Origin: Pirellulales bacterium
GTDB lineage: Bacteria > Planctomycetota > Planctomycetia > Pirellulales > Thermoguttaceae
Assembly: GCA_016928165.1 (NCBI GenBank)
Contig: JAFGLH010000128.1
Location: forward strand, 1 to 64,000
Direction: 5' to 3'
DNA: 64,000 nucleotides
Both the position numbers and the translations under genes were made by a program. Below, one piece after another: positions 1 through 64,000 of the stretch. The number at the start of each line of letters is the position of its first letter. Position 1 is the first letter of the stretch. The notes beneath the pieces are model-generated. The model searched no databases. It was not told the origin of the DNA and saw only the letters and a program-made list of their open reading frames with translations.

Positions 1-3000
1 GCCACGATGGTGTAGTCGTGTGGACCGGCGGCAAGTCCGGCCAACGGCTTCGTGTAGTTCACTCCCGAGTTAGCGGCCCACGGTCCCTTGGCCGAATAGA
101 GGACGCCGTCGATGGTGATCGAGGAGCTTTTCAATCCGTCGGGATCGAATGCGTTCCAGGACATGAAGCCGAGCTTCTCCGAAACGGCGAAGAGGGAGAT
201 TGCCGGACCGGCGCCGTCGTTGGAAGCTCCCGCGATGGTGAAGGATCCTTCGATTCGCGAAGAGTTTCCGGCATTGTCAACGGCCGTGATTGTATAATAA
301 TGCACGCCGCTGGAGAGGGTGGAAGTCGGCCGTGAGTAGTTGACTCCCGAGGCGACGTTATAGGGTCCGTCGGCGGCGTATTGCACGCCGTCGATGACAA
401 TCGAGGACCGCGCGATTCCATCGTTGTCCAACGCATTCCAGGACATGAAGCTGGCGTTGGGCGAAAACGCCACTTTACCGATAGTCGGTCCCAGCTTGCT
501 TGTCAGTGCGCCGGCGGCGGGATTGACGACCCTGGCAAAGACGTCCATGTTCGCGCCGATTACGAATTTTCCGGAGACGTCGTTGTAGACCAACTCCGGT
601 CCCGCCCAGGCCACGGTGAATTGACCGCCGCCGGAGACGCCGACGGCCGGCGTGACCTGGTTCCCTTCGACGGTGCCGTTGATGCGGAACTCGCCCAGCG
701 TTTGACCGCCGGCGACCTTGTAATCGGCGCCGTTGGCGTAATACATGCGGGCGTAGATGCCGTAGTCCGTAATTGGATAATTCGGGTCGGGCTTGTCTTG
801 GAAGCTCGACCAGGTGACCACGTAGTCGCCGTTGTCGGCCATTCCCACGTCGGGCGTGACCTGCCAGTTGAGCGTGGTTTGGTTGACGCGAACCTCGTTG
901 GCGGTTTTAGCGCCTCCGGCGGAGCTATATCGTCGAACGTAGACGCCGTAACCGCCGCCGTCCTGGCCCATGCTCGACCAGGTGACGATGAAGTCGCCGT
1001 CGGCGTCCATGGCCACGGCCGGGTCAATCTGCTTGTCGAGCGTATAAGTATTGACGCGGAACTCGCCGCCCAGCTTGGCGCCCGTGGCGGAGAACCTTTG
1101 TCCGTAGATGCCCCAGGAGTTGCCGTCCTGCTGATCGCTCCGCCAGACGACGACGAAGTTTCCGGCGTCGTCCATGGCGATGTCGGAGTAGTCCTGGCGG
1201 TGGGCGGTGGTGGTGTTTACCAGGAACTCGTCGCCGAGGGCCACGCCTTGGACGTTGAACCGTCTGGCGTATATGCCGTCCAAGTCTCCGTCCTGGCCGT
1301 AGCTGGTCCAGGTGACGACGAAGTCGCCGTCGGGGTCCATTGCCACCGAGGGCATTGTCTGGAGGTTTTGGGTCGTTTGGTTGATGAGGAAGTCATCGAC
1401 TACGATGTAACCGTCCTTATCGAAGATGGCGGCATAGACTCCTCCCAAGTCGTCTTCGCCCTCTCCGGCCCAAACCACGACAAAGTCGCCGTATCCGTCC
1501 ATTGCCACGGCGGGATGGTATTGGATGCCTTCCACATAACTGCATACTGAGAACTCGCTACCCAGCGGCTGCCCGTCCTGGTTGAACCTTTGGGCGTCGA
1601 TGTCGCCGGCGCCGTCGAAGTACGAGGTCCAAACGACCACGTAGTCGCCGTCGTCGTCCACGGCCACCGCCGGCTCGACGTTCGGCGTATCGGTGGGCAG
1701 GGTATTGATCGGCTCGTCGGGGTCGTCGTCCTCGGGAGTGCCCGGAGGGTTGTCCTCCCCGCCATCGTCTTCATCGCCGGTGACGGAGAAGTTTACGACG
1801 TAAGCGCCCCCCGGCTGACCGCTGAAATCTCCGTCCAGCGGATTGCCGAAGATGTCTTCGACGGCGTCGCTGATCGTCATGGAATAGCGGCCGATGGGCA
1901 AGGGCTGATAGCCGGCCGTCAAGGGATCGCCGTCAAAGGTAATGACGGCTTCGTACTTATTGGTAGTTGGGTTCAAGCCGAACTCGATGCCGGCGATGCC
2001 GATAAACGCCTCGCCGTCCTTCATCAGCGACCAGTTGGCGGTATTGAGGATGCTGTTCACCCCGCCCGCTAGGCCGGCGGTGGACAATTCCTCGCCGAAG
2101 GTTATCACAAGTTGGCTGACCAATTCGAGCACGGACAGATTTTTAACCCGCTCCAAATCCGTGCCGGTGGCGTTGTAAACTCCGCCGACGGTTGGGCCGG
2201 CCTCGTCGCTGGTCTGAGCGAAGCGCTGATAGAAGACGCCCTGAATATCGTTCTGACCGGGGACTTCGCCGTTGCCGCTCCAATCGATCGCCACGTCGCC
2301 GGTGTCGTCGACTGCCACGCTCGGATAGCGTTGATCGCCGTTGGTGGTGGTGTTGACGCGGATATCGCCGCTCTTCTCGCCGTTTTCGCCAAGCAATGGG
2401 TTTGTCCCGAACACCCGGAAAGGCGTCACCGGATCTTCGAGATTGTAGGAATACTGGACCTCGCTGGTGCGGGCAAAGTAGCGGGCATAAACGCCGTAGT
2501 CGGAAGCCGGGGAGCCGTCCTGGAAGCTTTCCCACGTTACGACGAAATCGCCGTCGGCGTCCATCGACACGTTGGCGTTTTGCTGGTTGTCGGCGGCGTA
2601 CTCGTTCACCTGGAAGGCGTTGCTGACCGGGTTGCCTGCGGCGTTGTAGCGGCGGGCGAAGATGCCGTTGAGGCCGTTGAAGCCGGGGCCGTAGCCGTTG
2701 CCTATCCCGTCGTGGCCATAGCTGGTCCAGACGACGACGAAATCGCCATCGGAGTCCATGGCCACCGAGGAGTGCCCTTGGACTCCGCCCGCGTTGTCGA
2801 GCCAAACGGAGGGATTGCCGTCCTCGTCGACATTAAATATATCGTCGAAGTTGACGATGAACTCCTCCGGGTTGGTGGCGGTGATGCTGTTTATCCAGCC
2901 GACGTAAGAGGAAACCCGAGTAGCGACGTCCAACTCGCCATAGGTCGAATTGGTCACGTCGTCGATGTCCGTCGAGACGCTGTATCCGAAGGAGACAATG

Positions 3001-6000
3001 GCGGCGATCTGACCGGGGAAGTTGACCGGGTCTTCCAGGTTGTAGTTGACCAGCCACGGACCGCCCGAGTCGCCGTGGGCCGATGCAACCTCGGCGGCTC
3101 CCAACCCCGTGTCGTGTATGCCGTAAAGCACGCCCAGAGCGTCCTGGCTGGCCGTACCGTTGTCGTAGTCGAGCACCAACATGCTGTCCGAGTAACCGAC
3201 CAGCGAACCCTCGGCGTCGAACTGATTGAATCCGTAATGTTTGACGTCGCCGCTGTCGATGGTTTCACCCGTGTTGCCAGTGCCAATCATGCCGTAGCCC
3301 ATTACCATCGCGGTCAGGCCGATTTCATCCTCGCCCGTGTAAAGCATATAGCCTTCCACGCCGGTCGGGACGTATGAAATTTGGACCAGGGCGATATCGT
3401 TGCCGGCCATGGCGTCGCCGTTGAAACCGGGATGAACGATTACCTGCGTAGCCTGAATTTCCACTCGTCCGTCGGCGAGATCAAAGGCCACGTAGATGTC
3501 CGATGCATCAATCGCTTGGTTGGTCGCGTCGGACCAAACCACGTGGGCAGCGGTCAGTATCCAGTTGGTGTCGATCAACAAAGACCCCGAGCCGGAGTAC
3601 CACTCGCCCTGATCGAGCACGTTAAGTTGCACCACGCCGTCGTAGCCGATATCGGCCGGGACTACGTGGTTGGCGGGATCGTCCACGCTGACCACTTTTT
3701 CTTCCGATTGAGCGTTTGTGCCGTCGCTCTCGGTCTGTAATCCCAGAGAGTCCTCGGCCGTGGCGGCGGGCGACCAGACCGAGTTGACGTAGCCGTACTG
3801 TTTGGCGTAAACGTTGGACTCGATGGCGGAGTCGCCGTCCTGTCCGTAGCCGGTCCAGGTAATGACGAAGTTGCCCAAGGCGTCGGCGGCCACGTCGGGG
3901 TACATTTGGTTTCCGCTGGTCGTGTCGTTGACGCGGAACTCGCCCGCCTCGCCCTCCACGCTGGTCGTCAACAAGATCGTCGCGCCATCGTCGCCGCCGG
4001 TTTTCACCACGTTGGTCACCGCTAGCGGGGCCACGTTTCTGCTGCCGTCGGCGCCGACGAACTCGATCAGGGCGTAGGTGACGTGTCCGCCGATTACGTT
4101 CGCCTCGGCGCCGATGTTGTCCAATGCGGCCTGGATGGCGTCGATCGTGGAATAGGCGTTGCCCGTGGAGGTGATCGGCGCAGTTATCAGGGGAGCGGTG
4201 GCGGGATCGTCGTCGTCGTCCCAACTTAGGCGGAAGGTGCCCTCGAAGCCGCCCACCAGGAAGAGCGTTTGCACCTCGTTCGTGCCGGCCAGGGCGTCGC
4301 CCTCGGCGCTGTAGGTCTGGGCGTAGACGCCGTAGCCGCTGCCGTCCTGCAAATTGCTTTGCCAGGTGATGATGAAGTCGCCGTCGGCGTCCATCGCCAC
4401 CGAGGAGTATCGCTGCACGTCACTTGCCTCGGAGTTGACGCGGAATATTTCGCCCTGGGCCGCTCCGGCGGCGTTGAACCGCTGGGCATATACGTCCCAA
4501 CTGGTCTTGGCGTTCCATGCCGACCAGGTAACGACGAAATCGCCGTCGACGTCGCGGGCGACGGAAATATCGGTGGCCGTCGCATCGGACGAGACCAGAA
4601 TGTCGCCGGTCAACTCGTTAACGGTAGTGGTCCGGGATCCGTCCGATTCGAGCGTCGAGACTTGCTCGAACATTTGAATCCACACGCCTTCCTGGCCGGG
4701 GGTCTCGTCGGTCCAGGCGACGACGAAGTCTCCGTCGGCGTCGGCGGCGATCGAATCGGCCGTGGTGGCGTAGGTATATTGCCCTTGCGGCGGGACTTGG
4801 TTCACGCCGTCGCTAACTAACGTTTCTTGACCCGTGGGGACATTGACGTAAATCACGCTCGACACCAATCCGCCCTGGGGAAAGAAGCCGCTGCTGTTGA
4901 GCGGATTACCAGAGGTGTCGCGGATGTTCCCCTTGACAACGATTTGGTATCGGCCGTTGATCAAGGCCTCGACGCCCTCGGAAGCCCCGTTGGCGTCGAC
5001 GATCAGCACGGCTTGGTACTTGTTGGTCAGTTGCGCGTTCAGCCCGTATTCGGGGCTAAGGTAGTAGGCAACGTCCAAACCGTAAAACACCTGGCTTATG
5101 CCGCCGACCACCTCAATGCCATCGACCAGCAACGAGTAGTTGTTCGGATTGGTCACGGCGTCGCCGGAGTGGGCGGCGTTGTCCAACATGTCCTCGTCGA
5201 AGGTGACGACGACGGCCGCCAGCGGCTGGGTGATCTGGCCCGAGGAGGCAACCATGGTGCCATCGGGCAGGAGGAAATCAGTGACCATCGGACCGGCGGT
5301 GTCGGTGTCGGCCTTGTAGTAGGTGAAATAGACGCCTTGCGAGTCGCCGCCTCCCTTGCCGGACCAGACGATCACGATGTCGCCCGAGGGCGTGGCGGCG
5401 ATGCTGGGACTTCCCTGTTCACCGATGTCGGTGGTGTTGACGCGGGTTTCCGGCGTGACGGCCGGATTTCTTTCGTCGCCGCTGAGGGTAGCGTGGAAAG
5501 CGCGGACGAAAACGCCCGTCTGGTCGTGATCGTATGCCCCGGCGAGGTTCTGCGGGGCCAATGGGGTATAAGTGCTCGATCCGTTGCCGCTCCAGACGAT
5601 GAAGAAGTCGCCGTCGGCGTCAACGGAGATCGAAGGACTGATCTGATCGCCGTAGTAGAGGGCCGATTGCGCCATCGAATAGTACTGCGGCGGATCGTGC
5701 AGCGCGGTGACCACCTGGTTGGCGTTCGTGTCGACCTCTAGTTTCGCCGTGCCGTCGGTGTTGTACTGGCGGTAGTAAATGCCGTAGCTGTTGACTATGT
5801 CTTGGGGCGTATCGATCCAGTCGTTGTCCTGCCATGCTTCCCAGGCGACAATGAATTCACCGTAAGGGTTCATGGTAACTTGTGCGTTGCGTGCGTAGAA
5901 CGCGCCGGCCTGTAGCCTGGTATCCTCGATGTGCTCGTAGTCGGCGATGAACTCGTCGTCGCCCACGTTGACGCGGAACTCGACGTTGCCTTCTTCGTGT

Positions 6001-9000
6001 CCTTCGTATTCGGGGATGGTTATCGGAGTACCGTTATAGTTGAATAGCCGAGCCATGACGACGGCGTTGGTCGTCACGCCGTTCTTTTGACTGTAAGCGG
6101 CGGTCCAGGAGACGACGAAGGTGCCCACCTCGCTAACGGCGACCGAGGGATGCACTTCGTTGCTGCTGGGGTTAACGATTGTGCCGGGGATATTTTGCGA
6201 GTTGACGCGGATTTCGTTGCTGATTCTCTCCCCGTCGCTATTAAAGACTTGCGCGCGGACGTCGTTGAAGTAGCTGAAATCCTGTCCTTGCGATGCCCAG
6301 ACGACTACGAAGTTGCCCTGGCTGTCCATGGCAATGCTGGGAGCGACCTGCTGGTTTGCGACGTTGGAGTTGATCTGGAACTCGCCGCCGATGGCACGTC
6401 CCATCGAATCGAACCGCTGCCCGTAGATCCCCCAACTGCCGTCGAGGTCCTGAGCTTCGCTGGACCAGACAACGACGAAGTCGCCGTCGGCGTCCATGGC
6501 CACAGCGCATTCCAATTGATCGCCTACCGTGTAGGTGTTGACGAGGATTTCACCGCTCAGCGGGTTGCCCTCGCTGTCGAACATGCGCATGTACACGCCG
6601 GCGCCGTCTCCGTCCTGGTCTTCGCTAACCCAAACGACGACAAAATCGCCGTCGTGGTCGACGGCGACGCATCGCGAACTTCCGTAGTACTCCTCGTTGG
6701 CGCTGACGGCGGTGGTTTGCACGCCGTCGGTGGTTTCGTTGACGCGGACCTCGAGGCCCTCCTTGTCGGTCACGTCGTTCTCGACGACGAGCGTGAACTC
6801 GATCTCGGCGTTCGAGCCGGCGGGGTTGAAGCCGGTGCGGTTCAGTGCGTTGCCCGAAACGTCCCGCAAGCCGCTCTCGCCGAGCGGATCGTTCAACGTC
6901 GCCGAGGAGGGCGCCAGCAGCTCGAGCAGGTAAGAGCCGGTGCCCAGCGGCTCGGTGCCTTCGACCACGCCGTTGGCGTCGACGACGATGACAATCTCGT
7001 AACTAATGCTGGGCAAGGTGCTGAGGACGGCGAAATCGCCGTATGTGCCGGGATCGGCGGCAGCGCGATTAGCCAGGATGGCCGCCTCGCTCAATCCGTA
7101 ATAGATCTCGCTGATCGCCCCTTCGATCACTTCGCCGCCGACCGAGAGCCGATAGTTCTCCGGGTTGGTCACCGCGTCGCCCGTGCTCGTCAGATTGTCG
7201 TACATCTGCTCGGAGACGGTGACTACGATGTAGGAGAGATTGTCGGTCTGATAAACGATGGGGCTTTCTAAAATGCTGGTCCCATCGGGGGTCTCCACAC
7301 TGGTCGCCGTGGGGCCGGCCGTGTCGACGGTCTCGTCGTAATAACGGTAGTAGATGTTCGACGCCACCACTTCGCCGACGCTGTTGATGTTGTACTCGGT
7401 GTAGGCGATGGCGAAGTCGCCCTCGGGAGTCATGCCGATCGAGGCGTCTTGTTGGTATGTGCCGACATCGCCCTGGACGTACATCTCGGCGATGGGCGCG
7501 GGAGCGGGCACCTCATCGTCGCCCACAATCATGATCAGGTCTACCGAGGCCGCGGCGAAACCGATCGGCGTGTCGTGCAGTTGGCCGATGAAGGTAATCT
7601 CGTAAACGTACTGCTGGGTCGGATCGTATTCCAACTCCCAATACGTGTCCTCTCGCAGATCCAATTCATCCTCTGAAATCATCCGCACGATGCAATTGCC
7701 GTAAAGGTAGGCGGAGCTGTCCAATGCGGCTTGGATGGCGCCCAGGGTTCCGCCGGGATCAATGATTTGGTCCTCTCCATAAGGCACATAGACTGGCTCC
7801 ACCTCGACGATGTCGTAGGCGCCGCTCAACATGCTCTGCACCAAAATAAGGAATGTGCCGTCGGCGATTCGATTGTCCAAAACCAGCATAGCCCGGGCGT
7901 TGTTGCCGTCGCGCTGGCTGTTGACCACGCTGTCGCTGATCAGCACGTGTTGCGGGTTGGGGTAGGTCGGATCGGCGTCGAATTGCGAGTACATCACGCC
8001 GTTCGCCTCGCCGCGGGCCAGATCGGCGATCGTCTCGAGGATCGTCCGCAGCCGTCCGAGTTGTTCGTCGTCGAACCCGTATGTTTTTTGCGCCGCGATC
8101 AATACCTCCTCGATTACGCCGTCGGTGTCGCCGCTATGCGCGGCGCCCATGGGTAAAGCGACGTCGGCCAGATCGGGCCAGAGCGCTATCAGGTCGGCGT
8201 TTTCGTCGCGGGCGAGGACCTCCCGCAAGTAGGCGGTTGCGGCCCCGCTGGTGTAAAAATAGCTGTTGGTATCCGGCCCGTAGCCGGAGAAGACGACGGT
8301 CATGTCGCCGTCGGCGTCCATCACGATCTGCCCGCCGTATTGCGAATTGTGCCAAGTCGTGAGACTTGCGGGATTCGTGCTGGCGCTGTTGGCCCTGGTA
8401 ACACTCCGCAACATCGAGCCGCCGATGGTGTATTCGACGAAATAGACGCCGGCGGAAGTAACTCCCAGGCTGGGAACGTCGTTGTCGGCGCCCATGGTCC
8501 AGCAAATGGCGTAATTGTCGTTGGAATCGAAATACGCCGAAAACTCGCTGCCGCCCGCGGCGGGCTGAAGCGCCGACTGTCCTTGGTATATATAACCGTC
8601 CGGGTCATACATGGCGGTGTAAACGGTCGACCCGGAGTTCCAAATAATAAGCGCGTAGCCGTCGTCGCTCATGGCGACGTAGGAATTGTCGTGGACTTCC
8701 GTATTGTCGTAATTGACGGCGGTTTCGACGGCGGACTGCGGTGTGCCGTCGTAGCTGAACTGCCGCATGTTGATAGTGTTGAAGAAGCTGACAATTTGGC
8801 CGCTGTCGGACCAGGCGACGGTGAAGTTGCCCGCCGCGTCCATGCCCACCGAGGGGTTGCCCTGGGCGGCGGCCGTGTTCACGTTGACGCGGAAAGTGTA
8901 GAAGTCGTCGGCAATCCTTAAAGGATCGTCCTCCTCCAAAATCGTCGAGTACGGTTGATAGGCTTCCACGAGCCGCACGCCCTCAATGGCCGTTTCCCTA

Positions 9001-10436
9001 ACGCCGTCCCGGTCCATGTCCACGGTCATCAAGCCGTCGTTAAGCTCGGGGTTGTCGGCCGGATCGAAGAGTCCCACCGGCTCGTACATCCTGGCGAAGA
9101 TGTCGGTAACGCTGCCGCTGCTTTGCGATTCGGGAACGACGCTTTCCCAAACGATGACGAAATTGCCCTCGGCGTTCATGGCCACCGAGGGATTGGTTTG
9201 GGTAAATAGGTCGGGCAACTGCGTAAAGGGGTTGTCTGGCTCTTCAGGGTTCACGCGGAACTCAGTGCCCGATTCCTTGAGCGTCACGCCGAGAATGTCT
9301 TCCGCGTTCAGCGGATTTCCGTTCGCGTCGAGGACCGCCCCGGCTTCAATGAGCAGCGTGGGCACGTTCTCATAGGCCGTCTCCCCGGTGAACTCGATGT
9401 TGAAGGTAAGCAGGCCGTCCGGATCGTCCAGCGTCTCGACCGGCGTCACTTCGACGGTGGGGATCGCGGCGCGGACGGTCGTTGGGCTATTATTGTCGCT
9501 AGCCACGAAATAGTTTTCGTAGTATTGCTCGAAGGCGTCCTCGATGGCCATCGCCGTTTGGTAGGGATTGGTCGGCGAAATGTTGATGTTTTCCACCGTG
9601 AACGGTTCCGAGACCGTGGTCACGAACGCTCCGGGCAGGAAACCTGTGTCCCAGGCGGCATTCTCCACGAACAACTCGTTTACGTTTTGGCCGTTCGAGG
9701 CGTCGCCGAAAGAGATCGTGAAGTGTTGCGAATCGATGCCCTTGACGACCACGTCCTCCAGGTCGCCTCCCAAGAGCCGCAAGGCGTCCTGAATGAGCAT
9801 GGCCGGGTCGGTCAACGGGTCCTCCGAATTGAAATCGGCCTCGTTGAACGTGATCGGAGTGGTGGTGTGTTTGATGCCGTCGCCGTCGACGTAGCTGAGT
9901 TGGAACTCTCCGCTGATGTAATCCGGGGCGGCGGTGGGCGGAGCGGTCGTGTCGCCGAAGGAAAGCTGTTGCACCTCGTTGCCGCCGAAGGTGATCGACA
10001 TCTTCGCGTAGCTGCCCGCAACGGGGATTAGCACGCCGTCGGGCAAGACGATCTGCTGCACTTCCTTAGTGAAGAAGCGGGCGTAGATGTTCTCGTCGGT
10101 CATTGCCTGGCCGGTGGCGGGGTTGACGACCGGATCGCCGGCCTCGTCGAGCACCGGGTCGACGCGCGACCAGACGACGACGAAATCGCCGTCCTTGTCC
10201 ATCGCCAGCGAACTGGCGGTCACCGTGCCCTGCGACTCAGTGATGGCAATATTGACCAGATTGGACTCCAAGTCGGGCGTGTAGACCGACAACAGCGTCC
10301 TTTCCTCCAATTGGTCGATTTGCAAATGACGGTTCGTCCGTTCCCCGCGACGCCGCTGGGAATTGAACAACGAGTCGCAAATGCGTCCCAAGGTGGACCC
10401 CGGTTTTCGATTCTTTGACATGTGCAACAGAGACAT
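1..10436 (-). CDS. Giant exported repeat protein with embedded trypsin-like protease domain (partial, C-terminus outside window)
   Basis: One minus-strand frame is open from ATG 10436 to base 1 (at least 3478 codons, no stop). The ORF track lists nothing in this frame, as expected for an ORF without a stop in the window; in-frame checks at 8321, 6497, 4394 and 1010 agree. The start follows AAGGGG, and an in-frame TAA lies just upstream; ATG 10421 is an alternative. Residues 43-50 read LEERTLLS, the N-terminal motif seen in large exported planctomycete proteins. Domains in order: a GEFQLSYVDGDG-type module (~146-266), many ~55-residue repeats with the core VAMDADGDFVVVWSS, three Big/cadherin-like segments ending in DxxGNPL, and a serine protease (~2262-2516) with TAAH (H2298), NDIAL (D2347) and GDSGGP (S2457). 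More repeats follow, then two Ig-like repeats (YYTITAVDNAGNS) at the left edge. The likely role is a surface adhesin or secreted processing protein; substrate unknown. Confidence 0.9.
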   Translation of the reverse strand, partial: MSLLHMSKNRKPGSTLGRICDSLFNSQRRRGERTNRHLQIDQLEERTLLSVYTPDLESNLVNIAITESQGTVTASSLAMDKDGDFVVVWSRVDPVLDEAGDPVVNPATGQAMTDENIYARFFTKEVQQIVLPDGVLIPVAGSYAKMSITFGGNEVQQLSFGDTTAPPTAAPDYISGEFQLSYVDGDGIKHTTTPITFNEADFNSEDPLTDPAMLIQDALRLLGGDLEDVVVKGIDSQHFTISFGDASNGQNVNELFVENAAWDTGFLPGAFVTTVSEPFTVENINISPTNPYQTAMAIEDAFEQYYENYFVASDNNSPTTVRAAIPTVEVTPVETLDDPDGLLTFNIEFTGETAYENVPTLLIEAGAVLDANGNPLNAEDILGVTLKESGTEFRVNPEEPDNPFTQLPDLFTQTNPSVAMNAEGNFVIVWESVVPESQSSGSVTDIFARMYEPVGLFDPADNPELNDGLMTVDMDRDGVRETAIEGVRLVEAYQPYSTILEEDDPLRIADDFYTFRVNVNTAAAQGNPSVGMDAAGNFTVAWSDSGQIVSFFNTINMRQFSYDGTPQSAVETAVNYDNTEVHDNSYVAMSDDGYALIIWNSGSTVYTAMYDPDGYIYQGQSALQPAAGGSEFSAYFDSNDNYAICWTMGADNDVPSLGVTSAGVYFVEYTIGGSMLRSVTRANSASTNPASLTTWHNSQYGGQIVMDADGDMTVVFSGYGPDTNSYFYTSGAATAYLREVLARDENADLIALWPDLADVALPMGAAHSGDTDGVIEEVLIAAQKTYGFDDEQLGRLRTILETIADLARGEANGVMYSQFDADPTYPNPQHVLISDSVVNSQRDGNNARAMLVLDNRIADGTFLILVQSMLSGAYDIVEVEPVYVPYGEDQIIDPGGTLGAIQAALDSSAYLYGNCIVRMISEDELDLREDTYWELEYDPTQQYVYEITFIGQLHDTPIGFAAASVDLIMIVGDDEVPAPAPIAEMYVQGDVGTYQQDASIGMTPEGDFAIAYTEYNINSVGEVVASNIYYRYYDETVDTAGPTATSVETPDGTSILESPIVYQTDNLSYIVVTVSEQMYDNLTSTGDAVTNPENYRLSVGGEVIEGAISEIYYGLSEAAILANRAAADPGTYGDFAVLSTLPSISYEIVIVVDANGVVEGTEPLGTGSYLLELLAPSSATLNDPLGESGLRDVSGNALNRTGFNPAGSNAEIEFTLVVENDVTDKEGLEVRVNETTDGVQTTAVSANEEYYGSSRCVAVDHDGDFVVVWVSEDQDGDGAGVYMRMFDSEGNPLSGEILVNTYTVGDQLECAVAMDADGDFVVVWSSEAQDLDGSWGIYGQRFDSMGRAIGGEFQINSNVANQQVAPSIAMDSQGNFVVVWASQGQDFSYFNDVRAQVFNSDGERISNEIRVNSQNIPGTIVNPSSNEVHPSVAVSEVGTFVVSWTAAYSQKNGVTTNAVVMARLFNYNGTPITIPEYEGHEEGNVEFRVNVGDDEFIADYEHIEDTRLQAGAFYARNAQVTMNPYGEFIVAWEAWQDNDWIDTPQDIVNSYGIYYRQYNTDGTAKLEVDTNANQVVTALHDPPQYYSMAQSALYYGDQISPSISVDADGDFFIVWSGNGSSTYTPLAPQNLAGAYDHDQTGVFVRAFHATLSGDERNPAVTPETRVNTTDIGEQGSPSIAATPSGDIVIVWSGKGGGDSQGVYFTYYKADTDTAGPMVTDFLLPDGTMVASSGQITQPLAAVVVTFDEDMLDNAAHSGDAVTNPNNYSLLVDGIEVVGGISQVFYGLDVAYYLSPEYGLNAQLTNKYQAVLIVDANGASEGVEALINGRYQIVVKGNIRDTSGNPLNSSGFFPQGGLVSSVIYVNVPTGQETLVSDGVNQVPPQGQYTYATTADSIAADADGDFVVAWTDETPGQEGVWIQMFEQVSTLESDGSRTTTVNELTGDILVSSDATATDISVARDVDGDFVVTWSAWNAKTSWDVYAQRFNAAGAAQGEIFRVNSEASDVQRYSSVAMDADGDFIITWQSNLQDGSGYGVYAQTYSAEGDALAGTNEVQTLFLVGGFEGTFRLSWDDDDDPATAPLITAPITSTGNAYSTIDAIQAALDNIGAEANVIGGHVTYALIEFVGADGSRNVAPLAVTNVVKTGGDDGATILLTTSVEGEAGEFRVNDTTSGNQMYPDVAADALGNFVITWTGYGQDGDSAIESNVYAKQYGYVNSVWSPAATAEDSLGLQTESDGTNAQSEEKVVSVDDPANHVVPADIGYDGVVQLNVLDQGEWYSGSGSLLIDTNWILTAAHVVWSDATNQAIDASDIYVAFDLADGRVEIQATQVIVHPGFNGDAMAGNDIALVQISYVPTGVEGYMLYTGEDEIGLTAMVMGYGMIGTGNTGETIDSGDVKHYGFNQFDAEGSLVGYSDSMLVLDYDNGTASQDALGVLYGIHDTGLGAAEVASAHGDSGGPWLVNYNLEDPVNFPGQIAAIVSFGYSVSTDIDDVTNSTYGELDVATRVSSYVGWINSITATNPEEFIVNFDDIFNVDEDGNPSVWLDNAGGVQGHSSVAMDSDGDFVVVWTSYGHDGIGNGYGPGFNGLNGIFARRYNAAGNPVSNAFQVNEYAADNQQNANVSMDADGDFVVTWESFQDGSPASDYGVYARYFARTSEVQYSYNLEDPVTPFRVFGTNPLLGENGEKSGDIRVNTTTNGDQRYPSVAVDDTGDVAIDWSGNGEVPGQNDIQGVFYQRFAQTSDEAGPTVGGVYNATGTDLERVKNLSVLELVSQLVITFGEELSTAGLAGGVNSILNTANWSLMKDGEAFIGIAGIEFGLNPTTNKYEAVITFDGDPLTAGYQPLPIGRYSMTISDAVEDIFGNPLDGDFSGQPGGAYVVNFSVTGDEDDGGEDNPPGTPEDDDPDEPINTLPTDTPNVEPAVAVDDDGDYVVVWTSYFDGAGDIDAQRFNQDGQPLGSEFSVCSYVEGIQYHPAVAMDGYGDFVVVWAGEGEDDLGGVYAAIFDKDGYIVVDDFLINQTTQNLQTMPSVAMDPDGDFVVTWTSYGQDGDLDGIYARRFNVQGVALGDEFLVNTTTAHRQDYSDIAMDDAGNFVVVWRSDQQDGNSWGIYGQRFSATGAKLGGEFRVNTYTLDKQIDPAVAMDADGDFIVTWSSMGQDGGGYGVYVRRYSSAGGAKTANEVRVNQTTLNWQVTPDVGMADNGDYVVTWSSFQDKPDPNYPITDYGIYARMYYANGADYKVAGGQTLGEFRINGTVEGNQVTPAVGVSGGGQFTVAWAGPELVYNDVSGKFVIGANMDVFARVVNPAAGALTSKLGPTIGKVAFSPNASFMSWNALDNDGIARSSIVIDGVQYAADGPYNVASGVNYSRPTSTLSSGVHYYTITAVDNAGNSSRIEGSFTIAGASNDGAGPAISLFAVSEKLGFMSWNAFDPDGLKSSSITIDGVLYSAKGPWAANSGVNYTKPLAGLAAGPHDYTIV
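800..1780 (-). repeat. Tandem ~165-bp coding repeats (DGDFVV modules)
   Basis: The reverse complement of the motif gacgaagtcgccgtcggcgtcc recurs at about 985, 1150, 1315, 1480 and 1640, a spacing near 165 bp or 55 codons. Each unit encodes a variant of VAMDADGDFVVVWSS followed by DGxGYGVYxRRYN and a short FRVNT segment. Similar units, less regularly spaced, occur through most of 1-10436. The Asp/Asn-rich loop suggests a calcium-binding or beta-propeller-like element, which is inference. Confidence 0.8.
2890..3650 (-). other. Trypsin-like (S1) protease domain inside the giant protein
   Basis: Read in the frame of the giant gene, this stretch gives the three S1 peptidase signatures in the right order. 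ILTAAHVV holds the His at codon base 3545, GNDIALVQ the Asp at 3398, and HGDSGGPW the Ser at 3068. The spacings of 49 and 110 residues are close to the usual His-Asp-Ser spacing of trypsin-fold enzymes. The segment before the His (GSGSLLIDTNWILTAAH) also resembles the usual S1 lead-in. It is flanked on both sides by DGDFVV-type repeats, so it is an insertion into the repeat architecture and not a neighbouring gene. Activity and target are not visible from sequence; self-cleavage of the giant protein is one possibility. Confidence 0.88.
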
Positions 10437-10521
10437 AGCTATGACCCCTTAATCAGGGCTTCCTTCTCGCCGAGGCGACGTTTTATATGACATATATATA
10501 AGCCGTCTCGGCCGGAGCGTA

Positions 10522-11778
10522 CTAGGTTTTCAATGGTTGTAAGCGATCGAAGGTTTCTCCAAGAGGCAAGGTTCGTTCTCGATCGTTCTCTAGCGGCGGC
10601 TTGAATGAAGGCGATCCCAACTCGTTGCTCGGCCTGAGCCAATAACACGATTCGGGATTGGCGATCGCCTGTCGGGCAGCCGGTTTTTCCAAATTAAGGA
10701 TTGTCGGTCGCCGGATGCCCGGCAGAAACTGCACGTCGTACAGTTCCTCGCAGCCGACGGTGAACTCGAAGAATCCGGCCTGCCGACCGCTGCGCAGGTC
10801 CACCACCGCGACGCCGCAGAGCAGCCTTTCATATTTTTCTTGTACGGGGAGGCCCCCGAAAATGTGCTTCTCGCGGATTTTCGACAGCCCCACCAGCGCG
10901 TATGGCCCGTGGAAACAAAGACCGCGAAGATAACCGGGCAAACCGCAGACCGTCTCCGCCTTGCCGGTTTTCGGATCCGTCACAAGCAATTCGCCGGCGC
11001 CGGAGTTGAGCAGCCACAGCCGTCCGTCGTGCCATCGCGGAGAATGAGGCATCGCCAATCGGTCGAGAACGATTTCGTCCGTGTCCACGTCGATTACCAC
11101 TCCTCCGGTTGCCTTTCGTTCACGCCACGCGCCGGCCTCATCGGTGATACCCAACGCCGTAACATATTTGGGGCGACCTTCTCGCACCGCTATTCCATTC
11201 AGATGGCAGCGGTCCTCCGGCACCAGGTCGGTCACGAAACGGGGTTTCCACGCAGGGGTGAAACTGAAATCAAAACTCAATTTGGCTAGACAAGAAAACC
11301 GCGTAGCCGCCAGCCAAATCTCATCTTCCAGGATCGCCACGTCGTGCGTGTGCAGATCGCCGGTGTGATATGTTGCCCGGGGCAAATATATTGCATCGTA
11401 ACGCCCGGGCTGGTCCTCGATGTATTCGTATGCCAGCGACGGAGAGTTGGCGAACACCCACAGGTCGTGCCGGGCGGCCAGCACTATTCTATTTGCGGAG
11501 GCCGTCAGACCGAGGGGCTTGTCGAACTGGCGCATCAGCAGGGTCGCCCGGCGACCGTCCCAACCGATCAAGGCGACCTTGCCGGCCTGATAAGTGGAGG
11601 CTGCTATAGCGCCATCGGCGCTTGCCAACCACTCCTGAAAATCCGGAGTCGTCGAACAAGCGACGGCCACCGGATCATTCACCACGGCCTGACTTCCCAT
11701 ACTTCCGTACATGTCGCTCGGAGGTTCGAGCTGACGACTCCTCGATGCCCAGTCGTCGCTCCTGGCACCGTACGACAC
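10522..11778 (-). CDS. TIGR03032 / DUF4915-like protein
   Basis: The 418-residue product resembles the TIGR03032 family: FQEWLASADGAIAASTYQAGK near the N-terminus, then beta-propeller-like sequence with HTHDVAI, CHLNGIA and MPHSPRWHDGRLWLLNSGAGEL. The biochemical function of this family is not known to me. It is co-oriented with the giant gene, which starts 85 bp beyond its stop, so the two are probably one transcript and may act together. The track start is a GTG at 11778 with AAAGG too close to serve as a Shine-Dalgarno. ATG 11712 or ATG 11703 are reasonable alternatives and would suit the promoter-like sequence at 11784-11812. No signal peptide is apparent, so the product is probably cytoplasmic. 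Confidence 0.75.
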   Translation of the reverse strand: MSYGARSDDWASRSRQLEPPSDMYGSMGSQAVVNDPVAVACSTTPDFQEWLASADGAIAASTYQAGKVALIGWDGRRATLLMRQFDKPLGLTASANRIVLAARHDLWVFANSPSLAYEYIEDQPGRYDAIYLPRATYHTGDLHTHDVAILEDEIWLAATRFSCLAKLSFDFSFTPAWKPRFVTDLVPEDRCHLNGIAVREGRPKYVTALGITDEAGAWRERKATGGVVIDVDTDEIVLDRLAMPHSPRWHDGRLWLLNSGAGELLVTDPKTGKAETVCGLPGYLRGLCFHGPYALVGLSKIREKHIFGGLPVQEKYERLLCGVAVVDLRSGRQAGFFEFTVGCEELYDVQFLPGIRRPTILNLEKPAARQAIANPESCYWLRPSNELGSPSFKPPLENDRERTLPLGETFDRLQPLKT

Positions 11779-12226
11779 CTTTCATCTAATCGAATTATGA
11801 AGATTTTGTCAAATGGAAAGTTCAGGGAATAATCTCCGAATCGAGACGCCCTGGCACTCCTTCCCATATCCCGCAATCGACGCATACTATTTCGTTCATC
11901 TTGATTGCCAACCTCAGAAATGTCAAGCAAATGGCCCCTTAACAACAAGTTCACCCACCATAAGAAGGGGTATTGTCTTATTGCCCGAACTGCTAGACGA
12001 GTTGGGTTAATGGGAAGTTCCGGCAAAGTGGTGGACTAAAAAACCACGCACGCAACCCACTATAAGGGTGGTAATTATAGTATTTTTCCTCAAGCTTTGC
12101 CTTTCTTACTCAACTGACGCGACCGACACATCCGATACTATCGTCACGACCGGAACGTAGGCCCGCCTAGTTGGAAGGTTTGGGATCATGTCCATATTTG
12201 GGCGCTAATCAAGGTAGACACAAGCT
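11779..12226. other. Divergent intergenic region between TIGR03032-like gene and beta-barrel gene
   Basis: About 450 bp with lower GC than the flanking genes. It separates two divergent genes and so must hold both promoters. Apart from the candidate minus-strand promoter at its left end, I see AT-rich patches (around 12070-12090) but no RNA gene, repeat or convincing small ORF. Confidence 0.5.
11784..11812 (-). promoter_or_regulatory. Candidate sigma-70 promoter for the TIGR03032/giant-protein unit
   Basis: On the minus strand there is a perfect TTGACA followed after 17 bases by TTAGAT (only 3 of 6 matches to TATAAT). A transcript would begin near 11776, which would make the GTG start at 11778 unusable and favour the ATG at 11712. 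The -10 is weak, so this is tentative. Confidence 0.35.
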
Positions 12227-13474
12227 ATGACGTTCAACCGCACTATCACATACGGGGTCATCGTATTTATGCTTCTGCTGTCGGCTGCGCCGACCAACGG
12301 GCAAGGACCGGGAGGATTCCAGATCTTTGGTCTGGCGGACGTGAGCACATACGGAGGCAATCAAAAGCCCAACGAGGGATACTTTTTCCAGTTTGATGGG
12401 CTTTATTGGTCCATTACCCCGCCGGAAACTCATCCGGTCGGGTATCCCGGCACCCGAACCGTTTACTATGGAATTCACCCGACCAGCCCCTTGGACACCG
12501 AGAGCGACGCCCGCATTCAATCGAATACGCTGGACACATCGGTCTTCGACAACCAATTCAGGGCAGGCAATCGCATCGAATTCGGACGGATCGAAAACCG
12601 CAACGGCTGGCTCGTGAGCATCTTCCAACTCCGCGATGAAATACAGAACTACGAGGCCGACGGCGCCGACATGGTTTTCAACGATCCGGCGTTCGGGCCG
12701 TACGGCGAGCGTCTCTTGTACGGAAACGTAAACAACAACAGTTCGAGCACACCGCCTTATTCACCGCCGGTGTTTAGCGATTTGCCGTTGACGTTCTACG
12801 ATATCTTGCTTCAGAAAAAGATCGATACTTGGGGAGTGGAAACGAGCTACTTGCACAGGTTCCGCACCCGGCACGGCGGCGGGACGTTGGAGATGTTCTT
12901 TGGAGCTCGGTACTTCGAGTTCAACGAGAATTTTTGGGTCACCACCGGTTCCACCCTGGCCGGTACCGCAGATACGGGCGCTTTCTCCTATCTCCAGAAC
13001 AGTTCCTGGAATAGCGACACTGAGAACCACATCGTGGGACCGCAAATCGGTTTGCGCTGGTTCAAAAAGCGGGGCAGATGGATGGTATCCACCGAAGGCC
13101 GCTTCCTGGCCGGACTTAATTGTCAAAACATCCACATGCAAGCGGACATCGGACCGTCTCTGACCGATCCGGGCGCGAACCCCGACGGCAGCTATGATCC
13201 GTTCGTGCCTAAAACGATGACTTCCACGTCATCGACCCATGCCGTCTACGAAAGGGAGTGGTCGCCGGCGGTTGAGTTGCGGGTGGAAGGGCGGTATCAG
13301 GTTACCCGCTCGATCTCAGTCCACGCCGGTTGGTCTGGAATGTGGATCGACGGCGTTGCCCGGGCCAGCAGCGTGATCGACTATACCGTCCCCTCGATGG
13401 GAATCAACCTGGCCCACAACCAAGAAGACGTGTTCCTGAACGGACTGACGCTCGGCTTCGACGTCAATCGTTAA
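12227..13474 (+). CDS. BBP7-like outer membrane beta-barrel protein
   Basis: The 415-residue product starts with a signal peptide (hydrophobic VIVFMLLLSAAP, cleavage probably after TNGQ). It continues with alternating aromatic and polar beta-strand sequence: YFFQFDGLYWSI, MFFGARYFEFNENFW, NHIVGPQIGLRWF and, at the end, DVFLNGLTLGFDVNR. This layout is typical of planctomycete BBP7-family porin-like proteins, where a lone barrel is predicted in the outer membrane; ligand and transport function are unknown. The next gene converges on it, 70 bp away. I see no strong Shine-Dalgarno before the ATG, but the signal peptide supports the start. Confidence 0.7.
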   Translation: MTFNRTITYGVIVFMLLLSAAPTNGQGPGGFQIFGLADVSTYGGNQKPNEGYFFQFDGLYWSITPPETHPVGYPGTRTVYYGIHPTSPLDTESDARIQSNTLDTSVFDNQFRAGNRIEFGRIENRNGWLVSIFQLRDEIQNYEADGADMVFNDPAFGPYGERLLYGNVNNNSSSTPPYSPPVFSDLPLTFYDILLQKKIDTWGVETSYLHRFRTRHGGGTLEMFFGARYFEFNENFWVTTGSTLAGTADTGAFSYLQNSSWNSDTENHIVGPQIGLRWFKKRGRWMVSTEGRFLAGLNCQNIHMQADIGPSLTDPGANPDGSYDPFVPKTMTSTSSTHAVYEREWSPAVELRVEGRYQVTRSISVHAGWSGMWIDGVARASSVIDYTVPSMGINLAHNQEDVFLNGLTLGFDVNR

Positions 13475-13544
13475 GCGGCATTTCACAAGTGACTTTTCAC
13501 TCGTAAACCCCACGGGTAGCGACCCGCAGGCTTTATATTATCCG

Positions 13545-16500
13545 TCAGCAGTCGTTTGCTTGGCCCGTCGCAGCCATGCTTGGCTCCGCTTGGACCTTCC
13601 GATCGGAAACAAACCGCTCGAGCTCCTGGGCCATCACGTCGACGGCGTATCGAATCTGCTTTTCGGTGTGCGCCGCCGAAATAAAGTATCTCAGCCGGGC
13701 CGCGTTCTCTTCGACGGCCGGATGGATGATCGGCTGAACGTTCACGCCTCGCAAAAACATCGCCTTGGACAGTTGCAAGCAAAGAATCGAGTTGCCCAGG
13801 ATAACCGGCACCACCGGCGTGTCCTTGCTGCTGCCGGTGTTCAATCCGTTCCGTTTGGCCAGATCGAGGAACAGCCGCGAGTTTTCCCGCAGTTGCGAGA
13901 CCCGATCGGGTTCATTCCGCAACAGCCGCAACGAGGTCAGGGCCGCAGCGGCGGAAGCGGGCGGAATGGCCGCCGCGAAAACGAAGCCGGGCGCCGTGTA
14001 GCGAAGATAGTCGGCCAGCGCCTTGCAGCCGGCGATATAGCCGCCGCAACTTCCAATGCTTTTGCTCAACGTTCCCATCCATATATCGACGTCCTCGGCG
14101 GGAACGCCGAAGTGTTCGCCGATGCCGCGGCCCGTGGCGCCCAATATCCCCAAGGAATGCGCCTCGTCGATCATCAACAGGGCCTTGTGGCGCTTCTTTA
14201 ATTCGATGAACTTGGGCAACTCGGGGATGTCGCCGTCCATGCTGTAGACGCCCTCGATCGCCACCAATACGCGCCGGTATTCGTGGCGATACTGTTCGAG
14301 CAGCTTGTCGGCCGCCCGCCAATCGTTGTGTGGGAAAGGCCGTCGCCGCGCCCCGGAAAGAATGCAACCCTGCACGATGCTGTTGTGGGCCAGGGAATCG
14401 TGAAGGATCAAGTCGCCGGGGCCGAACATGTGGCCGATGACCGATTCGTTGGTGGCGTGGCCGCCGACAAAGGCAACGGTGTCCTCGGTCCCCAAAAAGC
14501 TCGATATTTCCCGCTCCAACTCGACGTGGATCAATTTCTGTCCGGAGACCACACGGCTTGCCGAAGCGCTGGTGCCGTAGCGGTCGATGGCCTCCTTTGC
14601 GGCTTGGTTGACCGCCGGATCGCCCGAGAAACCGAGGTAGTTGTAGCTGGAGAAATTGATGTATTGCTTGCCGCCGATGATCGTCGTGTCCCGCGCCGGT
14701 CCGTCGTGCGCCATGAAGAACGGGTTGCCCGTTCCCGTGGCTTCGAGCATGTCGAGGCTATCCCGCAGTCGAACGTATTCGGGGAACAGGTCGAAGCGAT
14801 GCGTTGGCTCGGGTATTTCTCCGTCGGCCGGCCGCGTGCTGGCCGGACGCGGCTCGATGCCTAGATACTTCTCCACGGCCGCGACGAGTTGCCGGGTGGT
14901 CTCCAGTTCGGGAAGCACTTCTTCGGGAAACCGCCCGCCAAACTTGTCTTCCAACGAGGCTAATATCTCCATCCTCTCCAAAGAATCCATACCGGTCTCG
15001 ACGATCGGCGAATCGAGCGTCATGCCGTCGGCGCGTTCCTTCGCCACGCGGCGGATTTCTTCAACCACAAGTTCGGTTAAACGGTGACCGGCCGGGATTT
15101 TTTCCACGACGGCGGGACGTTCGTCCTGAGGTTGGAACGACGGCTCTGTAGCAGAGGTGTCTTTTCGAGTTGTTTTTCGTTTTCGTGTTCCAGTGGGCGC
15201 CGAAGCGGCTAGTCTTCGCCCCTCGCCCCTCGCCCCTAGTCCCTCGCTCCCCAGCCCTCGTCCATCGTCAATCCAACGACCGACCACATTCAAGGTTTTG
15301 GCTAAGAACCCCTCGCGACAGGCGTGTCTCTGAATTTTTCCGCTGGATGTCTTGGGAATGCTGCCTGCTTTCAACAATAATATCTCGGCGGGAACCAACT
15401 CGTGTTCCACGGCCACGGCCCGTCGCACGGCGTCGAAGACTTCATCGAAGTTTGATCGTTTGTGCCGTTCGATTTCCTGAACAACGATAAGCCGCTCGAT
15501 GCTGTTCATTTCCACGACGAAGGCCGCTCCGCCGTCGAGGCGCAGCCGGGGGTGGCTCTGCTGTACGGAAAGCTCGATGTCTTGCGGATAGTAGTTCACT
15601 CCGCGGACGATAAGCAGGTCTTTTAGCCGGCCGGTTACGTAAAGTTCCCCGTCTCTAATGAATCCCAAGTCGCCTGTCCGCAGAAAAGGCCCCTCGCCAC
15701 TGTCGGCCAACCTGGCACGGAAAACCTGCTCGGTGGCTTTTTCTTGCATCCAATATCCCTGCGCGACGCTCGGACCTTGGACCCAAATCTCACCGATCCG
15801 ACCGGGCGAACAGGGGATTCGAGTCTCTGGATCGACGATTTCGATTCGCTGGTCGGGAAGGTTTTCACCGCAACCGACTAATTCCCTGCCGGCCGGATCG
15901 TCCGGTTCGACGGGGACCGCTTCGTTTCGGGAGAGCCCCTCGGCTTCGAAGGAATTGATTATCGGTTGCTTGTGGACGAACCCGCCGGAGACGATCAATG
16001 TTGCCTCGGCCAGTCCGAAGCATGGATAGAACGCTTCCCGGCGAAAACCGCAAGGGGCAAACACCTCGGCGAAAGTTTCGAGCGTTTCCGCCCGCACCGG
16101 CTCCGCCCCGTTGAAGGCCACACGCCAACTGCTCAAGTCAAGTTTTTTTCGTTGTTCAGACGTGACCTTGCGGATGCAGTGCTCGTAGGCGAAGTTCGGT
16201 CCTCCGCTGGTGCTGCCGCGATATTTGGTAATCGCCGCGAGCCAACGATACGGCTTCTGCAAAAAACTCATCGGGGAAATCAGCACGTTCGGCCGGCCGA
16301 CGTACAGCGGCTGAAGGATGCCCCCAATCAACCCCATGTCGTGGTAGCTGGGCAACCAAAACACGCCCGTGCCCGAGCGGGTATGCTCAAAGGAGTATGA
16401 AATCAGCGCAGAGTTGTGGACGAGGTTGGCATGGTTTAGCACTACCCCCTTCGGCGTGCCGGTCGAGCCGGAGGTATATTGTAAGAAAGCCAACGTATCG

Positions 16501-17006
16501 CCGTGGACGTCGGGCATTGTCCAATCGACGGCCGTCTCGGCCGAAACCCGACAAGTGGGCAGCCAGGCAAGCTGCTTGAGATGGGGGGTTTGGTCAATTA
16601 GGGGCATAACCCGGCTCAATACTGAATCGGTCGTCAGCGCCACCCGTGCCTCGGCGTCGTCGGCGATCGCCTGTATGCGATTCAGCGATCGGTTTCGGCG
16701 GGGGGGGTAGACGGGCACGGCGATCACGCCCGCGTAAAGGCACCCAAAAAAGGCGGCGATGAACTCCAGACCGGCCGGATAGAGCAACAAGGCCCGTTGC
16801 CCCACCAGATCGTGCGATTCGAGCCATGCGCCGATCGCCCGTGCCTGACGGTCGAGTTCCCTGTAAGTCAGAGAGATTTCTTCGTTCTCGCCGTCGACCA
16901 GGTACGTGAAGGCGATGTCAGTCGGCTGGCACCGCGCGCGATGCAGCAACAGTTCCACTAGGTTGGAAGGGCCGAAAAACGTCCCAGGCAAAGAATCCAG
17001 ATGCAC
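13545..17006 (-). CDS. Fatty acyl-AMP ligase / acyl carrier protein / alpha-oxoamine synthase fusion
   Basis: A 1153-residue three-domain enzyme. Residues ~1-590 are an adenylate-forming domain with YTSGSTGTPKG and the FAAL-type run LPSYHDMGLIGGILQPLYVG. Residues ~640-720 are a carrier domain with GMDSLERM (S675 for phosphopantetheine). Residues ~755-1130 are a fold-type I PLP enzyme of the serine palmitoyltransferase / AONS / ALAS family, with FSSYNYLG, DEAHSLGILG and GTLSKSIGSCGGY (K982 as PLP lysine). Inferred reaction: activate a free fatty acid as acyl-AMP, load it on the fused ACP, and condense it with an amino acid to give a long-chain 3-ketoamine, that is, a sphingoid-like base made without CoA. 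Which amino acid is used cannot be told by eye. No ceramide synthase or ketosphinganine reductase sits next to it; the neighbours are unrelated. All signature motifs look intact. Confidence 0.85.
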   Translation of the reverse strand: MHLDSLPGTFFGPSNLVELLLHRARCQPTDIAFTYLVDGENEEISLTYRELDRQARAIGAWLESHDLVGQRALLLYPAGLEFIAAFFGCLYAGVIAVPVYPPRRNRSLNRIQAIADDAEARVALTTDSVLSRVMPLIDQTPHLKQLAWLPTCRVSAETAVDWTMPDVHGDTLAFLQYTSGSTGTPKGVVLNHANLVHNSALISYSFEHTRSGTGVFWLPSYHDMGLIGGILQPLYVGRPNVLISPMSFLQKPYRWLAAITKYRGSTSGGPNFAYEHCIRKVTSEQRKKLDLSSWRVAFNGAEPVRAETLETFAEVFAPCGFRREAFYPCFGLAEATLIVSGGFVHKQPIINSFEAEGLSRNEAVPVEPDDPAGRELVGCGENLPDQRIEIVDPETRIPCSPGRIGEIWVQGPSVAQGYWMQEKATEQVFRARLADSGEGPFLRTGDLGFIRDGELYVTGRLKDLLIVRGVNYYPQDIELSVQQSHPRLRLDGGAAFVVEMNSIERLIVVQEIERHKRSNFDEVFDAVRRAVAVEHELVPAEILLLKAGSIPKTSSGKIQRHACREGFLAKTLNVVGRWIDDGRGLGSEGLGARGEGRRLAASAPTGTRKRKTTRKDTSATEPSFQPQDERPAVVEKIPAGHRLTELVVEEIRRVAKERADGMTLDSPIVETGMDSLERMEILASLEDKFGGRFPEEVLPELETTRQLVAAVEKYLGIEPRPASTRPADGEIPEPTHRFDLFPEYVRLRDSLDMLEATGTGNPFFMAHDGPARDTTIIGGKQYINFSSYNYLGFSGDPAVNQAAKEAIDRYGTSASASRVVSGQKLIHVELEREISSFLGTEDTVAFVGGHATNESVIGHMFGPGDLILHDSLAHNSIVQGCILSGARRRPFPHNDWRAADKLLEQYRHEYRRVLVAIEGVYSMDGDIPELPKFIELKKRHKALLMIDEAHSLGILGATGRGIGEHFGVPAEDVDIWMGTLSKSIGSCGGYIAGCKALADYLRYTAPGFVFAAAIPPASAAAALTSLRLLRNEPDRVSQLRENSRLFLDLAKRNGLNTGSSKDTPVVPVILGNSILCLQLSKAMFLRGVNVQPIIHPAVEENAARLRYFISAAHTEKQIRYAVDVMAQELERFVSDRKVQAEPSMAATGQANDC

Positions 17007-17210
17007 GATAGGAATACTCCTCGCTCCGATCTAACTCCACCTGTCCCGGAGAACCCTTGATTGTATGGTTTTCTCCCTTCGTCCGCAATTGTCCCCCTTA
17101 CTCAAATTATGGCCGCCGAAAAACGAATTGCATGTTGACACGGGAAAGAAAAGGTTTTACCGTGCTTCGGGGGGACGGGCACCAAGCATACATTTTAGGG
17201 GGGTCGGATC

Positions 17211-17846
17211 ATGATCGAGATTACCTGCCCAAGTTGCAACCGAAAGCTCCGCGCCAAGTCCGAACTGGCCGGCCGGATGGGCAAGTGTCCCAACTGCGGT
17301 CAGCCGATCCGGATCGCCGCCGAGGCCCCGGACGAAACCACGGATGACGTTCAGGAGGTCCAACAATTACAGCCGCCAAATGAAGAGCGTCTTCCCACGT
17401 ACAGCGCGCCAAACAGGCTTAACCGTGAGAGCCGCTACTTAATTTGCGATAAGTCGCGTTTGGTGGCCCTCTGGGACAACAACGGCAGCGGGTGGATGCT
17501 GATAACCGGCGTTGGAGAAATCCCTGTCAAACGAAACCGCGACAATATCCCCACCACCGGCACATACCAACTCGTCGAGTTGAAATTCACCATGACACCC
17601 GAAGGAAAGCGTCTATCGGGCGTCGCCTGCTACGAGCTTGGTTCGCGTTGGGCTTTGACCGTCTTGGAACAAGGGGACGATACGATCACCGAGAAAATCA
17701 CTGGGCCGGGCTGCTTGAACAGAGATCAAAAGAACGCCGTTCGCACTGAGATAAAAAAGCATTTTATGCAGCCCGTGTGGCAAGATTCCATGGCGGTGAT
17801 GGATTTTCTATCCAACGCCGACTTCCACTCGCCGGGCGTGGAGTAA
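17211..17846 (+). CDS. Zinc-ribbon protein of unknown function
   Basis: The 211-residue product begins with a short zinc ribbon of the form CPSC-x(17)-CPNCG (residues 6-27), common at the N-terminus of planctomycete hypothetical proteins. An acidic, glutamine-rich linker follows, then a ~140-residue region without recognised motif (WMLITGVGEIPVKR, YQLVELKF, CYELGSRWALTVLEQGDD). The start is well supported by a GGGGGG run 7-13 bases before the ATG. A TTGACA at 17135-17140 with a poor -10 (TACCGT, 17-base spacing) might be the promoter. No signal peptide or membrane segment. It stands alone between a minus-strand gene and a two-component pair, and its function is unknown. Confidence 0.6.
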   Translation: MIEITCPSCNRKLRAKSELAGRMGKCPNCGQPIRIAAEAPDETTDDVQEVQQLQPPNEERLPTYSAPNRLNRESRYLICDKSRLVALWDNNGSGWMLITGVGEIPVKRNRDNIPTTGTYQLVELKFTMTPEGKRLSGVACYELGSRWALTVLEQGDDTITEKITGPGCLNRDQKNAVRTEIKKHFMQPVWQDSMAVMDFLSNADFHSPGVE

Positions 17847-17925
17847 TCTCGTCCGTTCAGCAGCCACCGGCACGGCGGCTCGCACCGTAGTGGTCCGTCC
17901 AAGGTTCAATGTCGGGTGAACCGTT

Positions 17926-18013
17926 TAGCGGGGCCGCTTGCGGCCCGTGTTTAGGCCCGTGTTTAAAAAATACGGTGCGCATCTTATTGCATGGGCCGCA
18001 AACGGCCCCGCTA
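17926..18013. repeat. Inverted repeat of the gcggggccgc family
   Basis: The 21-base arms at 17926-17946 and 17993-18013 match at 20 of 21 positions as reverse complements (TAGCGGGGCCGC...). Between them is a short AT-rich stretch. Related sequence occurs at 26358-26410. It is probably a REP-like or small MITE-like element. Confidence 0.75.
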
Positions 18014-18041
18014 CACATGACATAAATCGTTAGGGATCAGC

Positions 18042-18070
18042 CTGACCTACGCATGCTAATTTGTTATAAT
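18042..18070 (+). promoter_or_regulatory. Candidate sigma-70 promoter for the histidine kinase gene
   Basis: A perfect TATAAT at 18065-18070 is preceded after 17 bases by CTGACC (4 of 6 to TTGACA). The predicted transcript start near 18077 would leave about 30 bases of leader before ATG 18109, and would exclude much leader for the track's TTG start at 18085. Confidence 0.4.
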
Positions 18071-18108
18071 ACATAGTTTGTCATTTGCCGGTATTTGAAG
18101 ACGCGACC

Positions 18109-19395
18109 ATGAGACTCCCCCCCGAAGGTGCGCGCTGGCTCGTTACGCTCCGTTTTTGGGCCTGTGCGGCGATATTCACGGCGACAACCGTCGCCTGGGC
18201 GCTGGACGTGTTGCCGCACCCCCTGCCTTTGTATGGGGTCGGCGCGGTTGTGTTCGTTTACAACCTCTTATTCACGTTCAGCCAGCGCGATTGGTCCGTC
18301 AGCGGGCGCGGCGTAGATAGGATTATCTTTCTTCAAATCATCTTCGATCTGGCCGCATTGACCGCGTTGTTGTACTTCGCCGACTTGCCGAGAAACCCGT
18401 TCATTTCATATTACGTTTTTCACATGATAATCGCGGGGATGTACCTTCGCGGTAATTTGCCATACGTGGTGGCGGCCGTGGCCACCTCGCTGGTCGGCGG
18501 CGTAATGCTGCTGGAATACCTGGAGCTGATTCCGCGTTTTCCGTTGCGGTTTTCGGGCGATCCGACCGGGTTGTGGACAATCGACGGCCTGTACGCGTTC
18601 AGCGTCTTCGCGGCGCTCGGCAGCACGTTGTGGATCGCCGTCTATTTCAGCACGGCCATCCGCCGCTACGTCGACCGCGCCCACGCCGAACTGCGCCAGA
18701 AAGAAAAACTTCTTGGCATCGGCCAGTTGGTGGCCGGCATCGCACATCAAATAGCCAATCCGCTCGACGGGGCGCAGAACTGTCTGCGCAAGATCGGAGA
18801 AGCCGTCGGGAGCGATCCGCAATCCACCGAATACGTGGAGATGATGACCGATGCCTTGGAGCGGATCGAGCGGACGGCCAAACGAGTGCAATCGTTCGCC
18901 TTGCCGGGAGGAATCACGCTGACGAACACCGACGTTAACTCGGTGGTGAAGGCGATCCTGCCGTTGTTGGAAAACGCCCGCGGCGGAAACGTAATCGTGC
19001 GCACCGAGTTGGGCCGCGTGCCGCCCGTCAAGGGCGACCCCTACGCGCTGCAAGAGGTGATTTTCAACCTCTGCACGAACGCCTTCGCCGCCATGCCCCA
19101 CGGGGGAACATTAACCCTTCGCACTCGGACCCTCGGCGGCAGCGACGACGATCAGATGGATTCGGTGGCGATCGAGGTGGCCGACACGGGCGAGGGCATC
19201 CCGCGAACGCATTTGGAAAAGATTTTCGAGCCGTTTTTCACCACCCGAGCCGAGGAAGGGGGCACCGGTTTAGGATTGGGGCTTTGCCGCATGTTGATCA
19301 GCGAAATGGGAGGACGGATCGAAGTCCGAACCGCACTGAGCCAAGGAACGGTATTCACCGTGACGCTTAATCCAATGGAAAAGGAAAACGATTGA
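18109..19395 (+). CDS. Membrane-bound sensor histidine kinase
   Basis: From ATG 18109 the product has 428 residues; the track uses TTG 18085, which adds eight residues and lacks a Shine-Dalgarno. Residues ~10-190 form about six transmembrane helices with almost no extracytoplasmic loops, so it probably senses the membrane or an internal signal. A short coiled segment leads to the H-box GIAHQIANPLDG (H213; Gln replaces the more common Glu after His). The ATPase domain has NLCTNAFAAMPHGG (N box), DTGEGIP (G1) and GTGLGLGLC (G2). It autophosphorylates on His and should pass phosphate to the NtrC-type regulator encoded 126 bp downstream on the same strand. Confidence 0.85.
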   Translation: MRLPPEGARWLVTLRFWACAAIFTATTVAWALDVLPHPLPLYGVGAVVFVYNLLFTFSQRDWSVSGRGVDRIIFLQIIFDLAALTALLYFADLPRNPFISYYVFHMIIAGMYLRGNLPYVVAAVATSLVGGVMLLEYLELIPRFPLRFSGDPTGLWTIDGLYAFSVFAALGSTLWIAVYFSTAIRRYVDRAHAELRQKEKLLGIGQLVAGIAHQIANPLDGAQNCLRKIGEAVGSDPQSTEYVEMMTDALERIERTAKRVQSFALPGGITLTNTDVNSVVKAILPLLENARGGNVIVRTELGRVPPVKGDPYALQEVIFNLCTNAFAAMPHGGTLTLRTRTLGGSDDDQMDSVAIEVADTGEGIPRTHLEKIFEPFFTTRAEEGGTGLGLGLCRMLISEMGGRIEVRTALSQGTVFTVTLNPMEKEND

Positions 19396-19521
19396 TTTTC
19401 GCGCGTTTGCGTCCCCGCCGTTGATGCGGCAGTTGCACCGCCGTACGGGAAAACCGGGATGGCGGTACGACTGTTTCTCCAACCGAGAGTGCGTTTACAT
19501 TCCAAAAGAATTTGATCTACA

Positions 19522-20856
19522 ATGAGAATCCTTGTCGCCGACGACGAACGAATCAAATTGGTCACGCTGGCCAACGACCTTGCCGCCCGGGGGCACGAGG
19601 TGGATACAGCCGGCGACGGCGCCGAGGCGCTGGATAAATTCACTTCCGGCAGCTTCGACGTCGTGGTGACCGATCTGAAGATGCCCAAAATCGACGGCAT
19701 CGAACTGCTCAAGCGAATCAAGCAGGACCCGCGCGCCGACGCCGAGGTAATAATTATGACGGCCTATGGAAGCATCCCCCTGGCGGTCGAGGCGGGCAAG
19801 CTCGGAGCCTTCGACTTCTTGACCAAGCCGTTCAATAACGAGGACATTTTCCCGTTGTTGGATCGGATCGCATCCGCCCGTCGCGGCAAGGAACCCGCGA
19901 GCGGGGAAGCGGCCGAAAAGACGATCGATAAAATCGACCAGGCGGTTGTCGGTCAATCGACGCCGATGCGTTCGGTGCGGCGTCTGGTCGAGATATGCGC
20001 CCGCTCCGATGCCAACGTCTTGCTTTGCGGCGAAACGGGAGTAGGCAAGGACTTGATTGCGCTGACTATACATCGCAACTCACACCGCCGCGCCGCCCCC
20101 TTCGTCAAGGTTGGCTGCACTCTATTTCCCAGCCAGTTGATAGAAAGCGAACTGTACGGACACGAAAAAGGTGCCTTTACCGGCGCCGAGCAGCGACGCC
20201 TGGGTCGTTTCGAGCTGGCCGAGGGGGGGACCCTCTATTTGGACGACGTGGACGACATCCCCCTCGAACAACAGACCAAACTGCTTCGCGCTATCGAGGA
20301 AAAAACTTTCGAGCGGGTCGGCGCCGCTGACGAACGGAAGGCCGACGTGCGTATTGTCGCATCGACGAAAAAAGACCTCCTGCAGAAAATCGCCGCCGGG
20401 GAGTTCCGGCAGGATCTTTATTACCGATTGGAGGTTCTCAGAATAGATGTCCCTCCGCTCCGAGAACGGCTCGACGACGTGCCCATGCTGTCCGAGCACT
20501 TGCTCAAGCGGTTTGCCAAGGACGGACCGGGGCAGCTCGAGCCGTCGGCCGTCGAGATACTCAAGCGCCACGACTGGCCGGGCAATGTCCGCGAGTTGGC
20601 GCACTTGCTGCAACGCGCCTACCTGATCGGCGGCGGCGTTGTCGGCGGCGATTTGCTGTTGAAGGAGCTACGCGCGGCGGCGAAAAAACGCCGCGTCCGC
20701 TCCGGCCACTTCCAGGAAACAATCGAAAAAACCGAGCGGGAGCTGCTGCAAAGCGCATTGGAAGAGTCCCAGGGCAACAAGTCGGCAGCCGCCGCCGCGC
20801 TGGGTATGAAACTCTCCACCTTCCGCGACAAACTGGTCAAGCACGGGTTGGGATAA
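19522..20856 (+). CDS. Sigma-54-dependent response regulator (NtrC family)
   Basis: The 444-residue product has a receiver domain (phosphoacceptor D51 in VVVTDLKMPKIDG, then T-loop IIMTAYGS and K in FLTKPF). The AAA+ domain has Walker A GETGVGKD and the sigma-54 contact loop GAFTGAE. A Fis-type helix-turn-helix ends the protein (NKSAAAAALGMKLSTFRDKL). Walker B reads TLYLDDVDDIP where the family usually has LDEIGDL, so the catalytic Glu position is Asp. With the upstream kinase it forms a two-component pair, and its GAFTGA loop means targets should have -24/-12 promoters. Target genes are not evident; no strict -24/-12 site was found nearby. Confidence 0.88.
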   Translation: MRILVADDERIKLVTLANDLAARGHEVDTAGDGAEALDKFTSGSFDVVVTDLKMPKIDGIELLKRIKQDPRADAEVIIMTAYGSIPLAVEAGKLGAFDFLTKPFNNEDIFPLLDRIASARRGKEPASGEAAEKTIDKIDQAVVGQSTPMRSVRRLVEICARSDANVLLCGETGVGKDLIALTIHRNSHRRAAPFVKVGCTLFPSQLIESELYGHEKGAFTGAEQRRLGRFELAEGGTLYLDDVDDIPLEQQTKLLRAIEEKTFERVGAADERKADVRIVASTKKDLLQKIAAGEFRQDLYYRLEVLRIDVPPLRERLDDVPMLSEHLLKRFAKDGPGQLEPSAVEILKRHDWPGNVRELAHLLQRAYLIGGGVVGGDLLLKELRAAAKKRRVRSGHFQETIEKTERELLQSALEESQGNKSAAAAALGMKLSTFRDKLVKHGLG

Positions 20857-20867
20857 TTCCACGATGG

Positions 20868-20888
20868 GGTGGCAGTTTAACTGTCACC
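20868..20888. repeat. ggtggcagtt palindrome
   Basis: GGTGGCAG-TTTAA-CTGTCACC lies between the convergent regulator and RND pump genes. The same core occurs at 32783-32801 and 43693-43711. The stem could act as a bidirectional transcription terminator, but no T-run follows. Confidence 0.65.
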
Positions 20889-20930
20889 ACAACGGACGAA
20901 AAATCGGCGATGGGAGTCGCCTCCTACAAT

Positions 20931-23900
20931 TTAATGTGGATACCGATCCGGCTCTTCCTCCGATCGCGAAGAAACCTTTTCGCCGCGAACGACGATTGTC
21001 TCATCAACCGGCTCCGTGACGAACGTGTCGCCGCTGCCGCGGGCGGCAACCTCGGCGAGACCGTTCGACGGCACGGCGACCGGCTGCAAACGTTTCTTTT
21101 TAGCAAAGACTGCCGATATCAAGACAAAGAACAAGGGGATGAAGATCAGGTCGATGAATGTGGCCGAGAGCATACCTCCGGTCACGGCGGTCCCGATGGC
21201 GTTCATCGCGCCGGCGCCAGCGCCGGTGGCGATGGCCAGCGGCAGCGTGCCGAAAAAGAAGGCCAGCGAGGTCATGATGACCGGTCGGAACCGGATTCTC
21301 ACCGCCGCCAGGGTTGCGTCGATCAGTCCTTCTCCTTTTTCGAGTTGTCCCTTGATGAACTGAATGATGAGGATGGCGTTTTTCGTGGAAAGTCCGAGCG
21401 TAGTCAAAAAGCCGATTTGGAAGTAGACGTCGTTCGAGAGTCCGCGGAAGTAAGTGGCCGCCAAGGCGCCCAAAACGCCCAGCGGCAACATGAGCAGGTT
21501 GACGAAGGGGATGGTCCAGCTTTCATACAGCGCGGCGACGCAGAGAAATATCACTAGTACGGAAAAGGCGTAGAGCACCGGCCCCTGAGCGGTCGCCATC
21601 CGCTCCTGGTAAGACAGGCCGGTGTAGTCGTATCCGATTCCGGCGGGCAGCCGGCCTACGATCTCTTCCATGGCCTTCATGGCTTCGCCGGTGCTCAAGC
21701 CCGGCGCCGGTTCGCCTAGGATGTTCAACGACGGAAAACCGTTGTAGCGTTCAAGTCGGGGAGAGTTCGAGGTCCAACGGCTCGATGCGAAGGAGGTATA
21801 GGGAACCATCTTCCCGGCTTTGTTTCGGACATAAAGTTTTTCCAAGTCCTTCGGCAACATTCGGTGTGGAGCGTCGTTTTGGACAAAGACTCTCTTGACT
21901 CGGCCGCCTTGGATAAAGTTGTTGACATAGGCGCTGCCGAAAGCGGCGGAAAGGGTGTTGTGGATCGAATTGATGGGCACGCCCAGCGCGCCGGCCGAGT
22001 CCCAATCTATGTCGATGCGATACTCGGGCACGTCGTCCAATCCGTTTGGACGGACGCCGGTCAATCGCGGGTCTTGCATGGCCATTCCCAAGAATAGATT
22101 GCGGGCCGCCATTAGGGCCTCGTGGCCCAGATTGCCGCGATCGATCAACTCGAAATCCACGCCCCTAGCCGTCCCCAATTCGACGACGGCCGGCGGCGGA
22201 AAGGCGTAGACCATGGCGTTGCGGATCGAGGTAAACGCCCCCATGGCTCGTCCGGCAACGGCAGTGGCCTTCAAGTCCGGCCGATCTCGCAAGTCCCAAT
22301 CCTTCAACTTCACGAACAACATGGCGCTGCTCTGCGATCTTCCCGCAAAGCTCATGCCGGCGACGCTCATGCACGATTCGACGGCTTCTTTTTCACGCTC
22401 CCGAAAATATTTCACGACTTGGTCCACGACCTCCTGGGTCTGTTCGAGCGTGGCGCCGGTCGGCATGATTACTTGGCACATAAGAATGCCTTGGTCCTCG
22501 TCCGGCAGATAAGCGCTGGGCAACCGCATGAACAAATAGCCCACCGCCGATACCAGCAGAACATAAATGAGGAGGTAGCGAAGCTTTTTGGCGATGGAAT
22601 GTTTAACCAATCCCACGTAGCGGTCTCGAATCCAGAAAAACACCCGATCGAACCGCCGGAAGAACGGGCGGAACAGCCAAAGCGCGTTTTCGGCCGGCTC
22701 GTGACCTTTCGGCACGGGACGGAGAAACGACGCGCAAAGGACGGGCGTCAGGATCAGAGCCACCACCACCGACAGCAACATCGAGGAGATAATCGTAACG
22801 GAAAACTGGCGGTAGATGACGCCGGTCGAACCGGGGAAGAAGATCATCGGACCGAAGACCGCCGAGAGGACCAAGCCGATGCCGATCAAGGCGCTGGTGA
22901 TCTGGTCCATCGATTTGGCCGTGGCCGCGCGGGGCGAAAGACCTTCCTCGGCCATGATCCGTTCCACGTTTTCCACCACCACGATGGCGTCGTCGACCAA
23001 CAGACCGATGGCCAGCACCATGGCGAACATGGTCAGCATATTGATCGAAAAGCCAAAAAACATCAAAACGGCGAAAGTACCCAACAAAACCACGGGCACC
23101 GCGATGGTGGGGATCAACGTGGCGCGGATGTTCCCCATGAAAAGGTACATGACCAGGAAGACCAATACGACAGCCTCGATCAGGGTCTTCACCACTTCGT
23201 TGATGGCCACTTCGATGAAGGGAGTCGTGTCGAAGGGGTAGACGACCTTCATTCCCGGCGGGAAGTAACAGCTCATTTCCTCCATCTTAGCCTTGACCGC
23301 GTCGGCCGTATCCAGCGCGTTGGCGCCGGGCGCTTGACGGATGGCCAGCCCGGCGGTGGGTTTGCCGTTGTAGAAGGCCTCGATATCGTACAGCTCGGTC
23401 CCAAGTTCCGTCCATCCCACGTCCCCCACGCGGACCACCGAGCCGTCCGTGTTGATTCGTATGGGAATGGCGGCGAACTCCTCCGGGGTTTCGAGCAGGT
23501 TCTGCACGACTATGGAAGCGTTCAATCGCTGCCCCTTCATGGCCGGCGCGCCGCCGAACTGTCCGGCTGAGACTTCCACATTGTAAGTCTGCAAGGCCCC
23601 AATCACGTCCTCGATTGTCAACTGATATTCGGTTAGCTTGTCGGGATTGAGCCAAACGCGCATCGCGTATTGTCCGCCGAAGGCATTGACCTCGCCCACG
23701 CCGGGGACCCTCGCCAGAACCTTTTCCAGGTTGGAAACGGCGTAGTCGCGCAGATCGCTTCCGTCCATGCTGCCGTCTTCCGACACCAAGGCCACGATAA
23801 CCAAATAGTTGCGCGTGGACTTGCTGACTTTCACTCCTGTCCGCTGCACCACTTCGGGCAAGCTCGTCATGGCCAATTGCAGCTTGTTTTGCACCTGAGC

Positions 23901-24215
23901 CCAAGCCAGGTCCGGGTCCGTCCCCGCCTTGAAGGTCAATTCGATGCGAGAGGAACCGGACGAATCGCTCGTTCCCGACAGATACAGCAAGTCGTCGAAG
24001 CCCGTCATCTTCTGCTCGATGATTTGGGTGACGCTGTTTTCCACCGTCTCGGCCGATGCGCCGGGATAATTGCATTCGATGGCTATCGACGGAGGAGCAA
24101 TCAGGGGATACTGGGAGATCGGCAAGTTATAGATGGCCAACACACCCAAAACCATCATCATGATGGCGATAACCCACGCAAAAACCGGACGGTCGAGGAA
24201 GAATCTTGAAAGCAT
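20931..24215 (-). CDS. RND efflux pump, HAE1/AcrB type
   Basis: The 1094-residue inner-membrane transporter begins MLSRFFLDRPVFAWVIAI, the usual start of HAE1 pumps. It keeps the length and layout of the family: TM1, a first periplasmic loop with YPGASAETVENSVT, TM2-6, a second loop, TM8-12. TM4 carries GLLVDDAIVVVENVER, whose paired Asp residues relay protons. It exports hydrophobic compounds in exchange for protons with the adaptor encoded 21 bp upstream. No TolC-like outer membrane gene is in the operon, so it must use one encoded elsewhere. The C-terminal ~50 residues are a hydrophilic tail of low similarity. Confidence 0.92.
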   Translation of the reverse strand: MLSRFFLDRPVFAWVIAIMMMVLGVLAIYNLPISQYPLIAPPSIAIECNYPGASAETVENSVTQIIEQKMTGFDDLLYLSGTSDSSGSSRIELTFKAGTDPDLAWAQVQNKLQLAMTSLPEVVQRTGVKVSKSTRNYLVIVALVSEDGSMDGSDLRDYAVSNLEKVLARVPGVGEVNAFGGQYAMRVWLNPDKLTEYQLTIEDVIGALQTYNVEVSAGQFGGAPAMKGQRLNASIVVQNLLETPEEFAAIPIRINTDGSVVRVGDVGWTELGTELYDIEAFYNGKPTAGLAIRQAPGANALDTADAVKAKMEEMSCYFPPGMKVVYPFDTTPFIEVAINEVVKTLIEAVVLVFLVMYLFMGNIRATLIPTIAVPVVLLGTFAVLMFFGFSINMLTMFAMVLAIGLLVDDAIVVVENVERIMAEEGLSPRAATAKSMDQITSALIGIGLVLSAVFGPMIFFPGSTGVIYRQFSVTIISSMLLSVVVALILTPVLCASFLRPVPKGHEPAENALWLFRPFFRRFDRVFFWIRDRYVGLVKHSIAKKLRYLLIYVLLVSAVGYLFMRLPSAYLPDEDQGILMCQVIMPTGATLEQTQEVVDQVVKYFREREKEAVESCMSVAGMSFAGRSQSSAMLFVKLKDWDLRDRPDLKATAVAGRAMGAFTSIRNAMVYAFPPPAVVELGTARGVDFELIDRGNLGHEALMAARNLFLGMAMQDPRLTGVRPNGLDDVPEYRIDIDWDSAGALGVPINSIHNTLSAAFGSAYVNNFIQGGRVKRVFVQNDAPHRMLPKDLEKLYVRNKAGKMVPYTSFASSRWTSNSPRLERYNGFPSLNILGEPAPGLSTGEAMKAMEEIVGRLPAGIGYDYTGLSYQERMATAQGPVLYAFSVLVIFLCVAALYESWTIPFVNLLMLPLGVLGALAATYFRGLSNDVYFQIGFLTTLGLSTKNAILIIQFIKGQLEKGEGLIDATLAAVRIRFRPVIMTSLAFFFGTLPLAIATGAGAGAMNAIGTAVTGGMLSATFIDLIFIPLFFVLISAVFAKKKRLQPVAVPSNGLAEVAARGSGDTFVTEPVDETIVVRGEKVSSRSEEEPDRYPH

Positions 24216-24236
24216 TGGGGAATCTCTGTCGGCTTA

Positions 24237-25568
24237 CTATTTCTTATGTTTCGATGACGCGGCTTGGGGCTTGCCATCGTTTTTCGGCGTCGGCGCTCCG
24301 CCGGCTGCAAGCGGGACGGCCTTGACGGGAAATCCTTGCCTTGCGCGCATTTGCGCCTTTTGTATGCCCTCGACAATCACGCGGTCGCCCGGCGCAAGAC
24401 CCGAGGAAACCAGCCATTTATCGCCGATGGCGCGATCGGTCGTCAGTCCGCGATACTGCACTTTGCCTTCCGCATCCACGACCAGAACGAGAGGATTTCC
24501 CTTGTGATCGCGAAATACGGCCTGCTGCGGTATTAAAATTGCTTTGTCGTTGACGCCCTCGTCAATGACCGCCCGAATGAACATGTGGGGCAGAAGAATC
24601 ATGTCGGGATTTGGAACAACGACGCGTAAAATGACCGAGCCGGTGGTCGGGTCCACCGTCACGTCGCGGAACTTTAGCGACCCCTCTTGAGAATAGACCG
24701 TGCTGTCTTCGAGGACGATTTTCACCCTGTCGGTGCCGTTGTCCTTGAGTCGTCCGTGCGCCAGGTTGCGCCGCAGCCTGATCAGTTCCGCGGTCGACTG
24801 TGGAACGTCGATAAAGATGGGATCGAGTTGCTGAATGGTCGCCAAGGGTACGGCTTGATAGGCTGTAACGATAGCGCCTTCGGTGATGTTCGATCGTCCG
24901 ATGCGGCCGGAGATCGGGGCCGTGATTTTGGTGTAGTCGAGGTTGATTTTGGCCGTTTCCACCGCCGCCTCGGCCTGTTTAATGGCGGCGCGCGCCACAT
25001 CGACCGATTGTCGATCGCTTTCCACCTGGGCCTCGGCCGCCTTCAAGGCGGATTCCGCCACCTCGACGTCGGCTATGGCCTGGTCGAGCTGCATGGCCGT
25101 GACCGCCCGCGTTTTTTCCAGTTTTTTATACCGCTGGAGAGTCGTTTGGGCCAAATGCAAAGTCGCCTGATGCCGCTTCAGGTTGGCAATGCTCGCCTGC
25201 AACATAGCCTCCGCCCGATCGACACCCTCCCGAGCGGATTCAAGATTCGCGACCGCGTTGTCGTAAGCCGCTTGATACGGTGCGGTGTCGATTTGATATA
25301 GGACCTCGCCGGCCTTCACGTCGGAACCTTCCGTAAAGAGCCGTTTCTGAAGCAGCCCGTTGACCTGGGGTCGGATTTCCGCGACACGGAACGGAGACGT
25401 GCGCCCCGGCAACTCCGAAGTCAACGTCACCATCTCAGGCACTACCGTTATTACCGCCACCTCCGGAATTGACGAAGGCGGCATTTGTTGTTGGGGACGG
25501 CAGCCCGCCGCGGATAGGCCCGCCGCCAGCACCGTCAATACCAACGGTTTCCAGATACTCCGATTCAT
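24237..25568 (-). CDS. RND periplasmic adaptor (membrane fusion protein) lipoprotein
   Basis: The 443-residue product has a lipoprotein signal with lipobox LSAAGC, so it should be anchored by a lipidated Cys. Next come the barrel-sandwich start (LPGRTSPFRVAEIRPQVNG), a long alpha-helical hairpin rich in Ala, Glu and Gln (~100-200), the second lipoyl half (ITAPISGRIGRS), a beta-barrel domain and a membrane-proximal domain. It links the RND pump to an outer membrane channel. The ATG overlaps the stop of the tetR gene by four bases (ATGA), implying translational coupling, and the pump begins 21 bp after its stop. The C-terminus has a short Lys-rich tail. Confidence 0.92.
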   Translation of the reverse strand: MNRSIWKPLVLTVLAAGLSAAGCRPQQQMPPSSIPEVAVITVVPEMVTLTSELPGRTSPFRVAEIRPQVNGLLQKRLFTEGSDVKAGEVLYQIDTAPYQAAYDNAVANLESAREGVDRAEAMLQASIANLKRHQATLHLAQTTLQRYKKLEKTRAVTAMQLDQAIADVEVAESALKAAEAQVESDRQSVDVARAAIKQAEAAVETAKINLDYTKITAPISGRIGRSNITEGAIVTAYQAVPLATIQQLDPIFIDVPQSTAELIRLRRNLAHGRLKDNGTDRVKIVLEDSTVYSQEGSLKFRDVTVDPTTGSVILRVVVPNPDMILLPHMFIRAVIDEGVNDKAILIPQQAVFRDHKGNPLVLVVDAEGKVQYRGLTTDRAIGDKWLVSSGLAPGDRVIVEGIQKAQMRARQGFPVKAVPLAAGGAPTPKNDGKPQAASSKHKK

Positions 25569-26212
25569 TGTTCGCGACTCCCAGTTACAAACTCGGTTTC
25601 CGCCGCAAGTGATTCTTTCGAGCGAATACCGCGTAAAAATGTGTCTATGTTGTGCTTCGCCATCTCTATCGGAGAAAGCTCTGTTAAGTGACCTCCGAAA
25701 ACCACCGTGCCGTACAGCAAACTGCCGATTGCGTGGACGGTTTTGTACGTGTCCACCGAACGTAGTTCGCCGCTTGCGATGCCGTCTTGGAGCACTTGCT
25801 CGAATCGGGCGATAAGTTTTTTATGATATTCGCGGTGCAACTCGGGCGCGTCGCCGCGAAACTCCGCTCGCTCTTGGATAAATACTTCCAGACATAGCGG
25901 ATTGCTCTCGAAAAACTCCGCGTAGGCGAGTGCCGCGGCGCGAATCTTCGCGCAAGCCCCTTCCACTCTCTCTTGCGCCTCGTTTGTAACCTTTTCCAAG
26001 CGCCAAAAAACATCCAACGTCGTTGCCCAGAACAGGTCTTCCTTGCTGTGAAAATAGCGGTAGACGGTCCCCTTGCCCACGCCGGCCCGATCGGCGATCT
26101 GCTGCACGTCGGTGCCGCGGAAACCCAGTTCGGCAAAGCAGCGGATAGACTGTTCGAGAATCGCCTGCCGCTTGCCGGGGTCTTCGGACAAAGAGCCGTT
26201 TGGTCCAGCCAT
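25565..26212 (-). CDS. TetR-family repressor of the RND operon
   Basis: The 215-residue product has the TetR helix-turn-helix at ~15-60: FRGTDVQQIADRAGVGKGTVYRYFHSKEDLF. The C-terminal ligand-binding part has a predicted helix bundle ending in VVFGGHLTELSPIEM. It is the first gene of the operon and overlaps the adaptor gene by four bases. A perfect 20-bp palindrome 36 bp upstream of its ATG is the likely operator, so the regulator probably represses its own operon until a drug-like ligand binds. The ligand is unknown. Confidence 0.88.
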   Translation of the reverse strand: MAGPNGSLSEDPGKRQAILEQSIRCFAELGFRGTDVQQIADRAGVGKGTVYRYFHSKEDLFWATTLDVFWRLEKVTNEAQERVEGACAKIRAAALAYAEFFESNPLCLEVFIQERAEFRGDAPELHREYHKKLIARFEQVLQDGIASGELRSVDTYKTVHAIGSLLYGTVVFGGHLTELSPIEMAKHNIDTFLRGIRSKESLAAETEFVTGSREQ

Positions 26213-26247
26213 TACTTCTGTTCCGCGGGGGGGTATATGGCAGCTAA

Positions 26248-26267
26248 TGGACGGACTGGTCCGTCCA
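26248..26267. promoter_or_regulatory. Candidate TetR operator
   Basis: TGGACGGAC-TG-GTCCGTCCA is a perfect 9+2+9 inverted repeat, 36 bp upstream of the tetR start. Its size and half-site style fit TetR-family operators. No second copy was noticed in the window, unlike the dispersed palindromes. Confidence 0.65.
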
Positions 26268-26357
26268 CATATTGAAAATATATCTTACCGTTGTTTTGGC
26301 GTCAACAGGGCAAATTTTCGCATGTCAACGTCGAAATTGGGGGATGTCTGTATGGCG

Positions 26358-26410
26358 GGCCTGCTCGCGGCCGTGTATTTCCGCTGATAAACACAGGCTG
26401 CAAGCGGCCC
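26358..26410. repeat. Imperfect inverted repeat related to the 17926-18013 element
   Basis: GGGCCTGCTCGCGGCCGTGT and ACACAGGCTGCAAGCGGCCC face each other across a short AT-rich spacer, followed by agctaaacgg, a tail also found near 32878. Confidence 0.55.
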
Positions 26411-26474
26411 AGCTAAACGGTTTAACACCAAAATTTAAGAGACTCCAACAAAACCATACCGCCCTCACCTCCGA

Positions 26475-26500
26475 CCCCTCTCCTACTTGCGGGAGAGGGG
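26475..26500. repeat. Intergenic copy of the ctctcccgcaag element
   Basis: Reads CCCCTCTCCTACTTGCGGGAGAGGGG. Its reverse complement, with about 20 flanking bases on one side, matches the element inside the polyketide synthase gene at 50700-50725. The shared flank (gagggcgg) shows that the two are copies of one element. Confidence 0.75.
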
Positions 26501-26672
26501 AGTATTGTTAGAGTCCCTAAGATTTGACAGACCCATTAATCGTGGCGCGTGCAAACACATACCCTACAATGTGTCTCTCGCGCCGCGCTGCCCGGTCGCT
26601 TGTTTTACTGCGAAAATCGCGGTAGACTCACACCCGAGTAAGTTTCATTCACTTTTTTTCGGAGGTCTAATC

Positions 26673-27938
26673 GTGAGTAATTCGTCCGTGGAACAATCAT
26701 ATTCGTTGGCCAAGCAGCGTTACGCCGAGTTGGGCGTGGACGTCGATTCGGTACTAAAACTGCTCGAGGAAATTCCCATCTCAATCCAGTGCTGGCAAGG
26801 GGACGACGTGGGGGGGTTTGAAAGCGCCGGAGGGCTGACCGACGGGGGAATCATGGCCACGGGCAACTACCCCGGCCGGGCGCGAACTCCCGAGGAACTC
26901 CGCGCCGACGCCGCCCAGGCCATGAGCCTCATCCCCGGCAAACACCGTTTCAGCCTGCACGCCATCTATCTCGAACACGGCGGCCAGAAGATCGAGCGGA
27001 ACGCGATCGGCCCGGAACATTTCGCCGGCTGGATGGATTGGGCGGCCGAGTTGGGGATCGGACTGGACTTCAACCCCACGTTTTTTTCCCACCCTAAGGC
27101 CGCCGGTGGATTCACGCTGGCCGCCCGGGACGAGGGCATACGACGCTTCTGGATCGAGCACGGCATCGCCTGCCGCAAGATCGGCGCGGCCTTCGGACGC
27201 CGCCAAAAAACGCCGTGCGTGACAAACGTCTGGATACCCGACGGCATGAAAGACCTGACGATCGACCGCAAGGGGCCCCGCGAAATACTGCGAAAATCGC
27301 TCGACGACCTGTTCGCGGAGAAAATAGACCCGGCCTACAACCTCGACGCGGTCGAGAGCAAACTATTCGGCATCGGTTCGGAGACCTATGTGGTCGGCTC
27401 GCACGAGTTCTATCTGGGCTACGCCGTTGCGAACAAGAAGTTGCTCTGCCTCGACGCCGGCCACTTCCATCCGACCGAGACGATCGCCGACAAAATCTCC
27501 TCGGTCATGCAGTTCCTCGACGAAATCCTCCTGCACGTCAGCCGCGGCGTCCGCTGGGACAGCGACCACGTGGTGATTCTCAACGACGACCTGCGGGCCA
27601 TCGCCGAAGAGATCGTCCGCGGCGGGTTCCTCCGGCGGGTCCATATCGGTCTGGACTTCTTCGACGCCAGCATCAACCGCGTGGCCGCCTGGGTGACGGG
27701 CGTCCGGGCGATGCTCAAGGCCCTGTTGCTGGCCCTGCTGGAGCCGACCTCCGATCTCCGCGAATTGGAGATCGAGGGCGATTTTACCTCACGGCTCGTA
27801 ATGCTCGAAGAGTTGAAAACGCTGCCGTTCGGCGCCGTTTGGGATTATTATTGCCACAAGCAGGGCGTGCCGGTCGGCGAGGATTGGCTCGTCGAGGTCA
27901 AACGATACGAAAAGGACGTGTTGGCCAAGCGTCAGTAA
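26673..27938 (+). CDS. rhaA: L-rhamnose isomerase
   Basis: Converts L-rhamnose to L-rhamnulose, the first cytoplasmic step of rhamnose catabolism. I place the start at GTG 26673, with GGAGG eight bases upstream. This gives 421 residues, close to the family's usual ~420; the track start at 26487 adds 62 unrelated residues. The sequence matches RhaA throughout: [17 protein letters not shown] near the start, [18 protein letters not shown] in the middle, and the metal and substrate region with [21 protein letters not shown] and [11 protein letters not shown]. The gene heads a three-gene rhamnose module with the symporter and an exported rhamnosidase. Rhamnulokinase and aldolase genes are not in the window. 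Confidence 0.95.
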
Positions 27939-28035
27939 TCATTTGTAGAGTGCGTGCTCGCACACACCATCCAATTACGCAACGATCAAACAAACGGTGC
28001 GTGCTTATCACGCCCCCTATTTTGGAGAAACAGTC

Positions 28036-29469
28036 ATGCCGTTGTTTGCCCAAGCGGTCGACGCCGTACCGAACCCGGCGCTGGGAGTGTTGATTTTCGT
28101 TCTCGGCGGTCTGGCCGGGGCGATCTTCTACCTGCCCTTCAAAAAGGTCAAAAATTGGGCCTGGGAAAGCTACTGGATGATCTACGCCGTGGTCGGGCTG
28201 GTGGTCGTTCCGTGGGTGCTGGCAATCTGCACGTCGCCGAATGTCTTTTCCGTCATCAAGGCTGCCCCGACCAAGGAAACCCTGTACTGTTTTCTCTGCG
28301 GGGCGGCGTGGGGCGTCGGCGGTTTGACCTGGGGATTGATGATACGCTACCTCGGCGTCGGACTCGGGCTGGCCATCGGATGCGGGCTGTGCTCGGCCGC
28401 CGGCACGCTGATCCCGCCGATAATCAAAGGCGAGTTCATACAGTTGATCCGCGACAATGCCGGAAACCTTAACCATGCCGGCGTGGTGTCGCTCGGCGGC
28501 GTGGTAGTCTCCTTGATCGGCATTATACTGGTCGGCGCGGCCGGCATGAGCAAGGAAAGCGAGCTGCCCGAGGAGGAAAAGAAAAAGGCCGTCGCCGAAT
28601 TCAATTTCAAGAAGGGAATGCTCATCGCCGTGTTTTCCGGCCTGATGAGCGCGGCGATGAGCTTCGGCCTGCAAGGCGGGGCAGTGTTAGAGGCAACCGC
28701 TTGTCCTTTGTTCACCCCGTCCCAAATTGACGAGCGGTATTTCGCAGACCTCCCGGAAAAGCTGCGCAAGATTGATCTCGACTTCGGCCTGACGGGGGAG
28801 GAGAAGCTGTCAACGTCGTTTGAAGAAAAGATCAATCAGGTGGACCTTGTGGCAGAATTGAATCGAATTGTTCAATCGGGCAACATCTTCCACGGCACAG
28901 ATATTTCCGATCTCCGGCCCGATATCGAGAAAAGGATCGCGATGGCCAAAAACGACCGCAACGCCACATTGAGGATGAATCGCTATCTGTTGGAAAAGGA
29001 ATATCCAGAAATCATTAAGGTCAAGACTCCACAACTCGCGGTCCTCGATCAAGACATCACCACTCTAACGTGGCGAGGGATGCCCGTGCTCGTTGTCGTG
29101 CTGCTTGGCGGGTTTGCCGTCAATGGGGTGTGGTGCCTTTTCCTGAATGTCAAGAATGGCACCACCGGTGATTACTTGAAATCGACTTCGCCGTTAGCTT
29201 CGAACTTTTTATTCGCCGGACTGGCCGGGGCGATCTGGTGCTCGCAGTTCGTCTGCTTCAAGACCGGAGAGCCGGCGATGGGCAAACTTTCCTACGTCGG
29301 CTGGGCCGTGCTGATGGCCAGCGCAATCCTGTTCAGCACCCTGCTGGGCATCTTCCTGGGCGAATGGCGGAAAACCAGCGCTCGCACACGTTGGCTGCTG
29401 ACCCTCGGAATCTTGCTCCTTGTGGCCACGGCGGTCATTTCCGGGTGGAGCGGTTATTTGAAACAATAA
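28036..29469 (+). CDS. rhaT: L-rhamnose/proton symporter with expanded central loop
   Basis: ATG 28036 follows GGAG at a normal distance and gives 477 residues; the track start at 27997 is less likely. The sequence matches RhaT: GLAGAIFYLPFKKVKNWAWE, GAAWGVGGLTWGLMIRYLGVGLG, then PVLVVVLLGGFAVNGVWC and LFAGLAGAIWCSQFVCFKTGE, with about ten transmembrane segments. E. coli RhaT has about 344 residues. The extra length is mostly a hydrophilic, charged block at about residues 222-345 (LTGEEKLSTSFEEKINQVDL and neighbours) between two membrane segments. The protein takes up L-rhamnose released by the adjacent rhamnosidase and feeds the isomerase encoded upstream. Confidence 0.92.
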   Translation: MPLFAQAVDAVPNPALGVLIFVLGGLAGAIFYLPFKKVKNWAWESYWMIYAVVGLVVVPWVLAICTSPNVFSVIKAAPTKETLYCFLCGAAWGVGGLTWGLMIRYLGVGLGLAIGCGLCSAAGTLIPPIIKGEFIQLIRDNAGNLNHAGVVSLGGVVVSLIGIILVGAAGMSKESELPEEEKKKAVAEFNFKKGMLIAVFSGLMSAAMSFGLQGGAVLEATACPLFTPSQIDERYFADLPEKLRKIDLDFGLTGEEKLSTSFEEKINQVDLVAELNRIVQSGNIFHGTDISDLRPDIEKRIAMAKNDRNATLRMNRYLLEKEYPEIIKVKTPQLAVLDQDITTLTWRGMPVLVVVLLGGFAVNGVWCLFLNVKNGTTGDYLKSTSPLASNFLFAGLAGAIWCSQFVCFKTGEPAMGKLSYVGWAVLMASAILFSTLLGIFLGEWRKTSARTRWLLTLGILLLVATAVISGWSGYLKQ

Positions 29470-29470
29470 C

Positions 29471-29500
29471 TTTTTGGAGATTTTTGGAAATTTTTGGAGA
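29471..29500 (+). promoter_or_regulatory. Triple tandem ribosome-binding-site-like repeat
   Basis: Three consecutive 10-mers, TTTTTGGAGA, TTTTTGGAAA and TTTTTGGAGA, stand immediately before the rhamnosidase start. The last GGAG lies about eight bases before ATG 29508, so it is the one best placed to serve as Shine-Dalgarno. Confidence 0.7.
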
Positions 29501-29507
29501 TGTCATC

Positions 29508-32500
29508 ATGCGAATTTGCCTCCTCACTCTAATCGTTTTTTGCTTAACCGTTCCATTGCACGCGGCCGAGAGTCCCGCCACGGCCGAGTATCTGCGCTGC
29601 GAGTTCCGCGTCGAGCCGTTGGGAACCGACGTGGTCAACCCCCGGCTCTCCTGGGAAATGCACGACTCTCGCCGCGGCGCGAAACAGACCGCCTATCAAA
29701 TCCTCGTCGCCTCCACGCCCGAAAAGCTTACCGCCGGCGAGGGCAACCTCTGGGACACCGGGAGAGTCGAATCCTCCGACACGGTCCATATCGTTTACGC
29801 CGGCAAGCCGCTTGCCTCGCGGACCCGCTGCCATTGGAAGGTGCGGCTCTGGGACGCCGACGGCAAACCGAGCGAGTTTAGCCGCCCCGCTTTGTGGACG
29901 ATGGGCCTGCTCGAACCGCAGGACGTAAAAGCCAAATGGATCGGCACGGACGGCGTTCCGGCCCATCCGTCCGTCGAACCGTTGCCGCCGCTGTTCGACG
30001 GCAGCATTTGGATTTGGCTCGATAAAGAGGGGCTCGATTTGCGCGTCGCCGCCGAGCCGGGCCGGCGCTTCTTCCGCAAGACGTTCACCATGCCCAAGGA
30101 TCGAAAAATCACCCGGGCGAGAATCTCCATCACCGCCGACGACAAGTACGAACTGTTCGTCAACGGCGAATCGGTCGGATCGGGCGACGACTGGCAGAAG
30201 CCGAAAATGTTCGATTTGACAAAGCTGCTCAAGCCCGGCGTTAACTGTTTGGCCGTGGCCGCGGAGAATGTAAACATACCCGCCGCCGGAGTAGCCGCCA
30301 AGCTGGAAATCGAATTCGATCAGGGCGAGCCGCTCAATTTGAAGACCGACAATACCTGGAAGGCGTCGAGGACCGCCGCCCCGGGCTGGAAGACGATCGG
30401 CTTCGACGATTCTCGGTGGCCCGTCGCCATGCGCGTGACCGGCATGGGCGGACGACCTTGGTTCTGCGTGGCCGTCGATGGGCGGTTGCAAGTCCTGCCT
30501 GCCTCCATGCTCCGCAAGGAGTTCGACGTGAAAGGGCAAATCAAACGTGCGACTGTTTACGCCAGCGCCTTGGGCAACTACCGCCTGTACGTCAACGGAA
30601 AGCCGGTCGGAAACGATTACTTTACACCCGGCTGGTCCGACTACAAAAAACGAATCTACTGCAACACCTACGACGTGACCGAACTAGTCCGCGCCGACGG
30701 CCCGAACGCCATCGGCGGCGTCCTGGCGGCCGGATGGTACGCCGGAGTGGTCGGCGGCGGACAAAACCATTTTCATTACGGAAAGGAGCCGCGGCTGCTT
30801 GCCCAACTGGAAATTGAGTTGGCCGACGGCACGATCCAGACCGTCGCCACCGACGAAACCTGGCGGCTGACCTACGGCCCCTGGATCGAGGCGGAAATGC
30901 AAGGGGGCGAGACCTACGACGCCACCAAGGAAATACCCGGTTGGACCGAGCCGGGACTGGACGACTCGACGTGGCAGCCGGCAAGGGTCACTGAATCGAT
31001 CCCGGCGAAACTCCAGTCATTCCCCAGCGTCACGACACAGGAGACCGGCGAGATTCGACCGGTCGAGATCACCGAGCCGAAGCCGGGCGTGTACGTGGTC
31101 AACATGGGCCAGGAGTTCGCCGGCGTCGCCCGGTTGAAGGTCAAAGGACCGCGCGGCACGAAGGTCACTCTCCGTTTCGCCGAGCGGCTCAATCCCGACG
31201 GGACAGTTTATCGGACCAATCTCCGCGGCGCCAGATGCACCGACGCCTACGTCCTCAAGGGCGAAGGCGAAGAGGTTTGGCAGCCGCATTTCACCTTCAG
31301 AGGCTATCAATACGTCGAAATAACAGGTTTCCCCGGCAAGCCGACCCTTGATACTCTAACCGGCATTGCGCTCAATTCGGCCACGCCGTTGGTCGGCCGG
31401 TTCGAGTGTTCCAACCCGATGATCAATCGGTTGTACCAAAACATCGTCTGGACGCAGCGGGCGAATTTTATATCCGTGCCGACCGATTGTCCCCAGCGGG
31501 ACGAGCGATTGGGTTGGATGGGCGACATCCAGACGTTCGTCTCCACGGCGGCCTACAACGCCGACGTCGAGTCGTTTATGACCAAGTGGATGGTCGATGT
31601 CCGCGACGCGCAGAAGCCGGACGGCGAGTTCTCGAACGTCTCGCCGCGGATCGCCCACATGGCCGGCGGCGTGGCCGGCTGGGGCGACGCCGGGGTGATC
31701 TGCCCGCTGATGGTCTATTATTACTACAACGACCGACGTATGCTCGAACAATCTTATGATTCGATGGTCCGATGGGTGGAATATTGCCGCAAAAACAGCA
31801 CCGATCTTATTAGACCCGATGCTGGTTTTGGCGACTGGGTGGCGATGGTTTACACGCCCAAGGACGTGATCGCCACGGCATACTTCGCCCGAAGTGCGTC
31901 TTTAACGTGTCGGGCAGCAATGGTGTTGGGCAAAAAAGACGATGTGGACAAATACTGCACATTATTTAACGAGATTAAAGCGGCTTTTAATCGCGAGTTT
32001 GTCTCGGAAGACGGCAAAATCAAAGGCGACACGCAAACCTGTTACGTGTTGGCCTTGGCGTTCGATTTGTTGCCCGAGGATAAACAGACGATTGCGGTCG
32101 AGCGGTTGGTGGCCGACATCAAGGCCCGCGACAACCATCTCTCGACCGGCTTCCTCGGCACCAGCGAGTTGCTGTCGGTCCTTTCGGAATACGGCCACAA
32201 CGACCTGGCTTACAAATTGCTGCTCAACGACACATTTCCTTCCTGGGGCTTCACTATCAAGCACGGGGCGACGACCATCTGGGAGCGATGGGACGGCTGG
32301 ACGCCGGAGCATGGTTTTCAGAGTCCGGGGATGAACTCCTTCGCCCACTATCCGTTCGGATCGGTCGGCCGCTGGTTGTTCAAGAACGTAGCGGGCATCG
32401 ATACCACGTCACCAGGTTATTATATCATGCACATAGGTCCTAAACCCGGCCCAGGACTCACTTGGGCGAAGGCCGATTATCGTTCAATCCACGGCCTGGT

Positions 32501-32735
32501 AAAAAGCGCGTGGAAAATCGAGAATGATATTCTGAAAATGGACGTGACGATTCCAGCGAATACAGAGGTATGTTTGGCTTTCCCCGTTTCGTCTCTCGAT
32601 CAAGTCACAGAGAACGGAAAACCGGTTGCGGAGCCGGATTTGATAATGACCCCCGATACCCCGGACATATTTGTCGGGTCCGGGACCTACCACTTCGAGA
32701 TGCCCTGGAAACCGAAGACGGGTGATAAGGATTGA
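29508..32735 (+). CDS. Exported alpha-L-rhamnosidase (GH78)
   Basis: From ATG 29508 (tandem GGAGA upstream) the product has 1075 residues; the track start at 29238 lies within rhaT and is not credible. A signal peptide (ICLLTLIVFCLTVPLHA) sends it out of the cytoplasm. N-terminal beta domains follow (EYLRCEFRVEPLGTDVVNPRLSWEM), then carbohydrate-binding-like segments, then the (alpha/alpha)6 GH78 catalytic domain with VPTDCPQRDERLGWMGD (about residue 665) and TIWERWDGW (about residue 924). A C-terminal beta domain closes it. It releases L-rhamnose from plant or algal polysaccharides or glycosides for the adjacent symporter and isomerase. The gene starts 38 bp after the symporter stop, so one operon is likely. 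Confidence 0.93.
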   Translation: MRICLLTLIVFCLTVPLHAAESPATAEYLRCEFRVEPLGTDVVNPRLSWEMHDSRRGAKQTAYQILVASTPEKLTAGEGNLWDTGRVESSDTVHIVYAGKPLASRTRCHWKVRLWDADGKPSEFSRPALWTMGLLEPQDVKAKWIGTDGVPAHPSVEPLPPLFDGSIWIWLDKEGLDLRVAAEPGRRFFRKTFTMPKDRKITRARISITADDKYELFVNGESVGSGDDWQKPKMFDLTKLLKPGVNCLAVAAENVNIPAAGVAAKLEIEFDQGEPLNLKTDNTWKASRTAAPGWKTIGFDDSRWPVAMRVTGMGGRPWFCVAVDGRLQVLPASMLRKEFDVKGQIKRATVYASALGNYRLYVNGKPVGNDYFTPGWSDYKKRIYCNTYDVTELVRADGPNAIGGVLAAGWYAGVVGGGQNHFHYGKEPRLLAQLEIELADGTIQTVATDETWRLTYGPWIEAEMQGGETYDATKEIPGWTEPGLDDSTWQPARVTESIPAKLQSFPSVTTQETGEIRPVEITEPKPGVYVVNMGQEFAGVARLKVKGPRGTKVTLRFAERLNPDGTVYRTNLRGARCTDAYVLKGEGEEVWQPHFTFRGYQYVEITGFPGKPTLDTLTGIALNSATPLVGRFECSNPMINRLYQNIVWTQRANFISVPTDCPQRDERLGWMGDIQTFVSTAAYNADVESFMTKWMVDVRDAQKPDGEFSNVSPRIAHMAGGVAGWGDAGVICPLMVYYYYNDRRMLEQSYDSMVRWVEYCRKNSTDLIRPDAGFGDWVAMVYTPKDVIATAYFARSASLTCRAAMVLGKKDDVDKYCTLFNEIKAAFNREFVSEDGKIKGDTQTCYVLALAFDLLPEDKQTIAVERLVADIKARDNHLSTGFLGTSELLSVLSEYGHNDLAYKLLLNDTFPSWGFTIKHGATTIWERWDGWTPEHGFQSPGMNSFAHYPFGSVGRWLFKNVAGIDTTSPGYYIMHIGPKPGPGLTWAKADYRSIHGLVKSAWKIENDILKMDVTIPANTEVCLAFPVSSLDQVTENGKPVAEPDLIMTPDTPDIFVGSGTYHFEMPWKPKTGDKD

Positions 32736-32782
32736 ATGGGCAACAACGTATTGCAGCCGCCGGCCCGGCGGCTATAGTTGGA

Positions 32783-32801
32783 GTGGCAGTTAAACTGCCA
32801 C
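32783..32801. repeat. gtggcagtt palindrome
   Basis: GTGGCAGTT-A-AACTGCCAC is a perfect 19-bp palindrome after the rhamnosidase gene; same core as 20868-20888 and 43693-43711. Confidence 0.7.
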
Positions 32802-32858
32802 CCCAACCACCCCGTAAAAACTGCCACCCCAACAAGTTGGCGGCTTTCGTCCAAGGGT

Positions 32859-32877
32859 GGCCGACGTGCCGTCGGCC
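32859..32877. repeat. ggccgac stem
   Basis: GGCCGAC-GTGCC-GTCGGCC is a perfect 7-bp stem followed by gctaaacgg. A related sequence (GCCGTCG-TGC-CGACGGC, also followed by ggctaaac) lies in the prepilin leader at 56341-56357. Confidence 0.65.
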
Positions 32878-32961
32878 GCTAAACGGAAATCTTCGGAAAT
32901 CATCGAAAATATCGCATCCGCCACACGATGCTATAATTGTAAAAACTGAAAACTTCACACC

Positions 32962-34275
32962 ATGCACAGCACCCTCTCCAGACCCCCCTTGATGGAATCG
33001 CCGATCCGCCGGGTGGGAATACTGTTCGCCGGCGGTCCCGCGCCCGCGGCCAACGCCGTGATCTCGACCGCCGCCGCTTCTTTCTTGAGAAACAACATCG
33101 AAGTCTACGGGCTGCTGCACGGCTACGCCCACCTGGTCGAATACGGCCCCAACCACCCGATGGTCCAGCGCCGCGACTATATCATACTCAACCATACCCT
33201 GCTCCGCCGCACGCGAAACAGCCAGGGCATCCTTGTGGGTACGTCGCGGAGCAATCCGGGCAAGGACGTTTCCAGCCCCGAGCACCTGAAAGACCCCGAA
33301 CGGACAGCGCCGCTGAAGGCGGTCTACGATGGGCTGATGTCGCTAGAAATCGACGCGCTGATCTCGATCGGCGGCGACGACACCCTGAAAACGGCCAACA
33401 AGTTCAAGCTCTATCAGGAGCAGTTGCCCGCCGGAAGCAAGCGGATCCCGGTCGTACATTTGCCGAAGACGATCGACAACGACTACTCGGGCATCGATTT
33501 TACGTTCGGCTACTTCACGGCCGTCGAGGTGCTGGCCGGCGAGGTCCGCAACCTGCTGGCCGACGCCGAATCGACCCGCAGCTACTTCATCGCCGAGACG
33601 ATGGGCCGCCGGGCCGGATGGCTGGCCTACGGCGTGGCCATCGCCGGCGAGGCCAGTTTGGTGATCAGCGTCGAGGACATCACCGGCAAGTACGCCGCGA
33701 CCGAGGAATCGACCGATCCGTTTACGGGCGAGAAGATTACTCGCAAGGTAATGAAACTTGCCGAGGTGGCCAAGCGGATCGTGGCCACGATGCGGGTCCG
33801 CGAGGAAGCCGAGGGCAAGGATTTCGGCGTAATCGTGATCGCCGAAGGGTTGGTCGAGTACCTGCCCAACATCCACATCGAGGGCGTACCCCGCGACCCG
33901 CACGGACACATCGCCGTCTCGAAGTTCAATCTCAGCCGCTTGATCTCCGATCTGGTTTCCAAGGAATACACGGCCCAGACCGGCAAGACGAGGAAGGTGA
34001 CCGGCCTGCAACTCGGCTACGAGTGTCGCTGTGCCCGACCGCAAGCCTTCGACGTGATGCTCGGCAGCCAGTTGGGCGTGGGGGCCTACCGGGCGTTGGT
34101 CGAAAAAGGGCTCGATGGCGTGATGGTCTCCGTCTCCGGCCAGTTGGAACTGAACTACGTGCCGTTCGCCGAATTGGTCGACCCGAACACGTTGCTTACG
34201 TTGATTCGCTACATCGAGCCGGGAAGCGACTTCCACCGCCTGGCGCGGTTCCTGGAGACGTACGTCCACGAATGA
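32962..34275 (+). CDS. pfp: Diphosphate-dependent 6-phosphofructokinase
   Basis: The 437-residue product interconverts fructose 6-phosphate and fructose 1,6-bisphosphate. Two positions point to pyrophosphate and not ATP as phosphate donor: SIGGDDTLKTA (Asp where ATP enzymes have Gly) and PKTIDNDY (Lys where ATP enzymes have Gly). Other family motifs are present: GILFAGGPAPAANAVIS near the start, ETMGRRAGWLAYGVAIA, and LGYECRCARPQAFD. PPi enzymes work near equilibrium, so it may run in glycolysis or gluconeogenesis. ATG 32992 (MESPIRR) is an alternative start. A TATAAT at 32932-32937 could be its -10. The gene is separate from the rhamnose module upstream, with repeats in between. Confidence 0.9.
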   Translation: MHSTLSRPPLMESPIRRVGILFAGGPAPAANAVISTAAASFLRNNIEVYGLLHGYAHLVEYGPNHPMVQRRDYIILNHTLLRRTRNSQGILVGTSRSNPGKDVSSPEHLKDPERTAPLKAVYDGLMSLEIDALISIGGDDTLKTANKFKLYQEQLPAGSKRIPVVHLPKTIDNDYSGIDFTFGYFTAVEVLAGEVRNLLADAESTRSYFIAETMGRRAGWLAYGVAIAGEASLVISVEDITGKYAATEESTDPFTGEKITRKVMKLAEVAKRIVATMRVREEAEGKDFGVIVIAEGLVEYLPNIHIEGVPRDPHGHIAVSKFNLSRLISDLVSKEYTAQTGKTRKVTGLQLGYECRCARPQAFDVMLGSQLGVGAYRALVEKGLDGVMVSVSGQLELNYVPFAELVDPNTLLTLIRYIEPGSDFHRLARFLETYVHE

Positions 34276-34348
34276 GAACGGCAATTTATGTTGGGGCGGC
34301 AATCTAACCCTCGTCCCATCCGCTGTCGTTTGTCAGACGCGGCCCGAC

Positions 34349-35731
34349 CTATGTTTCGATCTCCAGCGACTTGATTTTTCGGAAGAGCGTGCTGGGATTG
34401 ATGTCCAACTGCCGCGCGGCGGCCGTGCGATTGCCTTCGTTGCGGCGCAGGGCGTCGACGATCATCAGTCGCTCGATCGCCCGCAACGTCATGCCGGCGA
34501 GATTCGGCGACCGTTCGTCCGCCGCGCCGCGAAGCTGCGGCGGCAGGTGTTCGATCTCGATCATCGCCCCGCGGCAGAGCACGAAGGCGTGCTCGATGAC
34601 ATTTTCCAACTCGCGGACGTTGCCTGGAAAATCGTGTTCCATCAATCGTGCGAGCACCTCGTCCGACATTCCGGCCACGTCCTTGCCCTGTAGACGGTTG
34701 AACTTGGCGATGAAGTGCTCGGCCAGCAGGGGGATGTCTTCGCGGCGGTCGCGCAAGGCGGGCAGCTTTAGCCGGACAACGTTTATCCTATAGAAGAAGT
34801 CCTCGCGAAACGTTCCTTTCTTGACGAGTTTTGCCAGGTCCTTGTTTGTGGCGGCGATCAGCCGAATGTCAGTCTCGATCGGCTCGACGCCGCCGAGCGG
34901 CTCGTAAGTCCGCTCCTGCAAGACGCGGAGCAAGCGGGCCTGCATCGCCGGGGAGATGTCGCCGATCTCATCGAGGAATATCGTGCCGCCGTCGGCCAAG
35001 GCGAAGCGCCCCGGCTTATCCTTCCTGGCGTCGGTGAACGCCCCGGCCTTGTAGCCGAACAGCTCCGATTCCAAAAGCGTGTCGGGCAAGGCGGCGCAGT
35101 TGACGGCCACGAACCTTTTTTTCCGTCTGGGCGATAGATTGTGTATCGCCCGAGCGAAAAGCTCCTTGCCCGTGCCGCTGGCCCCTTCGATCAACACCGA
35201 GCTGTCGCTTTCGGCGATTCGCGGGATCAACTCGAACACTTGGCGCATTGCCCGGCTGCGTCCGACGATGTCGGCGAAGCCGAGTCCGGCGTCGAGTTCC
35301 TTGCGCAGCTCTTCGACGAGGCTCAGGTCGCGGAAGGTCTCGACGCCACCGACGACGTTTCCTTCGGCGTCGCGGAAGACGGCTGTGGAAATGCTGATCG
35401 GGACGCGGTTGTTTTGGGCGCCGAGGATATAAATGGCTCGATTGACGATCGGTCGGCCGGTCCGCAACGTTTCGCGGAGCGCGCAGGCCGATTCGCAGAT
35501 GTTCGCCCGGAAGACCTCGCAGCAAGGTTTGCCGATGGCTTCGTCGCGTCCGACGCCGGTGATCCGCTCGGCGGCGCGGTTGAAAGACGTAATCCGCCAC
35601 TGGTCATCGACGGTGAACACGCCGTCGTTGATCGAGTCCAGAACAACGTCTCGTATGTCGGCCGAACACATATTGGAAAATATTTTTACGGTTTGGCAAA
35701 AGTATTTGCTTAACCGATTATCAGTTTCCAC
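34349..35731 (-). CDS. PAS-domain sigma-54 activator, Fis-type, with GAFTDA loop
   Basis: The 460-residue product has an N-terminal PAS domain (~25-140: [20 protein letters not shown]), with a Cys cluster ([21 protein letters not shown]) that may bind a metal or respond to redox. The AAA+ domain follows (Walker A GASGTGKE, Walker [13 protein letters not shown]), then a Fis-type helix-turn-helix ([20 protein letters not shown]). The sigma-54 contact loop reads GAFTDA, not GAFTGA. The track start is GTG 35731; ATG 35671, just before the PAS domain, is possible, and neither has a good Shine-Dalgarno. It lacks a receiver domain, so it probably senses its signal directly. It follows hemY on the same strand, 43 bp away. 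Confidence 0.88.
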
Positions 35732-35774
35732 TTTAGCATAAGCGCGTCAATCAAACCAGCCGGGAAAAAAGCCT

Positions 35775-37211
35775 TTATTCGGATAAATTGATAATTCTCT
35801 CCGCGGCCAACTTGCCGCCGTGGATGCAGTCGGGAATGCCGACGCCGCGATAGGCGTTGCCAGCCAGTTGCAGGTTGGGCCACGCCGCCGCGCGAGACTC
35901 GATCTCCGCGACCAGTTCCCGATGGCCTACGCGATACTGCGGCATCGTCGCCGGCCAACGAGCGATACGGCAAAAACACGGCCCGCCGCGAATCTGCAAC
36001 AACCGCGACACGTCGTCCAGAACCATCGACAATAACCGATCGTCGTTCATATCGACCAACTCCGGCCGCCGGGCGCCGCCGACGAACACCCGCAGCAATT
36101 CCTTTCCTGCCGGAGCACGGTGCGGATATTTTCGACTGCTGAAGCTGCAAGCGAGAATCGGACTCCTTTCGACGGCCGGCACGACTACGCCCATCCCGTC
36201 GAGTGGATGTCCAATGCGGTTGGAATCGTAGCCTAGCGAGACGACGGCCGTGCCGGAGTGGGCAATCGAGGCCAACCGCTCGGCCAGCAAAGCATCGAGC
36301 GGTTCGAGCAGCTTCGCCGTCACGTGCGAGGGGGTAGCGAGAATAATCGCATCGAAATTTCGGTGCGGAGTATGGTCCGCTTTAACAGACGGTTGGCTTG
36401 TCACCCGCCAGTTGTCTGCATGGCGTTCGATCCGGATTACGGGGCAATTCAGTTTCATCGCATTATCCGGCAGCCTGGAGACGAGAGCCTCGACCAAACT
36501 CGACAATCCGTCGCGGAGCGTGACAAACATGCCGTATCTGGCGCCGCTCTCGCGGCCGGCGTTGGCGCGGCCGTGCATTGCCCGGCGCATGGCGCGGATC
36601 AGGCTGCCGTGCTCCCGCTCCATGTCCCGGAAACGGGGGAGTGTTGCCAAAACGCTGAGCTTTTCCAGGTCGGCCGCGTATACCGCGCCGACTAACGGCT
36701 CAACCAACCGCTCATAAGCCTCGCGCCCCAGCCGGCGGCGGACGAAGGCGGCCATGCTCTCGTCGGACTGGTCGCCGCGCGGAGGGATGAAATACTCGCA
36801 GGCCGCGCGGATTTTTCCCCACGGACCGAGTATGCCGGTAACGGCCAGCGGCCAAAGGCGGGCGGGGGCCATCATCAAAAAGCCGTCGGGCAACGGATGC
36901 ATCCGCCCACGCCGTACGACAAACGTGCGTCGATTTGCCGGATTGGTGCGCGCGAGACGGTCTTCCAGCCCGAGCCGCCGGCAAAGTTCCAATCCCCACG
37001 GGATGGTCGTGATAAAGTTGTCGGCGCTCTGTTCGACCTGAAAACCGTCTTCGTGAAGCGTGGAGAGGACGCCGCCGGCGCGCGGGCCGGCCTCGAACAA
37101 AGTCGTCGAGCATTTCCGATCGAGTTCGGTCAGCCGATGGGCGGCGGCCAATCCGGCGATGCCGCCGCCGATGACCGCAACGCTTCGGGGGTGCTGCTGT
37201 CGCTGGAGCAT
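35775..37211 (-). CDS. hemY: Protoporphyrinogen oxidase, HemY type
   Basis: The 478-residue flavoprotein oxidises protoporphyrinogen (or coproporphyrinogen) IX in haem synthesis, using oxygen. The FAD-binding dinucleotide fold is at the N-terminus (VAVIGGGIAGLAAAHRL), followed by the family run ATLFEAG-like TTLFEAGPRAGGVLST. SADNFITTIPW and EPLVGAVYAADLEKLSV are also typical. The C-terminal end, QLAGNAYRGVGIPDCIHGG, is the FAD-contact motif of this family. It starts 24 bp after the small SpoIIAA-like gene on the same strand, so they are probably co-transcribed. No other haem gene is in the window. The protoporphyrinogen versus coproporphyrinogen choice cannot be settled by eye. Confidence 0.9.
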   Translation of the reverse strand: MLQRQQHPRSVAVIGGGIAGLAAAHRLTELDRKCSTTLFEAGPRAGGVLSTLHEDGFQVEQSADNFITTIPWGLELCRRLGLEDRLARTNPANRRTFVVRRGRMHPLPDGFLMMAPARLWPLAVTGILGPWGKIRAACEYFIPPRGDQSDESMAAFVRRRLGREAYERLVEPLVGAVYAADLEKLSVLATLPRFRDMEREHGSLIRAMRRAMHGRANAGRESGARYGMFVTLRDGLSSLVEALVSRLPDNAMKLNCPVIRIERHADNWRVTSQPSVKADHTPHRNFDAIILATPSHVTAKLLEPLDALLAERLASIAHSGTAVVSLGYDSNRIGHPLDGMGVVVPAVERSPILACSFSSRKYPHRAPAGKELLRVFVGGARRPELVDMNDDRLLSMVLDDVSRLLQIRGGPCFCRIARWPATMPQYRVGHRELVAEIESRAAAWPNLQLAGNAYRGVGIPDCIHGGKLAAERIINLSE

Positions 37212-37235
37212 GCCGATTTCATATTTGGTCGCGGG

Positions 37236-37598
37236 TCATTCGGACTCAAGCCAGTCCTCGGCATCATCAAGGTCGGCATAAGGATAGTGACGGATTTCGG
37301 CCGCGACAAAATGTTTCGCCAAGGTTTTGGCGATCGATCCTAAAGAGCTGTCGGTCACTAGCGCCACGCGCTCGACCTGTTGATGGTGGTCGCGGATGAA
37401 GCGTATGTGGGCGGTAAGTCCGGCGAAACTTTCCCAGCCGGGGAACTCCTTGGAATGAATCAGCAGGCCGCGGACCGTGGGATGTTCGGCCAGGTAGGCG
37501 TCCACCGTTTCGCTCAGGTTCCGAAAATCCTCGGACGACAGCGACGAGATCGGCTCGATAACCACAATCCCTTTGTCCGTAATTCGGTGTTCGATCAT
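37236..37598 (-). CDS. Small SpoIIAA-like (STAS-fold) protein
   Basis: I place the start at ATG 37598, preceded by AGGAAAGGG at a normal distance; the track start at 37679 adds 27 residues without similarity. The 120-residue product (MIEHRITDKGIVVIEPIS, LLIHSKEFPGWESFAGLTAHI, RVALVTDSSLGSIAKTLAKHF) matches the SpoIIAA-like family of small cytosolic STAS-fold proteins. The function of that family is not established; lipid binding has been proposed for some members. It stands directly upstream of hemY and is likely in its transcript. A second STAS domain in this window is the C-terminus of the polyketide synthase-like protein. Confidence 0.75.
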   Translation of the reverse strand: MIEHRITDKGIVVIEPISSLSSEDFRNLSETVDAYLAEHPTVRGLLIHSKEFPGWESFAGLTAHIRFIRDHHQQVERVALVTDSSLGSIAKTLAKHFVAAEIRHYPYADLDDAEDWLESE

Positions 37599-37920
37599 TG
37601 TTACACCCTTTCCTCGGAAATAGTCAAACTGCTCCCGGGTTAGAAACCGGTCTCTGTTCGCGGCCGAAAACCGGCTCACAAGCCCCCATTCCCGAGTTCG
37701 ATAAGCGGGACAATTGCTCGTGTAGGTGTGGCCATCCTACCTTGAGTATAGTAGTTGTCAACGGCAGAAAAGGGGCCGGAGAAGGCCCAAATGACACAAC
37801 CCCTTGTGTATCAAGAGATTGCGACAATCCGGAATCGGACTCCCCTCAGCCCGGGAAAATCGCTACACTGTCGCCCCTTTTCACTTCCTTTTCTAAAATC
37901 CGCTTCGGAGGATTATCGCC

Positions 37921-39105
37921 ATGTCTCCTGGTCGCTTAACCTTGATTCTGGTGTTGTTGGGATTGTTTTGCGGGGCAGTGCCGTTGGGATTCGATGCCCC
38001 GGCCTGGGGACAACAAATCCCAGTCTACCCCGCGCCTCCGCAACGGATGCCGCCCAGCGTCGCCCCGGCCGTATATCCTTCCACCTATCCATCCACTTCG
38101 TCCGCTTACCCGTCGACGAATGCATCGGTCTATTCATCTCCGACAACGGCCTCCTCGCCGCCGCTATCTCCGTATGACGAGGTGCTGCCAGGCATATCGA
38201 ATTCGCCCGGCGGCGGCGCCGTGCAGGCGTCCTACGACGACCCGGGGCCGATGTACGCGCCCTACGGCGGCCCCGACGCGATGAGCAACGCCGCCCAGAC
38301 CTTGGAAACCAACACTTATGTCGATCGCGCGCTGGTCGGCGCCGACCCGTGGACCTGGCAGGTACTGCCGGACGGCCTGATGTACAAATCGTACATGGCC
38401 GGCGGGCGCGAGCCGCGCTTCGCCAGCCAGTGGGTGCAGTTGCAGACCGGAGATTGGGTTTGGGACGCAACGCTCGGCGGGCGCGTGGGCATGCTGCGAT
38501 ACGGCACCGATAACCCTCTCTGGCCGGAAGGCTGGCAGTTGGACATCGAAGGGGCCGCGTTCCCTCGTTTGGACCTGGAGAACGATCGCGACCTGGTTTC
38601 GGCCGATTACCGCTTCGGCATTCCCCTGACCACTCGACGCGGCTGCTGGGAAATGAAACTCGCTTACTATCATCTCAGCTCGCATTTGGGCGACGAGTAC
38701 ATGATCCGCCATCCGGGCTATCGACGGCTGAACTACGTCCGCGATGCGGTTGTCCTCGGCATGGCCATTTATTTCGGTCCAAACTTGCGGCTCTATTCGG
38801 AGGCGGATTGGGCCTTCAACACCGACGGCGGCGCAAAGCCCTGGGAGTTCCAGTTCGGCATCGACTGGGCCTCGGCCGAACCGACCGGAGGTTGGGGCGC
38901 GCCGTTCTTCGCCATCAATGGACATCTCCGCGAGGCAAACGATTACGGCGGAAATATGACCGTGCAAACCGGTTGGATGTGGCGCGGTTACAGCGGCCAC
39001 CTCTGCCGCGTGGGCATGCAGTACTTCAACGGTTTCAGCGACCAGGGCCAGTTCTACGACACCTTCGAGGAACAGATCGGCGTCGGCCTCTGGTACGATT
39101 ACTAG
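37921..39105 (+). CDS. DUF1207-like exported protein
   Basis: The 394-residue product starts with a signal peptide (LTLILVLLGLFCGAVPLG, cleavage near AWGQQ). A Pro/Ser/Thr-rich low-complexity stretch (~40-85) follows, with repeats of YPST. The rest (~125-394) matches DUF1207 proteins: WQVLPDGLMYKSYMAGGREPRFASQW, DYRFGIPLTTRRG, EMKLAYYHLSSHLGDEY, and a closing Gly/aromatic strand pattern ending in GVGLWYDY, which suggests an outer membrane beta-barrel. Function is unknown. The ATG follows GGAGG at nine bases, so the start is firm. The DUF4105 gene begins 26 bp after its stop on the same strand. Confidence 0.78.
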   Translation: MSPGRLTLILVLLGLFCGAVPLGFDAPAWGQQIPVYPAPPQRMPPSVAPAVYPSTYPSTSSAYPSTNASVYSSPTTASSPPLSPYDEVLPGISNSPGGGAVQASYDDPGPMYAPYGGPDAMSNAAQTLETNTYVDRALVGADPWTWQVLPDGLMYKSYMAGGREPRFASQWVQLQTGDWVWDATLGGRVGMLRYGTDNPLWPEGWQLDIEGAAFPRLDLENDRDLVSADYRFGIPLTTRRGCWEMKLAYYHLSSHLGDEYMIRHPGYRRLNYVRDAVVLGMAIYFGPNLRLYSEADWAFNTDGGAKPWEFQFGIDWASAEPTGGWGAPFFAINGHLREANDYGGNMTVQTGWMWRGYSGHLCRVGMQYFNGFSDQGQFYDTFEEQIGVGLWYDY

Positions 39106-39131
39106 ATCGATCACGGACGGTCTAGCCTATA

Positions 39132-40058
39132 ATGTTCCAGTTCCCTGCACCAATACCGCGCACCGTTCGTTGTAGATGCGGGTGGACGATGCTCCTCTGC
39201 CTGATCGTCATTCCGCCGATCGGTTGCCGTGCGATTCCCACCCGAAACGAGCGGAAACCGGCCGAAGAGGCCGTGTTCCCATCGTTAAAGCTCAACGAAG
39301 ACCTTGTAAAATCGCTCAAACCCTCCAATCACAGAAATTGGATATCCGAACAATCGGCCCCGGCACACGCCTCAATCGACGGAGACCACATAACGGTCTA
39401 CGACATCCGCGACTGCCGTTGGTCGGCCTACGACGATGTCGTAATCGACTACTACGACAAGAGTTTCGACCTGAACAAAATCGAATCGGTCGATTTCATC
39501 GTCGTGCCGTTCAACGAGACCCCCAGCCTCGGACACACGATGATCAGTTTCGGATTCGAGGATGGTGAACATCTGGCCGTGTCAGTGGAAATACGCCGCG
39601 AACGTGGAGAAGCCTTCAGCCCGATTAAAGGCTTTTTTCAACAATATGAGTTAATGTACGTGGTTGCCAGCGAACGCGACTTGATCCAGAAACGCGTCAT
39701 TTGCGATCTATGCAACGTCTACCTGTATCGTTCCACGGCCACGCGCGGGCAGGTTCGCGACCTGTTCCTCGACGTAATGCGGAGGGTTAACGAGCTATAC
39801 GAGAAGCCGGAGTTCTACGATACCTTGACGAACAACTGCACCACGAACATCCGCGACCACATCAACAATCTTACTCCGGATCGTGTCCCCTACGATTACC
39901 GCGTGTTATTGCCCGGCTACTCCGATCACTTGGCTTACGACCTGGGTTTGATCGAGCGCCACGGGTCTTATGAGCAGACGCGGTTCCGCGCCCGTGTCAA
40001 TTACTTGGCTTATCTCCATCGCGCCGATCCGTTCTTTTCGCGCGCGATACGGCTGTAG
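39132..40058 (+). CDS. DUF4105-like lipoprotein
   Basis: The 308-residue product has a hydrophobic N-terminal segment ending in IPPIGC, a possible lipobox, so it is probably a lipoprotein. The central and C-terminal parts (VPFNETPSLGHTMISFGFEDG, AVSVEIRRERGEAFSP, and NNCTTNIRDHINN) match the DUF4105 family. The His, Cys and Asn in these motifs are conserved and look like a hydrolase active site; NlpC-like papain folds share this layout, but the activity is unproven. It follows the DUF1207 gene by 26 bp and is probably in the same transcript. Confidence 0.75.
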   Translation: MFQFPAPIPRTVRCRCGWTMLLCLIVIPPIGCRAIPTRNERKPAEEAVFPSLKLNEDLVKSLKPSNHRNWISEQSAPAHASIDGDHITVYDIRDCRWSAYDDVVIDYYDKSFDLNKIESVDFIVVPFNETPSLGHTMISFGFEDGEHLAVSVEIRRERGEAFSPIKGFFQQYELMYVVASERDLIQKRVICDLCNVYLYRSTATRGQVRDLFLDVMRRVNELYEKPEFYDTLTNNCTTNIRDHINNLTPDRVPYDYRVLLPGYSDHLAYDLGLIERHGSYEQTRFRARVNYLAYLHRADPFFSRAIRL

Positions 40059-40276
40059 TTAGGCCATGTAATGATTCGTCGGCATCGTGCCGGTTCCGTT
40101 CCGCGGGGCGTAACGTCGGCCCTTCCAAAATGCGGCAATTACGGTCGGCTATTGCCCAATCCAGTTGCAAGCAAGCGAAGGTCATATGATATTTATTAGA
40201 CATAACTTATGGCAATTACGGTTATTACCATGCAATGCTTCGCAAAGCGCACGCTCAATAACACTCATGGGGTATA

Positions 40277-40304
40277 TTGACTTACTCTGTACGCAAGGTA
40301 AAAT
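40277..40304 (+). promoter_or_regulatory. Candidate sigma-70 promoter for the CHASE sensor kinase
   Basis: TTGACT (5 of 6) and TAAAAT (5 of 6) are 16 bases apart. The predicted transcript start near 40311 leaves a leader of about 39 bases before GTG 40350. The rest of the ~290-bp gap upstream shows nothing recognisable. Confidence 0.5.
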
Positions 40305-40349
40305 AGTACATCAGTAGATAATGATGACCCCCTGTGAAAGGGCATTAAG

Positions 40350-42518
40350 GTGTCCTCAATAAAAAGCAGCCAGTCTCGCAACGGCCTCCAAGCAGCCGAA
40401 GAGAAACTGTTCCGTTCGGAACGGCAAAGGTTGTTTTTGTGTTTGCTGGTTGCAGTGGCGGGCATTGCCATCTCAATCCTGTTGGCGCAAATGTTGCGCA
40501 AGCAGGAACAGCGACTTGCCGCGGTACAGTTCCAGCACGACGCCGAACGGCGCATCGAGGCCATACAACAAGCGGCGATCGACCGTCTAAGCGTCGCCGA
40601 CATTATTGAAGCCTTTTACTCCGGCTCCAAGTTAGTGGAGCGGAATGAGTTTAGCGCCTTTTGCAGGCCGCTACTGAAAAAATTTCAAGGCGTTCAATTT
40701 TTAGGGTGGGCGCCTTTGGTCGAGCAGTCGAACCGCGAATCGTACGAACGGGCCGTCCGGGAAGAGGGCTTCTCCGGCTACGAAATCACGGAGCTGGACA
40801 ATAACGAGAGTTATGTTCCCGCCGGCAAACGCGAAATATATTGCCCCATTCTGTTTATCGAGCCTTTTGATAAATTCAAGTTGCTGTTGGGCTTCGATAT
40901 TCGCTCTGACCCGGCTCGCCGCTCCGCCATCGATAGGGCAATAGCCACCGGTCGTCAGGCCGCAGCCTTTTGTTTGCCATCGGGAACAGACTCGATGCAC
41001 AACAGGGTAATGTACGTCATAACTCCAATCAGCGGTTCGGGCACGGATTCGGATCGTCCCCAAACGATTGGTTTTGCTTTTGGGGTCTACGACATCGACT
41101 CGGTTGTCGAGGACGCCCTCCAACCGTTTACGTCCGTGGGAATCGACTTGAACATTCGCGAGCATTTGAAAACGGGCCGAGGAGAAATAATCTATTCTAG
41201 ACGTTCTCCACTCGGCGACGGTGAAGACACAAGCTTTTCGGGCGTCGATGCATCCGATCCAGCCACGTCCCCAACACCCGTCGTTTCCGTGATTGACGCC
41301 TTGGACCGCCAAGGGGAAATCGAATGCGTCCCCTTGAAATGTTACTTGGTTCAACATCTGACATGGGGACCGACGTTGGTGCTGATAACGGGAATTACAA
41401 TCACCGCTCTATCGGTCGGATATCTATTTTTGCTCATCGGTCGGACGGCCCGCGTCAGGCGGTTGGTGACACAGCGGACCCAAGAATTGCAGGCCAGCGA
41501 ACAACGCTTCCGCCGGTTGGTGGAATACGCCGGGGACACAATCATCCTTCACGATTCAAACGGAAGAATCATCGACGCCAACAAGCGGGCGTCCAACACG
41601 CTAGGCTACTCTCGGGACGAGTTGTTGACAATGTACATCTCCGATCTGGACATCGAATTGATTTCTGGTAATCAACTTCGTTTTTGGAGCCTTCCGGACG
41701 ACGAATATCCGGTAACATTCGAGGGAACCCATCGCCGCAAGGATGGCAGCACCTTTCCCGTGGAAATTCGGCTGGTTCCGATGATCATGGGCGGTGAAAG
41801 ATTGATGATCGGTTTGGCGCGCGACATTACCGACCGAAAGCAAGCGGAATTAAAACTTCGCAACGAGCAACGTCTACTGCGGGAAATGCTCGACCTTCAG
41901 GAACAGGACCGGAAGCTGATCTCGTATGACATTCACGACGGACTCGCGCAGCAATTAACCGGCGCGTTAATGAAGTTCCAGTCCATCGAACACATGATCG
42001 CCCGAAATCCCACCGGCGCTCAGGAGGTGCTTCACGAATCCATTCATTTGCTCAAGGACGCCGTGGCCGAAACCCGCAGGCTGATCGGCGGATTGCGGCC
42101 GCCGGTCCTCGACGAATCGGGCGTCGCCGCCGCCGTCGAGGTTTTAATTTCCGGGTATCGGAAAGACGACTCGCCGCAAATCGAATTTATCGATAATCTA
42201 GGCCCGCGGCGATTCGCCCCGCCCTTGGAAAGCGCAATCTTTCGCATCGTTCAGGAATCGCTGACCAACGCTTCTCGCTATAGTAGGAGCGAAAGGGTGC
42301 GCGTCGAATTGGGCATCAGCGCCGAAAGAGTTGTAATTGACGTGCGTGACTGGGGCGTCGGCTTCGAGTTGGAAAAGATCGGCAACGGCCATCATGGCCT
42401 GAGGGGCATCCGAGAGCGCGTCCGTCTGCTAGGCGGCTCGGCCACGATCGAATCAGTTCCCGGGCAAGGGGCGCACATTCGCGTCGAGCTGCCTTTGCTG
42501 CACCCGGTCGAAAGATGA
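40350..42518 (+). CDS. CHASE-PAS sensor histidine kinase (HisKA_3 / NarL type)
   Basis: The 722-residue product starts at GTG 40350, with AAAGGG nine bases before. Domains in order: TM1 (~30-50), an extracytoplasmic CHASE domain (~75-290, with GVQFLGWAPLV and PILFIEPFDKFKLLLGFD), TM2 (~330-352), a PAS domain (~385-500, LHDSNGRIIDANKRASNTLGY), a HisKA_3 dimerisation domain (LISYDIHDGLAQQLTGAL, His near 533) and an ATPase domain with IVQESLTNASRYS and GLRGIRERVRLLGG. It senses a small extracellular molecule through CHASE and phosphorylates a NarL/LuxR-type regulator. No such regulator is adjacent, so the kinase is an orphan here. It converges on the acetyltransferase gene. Confidence 0.88.
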   Translation: MSSIKSSQSRNGLQAAEEKLFRSERQRLFLCLLVAVAGIAISILLAQMLRKQEQRLAAVQFQHDAERRIEAIQQAAIDRLSVADIIEAFYSGSKLVERNEFSAFCRPLLKKFQGVQFLGWAPLVEQSNRESYERAVREEGFSGYEITELDNNESYVPAGKREIYCPILFIEPFDKFKLLLGFDIRSDPARRSAIDRAIATGRQAAAFCLPSGTDSMHNRVMYVITPISGSGTDSDRPQTIGFAFGVYDIDSVVEDALQPFTSVGIDLNIREHLKTGRGEIIYSRRSPLGDGEDTSFSGVDASDPATSPTPVVSVIDALDRQGEIECVPLKCYLVQHLTWGPTLVLITGITITALSVGYLFLLIGRTARVRRLVTQRTQELQASEQRFRRLVEYAGDTIILHDSNGRIIDANKRASNTLGYSRDELLTMYISDLDIELISGNQLRFWSLPDDEYPVTFEGTHRRKDGSTFPVEIRLVPMIMGGERLMIGLARDITDRKQAELKLRNEQRLLREMLDLQEQDRKLISYDIHDGLAQQLTGALMKFQSIEHMIARNPTGAQEVLHESIHLLKDAVAETRRLIGGLRPPVLDESGVAAAVEVLISGYRKDDSPQIEFIDNLGPRRFAPPLESAIFRIVQESLTNASRYSRSERVRVELGISAERVVIDVRDWGVGFELEKIGNGHHGLRGIRERVRLLGGSATIESVPGQGAHIRVELPLLHPVER

Positions 42519-42532
42519 GTTTGTCCGATCCG

Positions 42533-43621
42533 TCAATCTCTCCGCACGCGCGGCCAGACGTGTTTGTAGGCCCATACTGCCGTTCGGCCGAACGCGCCTC
42601 GCGCCGCCGCCACCCGGCCGACGGCGTAACGGCTGGGCCGCCAAGCCGCGTGGGCCTCGTTGATCGGTCCTTGAAAGTCCAACGCCTTGCGCTCGTGGTC
42701 GGCGAAGAATCGTTCCAGCAAGTGGTATCGCAGCAATTGGCCCGGATGGAATTCGGAAAACTCGGGGTCGTAGCCGGTCTTGATCGAGTGGAAAACACCC
42801 TTGGCCGATAGGCCGTACGAAAAGGCCGCCGGCTGACCACCGCAACGAAGGACGGCAATTTCCAGTTGGCCCCAGCAGGCGGCCGATTCCGCCTGACGGA
42901 TGTAAAATTCGGCCATTTTCGGCGTGCGCAGGACTGACGTGCCCTTCACACCCTTCCAACCGAGATTCTCGATCTGGAAACACTCACGCATCGCCGTTTC
43001 AACCTCGTCGGGCATCAATTGGCGGCGGAGGTCCAACCGGACGTCGCCCAAAGCTTCCATTCGCCTTGCCGCCCGGGTCATTTGCTGTCGGTGTTTGCGC
43101 GACCATCGGGCCTTGAAGGCCGGCCAATCGTGATCGATCTCGACCCGCCCGACTCGCCACCTCCGACGCTCCGCAACGGTCATTCCATTGCGGCGCAGGG
43201 CTTGGCATAACAGTCTCCAACGATTGGCGTCCAAAGCGGCCTCGCCGAGCCACAGCAGCGGGACGTTCAGATTGCGAATTCCCGCCGCCAAGACGTCCAG
43301 AACCTCCTTTATATCAGTGTTGTCGTCCAGCAGCAGGTCGCCGCTGTCCGCCCATTCATTGCAGGGGAGCGCGGCGGCGGGAAAAAACCGACCGATTTTA
43401 CGTCGCACCAATGGCAGCGCCGCCGCCAACCGCCCGCCCGCTTCCACGGCGACGGCGATAAAATTCTCCGGCCGGGAGAATTGTTCCACCCACTGGACTA
43501 GGATCTCGGCGCGGAGCAAAGGGAGCGTAACGTCGCTGCGCCGCCAGAGGTCGTCCCAATCTTCAAACAATTTTAATAAGTCGTCGAGTGATTCGAGACG
43601 TATGATTTTAGGTTGGGGCAC
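42533..43621 (-). CDS. GNAT/CelD (BioF2-like) acyltransferase
   Basis: The product (362 residues from GTG 43621) has two GNAT-like halves, as in the CelD/FemAB-related family: a first half with LLRAEILVQWVEQFSRPENFIAVAVE, and a second with KHRQQMTRAARRMEALGD, AEFYIRQAESAACWGQLEIAVLRCGG and GYDPEFSEFHPGQLLRYHLLE. Such enzymes often act in polysaccharide or cell-surface assembly by acylating sugars or amino groups. GTG 43621 has GGAG six bases upstream. The track start (GTG 43711) would put 30 residues encoded by the dispersed palindromes at the N-terminus, so I reject it, though it cannot be excluded. The gene lies downstream of the RACo-like gene on the same strand. Confidence 0.7.
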   Translation of the reverse strand: MPQPKIIRLESLDDLLKLFEDWDDLWRRSDVTLPLLRAEILVQWVEQFSRPENFIAVAVEAGGRLAAALPLVRRKIGRFFPAAALPCNEWADSGDLLLDDNTDIKEVLDVLAAGIRNLNVPLLWLGEAALDANRWRLLCQALRRNGMTVAERRRWRVGRVEIDHDWPAFKARWSRKHRQQMTRAARRMEALGDVRLDLRRQLMPDEVETAMRECFQIENLGWKGVKGTSVLRTPKMAEFYIRQAESAACWGQLEIAVLRCGGQPAAFSYGLSAKGVFHSIKTGYDPEFSEFHPGQLLRYHLLERFFADHERKALDFQGPINEAHAAWRPSRYAVGRVAAARGAFGRTAVWAYKHVWPRVRRD

Positions 43622-43658
43622 GTATGGCTCCAAGAATATTTCCGCTCCAACATATTTG

Positions 43659-43711
43659 TGCGGCAGTTGTACTGCCACACCATCGTATCGGGGTGGCAGG
43701 GCAACTGCCAC
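43659..43711. repeat. Pair of gtggcag palindromes before the acetyltransferase gene
   Basis: GTGCGGCAGTTGTACTGCCACAC (43659-43680) and GTGGCAGGGCAACTGCCAC (43693-43711) lie in tandem. They belong to the family at 20868 and 32783 and fall between the RACo-like stop and the likely GTG start of the acetyltransferase. Confidence 0.7.
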
Positions 43712-43727
43712 TCCAACGTCGGAATTG

Positions 43728-45611
43728 TCAGCATTCTGTGTCGGGGAAAATCATCGCCTCGGCGAACTCGCGGGCGAAATCCGCGTCGGTGGAAAGGTCG
43801 ACGTGCTCAGCCCGTCGGGCAAGCTCCTCGGCCGCGTCGCGGGCGCGTCGCGAAAGCGCCGCAAGCCGCGCCCCGGAAAGCGAGGTGTTGCCCATGAAGC
43901 GGATGCGACTCCGCTCGACTTCCAGCGGCAGCAACCCGATCCTCTGCGCATTCCGTCGGCGGATGAAATTGCCAAACCCCCCACCGAGCAGCACCAGCTG
44001 TAAATCTTCCGGTCTCAAACCGGCGCGGCGCAGCAGAATCGAAATTCCGGCGCGGATCGCCCCGGCGGCGAGCTGCAATTCTCGTATGTCCCGTTGCGTC
44101 AGCGTGATCGGCCGTTGGTCGGCCGACTCTCCTTCATCGACAAGCAGGAACGAAACCTGGCCTTGATGCATAACGATTCTTCGGGCCATGTCGGGCAAAA
44201 CGTTCGATGGCAATTGATCGGGAGTTCGCAGCCTGCCGGCGCAATCGAGTGCCCCGTGGCGGAGCATTTCGGCCGCCGCGTCGATTAGACCCGAGCCGCA
44301 GATTCCCATTGGCGGGACGTCGCCGATGACGTTGATCATAAGGCGGCCGTTGAAGACGACTTTTTCGATGGCGCCCGCCCCGCCGCGCATTCCACGCGAG
44401 ATTCTCGCCCCCTCGAAAGCGGGGCCGGCGGCGGTCGAAGCGGCCGTCAGCTTGCCATCGGCCAGCAACACGATCTCGCCGTTAGTGCCGATGTCGACGA
44501 ACAAAGCGGCCCCCTCGACATTGGCCAAATCGGTGGCAAGCATTCCGGCAACGGTGTCGCCGCCGACAAACCCGCCGATCACAGGCATTACGTAAGCGCT
44601 TCCACGGGGATGAATGTGCAGTCCGAGTTTCTCCGCGGGGCAAGAAACGCCCCGGCCGCCGGCCGGCACGAAAGGGACCTCCCCCAACGGTCTGGGATCG
44701 ACGCCGCAGAACAATTGCTGCATGGTTGTGTTGCCGGCGAGGGACAACTCGTAGACCCTTTGACGCGGCACCCCGGCCTCGCCGCACAAGTCGCCGATCA
44801 TCTCGTCGACTGCCGATACGACCGACTGACGCAGACGAGCGAGTCCGTCCATTTTTTCACGGGCAAAGAGGATTCGCGAGAGGACGTCGTCGCCGACCTG
44901 GGTTTGAGGGTTTAGCCGGGCGGTCGTCGCCCACTCGCTGCCGGTGGCCAGGTCGGTCAACTGACCGGCTAGAGTCGTGGTGCCTAGATCCACAGCCACG
45001 GCAAAGGCATCGTCCTCGGTGTTGCCGATCTCGAAGTCGAGCAACCGCTCATCGTCGAAGACGGCGGTGCCGCGAAAGTCGGCCTCTCTGAGCCGGGCGG
45101 AAATTTCCCGCAGCAGCGATAAGCTCATAGTCAGCGGCCCGACGCCCAATGCACTCTCCAAACGGAGCGCATCGGGCACGTCGTCGCCGCGCGTGGGAGG
45201 AGCAAGTTCGACGTATTTTTTCCGCACGAGCGGATCGTCCCTAGTAAACGGTTCCAAACCCTTTTTTCCCCCTCTTCCTTGATAGCTGACGAGTATTTTC
45301 TGATCGAGCGTGGCATGCGAAGCCGAGGGGATTTCAATCTCCAGCGGACGTTGGACGGTCGATTGACAAGCCAACCGCCAGCCAGAGCGGAGTTCCTCAT
45401 CGGAAAACCACTTGCGTTCAACTGCGGTCGGATCGGAGGCGCCCGAGGCCACGATCAGCCGGCATTTTCCGCAAGTGCCCTCTCCGCCGCAAGGCAAGTC
45501 GATCATCAGCCCCGCCTCGGCCGCCGCTTCAACCAACCGTGTTCCGGGCAATACGAAAGCCTCTCGACCGGACGGCCGAAAACGTACCGATACTTCTCGA
45601 TCTCGCGTCAT
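43728..45611 (-). CDS. RACo-like [2Fe-2S]/ASKHA protein (corrinoid-activation type)
   Basis: The 627-residue product has an N-terminal plant-type [2Fe-2S] ferredoxin domain (CGGEGTCGKC near residue 41, with a further Cys in WRLACQST). A linker follows, then an actin-like ATPase (ASKHA) domain, DUF4445 type: FAVAVDLGTTTLAGQL (phosphate loop), LSLAGNTTMQQLFCG, ALFVDIGTNGEI and GMRGGAGAIEK. Proteins of this plan, such as RACo, use ATP hydrolysis to drive one-electron reduction of inactive cob(II)alamin in corrinoid methyltransferases. The domain logic is visible; the partner is not, since no methyltransferase or corrinoid protein is in the window. Its ATG overlaps the LysR stop by four bases, so the two are co-expressed. 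Confidence 0.88.
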   Translation of the reverse strand: MTRDREVSVRFRPSGREAFVLPGTRLVEAAAEAGLMIDLPCGGEGTCGKCRLIVASGASDPTAVERKWFSDEELRSGWRLACQSTVQRPLEIEIPSASHATLDQKILVSYQGRGGKKGLEPFTRDDPLVRKKYVELAPPTRGDDVPDALRLESALGVGPLTMSLSLLREISARLREADFRGTAVFDDERLLDFEIGNTEDDAFAVAVDLGTTTLAGQLTDLATGSEWATTARLNPQTQVGDDVLSRILFAREKMDGLARLRQSVVSAVDEMIGDLCGEAGVPRQRVYELSLAGNTTMQQLFCGVDPRPLGEVPFVPAGGRGVSCPAEKLGLHIHPRGSAYVMPVIGGFVGGDTVAGMLATDLANVEGAALFVDIGTNGEIVLLADGKLTAASTAAGPAFEGARISRGMRGGAGAIEKVVFNGRLMINVIGDVPPMGICGSGLIDAAAEMLRHGALDCAGRLRTPDQLPSNVLPDMARRIVMHQGQVSFLLVDEGESADQRPITLTQRDIRELQLAAGAIRAGISILLRRAGLRPEDLQLVLLGGGFGNFIRRRNAQRIGLLPLEVERSRIRFMGNTSLSGARLAALSRRARDAAEELARRAEHVDLSTDADFAREFAEAMIFPDTEC

Positions 45612-46510
45612 TGCTTCTCCACGGCTTGACTGTGCATGTGCTGCAACATTTCGACGAACTTGGCGATGGTGGGGGTAAACACCCTGCGTTGTCGATGAAT
45701 TATACCTAGCGGCCTGTGCAACTCGGGAGCTATCAGGCGAACGATGGATAACGAGCCTTTTTCGACGTCGTCGCAGACGGTAGGCTCGGGCAGAATGCTC
45801 ACGCCCGCACCAATTTCAACCGCCTCCTTAATGGTTTCGATGTTGTCGAATTCCATCGCGATGTGGACGTTGATCGAGCGCTGGCGAAAGTATCGGTCGA
45901 TTTCCTTACGGATGCTCAAGTCTTGGTCGAAAGCAATAAAATCTATCCCCTGCAAGTGTTCCGCAGTGACCGCTTGGTGCCTGGTCAAGGGATGTTCGGG
46001 GTTGCAAACGACCACCATCCGTTCGGAACGCAAGGGAATGACGCTCAGTTCGGGAGTTGGCGAGGGATAGGAAATGATGCCCAAATCGACCTCCGCGCCA
46101 AGCACGGCGTCGTAGACCTTGTTTGGTCTCAAATATTCGAGTCGGACTTTGGCCTTGGGATAATCTCGCATGAATTGCTGCATGCAACTGCGCATGTCGT
46201 GCAACCCTACCGAGTAGATCGCGGCCACCCGAACCAAACCGCTGATCTCGCTCCGCAGCGAGTGTACTTGCGCCTCGACCGAATCGTACAGTTCAAGCAC
46301 CTCGCGGAAGCCTTCGTAGCAGGCTTGCCCTTCGGGCGTGAGTACAAAGGGGCGTTTCGAGCGGTCGATCAACTGGACGCCGAAATGCTCTTCGACCCGG
46401 TGGACCGACTGCGTGGCCGCCGATTGACTAACCTCGTTGAGCTTGGCGCCGCGCGAAAAGCTCTGGTTCCGAACAACGTCACAAAAAACTCGTATCGTGG
46501 CAACATTCAT
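45608..46510 (-). CDS. LysR-family transcriptional regulator
   Basis: The 300-residue product has the LysR winged helix-turn-helix at residues 1-60 (RVFCDVVRNQSFSRGAKLNEVSQSAATQSVHRVEE) and a periplasmic-binding-protein-like effector domain (GLVRVAAIYSVGLHDMRSCM, EVDLGIISYPSPTPELSVIPL, VEIGAGVSILPEPTV). This effector region is of the CysB/CbbR-like type, but the effector cannot be named. It overlaps the RACo-like gene by four bases and probably controls it. It is divergent from the adenylate-forming ligase at 46725 across 214 bp, so it could also control the lipid/polyketide module, as LysR proteins often regulate divergent genes. Confidence 0.88.
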   Translation of the reverse strand: MNVATIRVFCDVVRNQSFSRGAKLNEVSQSAATQSVHRVEEHFGVQLIDRSKRPFVLTPEGQACYEGFREVLELYDSVEAQVHSLRSEISGLVRVAAIYSVGLHDMRSCMQQFMRDYPKAKVRLEYLRPNKVYDAVLGAEVDLGIISYPSPTPELSVIPLRSERMVVVCNPEHPLTRHQAVTAEHLQGIDFIAFDQDLSIRKEIDRYFRQRSINVHIAMEFDNIETIKEAVEIGAGVSILPEPTVCDDVEKGSLSIVRLIAPELHRPLGIIHRQRRVFTPTIAKFVEMLQHMHSQAVEKQ

Positions 46511-46688
46511 AAGAACCTGATACTACCATTAGCTCAGCTTATTTTCAATGGGGCTGTTATTGTAATGAAAAACGGCTGAAGTTGAATAGTCGGCAAAGTC
46601 AAAATGGCGAACCCGCCGAATTTGACGGATAAAACCCCCACCTTTCACAATGACCGCCGCGATTCTGATGTGGCTATAGAGATTCTGC

Positions 46689-46694
46689 TATAAT
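46689..46694 (+). promoter_or_regulatory. Candidate -10 element for the adenylate-ligase gene
   Basis: A perfect TATAAT, 30 bases before ATG 46725. There is no good -35 at 16-18 bases; a near-repeat GATTCTGATGTGGCTATA / GATTCTGCTATA covers this position, which could reflect activator binding, for example by the divergent LysR protein. Confidence 0.4.
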
Positions 46695-46724
46695 GGCTCC
46701 GATCCATTCCCAGGGAGCCTCTGC

Positions 46725-48077
46725 ATGAGCGACGATTGGTATTTGAAACGTCTGTCCGAGTATAGCGGCCGTACCGCTTTGGTATGGAGGGAAAAACAAT
46801 ACGGTTACGACGATTTCCTCGCTCGCGTCGATGGATGGCGTGATGAGCTTTCCGGGCGGGGAATTGCACCGGGACAGTGCGTCGCCTTGCGGGGCGGTTT
46901 TTCGCCCGCCACGGCCGCCTTGATGACTGCGTTGGCCGTCAATCGGAACGTCGCGGTTCCTTTGACGACTAGAGTGCGCGAGGAGCGCGAGAAGGCCCTA
47001 AAAATAGCCGCCGTCAGATGGTTCGTCGAATTCGATCGCGACGACGGGTGGGAAATCACGCCGCTCGAACCGATACTCGATCCGCCTCTGCTGTGGGAAC
47101 TCCGCGAAGCGGGAGAAGCTGGGTTGATCGTCTTTTCCTCCGGTTCGACCGGAGAGATAAAGGCGTCGCTGCTGAGTTTTACGCGGATGTTGGACGGCTA
47201 CCGCAACCGCCGGGCGACGCCGCTGCGGACGCTCGCTTTCCTGATGCTCGATCACGTCGGAGGTATCAACACGCTGTTTCATATTCTCATCGGCGGCGGA
47301 ACGATTATTACCATTGCCGAGCGGTCGCCCGAGGCCATCTGCAAAGGGATCGAGCGCCATCGAGTGCAACTGCTGCCTACCACGCCCACCTTCCTGCGGA
47401 TGTTGCTGATTTCCGAATCCCACAAGAAGTATGACCTCAGTTCATTGGAGGTAATAACCTACGGCACCGAGCCGATGCCCGAGGCGACGCTGAAAGAGCT
47501 TCATGCCGCCTTGCCCGGCGTGAGGTTGAAGCAGACTTATGGGCTGACAGAAGTGGGCATACTGCCGACGAAGTCCGAGAGAAACGATTCGCTATGGTTG
47601 GCCGTCGGCGGCAAGGGATTCGAGACGAAAATTGTTGACGGAGTTCTTTGGATCCGCTCGAAAACCGCGATGCTCGGCTACCTCAATGCCTCCTCGCCGT
47701 TCGACGCCGAGGGCTGGATGAACACCGGCGACCTGGTCGAGCGACAGGGCGATTATATCCGCTTCCTCGGCCGCAAGTCGGAGATCATCAACATCGGCGG
47801 CGAGAAGGTCTTTCCCGCCGAAGTTGAAAACGTGATCCTGCAACTGGACAATATCAAGGAGGTGACTGTCCGCGGCCGCTCGAACCCGATCACCGGCGGA
47901 GTGGTGGTTGCCACGGTCGAGTTACACCGGCCGGAGGATCACTCCGCGTTGGAGAAGCGAATCCGCGCCGCCTGCCGCGCGCGGTTGGCCCCGTTCAAAG
48001 TTCCGGCGATGGTCGTGGTGACCTCGGAGGCGCTTTGCGGAGAACGTTTCAAGAAAAAGAGAAAAGTTGGAATGTAA
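46725..48077 (+). CDS. Class I adenylate-forming ligase (acyl-CoA/ACP synthetase-like)
   Basis: The 450-residue product has the core motifs of the ANL family: GLIVFSSGSTGEIKASL (A3, phosphate loop), TYGTEPMPEATL (A4 region), KQTYGLTEVGI (A5), MNTGDLVERQGDYIRFLGRKSEIINIGGEKV (A7-A8) and FKKKRKVGM at the C-terminus (A10, catalytic Lys). It is shorter than typical long-chain ligases. It activates a carboxylic acid as acyl-AMP and then loads CoA or, in this context, the free-standing ACP encoded downstream; the substrate is unknown. The ATG follows AGGGAG. It begins the module with the SDR, ACP and KS genes, all on the plus strand. Confidence 0.85.
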   Translation: MSDDWYLKRLSEYSGRTALVWREKQYGYDDFLARVDGWRDELSGRGIAPGQCVALRGGFSPATAALMTALAVNRNVAVPLTTRVREEREKALKIAAVRWFVEFDRDDGWEITPLEPILDPPLLWELREAGEAGLIVFSSGSTGEIKASLLSFTRMLDGYRNRRATPLRTLAFLMLDHVGGINTLFHILIGGGTIITIAERSPEAICKGIERHRVQLLPTTPTFLRMLLISESHKKYDLSSLEVITYGTEPMPEATLKELHAALPGVRLKQTYGLTEVGILPTKSERNDSLWLAVGGKGFETKIVDGVLWIRSKTAMLGYLNASSPFDAEGWMNTGDLVERQGDYIRFLGRKSEIINIGGEKVFPAEVENVILQLDNIKEVTVRGRSNPITGGVVVATVELHRPEDHSALEKRIRAACRARLAPFKVPAMVVVTSEALCGERFKKKRKVGM

Positions 48078-48149
48078 AAATGTGTTTCAATAGGGCGCCA
48101 CTGCTGGCTTGTTTAGCAGTGGCGTCCATCGAAAGCAAATACTGCATTG

Positions 48150-48902
48150 ATGAAAAACGAAATCCAAACCGCTCGACCCGTGGCCGTCGTCAGCGGCGGC
48201 AGCCGGGGACTGGGGCAGGCGATAGTAACCGAGTTGATGCTGCACGGCTTGACCGTGGCCACGTTCAGCCGCTCTAAGACGCCGTTCGTGGATGAACAAA
48301 CCGCGGCCGACCCGCAGGCCAAACGTTTCCGCTGGGAATCGCTCGACGGGGCCGACGCTCAGGCGTTGGCCGGCTTCGCCCGCGGAGTGCTGCAACGTTA
48401 CGGCCGGATCGACGCCTTGGTGAACAATATGGCAACGCTCGGCGACGGACTGTTGACGATGATGCGCGACGCCGACATCCACCGCCAAGTTAGCATGAAC
48501 CTCGAGTCGGCGATATTTCTCACGCGCGCCTGCCTGAAAGGAATGTTGCCGCAAGGATCCGGTTCGATCGTTAACATATCGTCGGTCAACGCGCTGCGGG
48601 GGCATAAAGGCGTGTCGATCTACAGCGCCACGAAGGCCGCCTTGATCGGGCTGACCAAGAGCCTGGCCGTCGAGGTCGGGCCGGCCGGCATCCGCGTCAA
48701 CTGCGTGGCCCCGGGCTATTTCTCCAGCGACATGACCGCCGCATTCACCGACGAGCAACGGGCGCGGATTGCCCGGCGCACGCCGTTGAAGAGGCTCGGC
48801 ACGGTCGAGGACATCGCCAAGGCGGTTTGGTTCCTCCTTTCGCCCGAGTCGTCCTTCATCACCGCGCAGGTAATCGCCGTGGACGGAGGATTTGTGGGAT
48901 AA
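48150..48902 (+). CDS. Short-chain dehydrogenase, FabG-like 3-oxoacyl reductase
   Basis: I place the start at ATG 48150; the track start at TTG 48147 adds one residue. The 250-residue product has the Rossmann motif VVSGGSRGLGQAI, NNMATLG (NNAG position), a catalytic Ser in IVNISSVNALRG, and YSATKAALIGLTKSLA (Tyr-x3-Lys). The ending SSFITAQVIAVDGGFVG is typical of FabG-type reductases. It would reduce a 3-oxoacyl group with NADPH; in this context the substrate would be the ketoacyl-ACP made by the downstream ketosynthase. The spacing to the adenylate ligase upstream is 72 bp. Confidence 0.88.
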   Translation: MKNEIQTARPVAVVSGGSRGLGQAIVTELMLHGLTVATFSRSKTPFVDEQTAADPQAKRFRWESLDGADAQALAGFARGVLQRYGRIDALVNNMATLGDGLLTMMRDADIHRQVSMNLESAIFLTRACLKGMLPQGSGSIVNISSVNALRGHKGVSIYSATKAALIGLTKSLAVEVGPAGIRVNCVAPGYFSSDMTAAFTDEQRARIARRTPLKRLGTVEDIAKAVWFLLSPESSFITAQVIAVDGGFVG

Positions 48903-48909
48903 ATTAAAT

Positions 48910-48987
48910 GTAGGTCAGGTACCCCGTACCTGACATTGAACCGGAAATAAATCAAAATGCACGTCAGGTACGGGGTACCTGACCTAC
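48910..48987. repeat. Perfect inverted repeat of the taggtcaggta family
   Basis: The 25-bp arms at 48910-48934 and 48963-48987 are perfect reverse complements (GTAGGTCAGGTACCCCGTACCTGAC). Each arm is itself nearly palindromic. It lies between the SDR and ACP genes; a second, diverged copy is at 52433-52543. Folded as RNA it would form a strong stem, so it could insulate or stabilise parts of the transcript. Confidence 0.85.
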
Positions 48988-49004
48988 ACAACGTAAAACC
49001 TACC

Positions 49005-49370
49005 ATGGAAAACCTCAAAGAAAAAATCCTCGGCGTGGTCCTCGACGTGGCGCAAGAAAACTCGCCGCAACTAGAGGCCGTTCGCCCCGACCAAATGCTG
49101 GTCGAAGACCTCGGTCTGCGATCGCTCGATCTGGCCCGGATCGTCGCCAAGCTGGAAATGGTCCTGGGCGTCGACCCGTTCGCCGAATTGGTGGCGGTGA
49201 CGAGCATCCGCACGCCGGGCGACCTTATTGATGCGTACTCGAAGTGTTTTACCGGCGAAGGGGAATCGGCCGAGGGGTCGGAGTCGGAATCCGAAGGCGC
49301 GTCCGCTCCGCGTCAAAGGAGCGGACTGGCCTCTCAACGTGATTTAAGAAAACAATCGCGCGGAGAATAA
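49005..49370 (+). CDS. Free-standing acyl carrier protein
   Basis: I start it at ATG 49005 for 121 residues; the track start at 48957 adds 16 residues coded by the inverted repeat. Residues ~1-75 have the ACP four-helix pattern with EDLGLRSLDLARIV, where the Ser carries phosphopantetheine. Then LEMVLGVDPFAELVAVTSIRTPGDL completes the domain. A ~40-residue Ser/Glu/Gln/Arg-rich tail follows (ESAEGSESESEGASAPRQRSG), which is unusual for an ACP and partly repetitive. It should hold the acyl chain for the KS protein encoded 17 bp downstream. Confidence 0.85.
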   Translation: MENLKEKILGVVLDVAQENSPQLEAVRPDQMLVEDLGLRSLDLARIVAKLEMVLGVDPFAELVAVTSIRTPGDLIDAYSKCFTGEGESAEGSESESEGASAPRQRSGLASQRDLRKQSRGE

Positions 49371-49387
49371 TCGACGAGACCAACCGC

Positions 49388-52300
49388 ATGAACGACTCAA
49401 TTATATCCAACTCGATCGCCATTATCGGCATGGCCGGACGTTTTCCGGGCGCCCGGAACGTCGATCAGTTTTGGTCGAATGTTGTCGCGGGAGTCGAGTC
49501 GATCACGTCGCTGACGAACGAAGAAATGCTGCAATCCGGGGCCGATCCGTCGTGGCTAAACCGGCCCGACTTCGTCAAGGCGGCCCCGGTGATCGACGAT
49601 TTCGACAAGTTCGATCCGAAGTTCTTCAAAATTTCCCGCCGCGAAGCGGAGATCATGGACCCGCAGCAGCGGATCCTGCTCGAACTGGCCTGGGAGACGA
49701 TGGAGCGGGCCGGATACGCCGGCGATCCACCCGGCTTGGTTGGCGTCTTCACCGGCGCAGGCGGATTGATGAGCAGCTATCTGCTTTCGCCCATGCACTT
49801 TTACTCGCGGTTGATCGGCTCGACTGGCAGCATGCACTGCGCGGGCAACGACAAGGATTATTTGAGCACGCGGATTTCCTACAAGCTGAACCTCCGCGGG
49901 CCGAGCTTTACCGTTCAATCGGCCTGCTCGACCTCGCTGGTGACGGTGCATCTGGCTTGTCAAAGCCTACTGGCCGGCGAGTGCGACATGGCCCTGGCAG
50001 GCGGCGTGACGGTCCGCGTTCCGCACCGGATCGGCTACATCCACACGGGCCAGGCGTTGCTCTCGCCCGACGGCCATTGTCGCCCCTTCGACGCCGGCGC
50101 CAACGGTACCGTCTTCGGCAGCGGCGCCGGTCTGGTGTTGCTCAAGCCGCTGGCCCAGGCGATCAAAGACGGCGACCACGTTCACGCAGTCATCCGCGGC
50201 TCGGCCGTAAACAACGACGGCGCCGCCAAGCTGAGCTATTGGGCCACCAACGCCGAGGGCCAGGCAGCCGCTTGCGCCGACGCAATGGCCGTGGCCGAGG
50301 TCGAGCCGCGCTCGATCGGATTAGTCGAAGCACACGGGACCGCCACCGCCATGGGCGATCCGGTGGAAATCTTCGGATTGAACAAAGCCTTCCGCCGTGG
50401 AACGAAGGATAAGCAGTTCTGCGCCATCGGCTCGGTCAAAAGCAACTTCGGACACCTGGAGGCCGCCGCCGGAATTGCCAGCCTGATAAAGGCCGCGCTG
50501 GCCCTGGAACACAAAAAGTTGCCGCCGAGCATCAATTACCACGAGTCTAATCCGGCGATCAATTTCCCCGAGTCGCCCTTTTTCGTCATTACGGAGTGCC
50601 GCGATTGGCCCTCGAACGGCCAACCGCGCCGAGCGGCGGTCAATTCCCTGGGGATCGGCGGCACGAACGCGCACGTGATTTTGGAAGAAAAGTTATTTTC
50701 CCCTCTCCCGCAAGCGGGAGAGGGGCCGGGAGTGAGGGCGGCTGAACTCAAAACGATTTCCACATTACATTCCCACGCTCTCGCCATTTCCGCCCAGACG
50801 CCGACGGCGTTGAACGAACTGGCCGGCCGATACGTTGAATACTTCGACGCTAATCCCAATTCCAACCTGGGCGACGTCTGCTTTACGACTAACACTGGTC
50901 GGGGACGCTTCCAACATCGTTTATCCGCCGTCGTCCGGTCGACGAACGAAGCCCGCAAATTCCTGGACGCTTGGCGGCAAGACAAGTCCGCCCCGGGCTG
51001 CGTCCATGGAATCGTCGATGTGATAAATCCGCCTGTCACGTTCCTGTTCCCCGGCGAAGGTTCGCAATACGCCGGCATGGGACGGGGACTATACGAGTCC
51101 GAACCCGTCTTCCGCGAAAACATCGACCGCTGCGGAACAATCCTTAAATCCTCTCCATTGGAGGGCGAAGCGGATTTCCAGACGGCCCTGTTTGCCTTGG
51201 AATACTCTCTGGCCTGCTTGTGGAAATCGTGGGGCGTAGAGCCGGCGGCGGTCATCGGTCACGGGTTGGGCGAGTACGCGGCCGCCACCGTCGCTGGCGT
51301 GTTCTCGCTCGAAGACGCCCTGCGATTGGTCTCCGCCAGGGAAAAACTGATCAACTCGCTTCTAAACGAGGGCAGAATGGCGGTTGTGTTGGCCGAGCCG
51401 GCCCGAGTGGCTGAAATGTTGAAGTCCTACGACGACATTTATCTCGCGGCCGTCAATAGTCCGCGGCAAACGGTCGTTTCGGGCCGCGCTGAGGCGATTG
51501 AATCACTTACCGACCATTTGACCGCCGAAGGGCTTCGCTGCCGGCTGCTGCCGGGCAAAAGAGCATTGTACTGCCCGTTGGTCGAGCCGATCGTCGAACG
51601 ATTCCGCTGCGTTTGCGAGAAAGTAACGTTCCACAAACCGCGGATTGAGATAATCTCGGGTCTTTCCGGGAGCCAGGCCGGCGCGGAGATCGCCACGGCG
51701 GATTACTGGCACAGGCATCTTTGCAAACTGATCCGTTTCGCCGAGTGCGTAGCAACGCTCGATCAATCTGACCACCGCGTTTTCGTTGAGATCGGTCCCC
51801 GGCCGTTATTGTTGGGGCTTGGCCGCCGCTCAATGCGGCAATGGGAAGGGTTGTGGTTGCCGAGCCTCAAACCGGGGCAACCGGACCGGCGGACGATGCT
51901 CTCCGCCGCGGCGCGGCTCTTCGTGCGGGGCATAAACATGAATTGGGCCGGAGCGGACCGCGGATTCGCCCGACGGCGGATTGTTCTGCCCACTTATCCT
52001 TTCCAACGCAAAAAATATTGGATCGAACCGATGTCAGTCATTAAACAAGAACTTAAAGGTGAAGTCCGCGTCCTTACGATCGAACCCGCTCGATTAGTTG
52101 ACTCGGAAACTATCGACCAGTGCTACCGCGAAATCGCCGCCGCGCTGGACAAATGCGAGGAAAACCACGTCGTGTTGAACTTTAGCCGGGTCGGCTTCAT
52201 GTCCTCGATGGCGCTGGGGATGTTGGTACGGGTAAACAAGCGGTGCAAGGAGTACAAGGTATCGCTTAAACTCAGCGGCATCGCCTCGGAAATCCGCGAG

Positions 52301-52432
52301 GTGTTCAAGATCACCGGCATGGACAAGCTGTTCGAGATCCATTCCGACGCGGAAGCGGCCATTGCCTCGCTGAAGTCGGGCGGAGGGATGTTCTTCCGCA
52401 AGAAGAAGCCCGCCAGCTACGAAGTCTCTTAG
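49388..52432 (+). CDS. KS / pseudo-AT / STAS polyketide-synthase-like protein
   Basis: The 1014-residue product has an intact ketosynthase (~8-430): C180 in SACSTSL, H316 in EAHGTATAMGD, H356 in SNFGHLEAA. A linker with a translated repeat (SPLPQAGEGPGVRA) leads to an acyltransferase domain (~540-870) that keeps the fold signatures (FPGEGSQYAGMGRGLY, FVEIGPRPLLLGLG, TYPFQRKKYWIE) but not the active site. The nucleophile motif GHSxGE reads GHGLGEY (G626), and the usual FHSPLM reads LYCPLVE (Y728). Residues ~885-990 are a STAS domain (VVLNFSRVGFMSSMALGMLV), with an in-frame ATG (M882) at its start. So it can condense acyl units on an ACP but probably cannot load malonyl groups itself. A trans-acting malonyltransferase or a non-malonyl extender is needed. 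Neighbours: ACP 17 bp upstream, SDR and ligase before it. Confidence 0.88.
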   Translation: MNDSIISNSIAIIGMAGRFPGARNVDQFWSNVVAGVESITSLTNEEMLQSGADPSWLNRPDFVKAAPVIDDFDKFDPKFFKISRREAEIMDPQQRILLELAWETMERAGYAGDPPGLVGVFTGAGGLMSSYLLSPMHFYSRLIGSTGSMHCAGNDKDYLSTRISYKLNLRGPSFTVQSACSTSLVTVHLACQSLLAGECDMALAGGVTVRVPHRIGYIHTGQALLSPDGHCRPFDAGANGTVFGSGAGLVLLKPLAQAIKDGDHVHAVIRGSAVNNDGAAKLSYWATNAEGQAAACADAMAVAEVEPRSIGLVEAHGTATAMGDPVEIFGLNKAFRRGTKDKQFCAIGSVKSNFGHLEAAAGIASLIKAALALEHKKLPPSINYHESNPAINFPESPFFVITECRDWPSNGQPRRAAVNSLGIGGTNAHVILEEKLFSPLPQAGEGPGVRAAELKTISTLHSHALAISAQTPTALNELAGRYVEYFDANPNSNLGDVCFTTNTGRGRFQHRLSAVVRSTNEARKFLDAWRQDKSAPGCVHGIVDVINPPVTFLFPGEGSQYAGMGRGLYESEPVFRENIDRCGTILKSSPLEGEADFQTALFALEYSLACLWKSWGVEPAAVIGHGLGEYAAATVAGVFSLEDALRLVSAREKLINSLLNEGRMAVVLAEPARVAEMLKSYDDIYLAAVNSPRQTVVSGRAEAIESLTDHLTAEGLRCRLLPGKRALYCPLVEPIVERFRCVCEKVTFHKPRIEIISGLSGSQAGAEIATADYWHRHLCKLIRFAECVATLDQSDHRVFVEIGPRPLLLGLGRRSMRQWEGLWLPSLKPGQPDRRTMLSAAARLFVRGINMNWAGADRGFARRRIVLPTYPFQRKKYWIEPMSVIKQELKGEVRVLTIEPARLVDSETIDQCYREIAAALDKCEENHVVLNFSRVGFMSSMALGMLVRVNKRCKEYKVSLKLSGIASEIREVFKITGMDKLFEIHSDAEAAIASLKSGGGMFFRKKKPASYEVS
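50700..50725. repeat. Translated palindromic element in the KS-AT linker
   Basis: CCCCTCTCCCG-CAAG-CGGGAGAGGGG (11-bp perfect arms) is in frame and encodes SPLPQAGEG. It is homologous to the intergenic element at 26475-26500, including the flank. Confidence 0.85.
52031..52432 (+). other. STAS domain fused to the C-terminus of the KS/AT protein
   Basis: Residues 882-1014 read as an anti-sigma-factor-antagonist STAS domain. Where SpoIIAA-type proteins have FMDSSGLG, this has FMSSMALG: the Asp and the phosphorylated Ser positions are Ser and Met. An ATG at 52031 opens the domain without a clear Shine-Dalgarno, so a separate short product is possible but not shown. No stop or frame change separates it from the AT domain. 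Confidence 0.75.
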
Positions 52433-52543
52433 GTAGGTCAGGTACTCTGTACCTGACATTCTATTACCACGATTTGGGTCATGTATGGGGTGGTTGTATA
52501 ACCGTTACCTCAACTGCTGTCAGGCACGGAGTGCCTGACCTAC
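52433..52543. repeat. Diverged inverted repeat of the taggtcaggta family
   Basis: Arms at 52433-52457 (GTAGGTCAGGTACTCTGTACCTGAC) and 52519-52543 (GTCAGGCACGGAGTGCCTGACCTAC). Same family as 48910-48987; the two copies bracket the ACP and KS genes. Confidence 0.8.
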
Positions 52544-52776
52544 GAATTACTGCCGCACCAACTGCTGAAGTCTCATAAGCGGCCCGCCGCGAAACTCGCC
52601 TTATCTCATTGTCGCATAAAGCCTTACGGCATCGCGCCGCATCTCTTGGCCCGCCTGGCCGACGCACTTTCGCACAAAATAACGCTCATTGCAAATACAC
52701 TATAAGAAGGCGGTGCCGGTCCCGTAGTATGAATCCGGCGCTCCTTTCCGCACGTCTCGTCAAATTGGATCAACCG
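52433..52776. other. Intergenic region before the ECF sigma gene
   Basis: About 340 bp, beginning with the inverted repeat directly after the KS/AT/STAS stop. The remainder has no clear gene; TATAAG at about 52700 may be part of a promoter for the sigma gene. The track's longer sigma ORF covers part of this stretch without family similarity. Confidence 0.5.
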
Positions 52777-53307
52777 ATGCGCAATCGAGACATCGACACG
52801 AAAGAGTTCGTCGCGTTGTTGACCCGCCATTCGCGGCGCATCTATTCGTTCATCCGCTCGTTGGTGCCCAATCAGACCGACGCAGAAGACCTCTTTCAAG
52901 AGGTCAGCACCACCCTGTGGGAAAAGTATGACACGTTTTGCAAGGGGAGCGATTTTCGGGCTTGGGCGTTCCAGATCGCCCATTACAAGGTGCTCAACTT
53001 CCGTCGGAGGCGGACGCGCATGCCGCGATTGTTCAGCGACGATTTGATCGGCAAACTTGCCGACGATCGGCTGTTGTTGGACGACTCGCTCGAGTGCCGC
53101 TCGCGGGCGTTGGCCGACTGCTACCAACGACTCCGCTTGGAGGACCGCGAACTGCTTGACCTCCGCTATACCGAAGCGGCGACGGTACCCAACGTGGCGA
53201 CTCAAACCGGCCGATCCATCGACTTTGTCTACAAAGCGCTGCGGCGCATCCATGGCGAACTCTACCAATGCATAGATGACGCGATCCACGGGGACGAACC
53301 GAAGTGA
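52777..53307 (+). CDS. ECF sigma factor, Rhodopirellula/Verrucomicrobium type
   Basis: From ATG 52777 the product has 176 residues; ATG 52729 (192 residues) is an alternative, and the track's 52609 start adds unrelated sequence. Region 2 reads FVALLTRHSRRIYSFIRSLVPNQTDAEDLFQEV and then FRAWAFQIAHYKVLNFRR; region 4 reads LRLEDRELLDLRYTEAATVPNVATQTGRSIDFVYKALRRI, with the helix-turn-helix. This matches the TIGR02989-type ECF factors common in planctomycetes. The stop overlaps the FecR-like start (GTGA), so the partner is co-translated and probably controls it. Confidence 0.88.
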   Translation: MRNRDIDTKEFVALLTRHSRRIYSFIRSLVPNQTDAEDLFQEVSTTLWEKYDTFCKGSDFRAWAFQIAHYKVLNFRRRRTRMPRLFSDDLIGKLADDRLLLDDSLECRSRALADCYQRLRLEDRELLDLRYTEAATVPNVATQTGRSIDFVYKALRRIHGELYQCIDDAIHGDEPK

Positions 53308-55124
53308 CCCACTCGACGCCGCAATTCGATGAGCTGGCCGACCTGGTTTGGGCACTGTCCAACGACAGGCTCGACGCCGAGGGCGGAGCGAGTTTGCAAC
53401 GGCTGCTCGAATCGGACGCCGCCAATCGTCGCGTCTATCTCGAATTGATGGACCAATTCGCGTTGTTGGAATGGGAAAGCGCGGAACGGACCGTGGAAGC
53501 CGGAAAACATGGAGACTTGGAAACTGCGGTTTCGCCGCTAGAGATTTCCACCCTTTCCCCACTCCCTTCTCCTCTCTCACCTCTCGCCGTCGGCGGTCCG
53601 CTCTTCTCCTACATGGTCGCCACAGTGGTCTTGTGTTTGATGTTGCTCGGGGCCTGGGCTTATAAGATTTCACACGTTCGCGATCAGCATTACGTCGACA
53701 ATAGCCGGAGGCAAACTGCCTCCGGTCCGTCGGAGCAACCGGAATTGGTCTTTGTCGGCCGGATCACCGGCATGAAAGACTGCCGCTGGTCCGACCCCGA
53801 CACCTATACGATAGTCGGAGCGTCGGTCCCGCTGGATCGCGAATACGCATTGGCCTCCGGCCTGATGGAAATTACCTACGCCGGCGGCGCGAAAGTGATC
53901 CTCGAAGGCCCCTGTACGTACAATATTGAATCGTCCGCCGGCGGCTTTTTAGCGCGCGGAAAGCTGACGGCTAAAATCAGAACTCAAAGCTCAAAGCCCA
54001 AAGCTCAAAGCTCGGAACTCTTTGCCTTCTCCCCGTTTCTCTCTCCCCTCTTCTCTGTCCGCACTCCCACCGCCGTCGTCACCGACCTCGGCACGGAGTT
54101 CGGCGTCGAAGTCGATGAGAACGGCGACACCACTTCTCACGTGTTCGAGGGTAAGATTGTGGTTAAGGCGGGGATTCGGAATTCGGAAAAACGCCCCATG
54201 ACTGCAGTGGGTGACACTGGTTTAGCCAGTGGCACTCAGCGACAACTCAAGGCTGGGGAATCCATTCAAGTAAGTAGGGTGCGTGCTGGCACGCACCATG
54301 ACTCCGCGGCCGAAACTGTGCGTTTCACACACCCTGCGACCCCGCCGAAGTTCGTCCGCCGCTTGTACGAACCGCCAAAAATGCTTGATCTGTTGGACAT
54401 CGTCGCCGGCGGAAACGGTTTGGGCAACAGAAGAGAACGAGGAATCGACCCCACCACCGGCATGACGGATCCCATGTTGCTAGTTATACAACGGAAAGGC
54501 GACGGCCAGTACCATACGGTAGCGACAAACGGATTGATTGACGGAGTATTTCTTCCTAAAGGCGGCAAGCATCCGGCGCAACTGGATTCGTCCGGACATT
54601 ATTTCGACGGATTTACACGCACGTCGGGCACGTCGGGCAGCAGTATCTGGGTACGCGCGGCTGAAATAAGCACAAGCGATCAGAAAAAGGACCGCTGGCA
54701 GTGGGTGTATTCCATAGGTCGCGGCGGACAGTACATGCCCGACGGTCGAGGATTGCTTTGCATACACGCCAATGCGGGAATAACCTTCGATCTGGCGGCC
54801 ATGCGAAAACTTTTCGACGGATCACGCCCGGCGCGATTTCGCTCCGTCGCCGCACTTGCCGATGCCGCGCTCGTCATGCCTGATAAAAATCCTCACGGCA
54901 TGGTCGATCTATGGCTCTTTGTGGACGGCCTTTTGAAAATGCAACGTCAAGGGTTGGGACCGCAAGACAAACCGGTCGATATCAATGTCAAACTTGAAGC
55001 AGGAGACCGGTTCCTTACTATTGTTGTGACCGACTTCAACACCTTGGCCACTTTCGATTGGGCGATTTTCGGCGACCCCGTTTTGGAAATGAAACCTACC
55101 GACGAAGAAAACAGACTCAGATGA
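53304..55124 (+). CDS. FecR-like transmembrane protein with LamG-like C-terminus
   Basis: The 606-residue product starts at GTG 53304 and overlaps the sigma stop by four bases. Residues ~1-70 are an anti-sigma-like helical region (FDELADLVWALSNDRLDAEGGASLQRLLE), followed by a transmembrane helix (FSYMVATVVLCLMLLGAWAY). A FecR-like domain lies outside the membrane: ASGLMEITYAGGAKVILEGPCTY, FSVRTPTAVVTDLGTEFGV, VFEGKIVVKAG. The C-terminal half is LamG/concanavalin-like (GHYFDGFTRTSG, WQWVYSIGRGG). It probably transmits an envelope signal to the sigma factor. The reading frame has absorbed three palindromes and a heptamer array in frame. These fall in linkers around and within the FecR domain. 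Confidence 0.85.
   Translation: MTHSTPQFDELADLVWALSNDRLDAEGGASLQRLLESDAANRRVYLELMDQFALLEWESAERTVEAGKHGDLETAVSPLEISTLSPLPSPLSPLAVGGPLFSYMVATVVLCLMLLGAWAYKISHVRDQHYVDNSRRQTASGPSEQPELVFVGRITGMKDCRWSDPDTYTIVGASVPLDREYALASGLMEITYAGGAKVILEGPCTYNIESSAGGFLARGKLTAKIRTQSSKPKAQSSELFAFSPFLSPLFSVRTPTAVVTDLGTEFGVEVDENGDTTSHVFEGKIVVKAGIRNSEKRPMTAVGDTGLASGTQRQLKAGESIQVSRVRAGTHHDSAAETVRFTHPATPPKFVRRLYEPPKMLDLLDIVAGGNGLGNRRERGIDPTTGMTDPMLLVIQRKGDGQYHTVATNGLIDGVFLPKGGKHPAQLDSSGHYFDGFTRTSGTSGSSIWVRAAEISTSDQKKDRWQWVYSIGRGGQYMPDGRGLLCIHANAGITFDLAAMRKLFDGSRPARFRSVAALADAALVMPDKNPHGMVDLWLFVDGLLKMQRQGLGPQDKPVDINVKLEAGDRFLTIVVTDFNTLATFDWAIFGDPVLEMKPTDEENRLR
53705..53725. repeat. Translated palindrome 1 in the FecR-like gene
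   Basis: CCGGAGGCA-AAC-TGCCTCCGG, perfect 9-bp arms, coding RRQTASG. Confidence 0.75.
53983..54013. repeat. Heptamer tandem repeat in the FecR-like gene
   Basis: ctcaaag repeated about four times with one variation (CTCAAAGCTCAAAGCCCAAAGCTCAAAG), coding a TQSSKPKAQSSE stretch within the FecR domain region. Confidence 0.75.
54211..54235. repeat. Translated palindrome 2 in the FecR-like gene
   Basis: GTGACACTGG-TTTAG-CCAGTGGCAC, arms matching at 9 of 10, coding GDTGLASGT. Confidence 0.7.
54279..54298. repeat. Translated palindrome 3 in the FecR-like gene
   Basis: GGTGCGTG-CTGG-CACGCACC, perfect 8-bp arms, coding VRAGTH. A related GTGCGTGCTCGCAC stem follows rhaA at about 27950. Confidence 0.75.
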
Positions 55125-55236
55125 AATCGACGGAGGGCGCGCCTATGAAATAGACTCGAAAACCGTTTGTTTTGTTTCAGCCGTCATATCGCTGAAGCAA
55201 TTTCCGTTTTTCACTTCTTTCAAGGAGACCACAGCT

Positions 55237-56193
55237 ATGTTCAAAAAGTATCCATCAATTCTGGTTTTGGCCGTATTCATGGTTGGCCTACTGGGTAGTT
55301 CAGCGGCATATGCCGACACAATTCTGCTTAACGACACATTCGATTCATCTGGAGCGACGAGGGGCAACGACGCAAACGATCCGCGGGACACGGATTGGTG
55401 GGCCGTGGGAACGTCCTTCGACGATCCGGCGACCGATATGTATTTGACCACGGACTACGGAGCGGGCGGAATCAACAGCGGAAATGCCTTGATGGTGAAC
55501 GCCAACAATACATTCGGTTACGTTTGGGCAGGTTTCCCCGCCGTTACGCTGAATAACACCGGAGACTGGGTGGAGTTGAATTTCGATTTGCGGTTAACCG
55601 GTGCCCTCACGGCACAGAACCTTGCGTTTCGGGTAGGGCTTTATTCCTCGGCGTCCGGCGCAGCGGGGATGCCCTCGGCCGACAAAACTGATGACGTCAT
55701 TTACCTCAACGACATGGATGGATACGTGATCTACACGGGTACGAATACGACGAGTGCGACGTCGCTGTACACCCGAAGGGAAACGGACGATGCCGTAACT
55801 TCCACTATTCTCACTGCCACCACGGCCGACAAAAATAATTTCGACGCCCCGACGGGAACCGCTTCATTAGACACAAACAAACACGCAATCAGCTTAAAGC
55901 TGGTCCGCACAGACACCGGTGCTAACAACGCCGGTGTGAGGGTCATATACTCAATCGACGGGGCCCTGTTGGCCGACAACACCGACGATGGAACGTTGGG
56001 TGGATCAGGCTCTGATCCATTCGGATTTCTATCGACCTTCGACGGCCTCTGCATTGCGCACACCAGGTCCGATTATGATTTCCTGATCGATAACGTTTCC
56101 GTAACGACAAACGTCCCTGAGCCGTCCACGCTGGTACTGCTCGGTTGCGGTCTGATCGGCCTGCTGGCCTACGCTTGGAAGAAACGCAAGTAG
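55237..56193 (+). CDS. PEP-CTERM sorted exported protein
   Basis: The 318-residue product starts at ATG 55237 with GGAG nearby. A signal peptide comes first ([19 protein letters not shown]). The body ([43 protein letters not shown]) looks like a secreted beta-sandwich of LamG or similar type. The C-terminal tail is a standard PEP-CTERM signal: [26 protein letters not shown], with the PEP motif, hydrophobic helix and basic end. It is recognised by an exosortase at the membrane; none is in the window. Downstream of the sigma/FecR pair and co-oriented, it is a likely target of that sigma factor. Confidence 0.92.
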
Positions 56194-56223
56194 GAGAGCA
56201 TGTAAACCTGTCGCCACATACCT

Positions 56224-56254
56224 GTTGGGACGGCGGTTCAACCGCCGCCCCAAC
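56224..56254. repeat. gttgggacggcggtt palindrome
   Basis: GTTGGGACGGCGGTT-C-AACCGCCGCCCCAAC, 14 of 15 arm positions paired, between the PEP-CTERM gene and the prepilin start. A possible transcript stem. Confidence 0.75.
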
Positions 56255-56278
56255 AACGATACTTCAGGAATTCACGGC

Positions 56279-57415
56279 ATGAATACCATCCGACCAACCC
56301 CTGGCGCCGTGAAGACGCGGCGGCTAAACGATTGCAACACGCCGTCGTGCCGACGGCGGCTAAACATAATTCCCCGCGACTGCGGTCGCGGGGCGTTGCC
56401 CGAATCCCCGAATCCCCGAATCCCGGAATCCTCGCCCCTACATGGTTTCACGTTGGTCGAGCTTTTGGTCGTGATTACGATAATCGGCATTTTGATCGCC
56501 CTGTTGTTGCCGGCGGTGCAGGCGGCTCGCGAGGCGGCGCGTCGATTGCATTGCACGAACAATCTTAAGCAACTCGGGCTGGCGTTGCATAATTATCACG
56601 AATCACACAGCCATTTCCCGGCCGCCGAGGCGATTACCGTACCGGAGCAATGCGGCACGGACTGTCGCGGCACGCCGCTGTTCATCGCGTTGCTGCCGTA
56701 TTTTGAACAGGCAAATCTCTCGGAATTGTACGATTTCAGCGTCATGCGCGGATGGATGCAGTGGGCCTCGAATAACAATATATTGGCCCAGGAGCGGCTT
56801 GATCTCTTCCAGTGTCCCAGCGACGACACTCCGACGGATTGTCCGAATATGCGCGCCTATTTCGGCGTCGCCGGGGGGAAAACCGTTTATAACCAGCATG
56901 GAGGAGGAGATTTCGGTGAAGTTTGCATCGACGGCCTGTTCCGAATCAACGTCTGGTATCGTTTCGCCGACGTCAGCGACGGCACTTCCACTACTTTGGT
57001 TTTCGGCGAAAGCATGCATCCGACTTTTTGGGGCAATGCCACGTGCTATTCGGGCGGCGGCGGTTGGCCCTCTTTCAGCCCAAATTACGGGACTTCGAGG
57101 GGAGCGCCGGTCGGTTGGTACAACGGTTGCTCATGCAATCCGAATGCAACCAATGATGATTGCGCCATCCCCGACCAGCACCTGGCAAGAGTGTGCCGCA
57201 CAACCTTACTGGCGCTCAACGCCCCTATGGAAAATATTGCTTTAACAAGTCAGACGGCCAATGACGTTCCTTTCAGCAGCTATCACAGCGGCGGCGCCCA
57301 TTTCGCCTTCGCCGACGGACACGTGAGCTTCATCAACGACTCGATCAATTTCGACGTCTACCAGGCGCTAAGCACCATCGCCAGCGGCGAGATCATTTCG
57401 GGCCTCGATCATTAA
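56279..57415 (+). CDS. DUF1559 prepilin-like protein
   Basis: From ATG 56279 (AGGAAT upstream) the product has 378 residues; the track start at 56225 runs through a palindrome. It has a prepilin N-terminus, [34 protein letters not shown], cut by a prepilin peptidase before Phe. The leader before that site is ~57 residues, far longer than the usual <30, and is coded by several palindromes and the cgaatcccc repeat. The body carries the DUF1559 pattern, [16 protein letters not shown] early and [12 protein letters not shown] (H-x9-DG) near the end. It is a pseudopilin-like protein exported by a type II-like machinery. It ends the ECF/FecR/PEP-CTERM cluster. Confidence 0.9.
56341..56431. repeat. 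Repeat cluster in the prepilin leader
   Basis: Within about 90 bases: stem GCCGTCG-TGC-CGACGGC (56341-56357), stem CCCCGCGAC-TGCG-GTCGCGGGG (56372-56393), and three to four copies of cgaatcccc (56401-56431). All are in frame within the prepilin leader. Confidence 0.8.
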
Positions 57416-57498
57416 ACCGCAACTCGGCCAAGAAGTACACGGCACGCTTGCGACGTCTCAGTCGGCGAAGGGGCCGTGGTCGATTGCGCCGCAAACGA

Positions 57499-58785
<1,287 letters not shown>

Positions 58786-59444
58786 TGTACCTAGTAACGT
58801 TCTCCTTAGCGCAACGGCCCATTTCGGGCAGTGGCGCGAATAGAATAAGCCCCCATACCAACCAAGTTCGATGCCGGTCTTTCTGCTGGGACGTGGAGTT
58901 GTTGCGACCTACCACAAAAACCCAGTTTGCTAGGTTTGACACCGGTCTGGACGACCGGGCATCAACGTCAAGAAGTAATTCCCCATGCGGCGAAATACCC
59001 GCGCCCTGCTGCTGAGCAGATTGCTTTCAGGCGAAACACCGAAAAAGTATTTATCGGCTTACGGCAGAAAGCCTTGGATCGAGAGGCGTCCTCAATCATT
59101 CGCGGGAAACAACCCGTTACGCAAAGCAGCCCATGATTTCATATCAAGGGGCCCAGAACGCCTACTGCCAAGCAGAACTCAAACAATGGTTATCTTAACC
59201 GCACGTAGGCTCGTGTCAAGCGATATTTCGAAGGTTTCTAAATAAGAAACCCAACTGTTGTATTTTAACTTATCGTCATTGATTCGGCAAGCCATTTAGT
59301 CATTCTCAGACGTTATAGTAGCAAAGAATCGGCAATTTCGACATAAACCCGACTATTTATCATCACTTCCACCCCGATCCGTTCCGATAAATAGACGACG
59401 AGATCGGGTTTAGATAGGCATTTATATGCGTGAGGATAGGTAAT
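58786..59444. other. Large intergenic region between rho and the thioredoxin-fold gene
   Basis: About 660 bp between divergent genes. It contains a strong promoter-like sequence for rho, so some 400 bases may be an untranslated rho leader. No conserved gene, repeat or tRNA was recognised; the 86-residue and 85-residue ORFs listed here show no family features. The right part (59240-59440) is AT-rich. Confidence 0.5.
59192..59219 (-). promoter_or_regulatory. Candidate sigma-70 promoter for rho with ~400-nt leader
   Basis: On the minus strand a perfect TTGACA is followed after 16 bases by TAAGAT (4 of 6). Transcription would begin near 59185, about 400 bases ahead of the rho ATG. Long leaders are known for rho genes that control themselves by early termination. 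Confidence 0.45.
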
Positions 59445-60743
59445 ATGAACAAAAAAGTCGGCATTTTTTGTCTGCTGCTTGCCACATCAATCCCTCCAAA
59501 GGTGGGATTGTCGCAACAACAGATTCAGTTGGAACCGACGCTTGAAATCGCCCAACGCCTTGCCGGGCAATCGAACCGGCTTGTTATGATCCAGTTTTGG
59601 GCCCAATGGTGCGTAGTATGCGGGCGGATGGACGCGGAGGTATTCAGCCAACCGGAAGTGGCGGCGGTGCTCAACCAAAAGTATGTGCCTGTGAAGATCA
59701 ATGCCGACCACTTTCCGGCCACGGCGCATCGCTACGGAATTACCGCTTTGCCCACTACGGTAATAATCAGTCCAGATGGCAAATTGTTGAAAACGATCCG
59801 AGGTCGTCTGGAAACAGCCGCATATCTGGCGGTCTTGAACCGTGTTGCCGCCGAGGCGGAACAACGCAGGGCAATGACAAGCGCTCGGATACCCACCGGT
59901 GAAGCGGCGGCAACCGTTCAGCCGAATGTCTCTTCGACCGCCGAATCATCGCAATCCGCTTCGGTACCCACCAACCGATATACAGCCTCGCAGCCGCCGG
60001 ATGAGCCAGCTCCAAATATGCCTGATCCCCGCAACCATTCACAATCGAGATACGCGCCCTCTCACGAGTTTTTTTCACCACCGGCGGTTAATAGCAATGT
60101 ACCGGAAACTCAAAACCCCCGATATGGCAATCCACCTCCGGCGATAGGCGAGCCATCGTCACAAGCGCCGTCGGGGCCTGCTTACGGTGCTCAAGTGCCC
60201 CAAACCACAGCACCTCCGCAACGGCCGGCAGATTCTGCTTATGGCTCGCAGGCAGCCCCTGCTACCATGCCTCAACAACAGCCGATCGCACCCAGCAATC
60301 AGTCTCCGCCGGCCATGGCGGCTCGGCATCCGGCGGCTCCGACCGACGCGCCGGCTCCGTCTTTCAATCCGCCATTGTGCCTGGATGGATACTGCCCGGT
60401 TTCCCTGTGCGAGAAGCAACAATGGATTCCTGGCGACCTTCGTTGGGGGGCGATCCACCGCGGTCGCACTTACCTTTTCAGCGGGCCGGAGGAACAACGC
60501 CGCTTCTTTGGCGATCCCGACCGTTTCGCCCCGGTTGGATCTGGAAACGACATAGTGCTGGCCGCCGAGCAAGGGCGAGCCGTGTCCGGCCGCCGAGAAC
60601 ACGGAGTGTTTTACGGCAATCGAGTTTATCTGTTTTCCAGCGAGGAGTCGCTGGCCAGATTCGCCGAGAAGCCGGAAGTCTACTCGAGTCAAGTCCTCAA
60701 CGCAACGCGTTCGGGAACGTCCACCGGACAACAATTACACTAA
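59445..60743 (+). CDS. Exported thioredoxin-fold protein with YHS-like C-terminus
   Basis: I start it at ATG 59445 for 432 residues; the track's GTG 59430 is a less likely alternative. A signal peptide leads (VGIFCLLLATSIPPKVGLS). A thioredoxin-like domain (~25-140) has LVMIQFWAQWCVVCGRMDAE (CVVC motif), then KINADHFPATAHRYGITALPTTVI (cis-Pro). A long Pro/Ser/Gln/Ala-rich linker (~145-315) follows. The C-terminal ~110 residues (LCLDGYCPVSLCEK, RTYLFSGPEEQRRFFGDPDRFAP, and a second similar RVYLFSSEESLARFAEKPEVY) look like two YHS-like units. Likely site is the periplasm, with a disulphide- or thiol-related role; substrate unknown. A Cys pair in the YHS part could bind metal. Confidence 0.8.
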   Translation: MNKKVGIFCLLLATSIPPKVGLSQQQIQLEPTLEIAQRLAGQSNRLVMIQFWAQWCVVCGRMDAEVFSQPEVAAVLNQKYVPVKINADHFPATAHRYGITALPTTVIISPDGKLLKTIRGRLETAAYLAVLNRVAAEAEQRRAMTSARIPTGEAAATVQPNVSSTAESSQSASVPTNRYTASQPPDEPAPNMPDPRNHSQSRYAPSHEFFSPPAVNSNVPETQNPRYGNPPPAIGEPSSQAPSGPAYGAQVPQTTAPPQRPADSAYGSQAAPATMPQQQPIAPSNQSPPAMAARHPAAPTDAPAPSFNPPLCLDGYCPVSLCEKQQWIPGDLRWGAIHRGRTYLFSGPEEQRRFFGDPDRFAPVGSGNDIVLAAEQGRAVSGRREHGVFYGNRVYLFSSEESLARFAEKPEVYSSQVLNATRSGTSTGQQLH

Positions 60744-61061
60744 ATTTGATGTTCCGCTTGTTGAGGAAAGGCTTAATTCTGTTTCCCTCACTCCGCGTGT
60801 GAACCTCTTGACCTCGATGCTCCTTATTAGCAAGTAAACGGAGGCGAATGTGACGCGTTTGAACAGTGCGTTCCCGCGCAAATCGCGGGAACGAAACAAG
60901 GGCAATTTCTCTCTCAAGCCACCCATATCGCCTTTTTTGACAACTCCCCTAGCGTAATTCGTCCGTTGAGACTAAACTCTGATGTCCGTGCTCGACTTTT
61001 CCGATTAGGAAGATTGTGTACATAGCGCTGGGTAACTGAGATATACACAAGGAGCGATGTT
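60744..61061. other. Intergenic region with a strong palindrome
   Basis: About 320 bp between two co-oriented exported-protein genes. It holds the palindrome at 60869-60893 and otherwise no recognised gene or RNA. Confidence 0.5.
60869..60893. repeat. Perfect hairpin after the thioredoxin-fold gene
   Basis: CGTTCCCGCG-CAAAT-CGCGGGAACG, 10-bp perfect arms. It lacks a following T-run, so it is not a clear intrinsic terminator. Confidence 0.75.
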
Positions 61062-63212
61062 GTGCCCCGATTTCGGACGTTCGCATATTGCTGGCTTGGC
61101 TGTTTTTTGCTGACTTCTGGCGAGATGGGGCTGCTTGCCGAGGAAATCCGTTTTAGCGAAAGGCTGCTGCCGGATAGCACGCAGGGATTTTTCGCCGTCT
61201 CAAGCGTGGAAAAGCTGAACGAGCACTGGGAGAAGACCCAACTCGGCCACCTGATGGCCGATCCGGTGATGGAACCGTTCACCAAGGACGTGCAGCGACA
61301 GTTCGAGAGTCGATGGTCGAGCGTTCACGAGCGATTAGGGCTGACATTGAAGGACATGGCGGGGGTGTCTAGCGGCGACGTGGGCATCGGCCTTATCGCC
61401 TGCGAGGCGGACAAGGCCGCCTTGGCCATAGTAATGGACGTTACGGGCAAGTTGCCTCAGGCACGAGAGATGATTGATAAGGTCAGCAAGGCCCAATTGA
61501 AACGTGGGGCCAAACGGAGCGAAATGAAGCTCGAAAACTACCCGGACGTGGTGATCATTTTCGATATGCCCGAATCGGTGGAAGAATGCGAAGCGAAAAA
61601 GAGCGGCTCGCAAAAGGAAGAGAATGGTCTGCCAGTCGAAAAAGAATCAGCCGACGAGGCCCCGCCGATCGCCCCCCCGGCCGCCGAAGGCGACGATACG
61701 ATCGCTGTGACCAAAGAAATCAAGATCAAAGATGCGCTCGAAGTCGAGGAGAAACCGGTTGTCCCAGGCGACAAGGAGGAAGTCTTTCAACCCGCTCCCC
61801 CTCCAAAAAAACCACCTTCCCGGCAGTCATTCTATTGTCTTACGGACAACCTGCTGATTATTACCGACGACCTGAGCGTTCTCAAAGGGATATTGGGGCG
61901 GAAGTCGGGTGAAGGCGACGACAGTCTGGCCGACAGCAAACCGTTCCAGATCGTGATGAAGCGTTGTGCCGAGGATTACGGAGAGTCGCCGCCGCAGATG
62001 CGTTGGTTTCTCAGTCCGCTGGGCTACGCCGAGGCTGCCCGAGCCGCCACGCCTGAACACCGCCGTCGCAAAGGAAAGAGCATCCTCGAAGTGATGAAGA
62101 ACCAAGGGGTCGAGGCCGTTCAAGGGATGGGCGGATTGGCCGACTTCTCCTCGGAGGGATACGAATTGATTCACCGCACGACGGTCTACGCGCCGCGGCC
62201 CTACGTGCAGTCGATGAAGATGTTGGTCTTTCTCAACCGGGAAGATTTTGTGCCTCAGGACTGGGTGCCGCGCGACATCGCCACCTACACCACCTTTTAC
62301 TTCGACATCCTCAACGCCTTCGACAATTTCGGACCGTTGTTCGACGAGTTGGTCGGTCAAGGCACCAAGGATGCTTGGAAAGAGGCGGTGGACGGACTTA
62401 AGCTGGACCCCAAAGGCCCCCAGGTCGATCTCCGTGAGGACTTGGTCAAACACCTTGGTTATCGGGTAAGCATGTTAACCGACTATCGCTTGCCGATCAG
62501 CACCACCAGCGAGCGGCTTTTGTTCGCCATCGAGGTTAATGACGCCGAGGCGGTTGCGAAAGCGATAGAAAAACTACTCAAGACCGATCCCACCGTAAAG
62601 CGGCGCGAAAAGGCCGGACATGTCATTTGGGAAATAGTCGGCGAAAAGGCGGAACCGCCGAAAATGGAGCTTGATTTCGGCGGCGTGCCGCACATTGCGC
62701 CCATTCGACCGCCGGAAGAGGACGATCCCTGGGAAGATGAAGAAGAAGAACGCAAACCGCTGCTTCCTCACGCGGCCGTGACCGTGTGCAAGGGCCATCT
62801 GTTTGTTGCCTCGCACATCGACTTCCTGTTGAAGATCATCGCCCCGGAAGAGGAGCCGGACTTGCTCCGGGACGACGTCGATTATCAATTGGTCGCGGCA
62901 GAGATTGACAAGTTCAAGCCGGATGAAAAATGCTTCCGCTTCTTTTCGCGGACCGACGAGGAATATCGCTCTACTTACGAGTTGATCCGCCAGAACAAGA
63001 TGCCCGAGAGCGAGACCATGCTCGCCAGAATGTTGAACGTGCTGTTCGGCGAGGGCAAGAAAGGGACGCCCCGCGCACAGAAGATCGACGGCAGCCAATT
63101 ACCCGACTACCAAGTGGTGCGCCGTTATCTAGGCCCGGCAGGAATGCAGATCACCAGCGAGAAGGACGGCTGGTTCCTGAAAGGCTTCACGTTGAGCAAA
63201 GAGGCGGAGTGA
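61062..63212 (+). CDS. Large exported protein of unknown function
   Basis: The 716-residue product starts at GTG 61062, with GGAG seven bases upstream. A signal peptide (CWLGCFLLTSGEMGLLA) precedes a first domain (FSERLLPDSTQGFFAVSSVEKLNEHWEKTQLG; VGIGLIACEADKAALAIVMDVTG). An acidic, Pro/Glu/Lys-rich linker (~190-250) follows, then a second domain (FYCLTDNLLIITDDLSVLKGILG; MRWFLSPLGYAEAARA; NREDFVPQDWVPRDIATYTTFYFD) and a C-terminal part (HAAVTVCKGHLFVASHIDFLLKII). I recognise no enzyme motif. The repeated pattern of a self-check phrase (LLIITDD..VLKGIL, HLFVASH..FLLKII) suggests duplicated domains. It converges on ruvA. Confidence 0.75.
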   Translation: MPRFRTFAYCWLGCFLLTSGEMGLLAEEIRFSERLLPDSTQGFFAVSSVEKLNEHWEKTQLGHLMADPVMEPFTKDVQRQFESRWSSVHERLGLTLKDMAGVSSGDVGIGLIACEADKAALAIVMDVTGKLPQAREMIDKVSKAQLKRGAKRSEMKLENYPDVVIIFDMPESVEECEAKKSGSQKEENGLPVEKESADEAPPIAPPAAEGDDTIAVTKEIKIKDALEVEEKPVVPGDKEEVFQPAPPPKKPPSRQSFYCLTDNLLIITDDLSVLKGILGRKSGEGDDSLADSKPFQIVMKRCAEDYGESPPQMRWFLSPLGYAEAARAATPEHRRRKGKSILEVMKNQGVEAVQGMGGLADFSSEGYELIHRTTVYAPRPYVQSMKMLVFLNREDFVPQDWVPRDIATYTTFYFDILNAFDNFGPLFDELVGQGTKDAWKEAVDGLKLDPKGPQVDLREDLVKHLGYRVSMLTDYRLPISTTSERLLFAIEVNDAEAVAKAIEKLLKTDPTVKRREKAGHVIWEIVGEKAEPPKMELDFGGVPHIAPIRPPEEDDPWEDEEEERKPLLPHAAVTVCKGHLFVASHIDFLLKIIAPEEEPDLLRDDVDYQLVAAEIDKFKPDEKCFRFFSRTDEEYRSTYELIRQNKMPESETMLARMLNVLFGEGKKGTPRAQKIDGSQLPDYQVVRRYLGPAGMQITSEKDGWFLKGFTLSKEAE

Positions 63213-63227
63213 TTTTCCCCCGCCTAC

Positions 63228-63851
63228 TTATTTCTGGCTCTGTTGGTAAATCGCCTCGACAAGCCCCTGCACGTCCTTGAACTTTTTCTTCGTGGCCAGC
63301 GCCGCGTCGAGCAACCGTCGGGCGTCGCTCTCCGAATGGCCTAGGCCGCGGAGCAACTGGAACGTCTCGGAGACCACGTCTGGCTCGACTTGCGACTCGT
63401 GTTTTTGGCCGCGATCGACCATGAGGGCGAACTTGGGCACCTTGCGGCGCAACTTGGCCACGATCCGCTCGGCCATCGCCGGTCCGATGCCCGGCAGGCT
63501 GGAGAGTGCTTTGGCGTCCTGTTCCTCGATTGCCGTGGCAACTTCTTTCACCGGCCGGACCATCGCACGGAGCGCCTTTTTCACGCCTACTCCATCCACC
63601 TCGCAGAAGAGTTCGAAAAACTCCCGCTCGACTTCGCTGAGGAAACCGATCATCCGCGGCGTCATTCGCCCCTGCATCGGGTTGCCCTCGAGGTATTCGA
63701 TCGTGTGCAGGCTAATCGTCCGGTCGAGCTCCCCCTGCAACTGCCGTCGGGTAAACTCGGGAATCAGTATTTCGTACTCGCAGGCGTCGACGGCGAGCGT
63801 AAGGGTGTTTTCGTACAGCGCGGCGAGTCGGCCGGTAATCTTGGTTATCAC
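63228..63851 (-). CDS. ruvA: Holliday junction branch migration protein RuvA
   Basis: The 207-residue product binds the four-way junction and loads RuvB. Domain I is at the N-terminus ([31 protein letters not shown]), domain II has the two helix-hairpin-helix elements ([19 protein letters not shown] and [19 protein letters not shown]), and domain III is at the C-terminus ([22 protein letters not shown]), which contacts RuvB. Length fits the family. The start is GTG 63851, without a good Shine-Dalgarno. ruvC and ruvB are not in the window. Confidence 0.95.
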
Positions 63852-64000
63852 GGTGTTGATTTTGTGGTTAGAGTAGATAAGTACGCTGTCAAAGTAAAAA
63901 TTGAGCTTGTCTGTTTAAAGTGGCCGTATGCAGCCACGGTAAACGGCTTGCCCCAAATTAAAACCTGACGGAACACTACCGTAGAATCTCCGCCTCGATG

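Follow-up and report, generated by a model that had tools for sequence, protein, structure and literature searches.

Gene organization and domain structure

The window, that is, the whole stretch of 64,000 nucleotides analysed here, belongs to a 3.6-Mb Thermoguttaceae MAG that is 88.5% complete. Reading of its open frames showed a gene with a GTG start coding for 1,153 amino acids, in which a fatty acyl-AMP ligase (FAAL), an acyl carrier (ACP) domain and an alpha-oxoamine synthase (AOS) follow one another in a single polypeptide (Table 1). The gene boundaries of the original prediction were exact, and the strand, which it had not given, is the minus strand. It had also described fused adenylation, carrier and PLP modules with S675 and K982; the three modules were recovered by Pfam and both residues were found at these positions.

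Pfam placed AMP-binding at residues 22-419 (7e-68), AMP-dom_DIP2-like, corresponding to the C-terminal subdomain of the ligase, at 463-574, PP-binding at 646-711 (6e-10) and Aminotran_1_2 at 781-1123 (8e-47). The FAAL motifs YTSGSTGTPKG (177), GLAEATL (331), RTGDLG (443) and PKTSSGK557 are present, as are all the residues of the AOS family: H874, D947 with H950 (DxxH), K982 and the carboxylate residue R1106. The window protein has Ser675 and the catalytic residues of both enzymes intact, and these are near-invariant over 29 fused homologues, Asp947 being replaced by Asn in two of them.

The AlphaFold2 model of the fusion, calculated with 14 sequences (mean pLDDT 70.5, pTM 0.47), consists of folded domains and a disordered linker at residues 583-640. 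When the parts of the model were compared by Foldseek, the AOS was closest to Thermus AOS and Sphingobacterium SPT, and the FAAL to that of the Synechococcus olefin synthase (7r7f, 53% identity, TMt 0.89).

Table 1. Positions in the window of the fusion gene, its domains and catalytic residues, and the adjacent genes
Feature	Position	Strand	Basis
Whole gene, FAAL-ACP-AOS fusion, 1,153 aa	13545..17006	-	ORF, Pfam domains, motif check
FAAL domain, residues 15-575	15282..16964	-	Pfam AMP-binding, PDB FAAL matches, motifs invariant in 29 homologues
Linker between FAAL and ACP, disordered and flexible, residues 583-640	15087..15260	-	pLDDT below 50
Acyl carrier domain, residues 646-711	14874..15071	-	Pfam PP-binding
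Ser675, phosphopantetheine attachment serine (GMDSLE)	14982..14984	-	Position checked; invariant 29/29
AOS domain, residues 739-1130, SgaB/RkpG-type clade	13617..14792	-	Pfam, tree, alignment, identities
His874, PLP-stacking histidine, followed by clade-typical Asn875-Ser876	14385..14387	-	Alignment, 29 homologues
Asp947 (DEAHS), PLP-N1 aspartate	14166..14168	-	Alignment, 29 homologues
Lys982 (TLSK982), PLP Schiff-base lysine	14061..14063	-	Position checked; alignment, 29 homologues
Convergent neighbour, BBP7 beta-barrel porin-like protein	12227..13474	+	Pfam; position beside fusion kept in many Pirellulales families
Divergent neighbour, protein without known function	17211..17846	+	Syntenic in same-family relatives

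Besides the two adjacent genes, the window contains at 10522-11778 a gene for a TIGR03032/DUF4915 protein (strong match, 411 bits), which adjoins that of the BBP7 barrel, and near the fusion at 18085-20853 a pair composed of a histidine kinase, with a weak PilS-like transmembrane match, and a sigma-54 response regulator. In a comparison of 29 fused loci three neighbours recurred and no others, namely a BBP7-like barrel, a TraB/GumN-like protein and a TIM barrel of the xylose-isomerase-like type. This pattern resembles gene order kept by descent; neither a constant operon nor a consistent partner gene was found over these loci. An aldo/keto reductase lies directly downstream of the fusion in three relatives and is not beside the gene elsewhere, and it is a weak candidate for the missing reductase.

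Subfamilies of the two enzyme domains

The AOS domain scored below the cut-offs of all the NCBIfam models compared, namely those for SPT (311/640, 285/500 and 231/670 bits), BioF (TIGR00858, 346 of 426 bits), glycine C-acetyltransferase of the Kbl type (311/460) and ALAS (243/339). The control SPTs, from an E. coli plasmid and from Parabacteroides, cleared their SPT cut-offs (600/500 and 684/640). Identity was 60% to a planctomycete PKS-fused AOS, 54-56% to PKS-linked AOSs of Pseudomonas and Caballeronia and 54-55% to Planktothrix, and just 31-36% to canonical SPT, Kbl and BioF. In the maximum-likelihood tree the domain was placed, with support of 100/98, in a clade with the PKS-linked AOSs and a Sinorhizobium RkpG-like protein, apart from the canonical SPTs; the motif starting at the catalytic histidine is HNS in this clade, the fusion included, and HAS in canonical SPT, BioF and Kbl. 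Judged from the tree and the identities, the AOS is a member of the SgaB/RkpG-type, PKS-linked clade and not a canonical SPT, BioF or Kbl.

The adjacent iterative PKS of the SgaB/RkpG type is not found at the fusion, where FAAL-ACP takes its place. The PKS-adjacent members of the clade sit with SDR, LTA synthase and capsule genes in the Caballeronia, Pseudomonas and Sinorhizobium loci, and the Pseudomonas locus with PKS, AOS, SDR and LTA synthase has the layout expected of PfSgaAB; it is by this layout and by the genus that PfSgaB was assigned to the clade. PfSgaB of Pseudomonas fluorescens MYb115 is a near-exclusively serine-specific SPT in vitro and makes 3-ketodihydrosphinganines, the end products of PfSgaAB in the cell being phosphoglycerol sphingolipids (PMC12134224).

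The FAAL domain matched a solved FAAL in the PDB with 660 bits. It is 55% identical to the FAALs of cyanobacterial FAAL-ACP-C megasynthases, 35% to AasR of the E. coli tripartite cluster, for which the plasmid copy served as reference for both AasR and SPT, and 32% to a Diaphorobacter relative; in the FAAL tree AasR and this relative make up a clade of their own (100/100). By these comparisons the domain belongs with the cyanobacterial megasynthase FAALs and not with the proteobacterial AasR. Descent of the fusion from the AasR/AcpR/SPT system was ruled out by the AOS and FAAL trees and identities, both enzyme domains being of other subfamilies.

Distribution in the order Pirellulales

The protein was matched at E<=1e-150 in 188 of the 196 genomes of the order (153/158 of the high-quality ones), 188 being an upper bound for the fusion because FAALs of other megasynthases account for a few of them, e.g. 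in G369. Chance is excluded by these order-wide matches together with the intact catalytic residues, near-invariant over the 29 homologues. By hand count of the matches listed, a single unbroken FAAL-to-AOS match occurs in about 120 genomes of the order, and in about 20 further genomes the FAAL match lies within an open frame of 1,121-1,329 aa, as in the verified same-family genome of the thermophile Thermogutta terrifontis R1 (G167), which has the fusion in a frame of 1,215 aa (L062), the orthologue lying at 3,325,357-3,328,872. In other orders of the class the fusion is mostly absent. By their FAAL domains the sampled fusions form a single clade (96/97), and this, together with the sharing of the barrel, TraB/GumN-like and TIM-barrel neighbours across families, makes vertical inheritance of the fusion most likely; within the order its distribution is that of a near-core gene.

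Exchange of the front end

The ACP-AOS unit stands behind a FAAL in most of the order and, in other planctomycete proteins of 2,570-2,586 aa, behind a full PKS module (G205, G327, G333 and G381). An AOS lies beside a PKS in G377 and beside FAAL and PKS genes in G097, and the planctomycete locus L098 (3446-11196) has a series of FAAL, KS-AT-DH PKS and SgaB-type AOS, which is apparently a FAAL-primed PKS feeding an AOS. Thus one ACP-AOS unit has had, in the course of evolution, either a PKS or an activator of fatty acids as its front end.

Adenylase-ACP-AOS fusions also occur in another planctomycete family, f30 (L088, 4668-7982; L089, 5269-8595; L090, 7744-11007; L091, 6259-9720). Their adenylation domain is about 23% identical to the FAAL, i.e. 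an unrelated front end, and by this comparison the family represents an independent origin of the architecture. In a FAAL-ACP-AOS protein of Legionella wadsworthii the FAAL falls outside the planctomycete clade, on a long branch. By the trees and identities, the combination of AMP-ligase, ACP and AOS has at least two origins and probably three.

In exactly those four genomes where a PKS-ACP-AOS paralogue was seen (L105, L063, L107 and L106), the FAAL fusion (L057, L058, L059 and L060) shows Asp947 replaced by Asn and HNS changed to HSS, and it has a long branch in the AOS tree. This suggests that the AOS of these four fusions may have been freed from constraint, or may have changed function, once the paralogue took over.

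Several FAAL matches elsewhere in the phylum are FAAL-NRPS, FAAL-PKS, FAAL-reductase and FAAL-hexapeptide proteins and not AOS fusions. In two loci of other planctomycetes (L092, 2248-5706; L093, 4531-7902) a FAAL is joined to a fatty-acyl reductase-like domain (Male sterility, NAD_binding_4), Pfam finding no ACP between them. On a plasmid of Legionella lytica (L079, 11896-16767) a FAAL-ACP-phosphosulfolactate synthase (ComA) fusion adjoins a phosphosulfolactate phosphatase and a very divergent PLP acyltransferase-like protein, and this locus is possibly a pathway for a sulfonated amino-lipid.

Proposed reaction and alternative readings

The domains, the residues and the clade of the AOS point to a self-contained synthase that probably converts a free C14-C18 fatty acid, ATP and L-serine into a 3-ketosphinganine-like base on one chain. 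After conversion of the fusion to the holo form by a PPTase (the genome has two genes of this family, one of AcpS size and one of Sfp size), the FAAL would adenylate a free fatty acid with ATP; from the family, chains of C14-C18 are probable, and the nearest FAAL structure, that of the olefin synthase, was solved with C16/C18 adenylates. The acyl group would then be taken over by the phosphopantetheine of Ser675 in the built-in ACP, and the flexible ACP would bring it as a thioester to the AOS and its PLP on Lys982, which would bind the amino acid, most likely L-serine. Decarboxylative Claisen condensation would release CO2 and give a 3-ketosphinganine-like amino ketone, and a reductase with head-group or N-acyl enzymes would later complete the lipid. 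The one-protein route to long-chain amino ketones foreseen in the original prediction is supported as far as sequence can tell, with serine added by analogy as the likeliest amino acid. A role in biotin synthesis was ruled out, a separate BioF being encoded on contig C177 with a score over the cut-off (456 bits).

Serine would be the likeliest amino acid of the fusion because its AOS falls in the SgaB-type clade. Amino-acid specificity is not safely readable from AOS sequences, which differ little between specificities, and the same chemistry with glycine, alanine or another amino acid would lead to 1-deoxy-sphingoid-like or other long-chain amino ketones. The HNS of the clade, in place of HAS beside the catalytic histidine, implies a pocket different from that of canonical SPTs, and the fused AOS of BioWF accepts Ala, Ser and Gly (PMC9544090); the near-exclusive use of serine by PfSgaB (PMC12134224), which is judged to be of the same clade, nevertheless makes another amino acid unlikely. 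Less probable still is that the amino-ketone lipid serves a surface polysaccharide as anchor or starter and is not a membrane lipid, as is suspected for RkpA-RkpG-RkpH and capsule-linked relatives, since neither the window nor the planctomycete loci examined have capsule genes beside the fusion, although the PKS-linked AOS relatives of Caballeronia, Pseudomonas and Sinorhizobium are found in capsule or polysaccharide clusters.

The kinase and regulator pair at 18085-20853 is close to the fusion in the window, and a similar pair directly follows it in the relative L061; this would suit an enzyme of the CqsA/LqsA kind that produces a cell-cell signal, the short amino or hydroxy ketones being sensed by the two-component system. 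Such a function is very improbable: the AOS reached 140 against a cut-off of 428 with the CqsA-type model, and the near-universal presence in the order and the long-chain type of FAAL fit a lipid better. A quorum signal read by the neighbouring kinase was rejected, as the pair is missing beside the gene in L009, the nearest relative (81% identity). The synthesis of a long-chain sphingoid-type base from serine is preferred.

Completion and possible role of the proposed lipid

The genome was searched for downstream genes of sphingolipid synthesis. With PF04339, which we take to be the model of the bacterial ceramide synthase bCerS, no FemAB-like ceramide synthase was found above the cut-off in the MAG (88.5% complete; best score 19.5 of 27 bits), the Caulobacter control being positive. 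For an SgaC/RkpH-like reductase the genome gave nothing beyond generic SDRs of about 30% identity, though the reductase may be a non-homologous one. The LTA synthase found with the pathway in Pseudomonas had no homologue in the genome, in a search run without a positive control genome. The search for ketosphinganine reductase and ceramide synthase genes that had been proposed earlier as a check thus gave nothing specific. The earlier hint at sphingolipid-like membrane lipids was too weak with regard to the order-wide conservation of the fusion and too strong with regard to these three activities.

From this conservation we infer that the product is a core lipid and not a secondary metabolite of scattered occurrence. 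It is tempting to speculate, as a tentative reading with slightly less in its favour than against it, that a sphingoid-type lipid may be a core constituent of the membrane or envelope in almost the whole order, its synthesis starting with one enzyme whose three domains load free fatty acids onto a carrier of its own, and that this lipid may be finished by a reductase and head-group enzymes unrelated to the known sphingolipid pathways. Sphingolipids have long been considered rare in bacteria; if the reading is true, sphingoid-like lipids would be a general trait of a large environmental planctomycete order, and the fusion a genetic marker for environmental lipid studies. The fusion would escape searches made with canonical SPT sequences or SPT cut-offs. 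It would also represent a compact enzyme with which sphingoid bases could be made from free fatty acid, ATP and serine.

Comparison with known systems

A search of a paper library for FAAL or fatty acyl-AMP ligase joined with SPT or alpha-oxoamine synthase found no paper. What is new is the architecture, its order-wide conservation and the subfamily assignment, the chemistry being already known. The bypass of acyl-CoA, which the original prediction had set against the usual needs of SPTs, is not unusual, since proteobacterial SPTs are fed by a dedicated acyl-ACP synthetase, AasR, with a dedicated ACP (PMC9386255), and the fusion of an adenylase to an AOS is known from BioWF (PMC9544090).

The AasR-AcpR-SPT system of Rhodobacteria (PMC9386255) resembles the fusion in that an acyl-AMP ligase charges a dedicated ACP feeding an AOS, but it is encoded by three separate genes, with a FAAL of another subfamily (35% identity, separate clade with support of 100/100) and an AOS of another clade (34% identity). 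BioWF (PMC9544090) likewise has an acid-activating adenylase fused to an AOS, but it is without ACP, proceeds via free pimeloyl-CoA and serves the unrelated purpose of biotin synthesis. The FAAL-ACP loading module of the Synechococcus olefin synthase, whose FAAL is 53% identical, supplies a PKS and not an AOS. The PKS(KS-AT-DH-ER-KR)-ACP-AOS fusions of planctomycetes and Planktothrix have a homologous C-terminal ACP-AOS unit (54% identity in L063) behind a PKS front end instead of a FAAL. PfSgaA/PfSgaB and the RkpA-RkpG and capsule-linked PKS-AOS pairs share with the fusion the AOS clade, a chain held on a carrier protein and the expected 3-ketosphinganine product; unlike PfSgaA/PfSgaB, the fusion would take its chain as a free fatty acid through the FAAL and not from an iterative PKS, has no SgaC-like SDR or LTA synthase nearby, and unites the whole system in one polypeptide.
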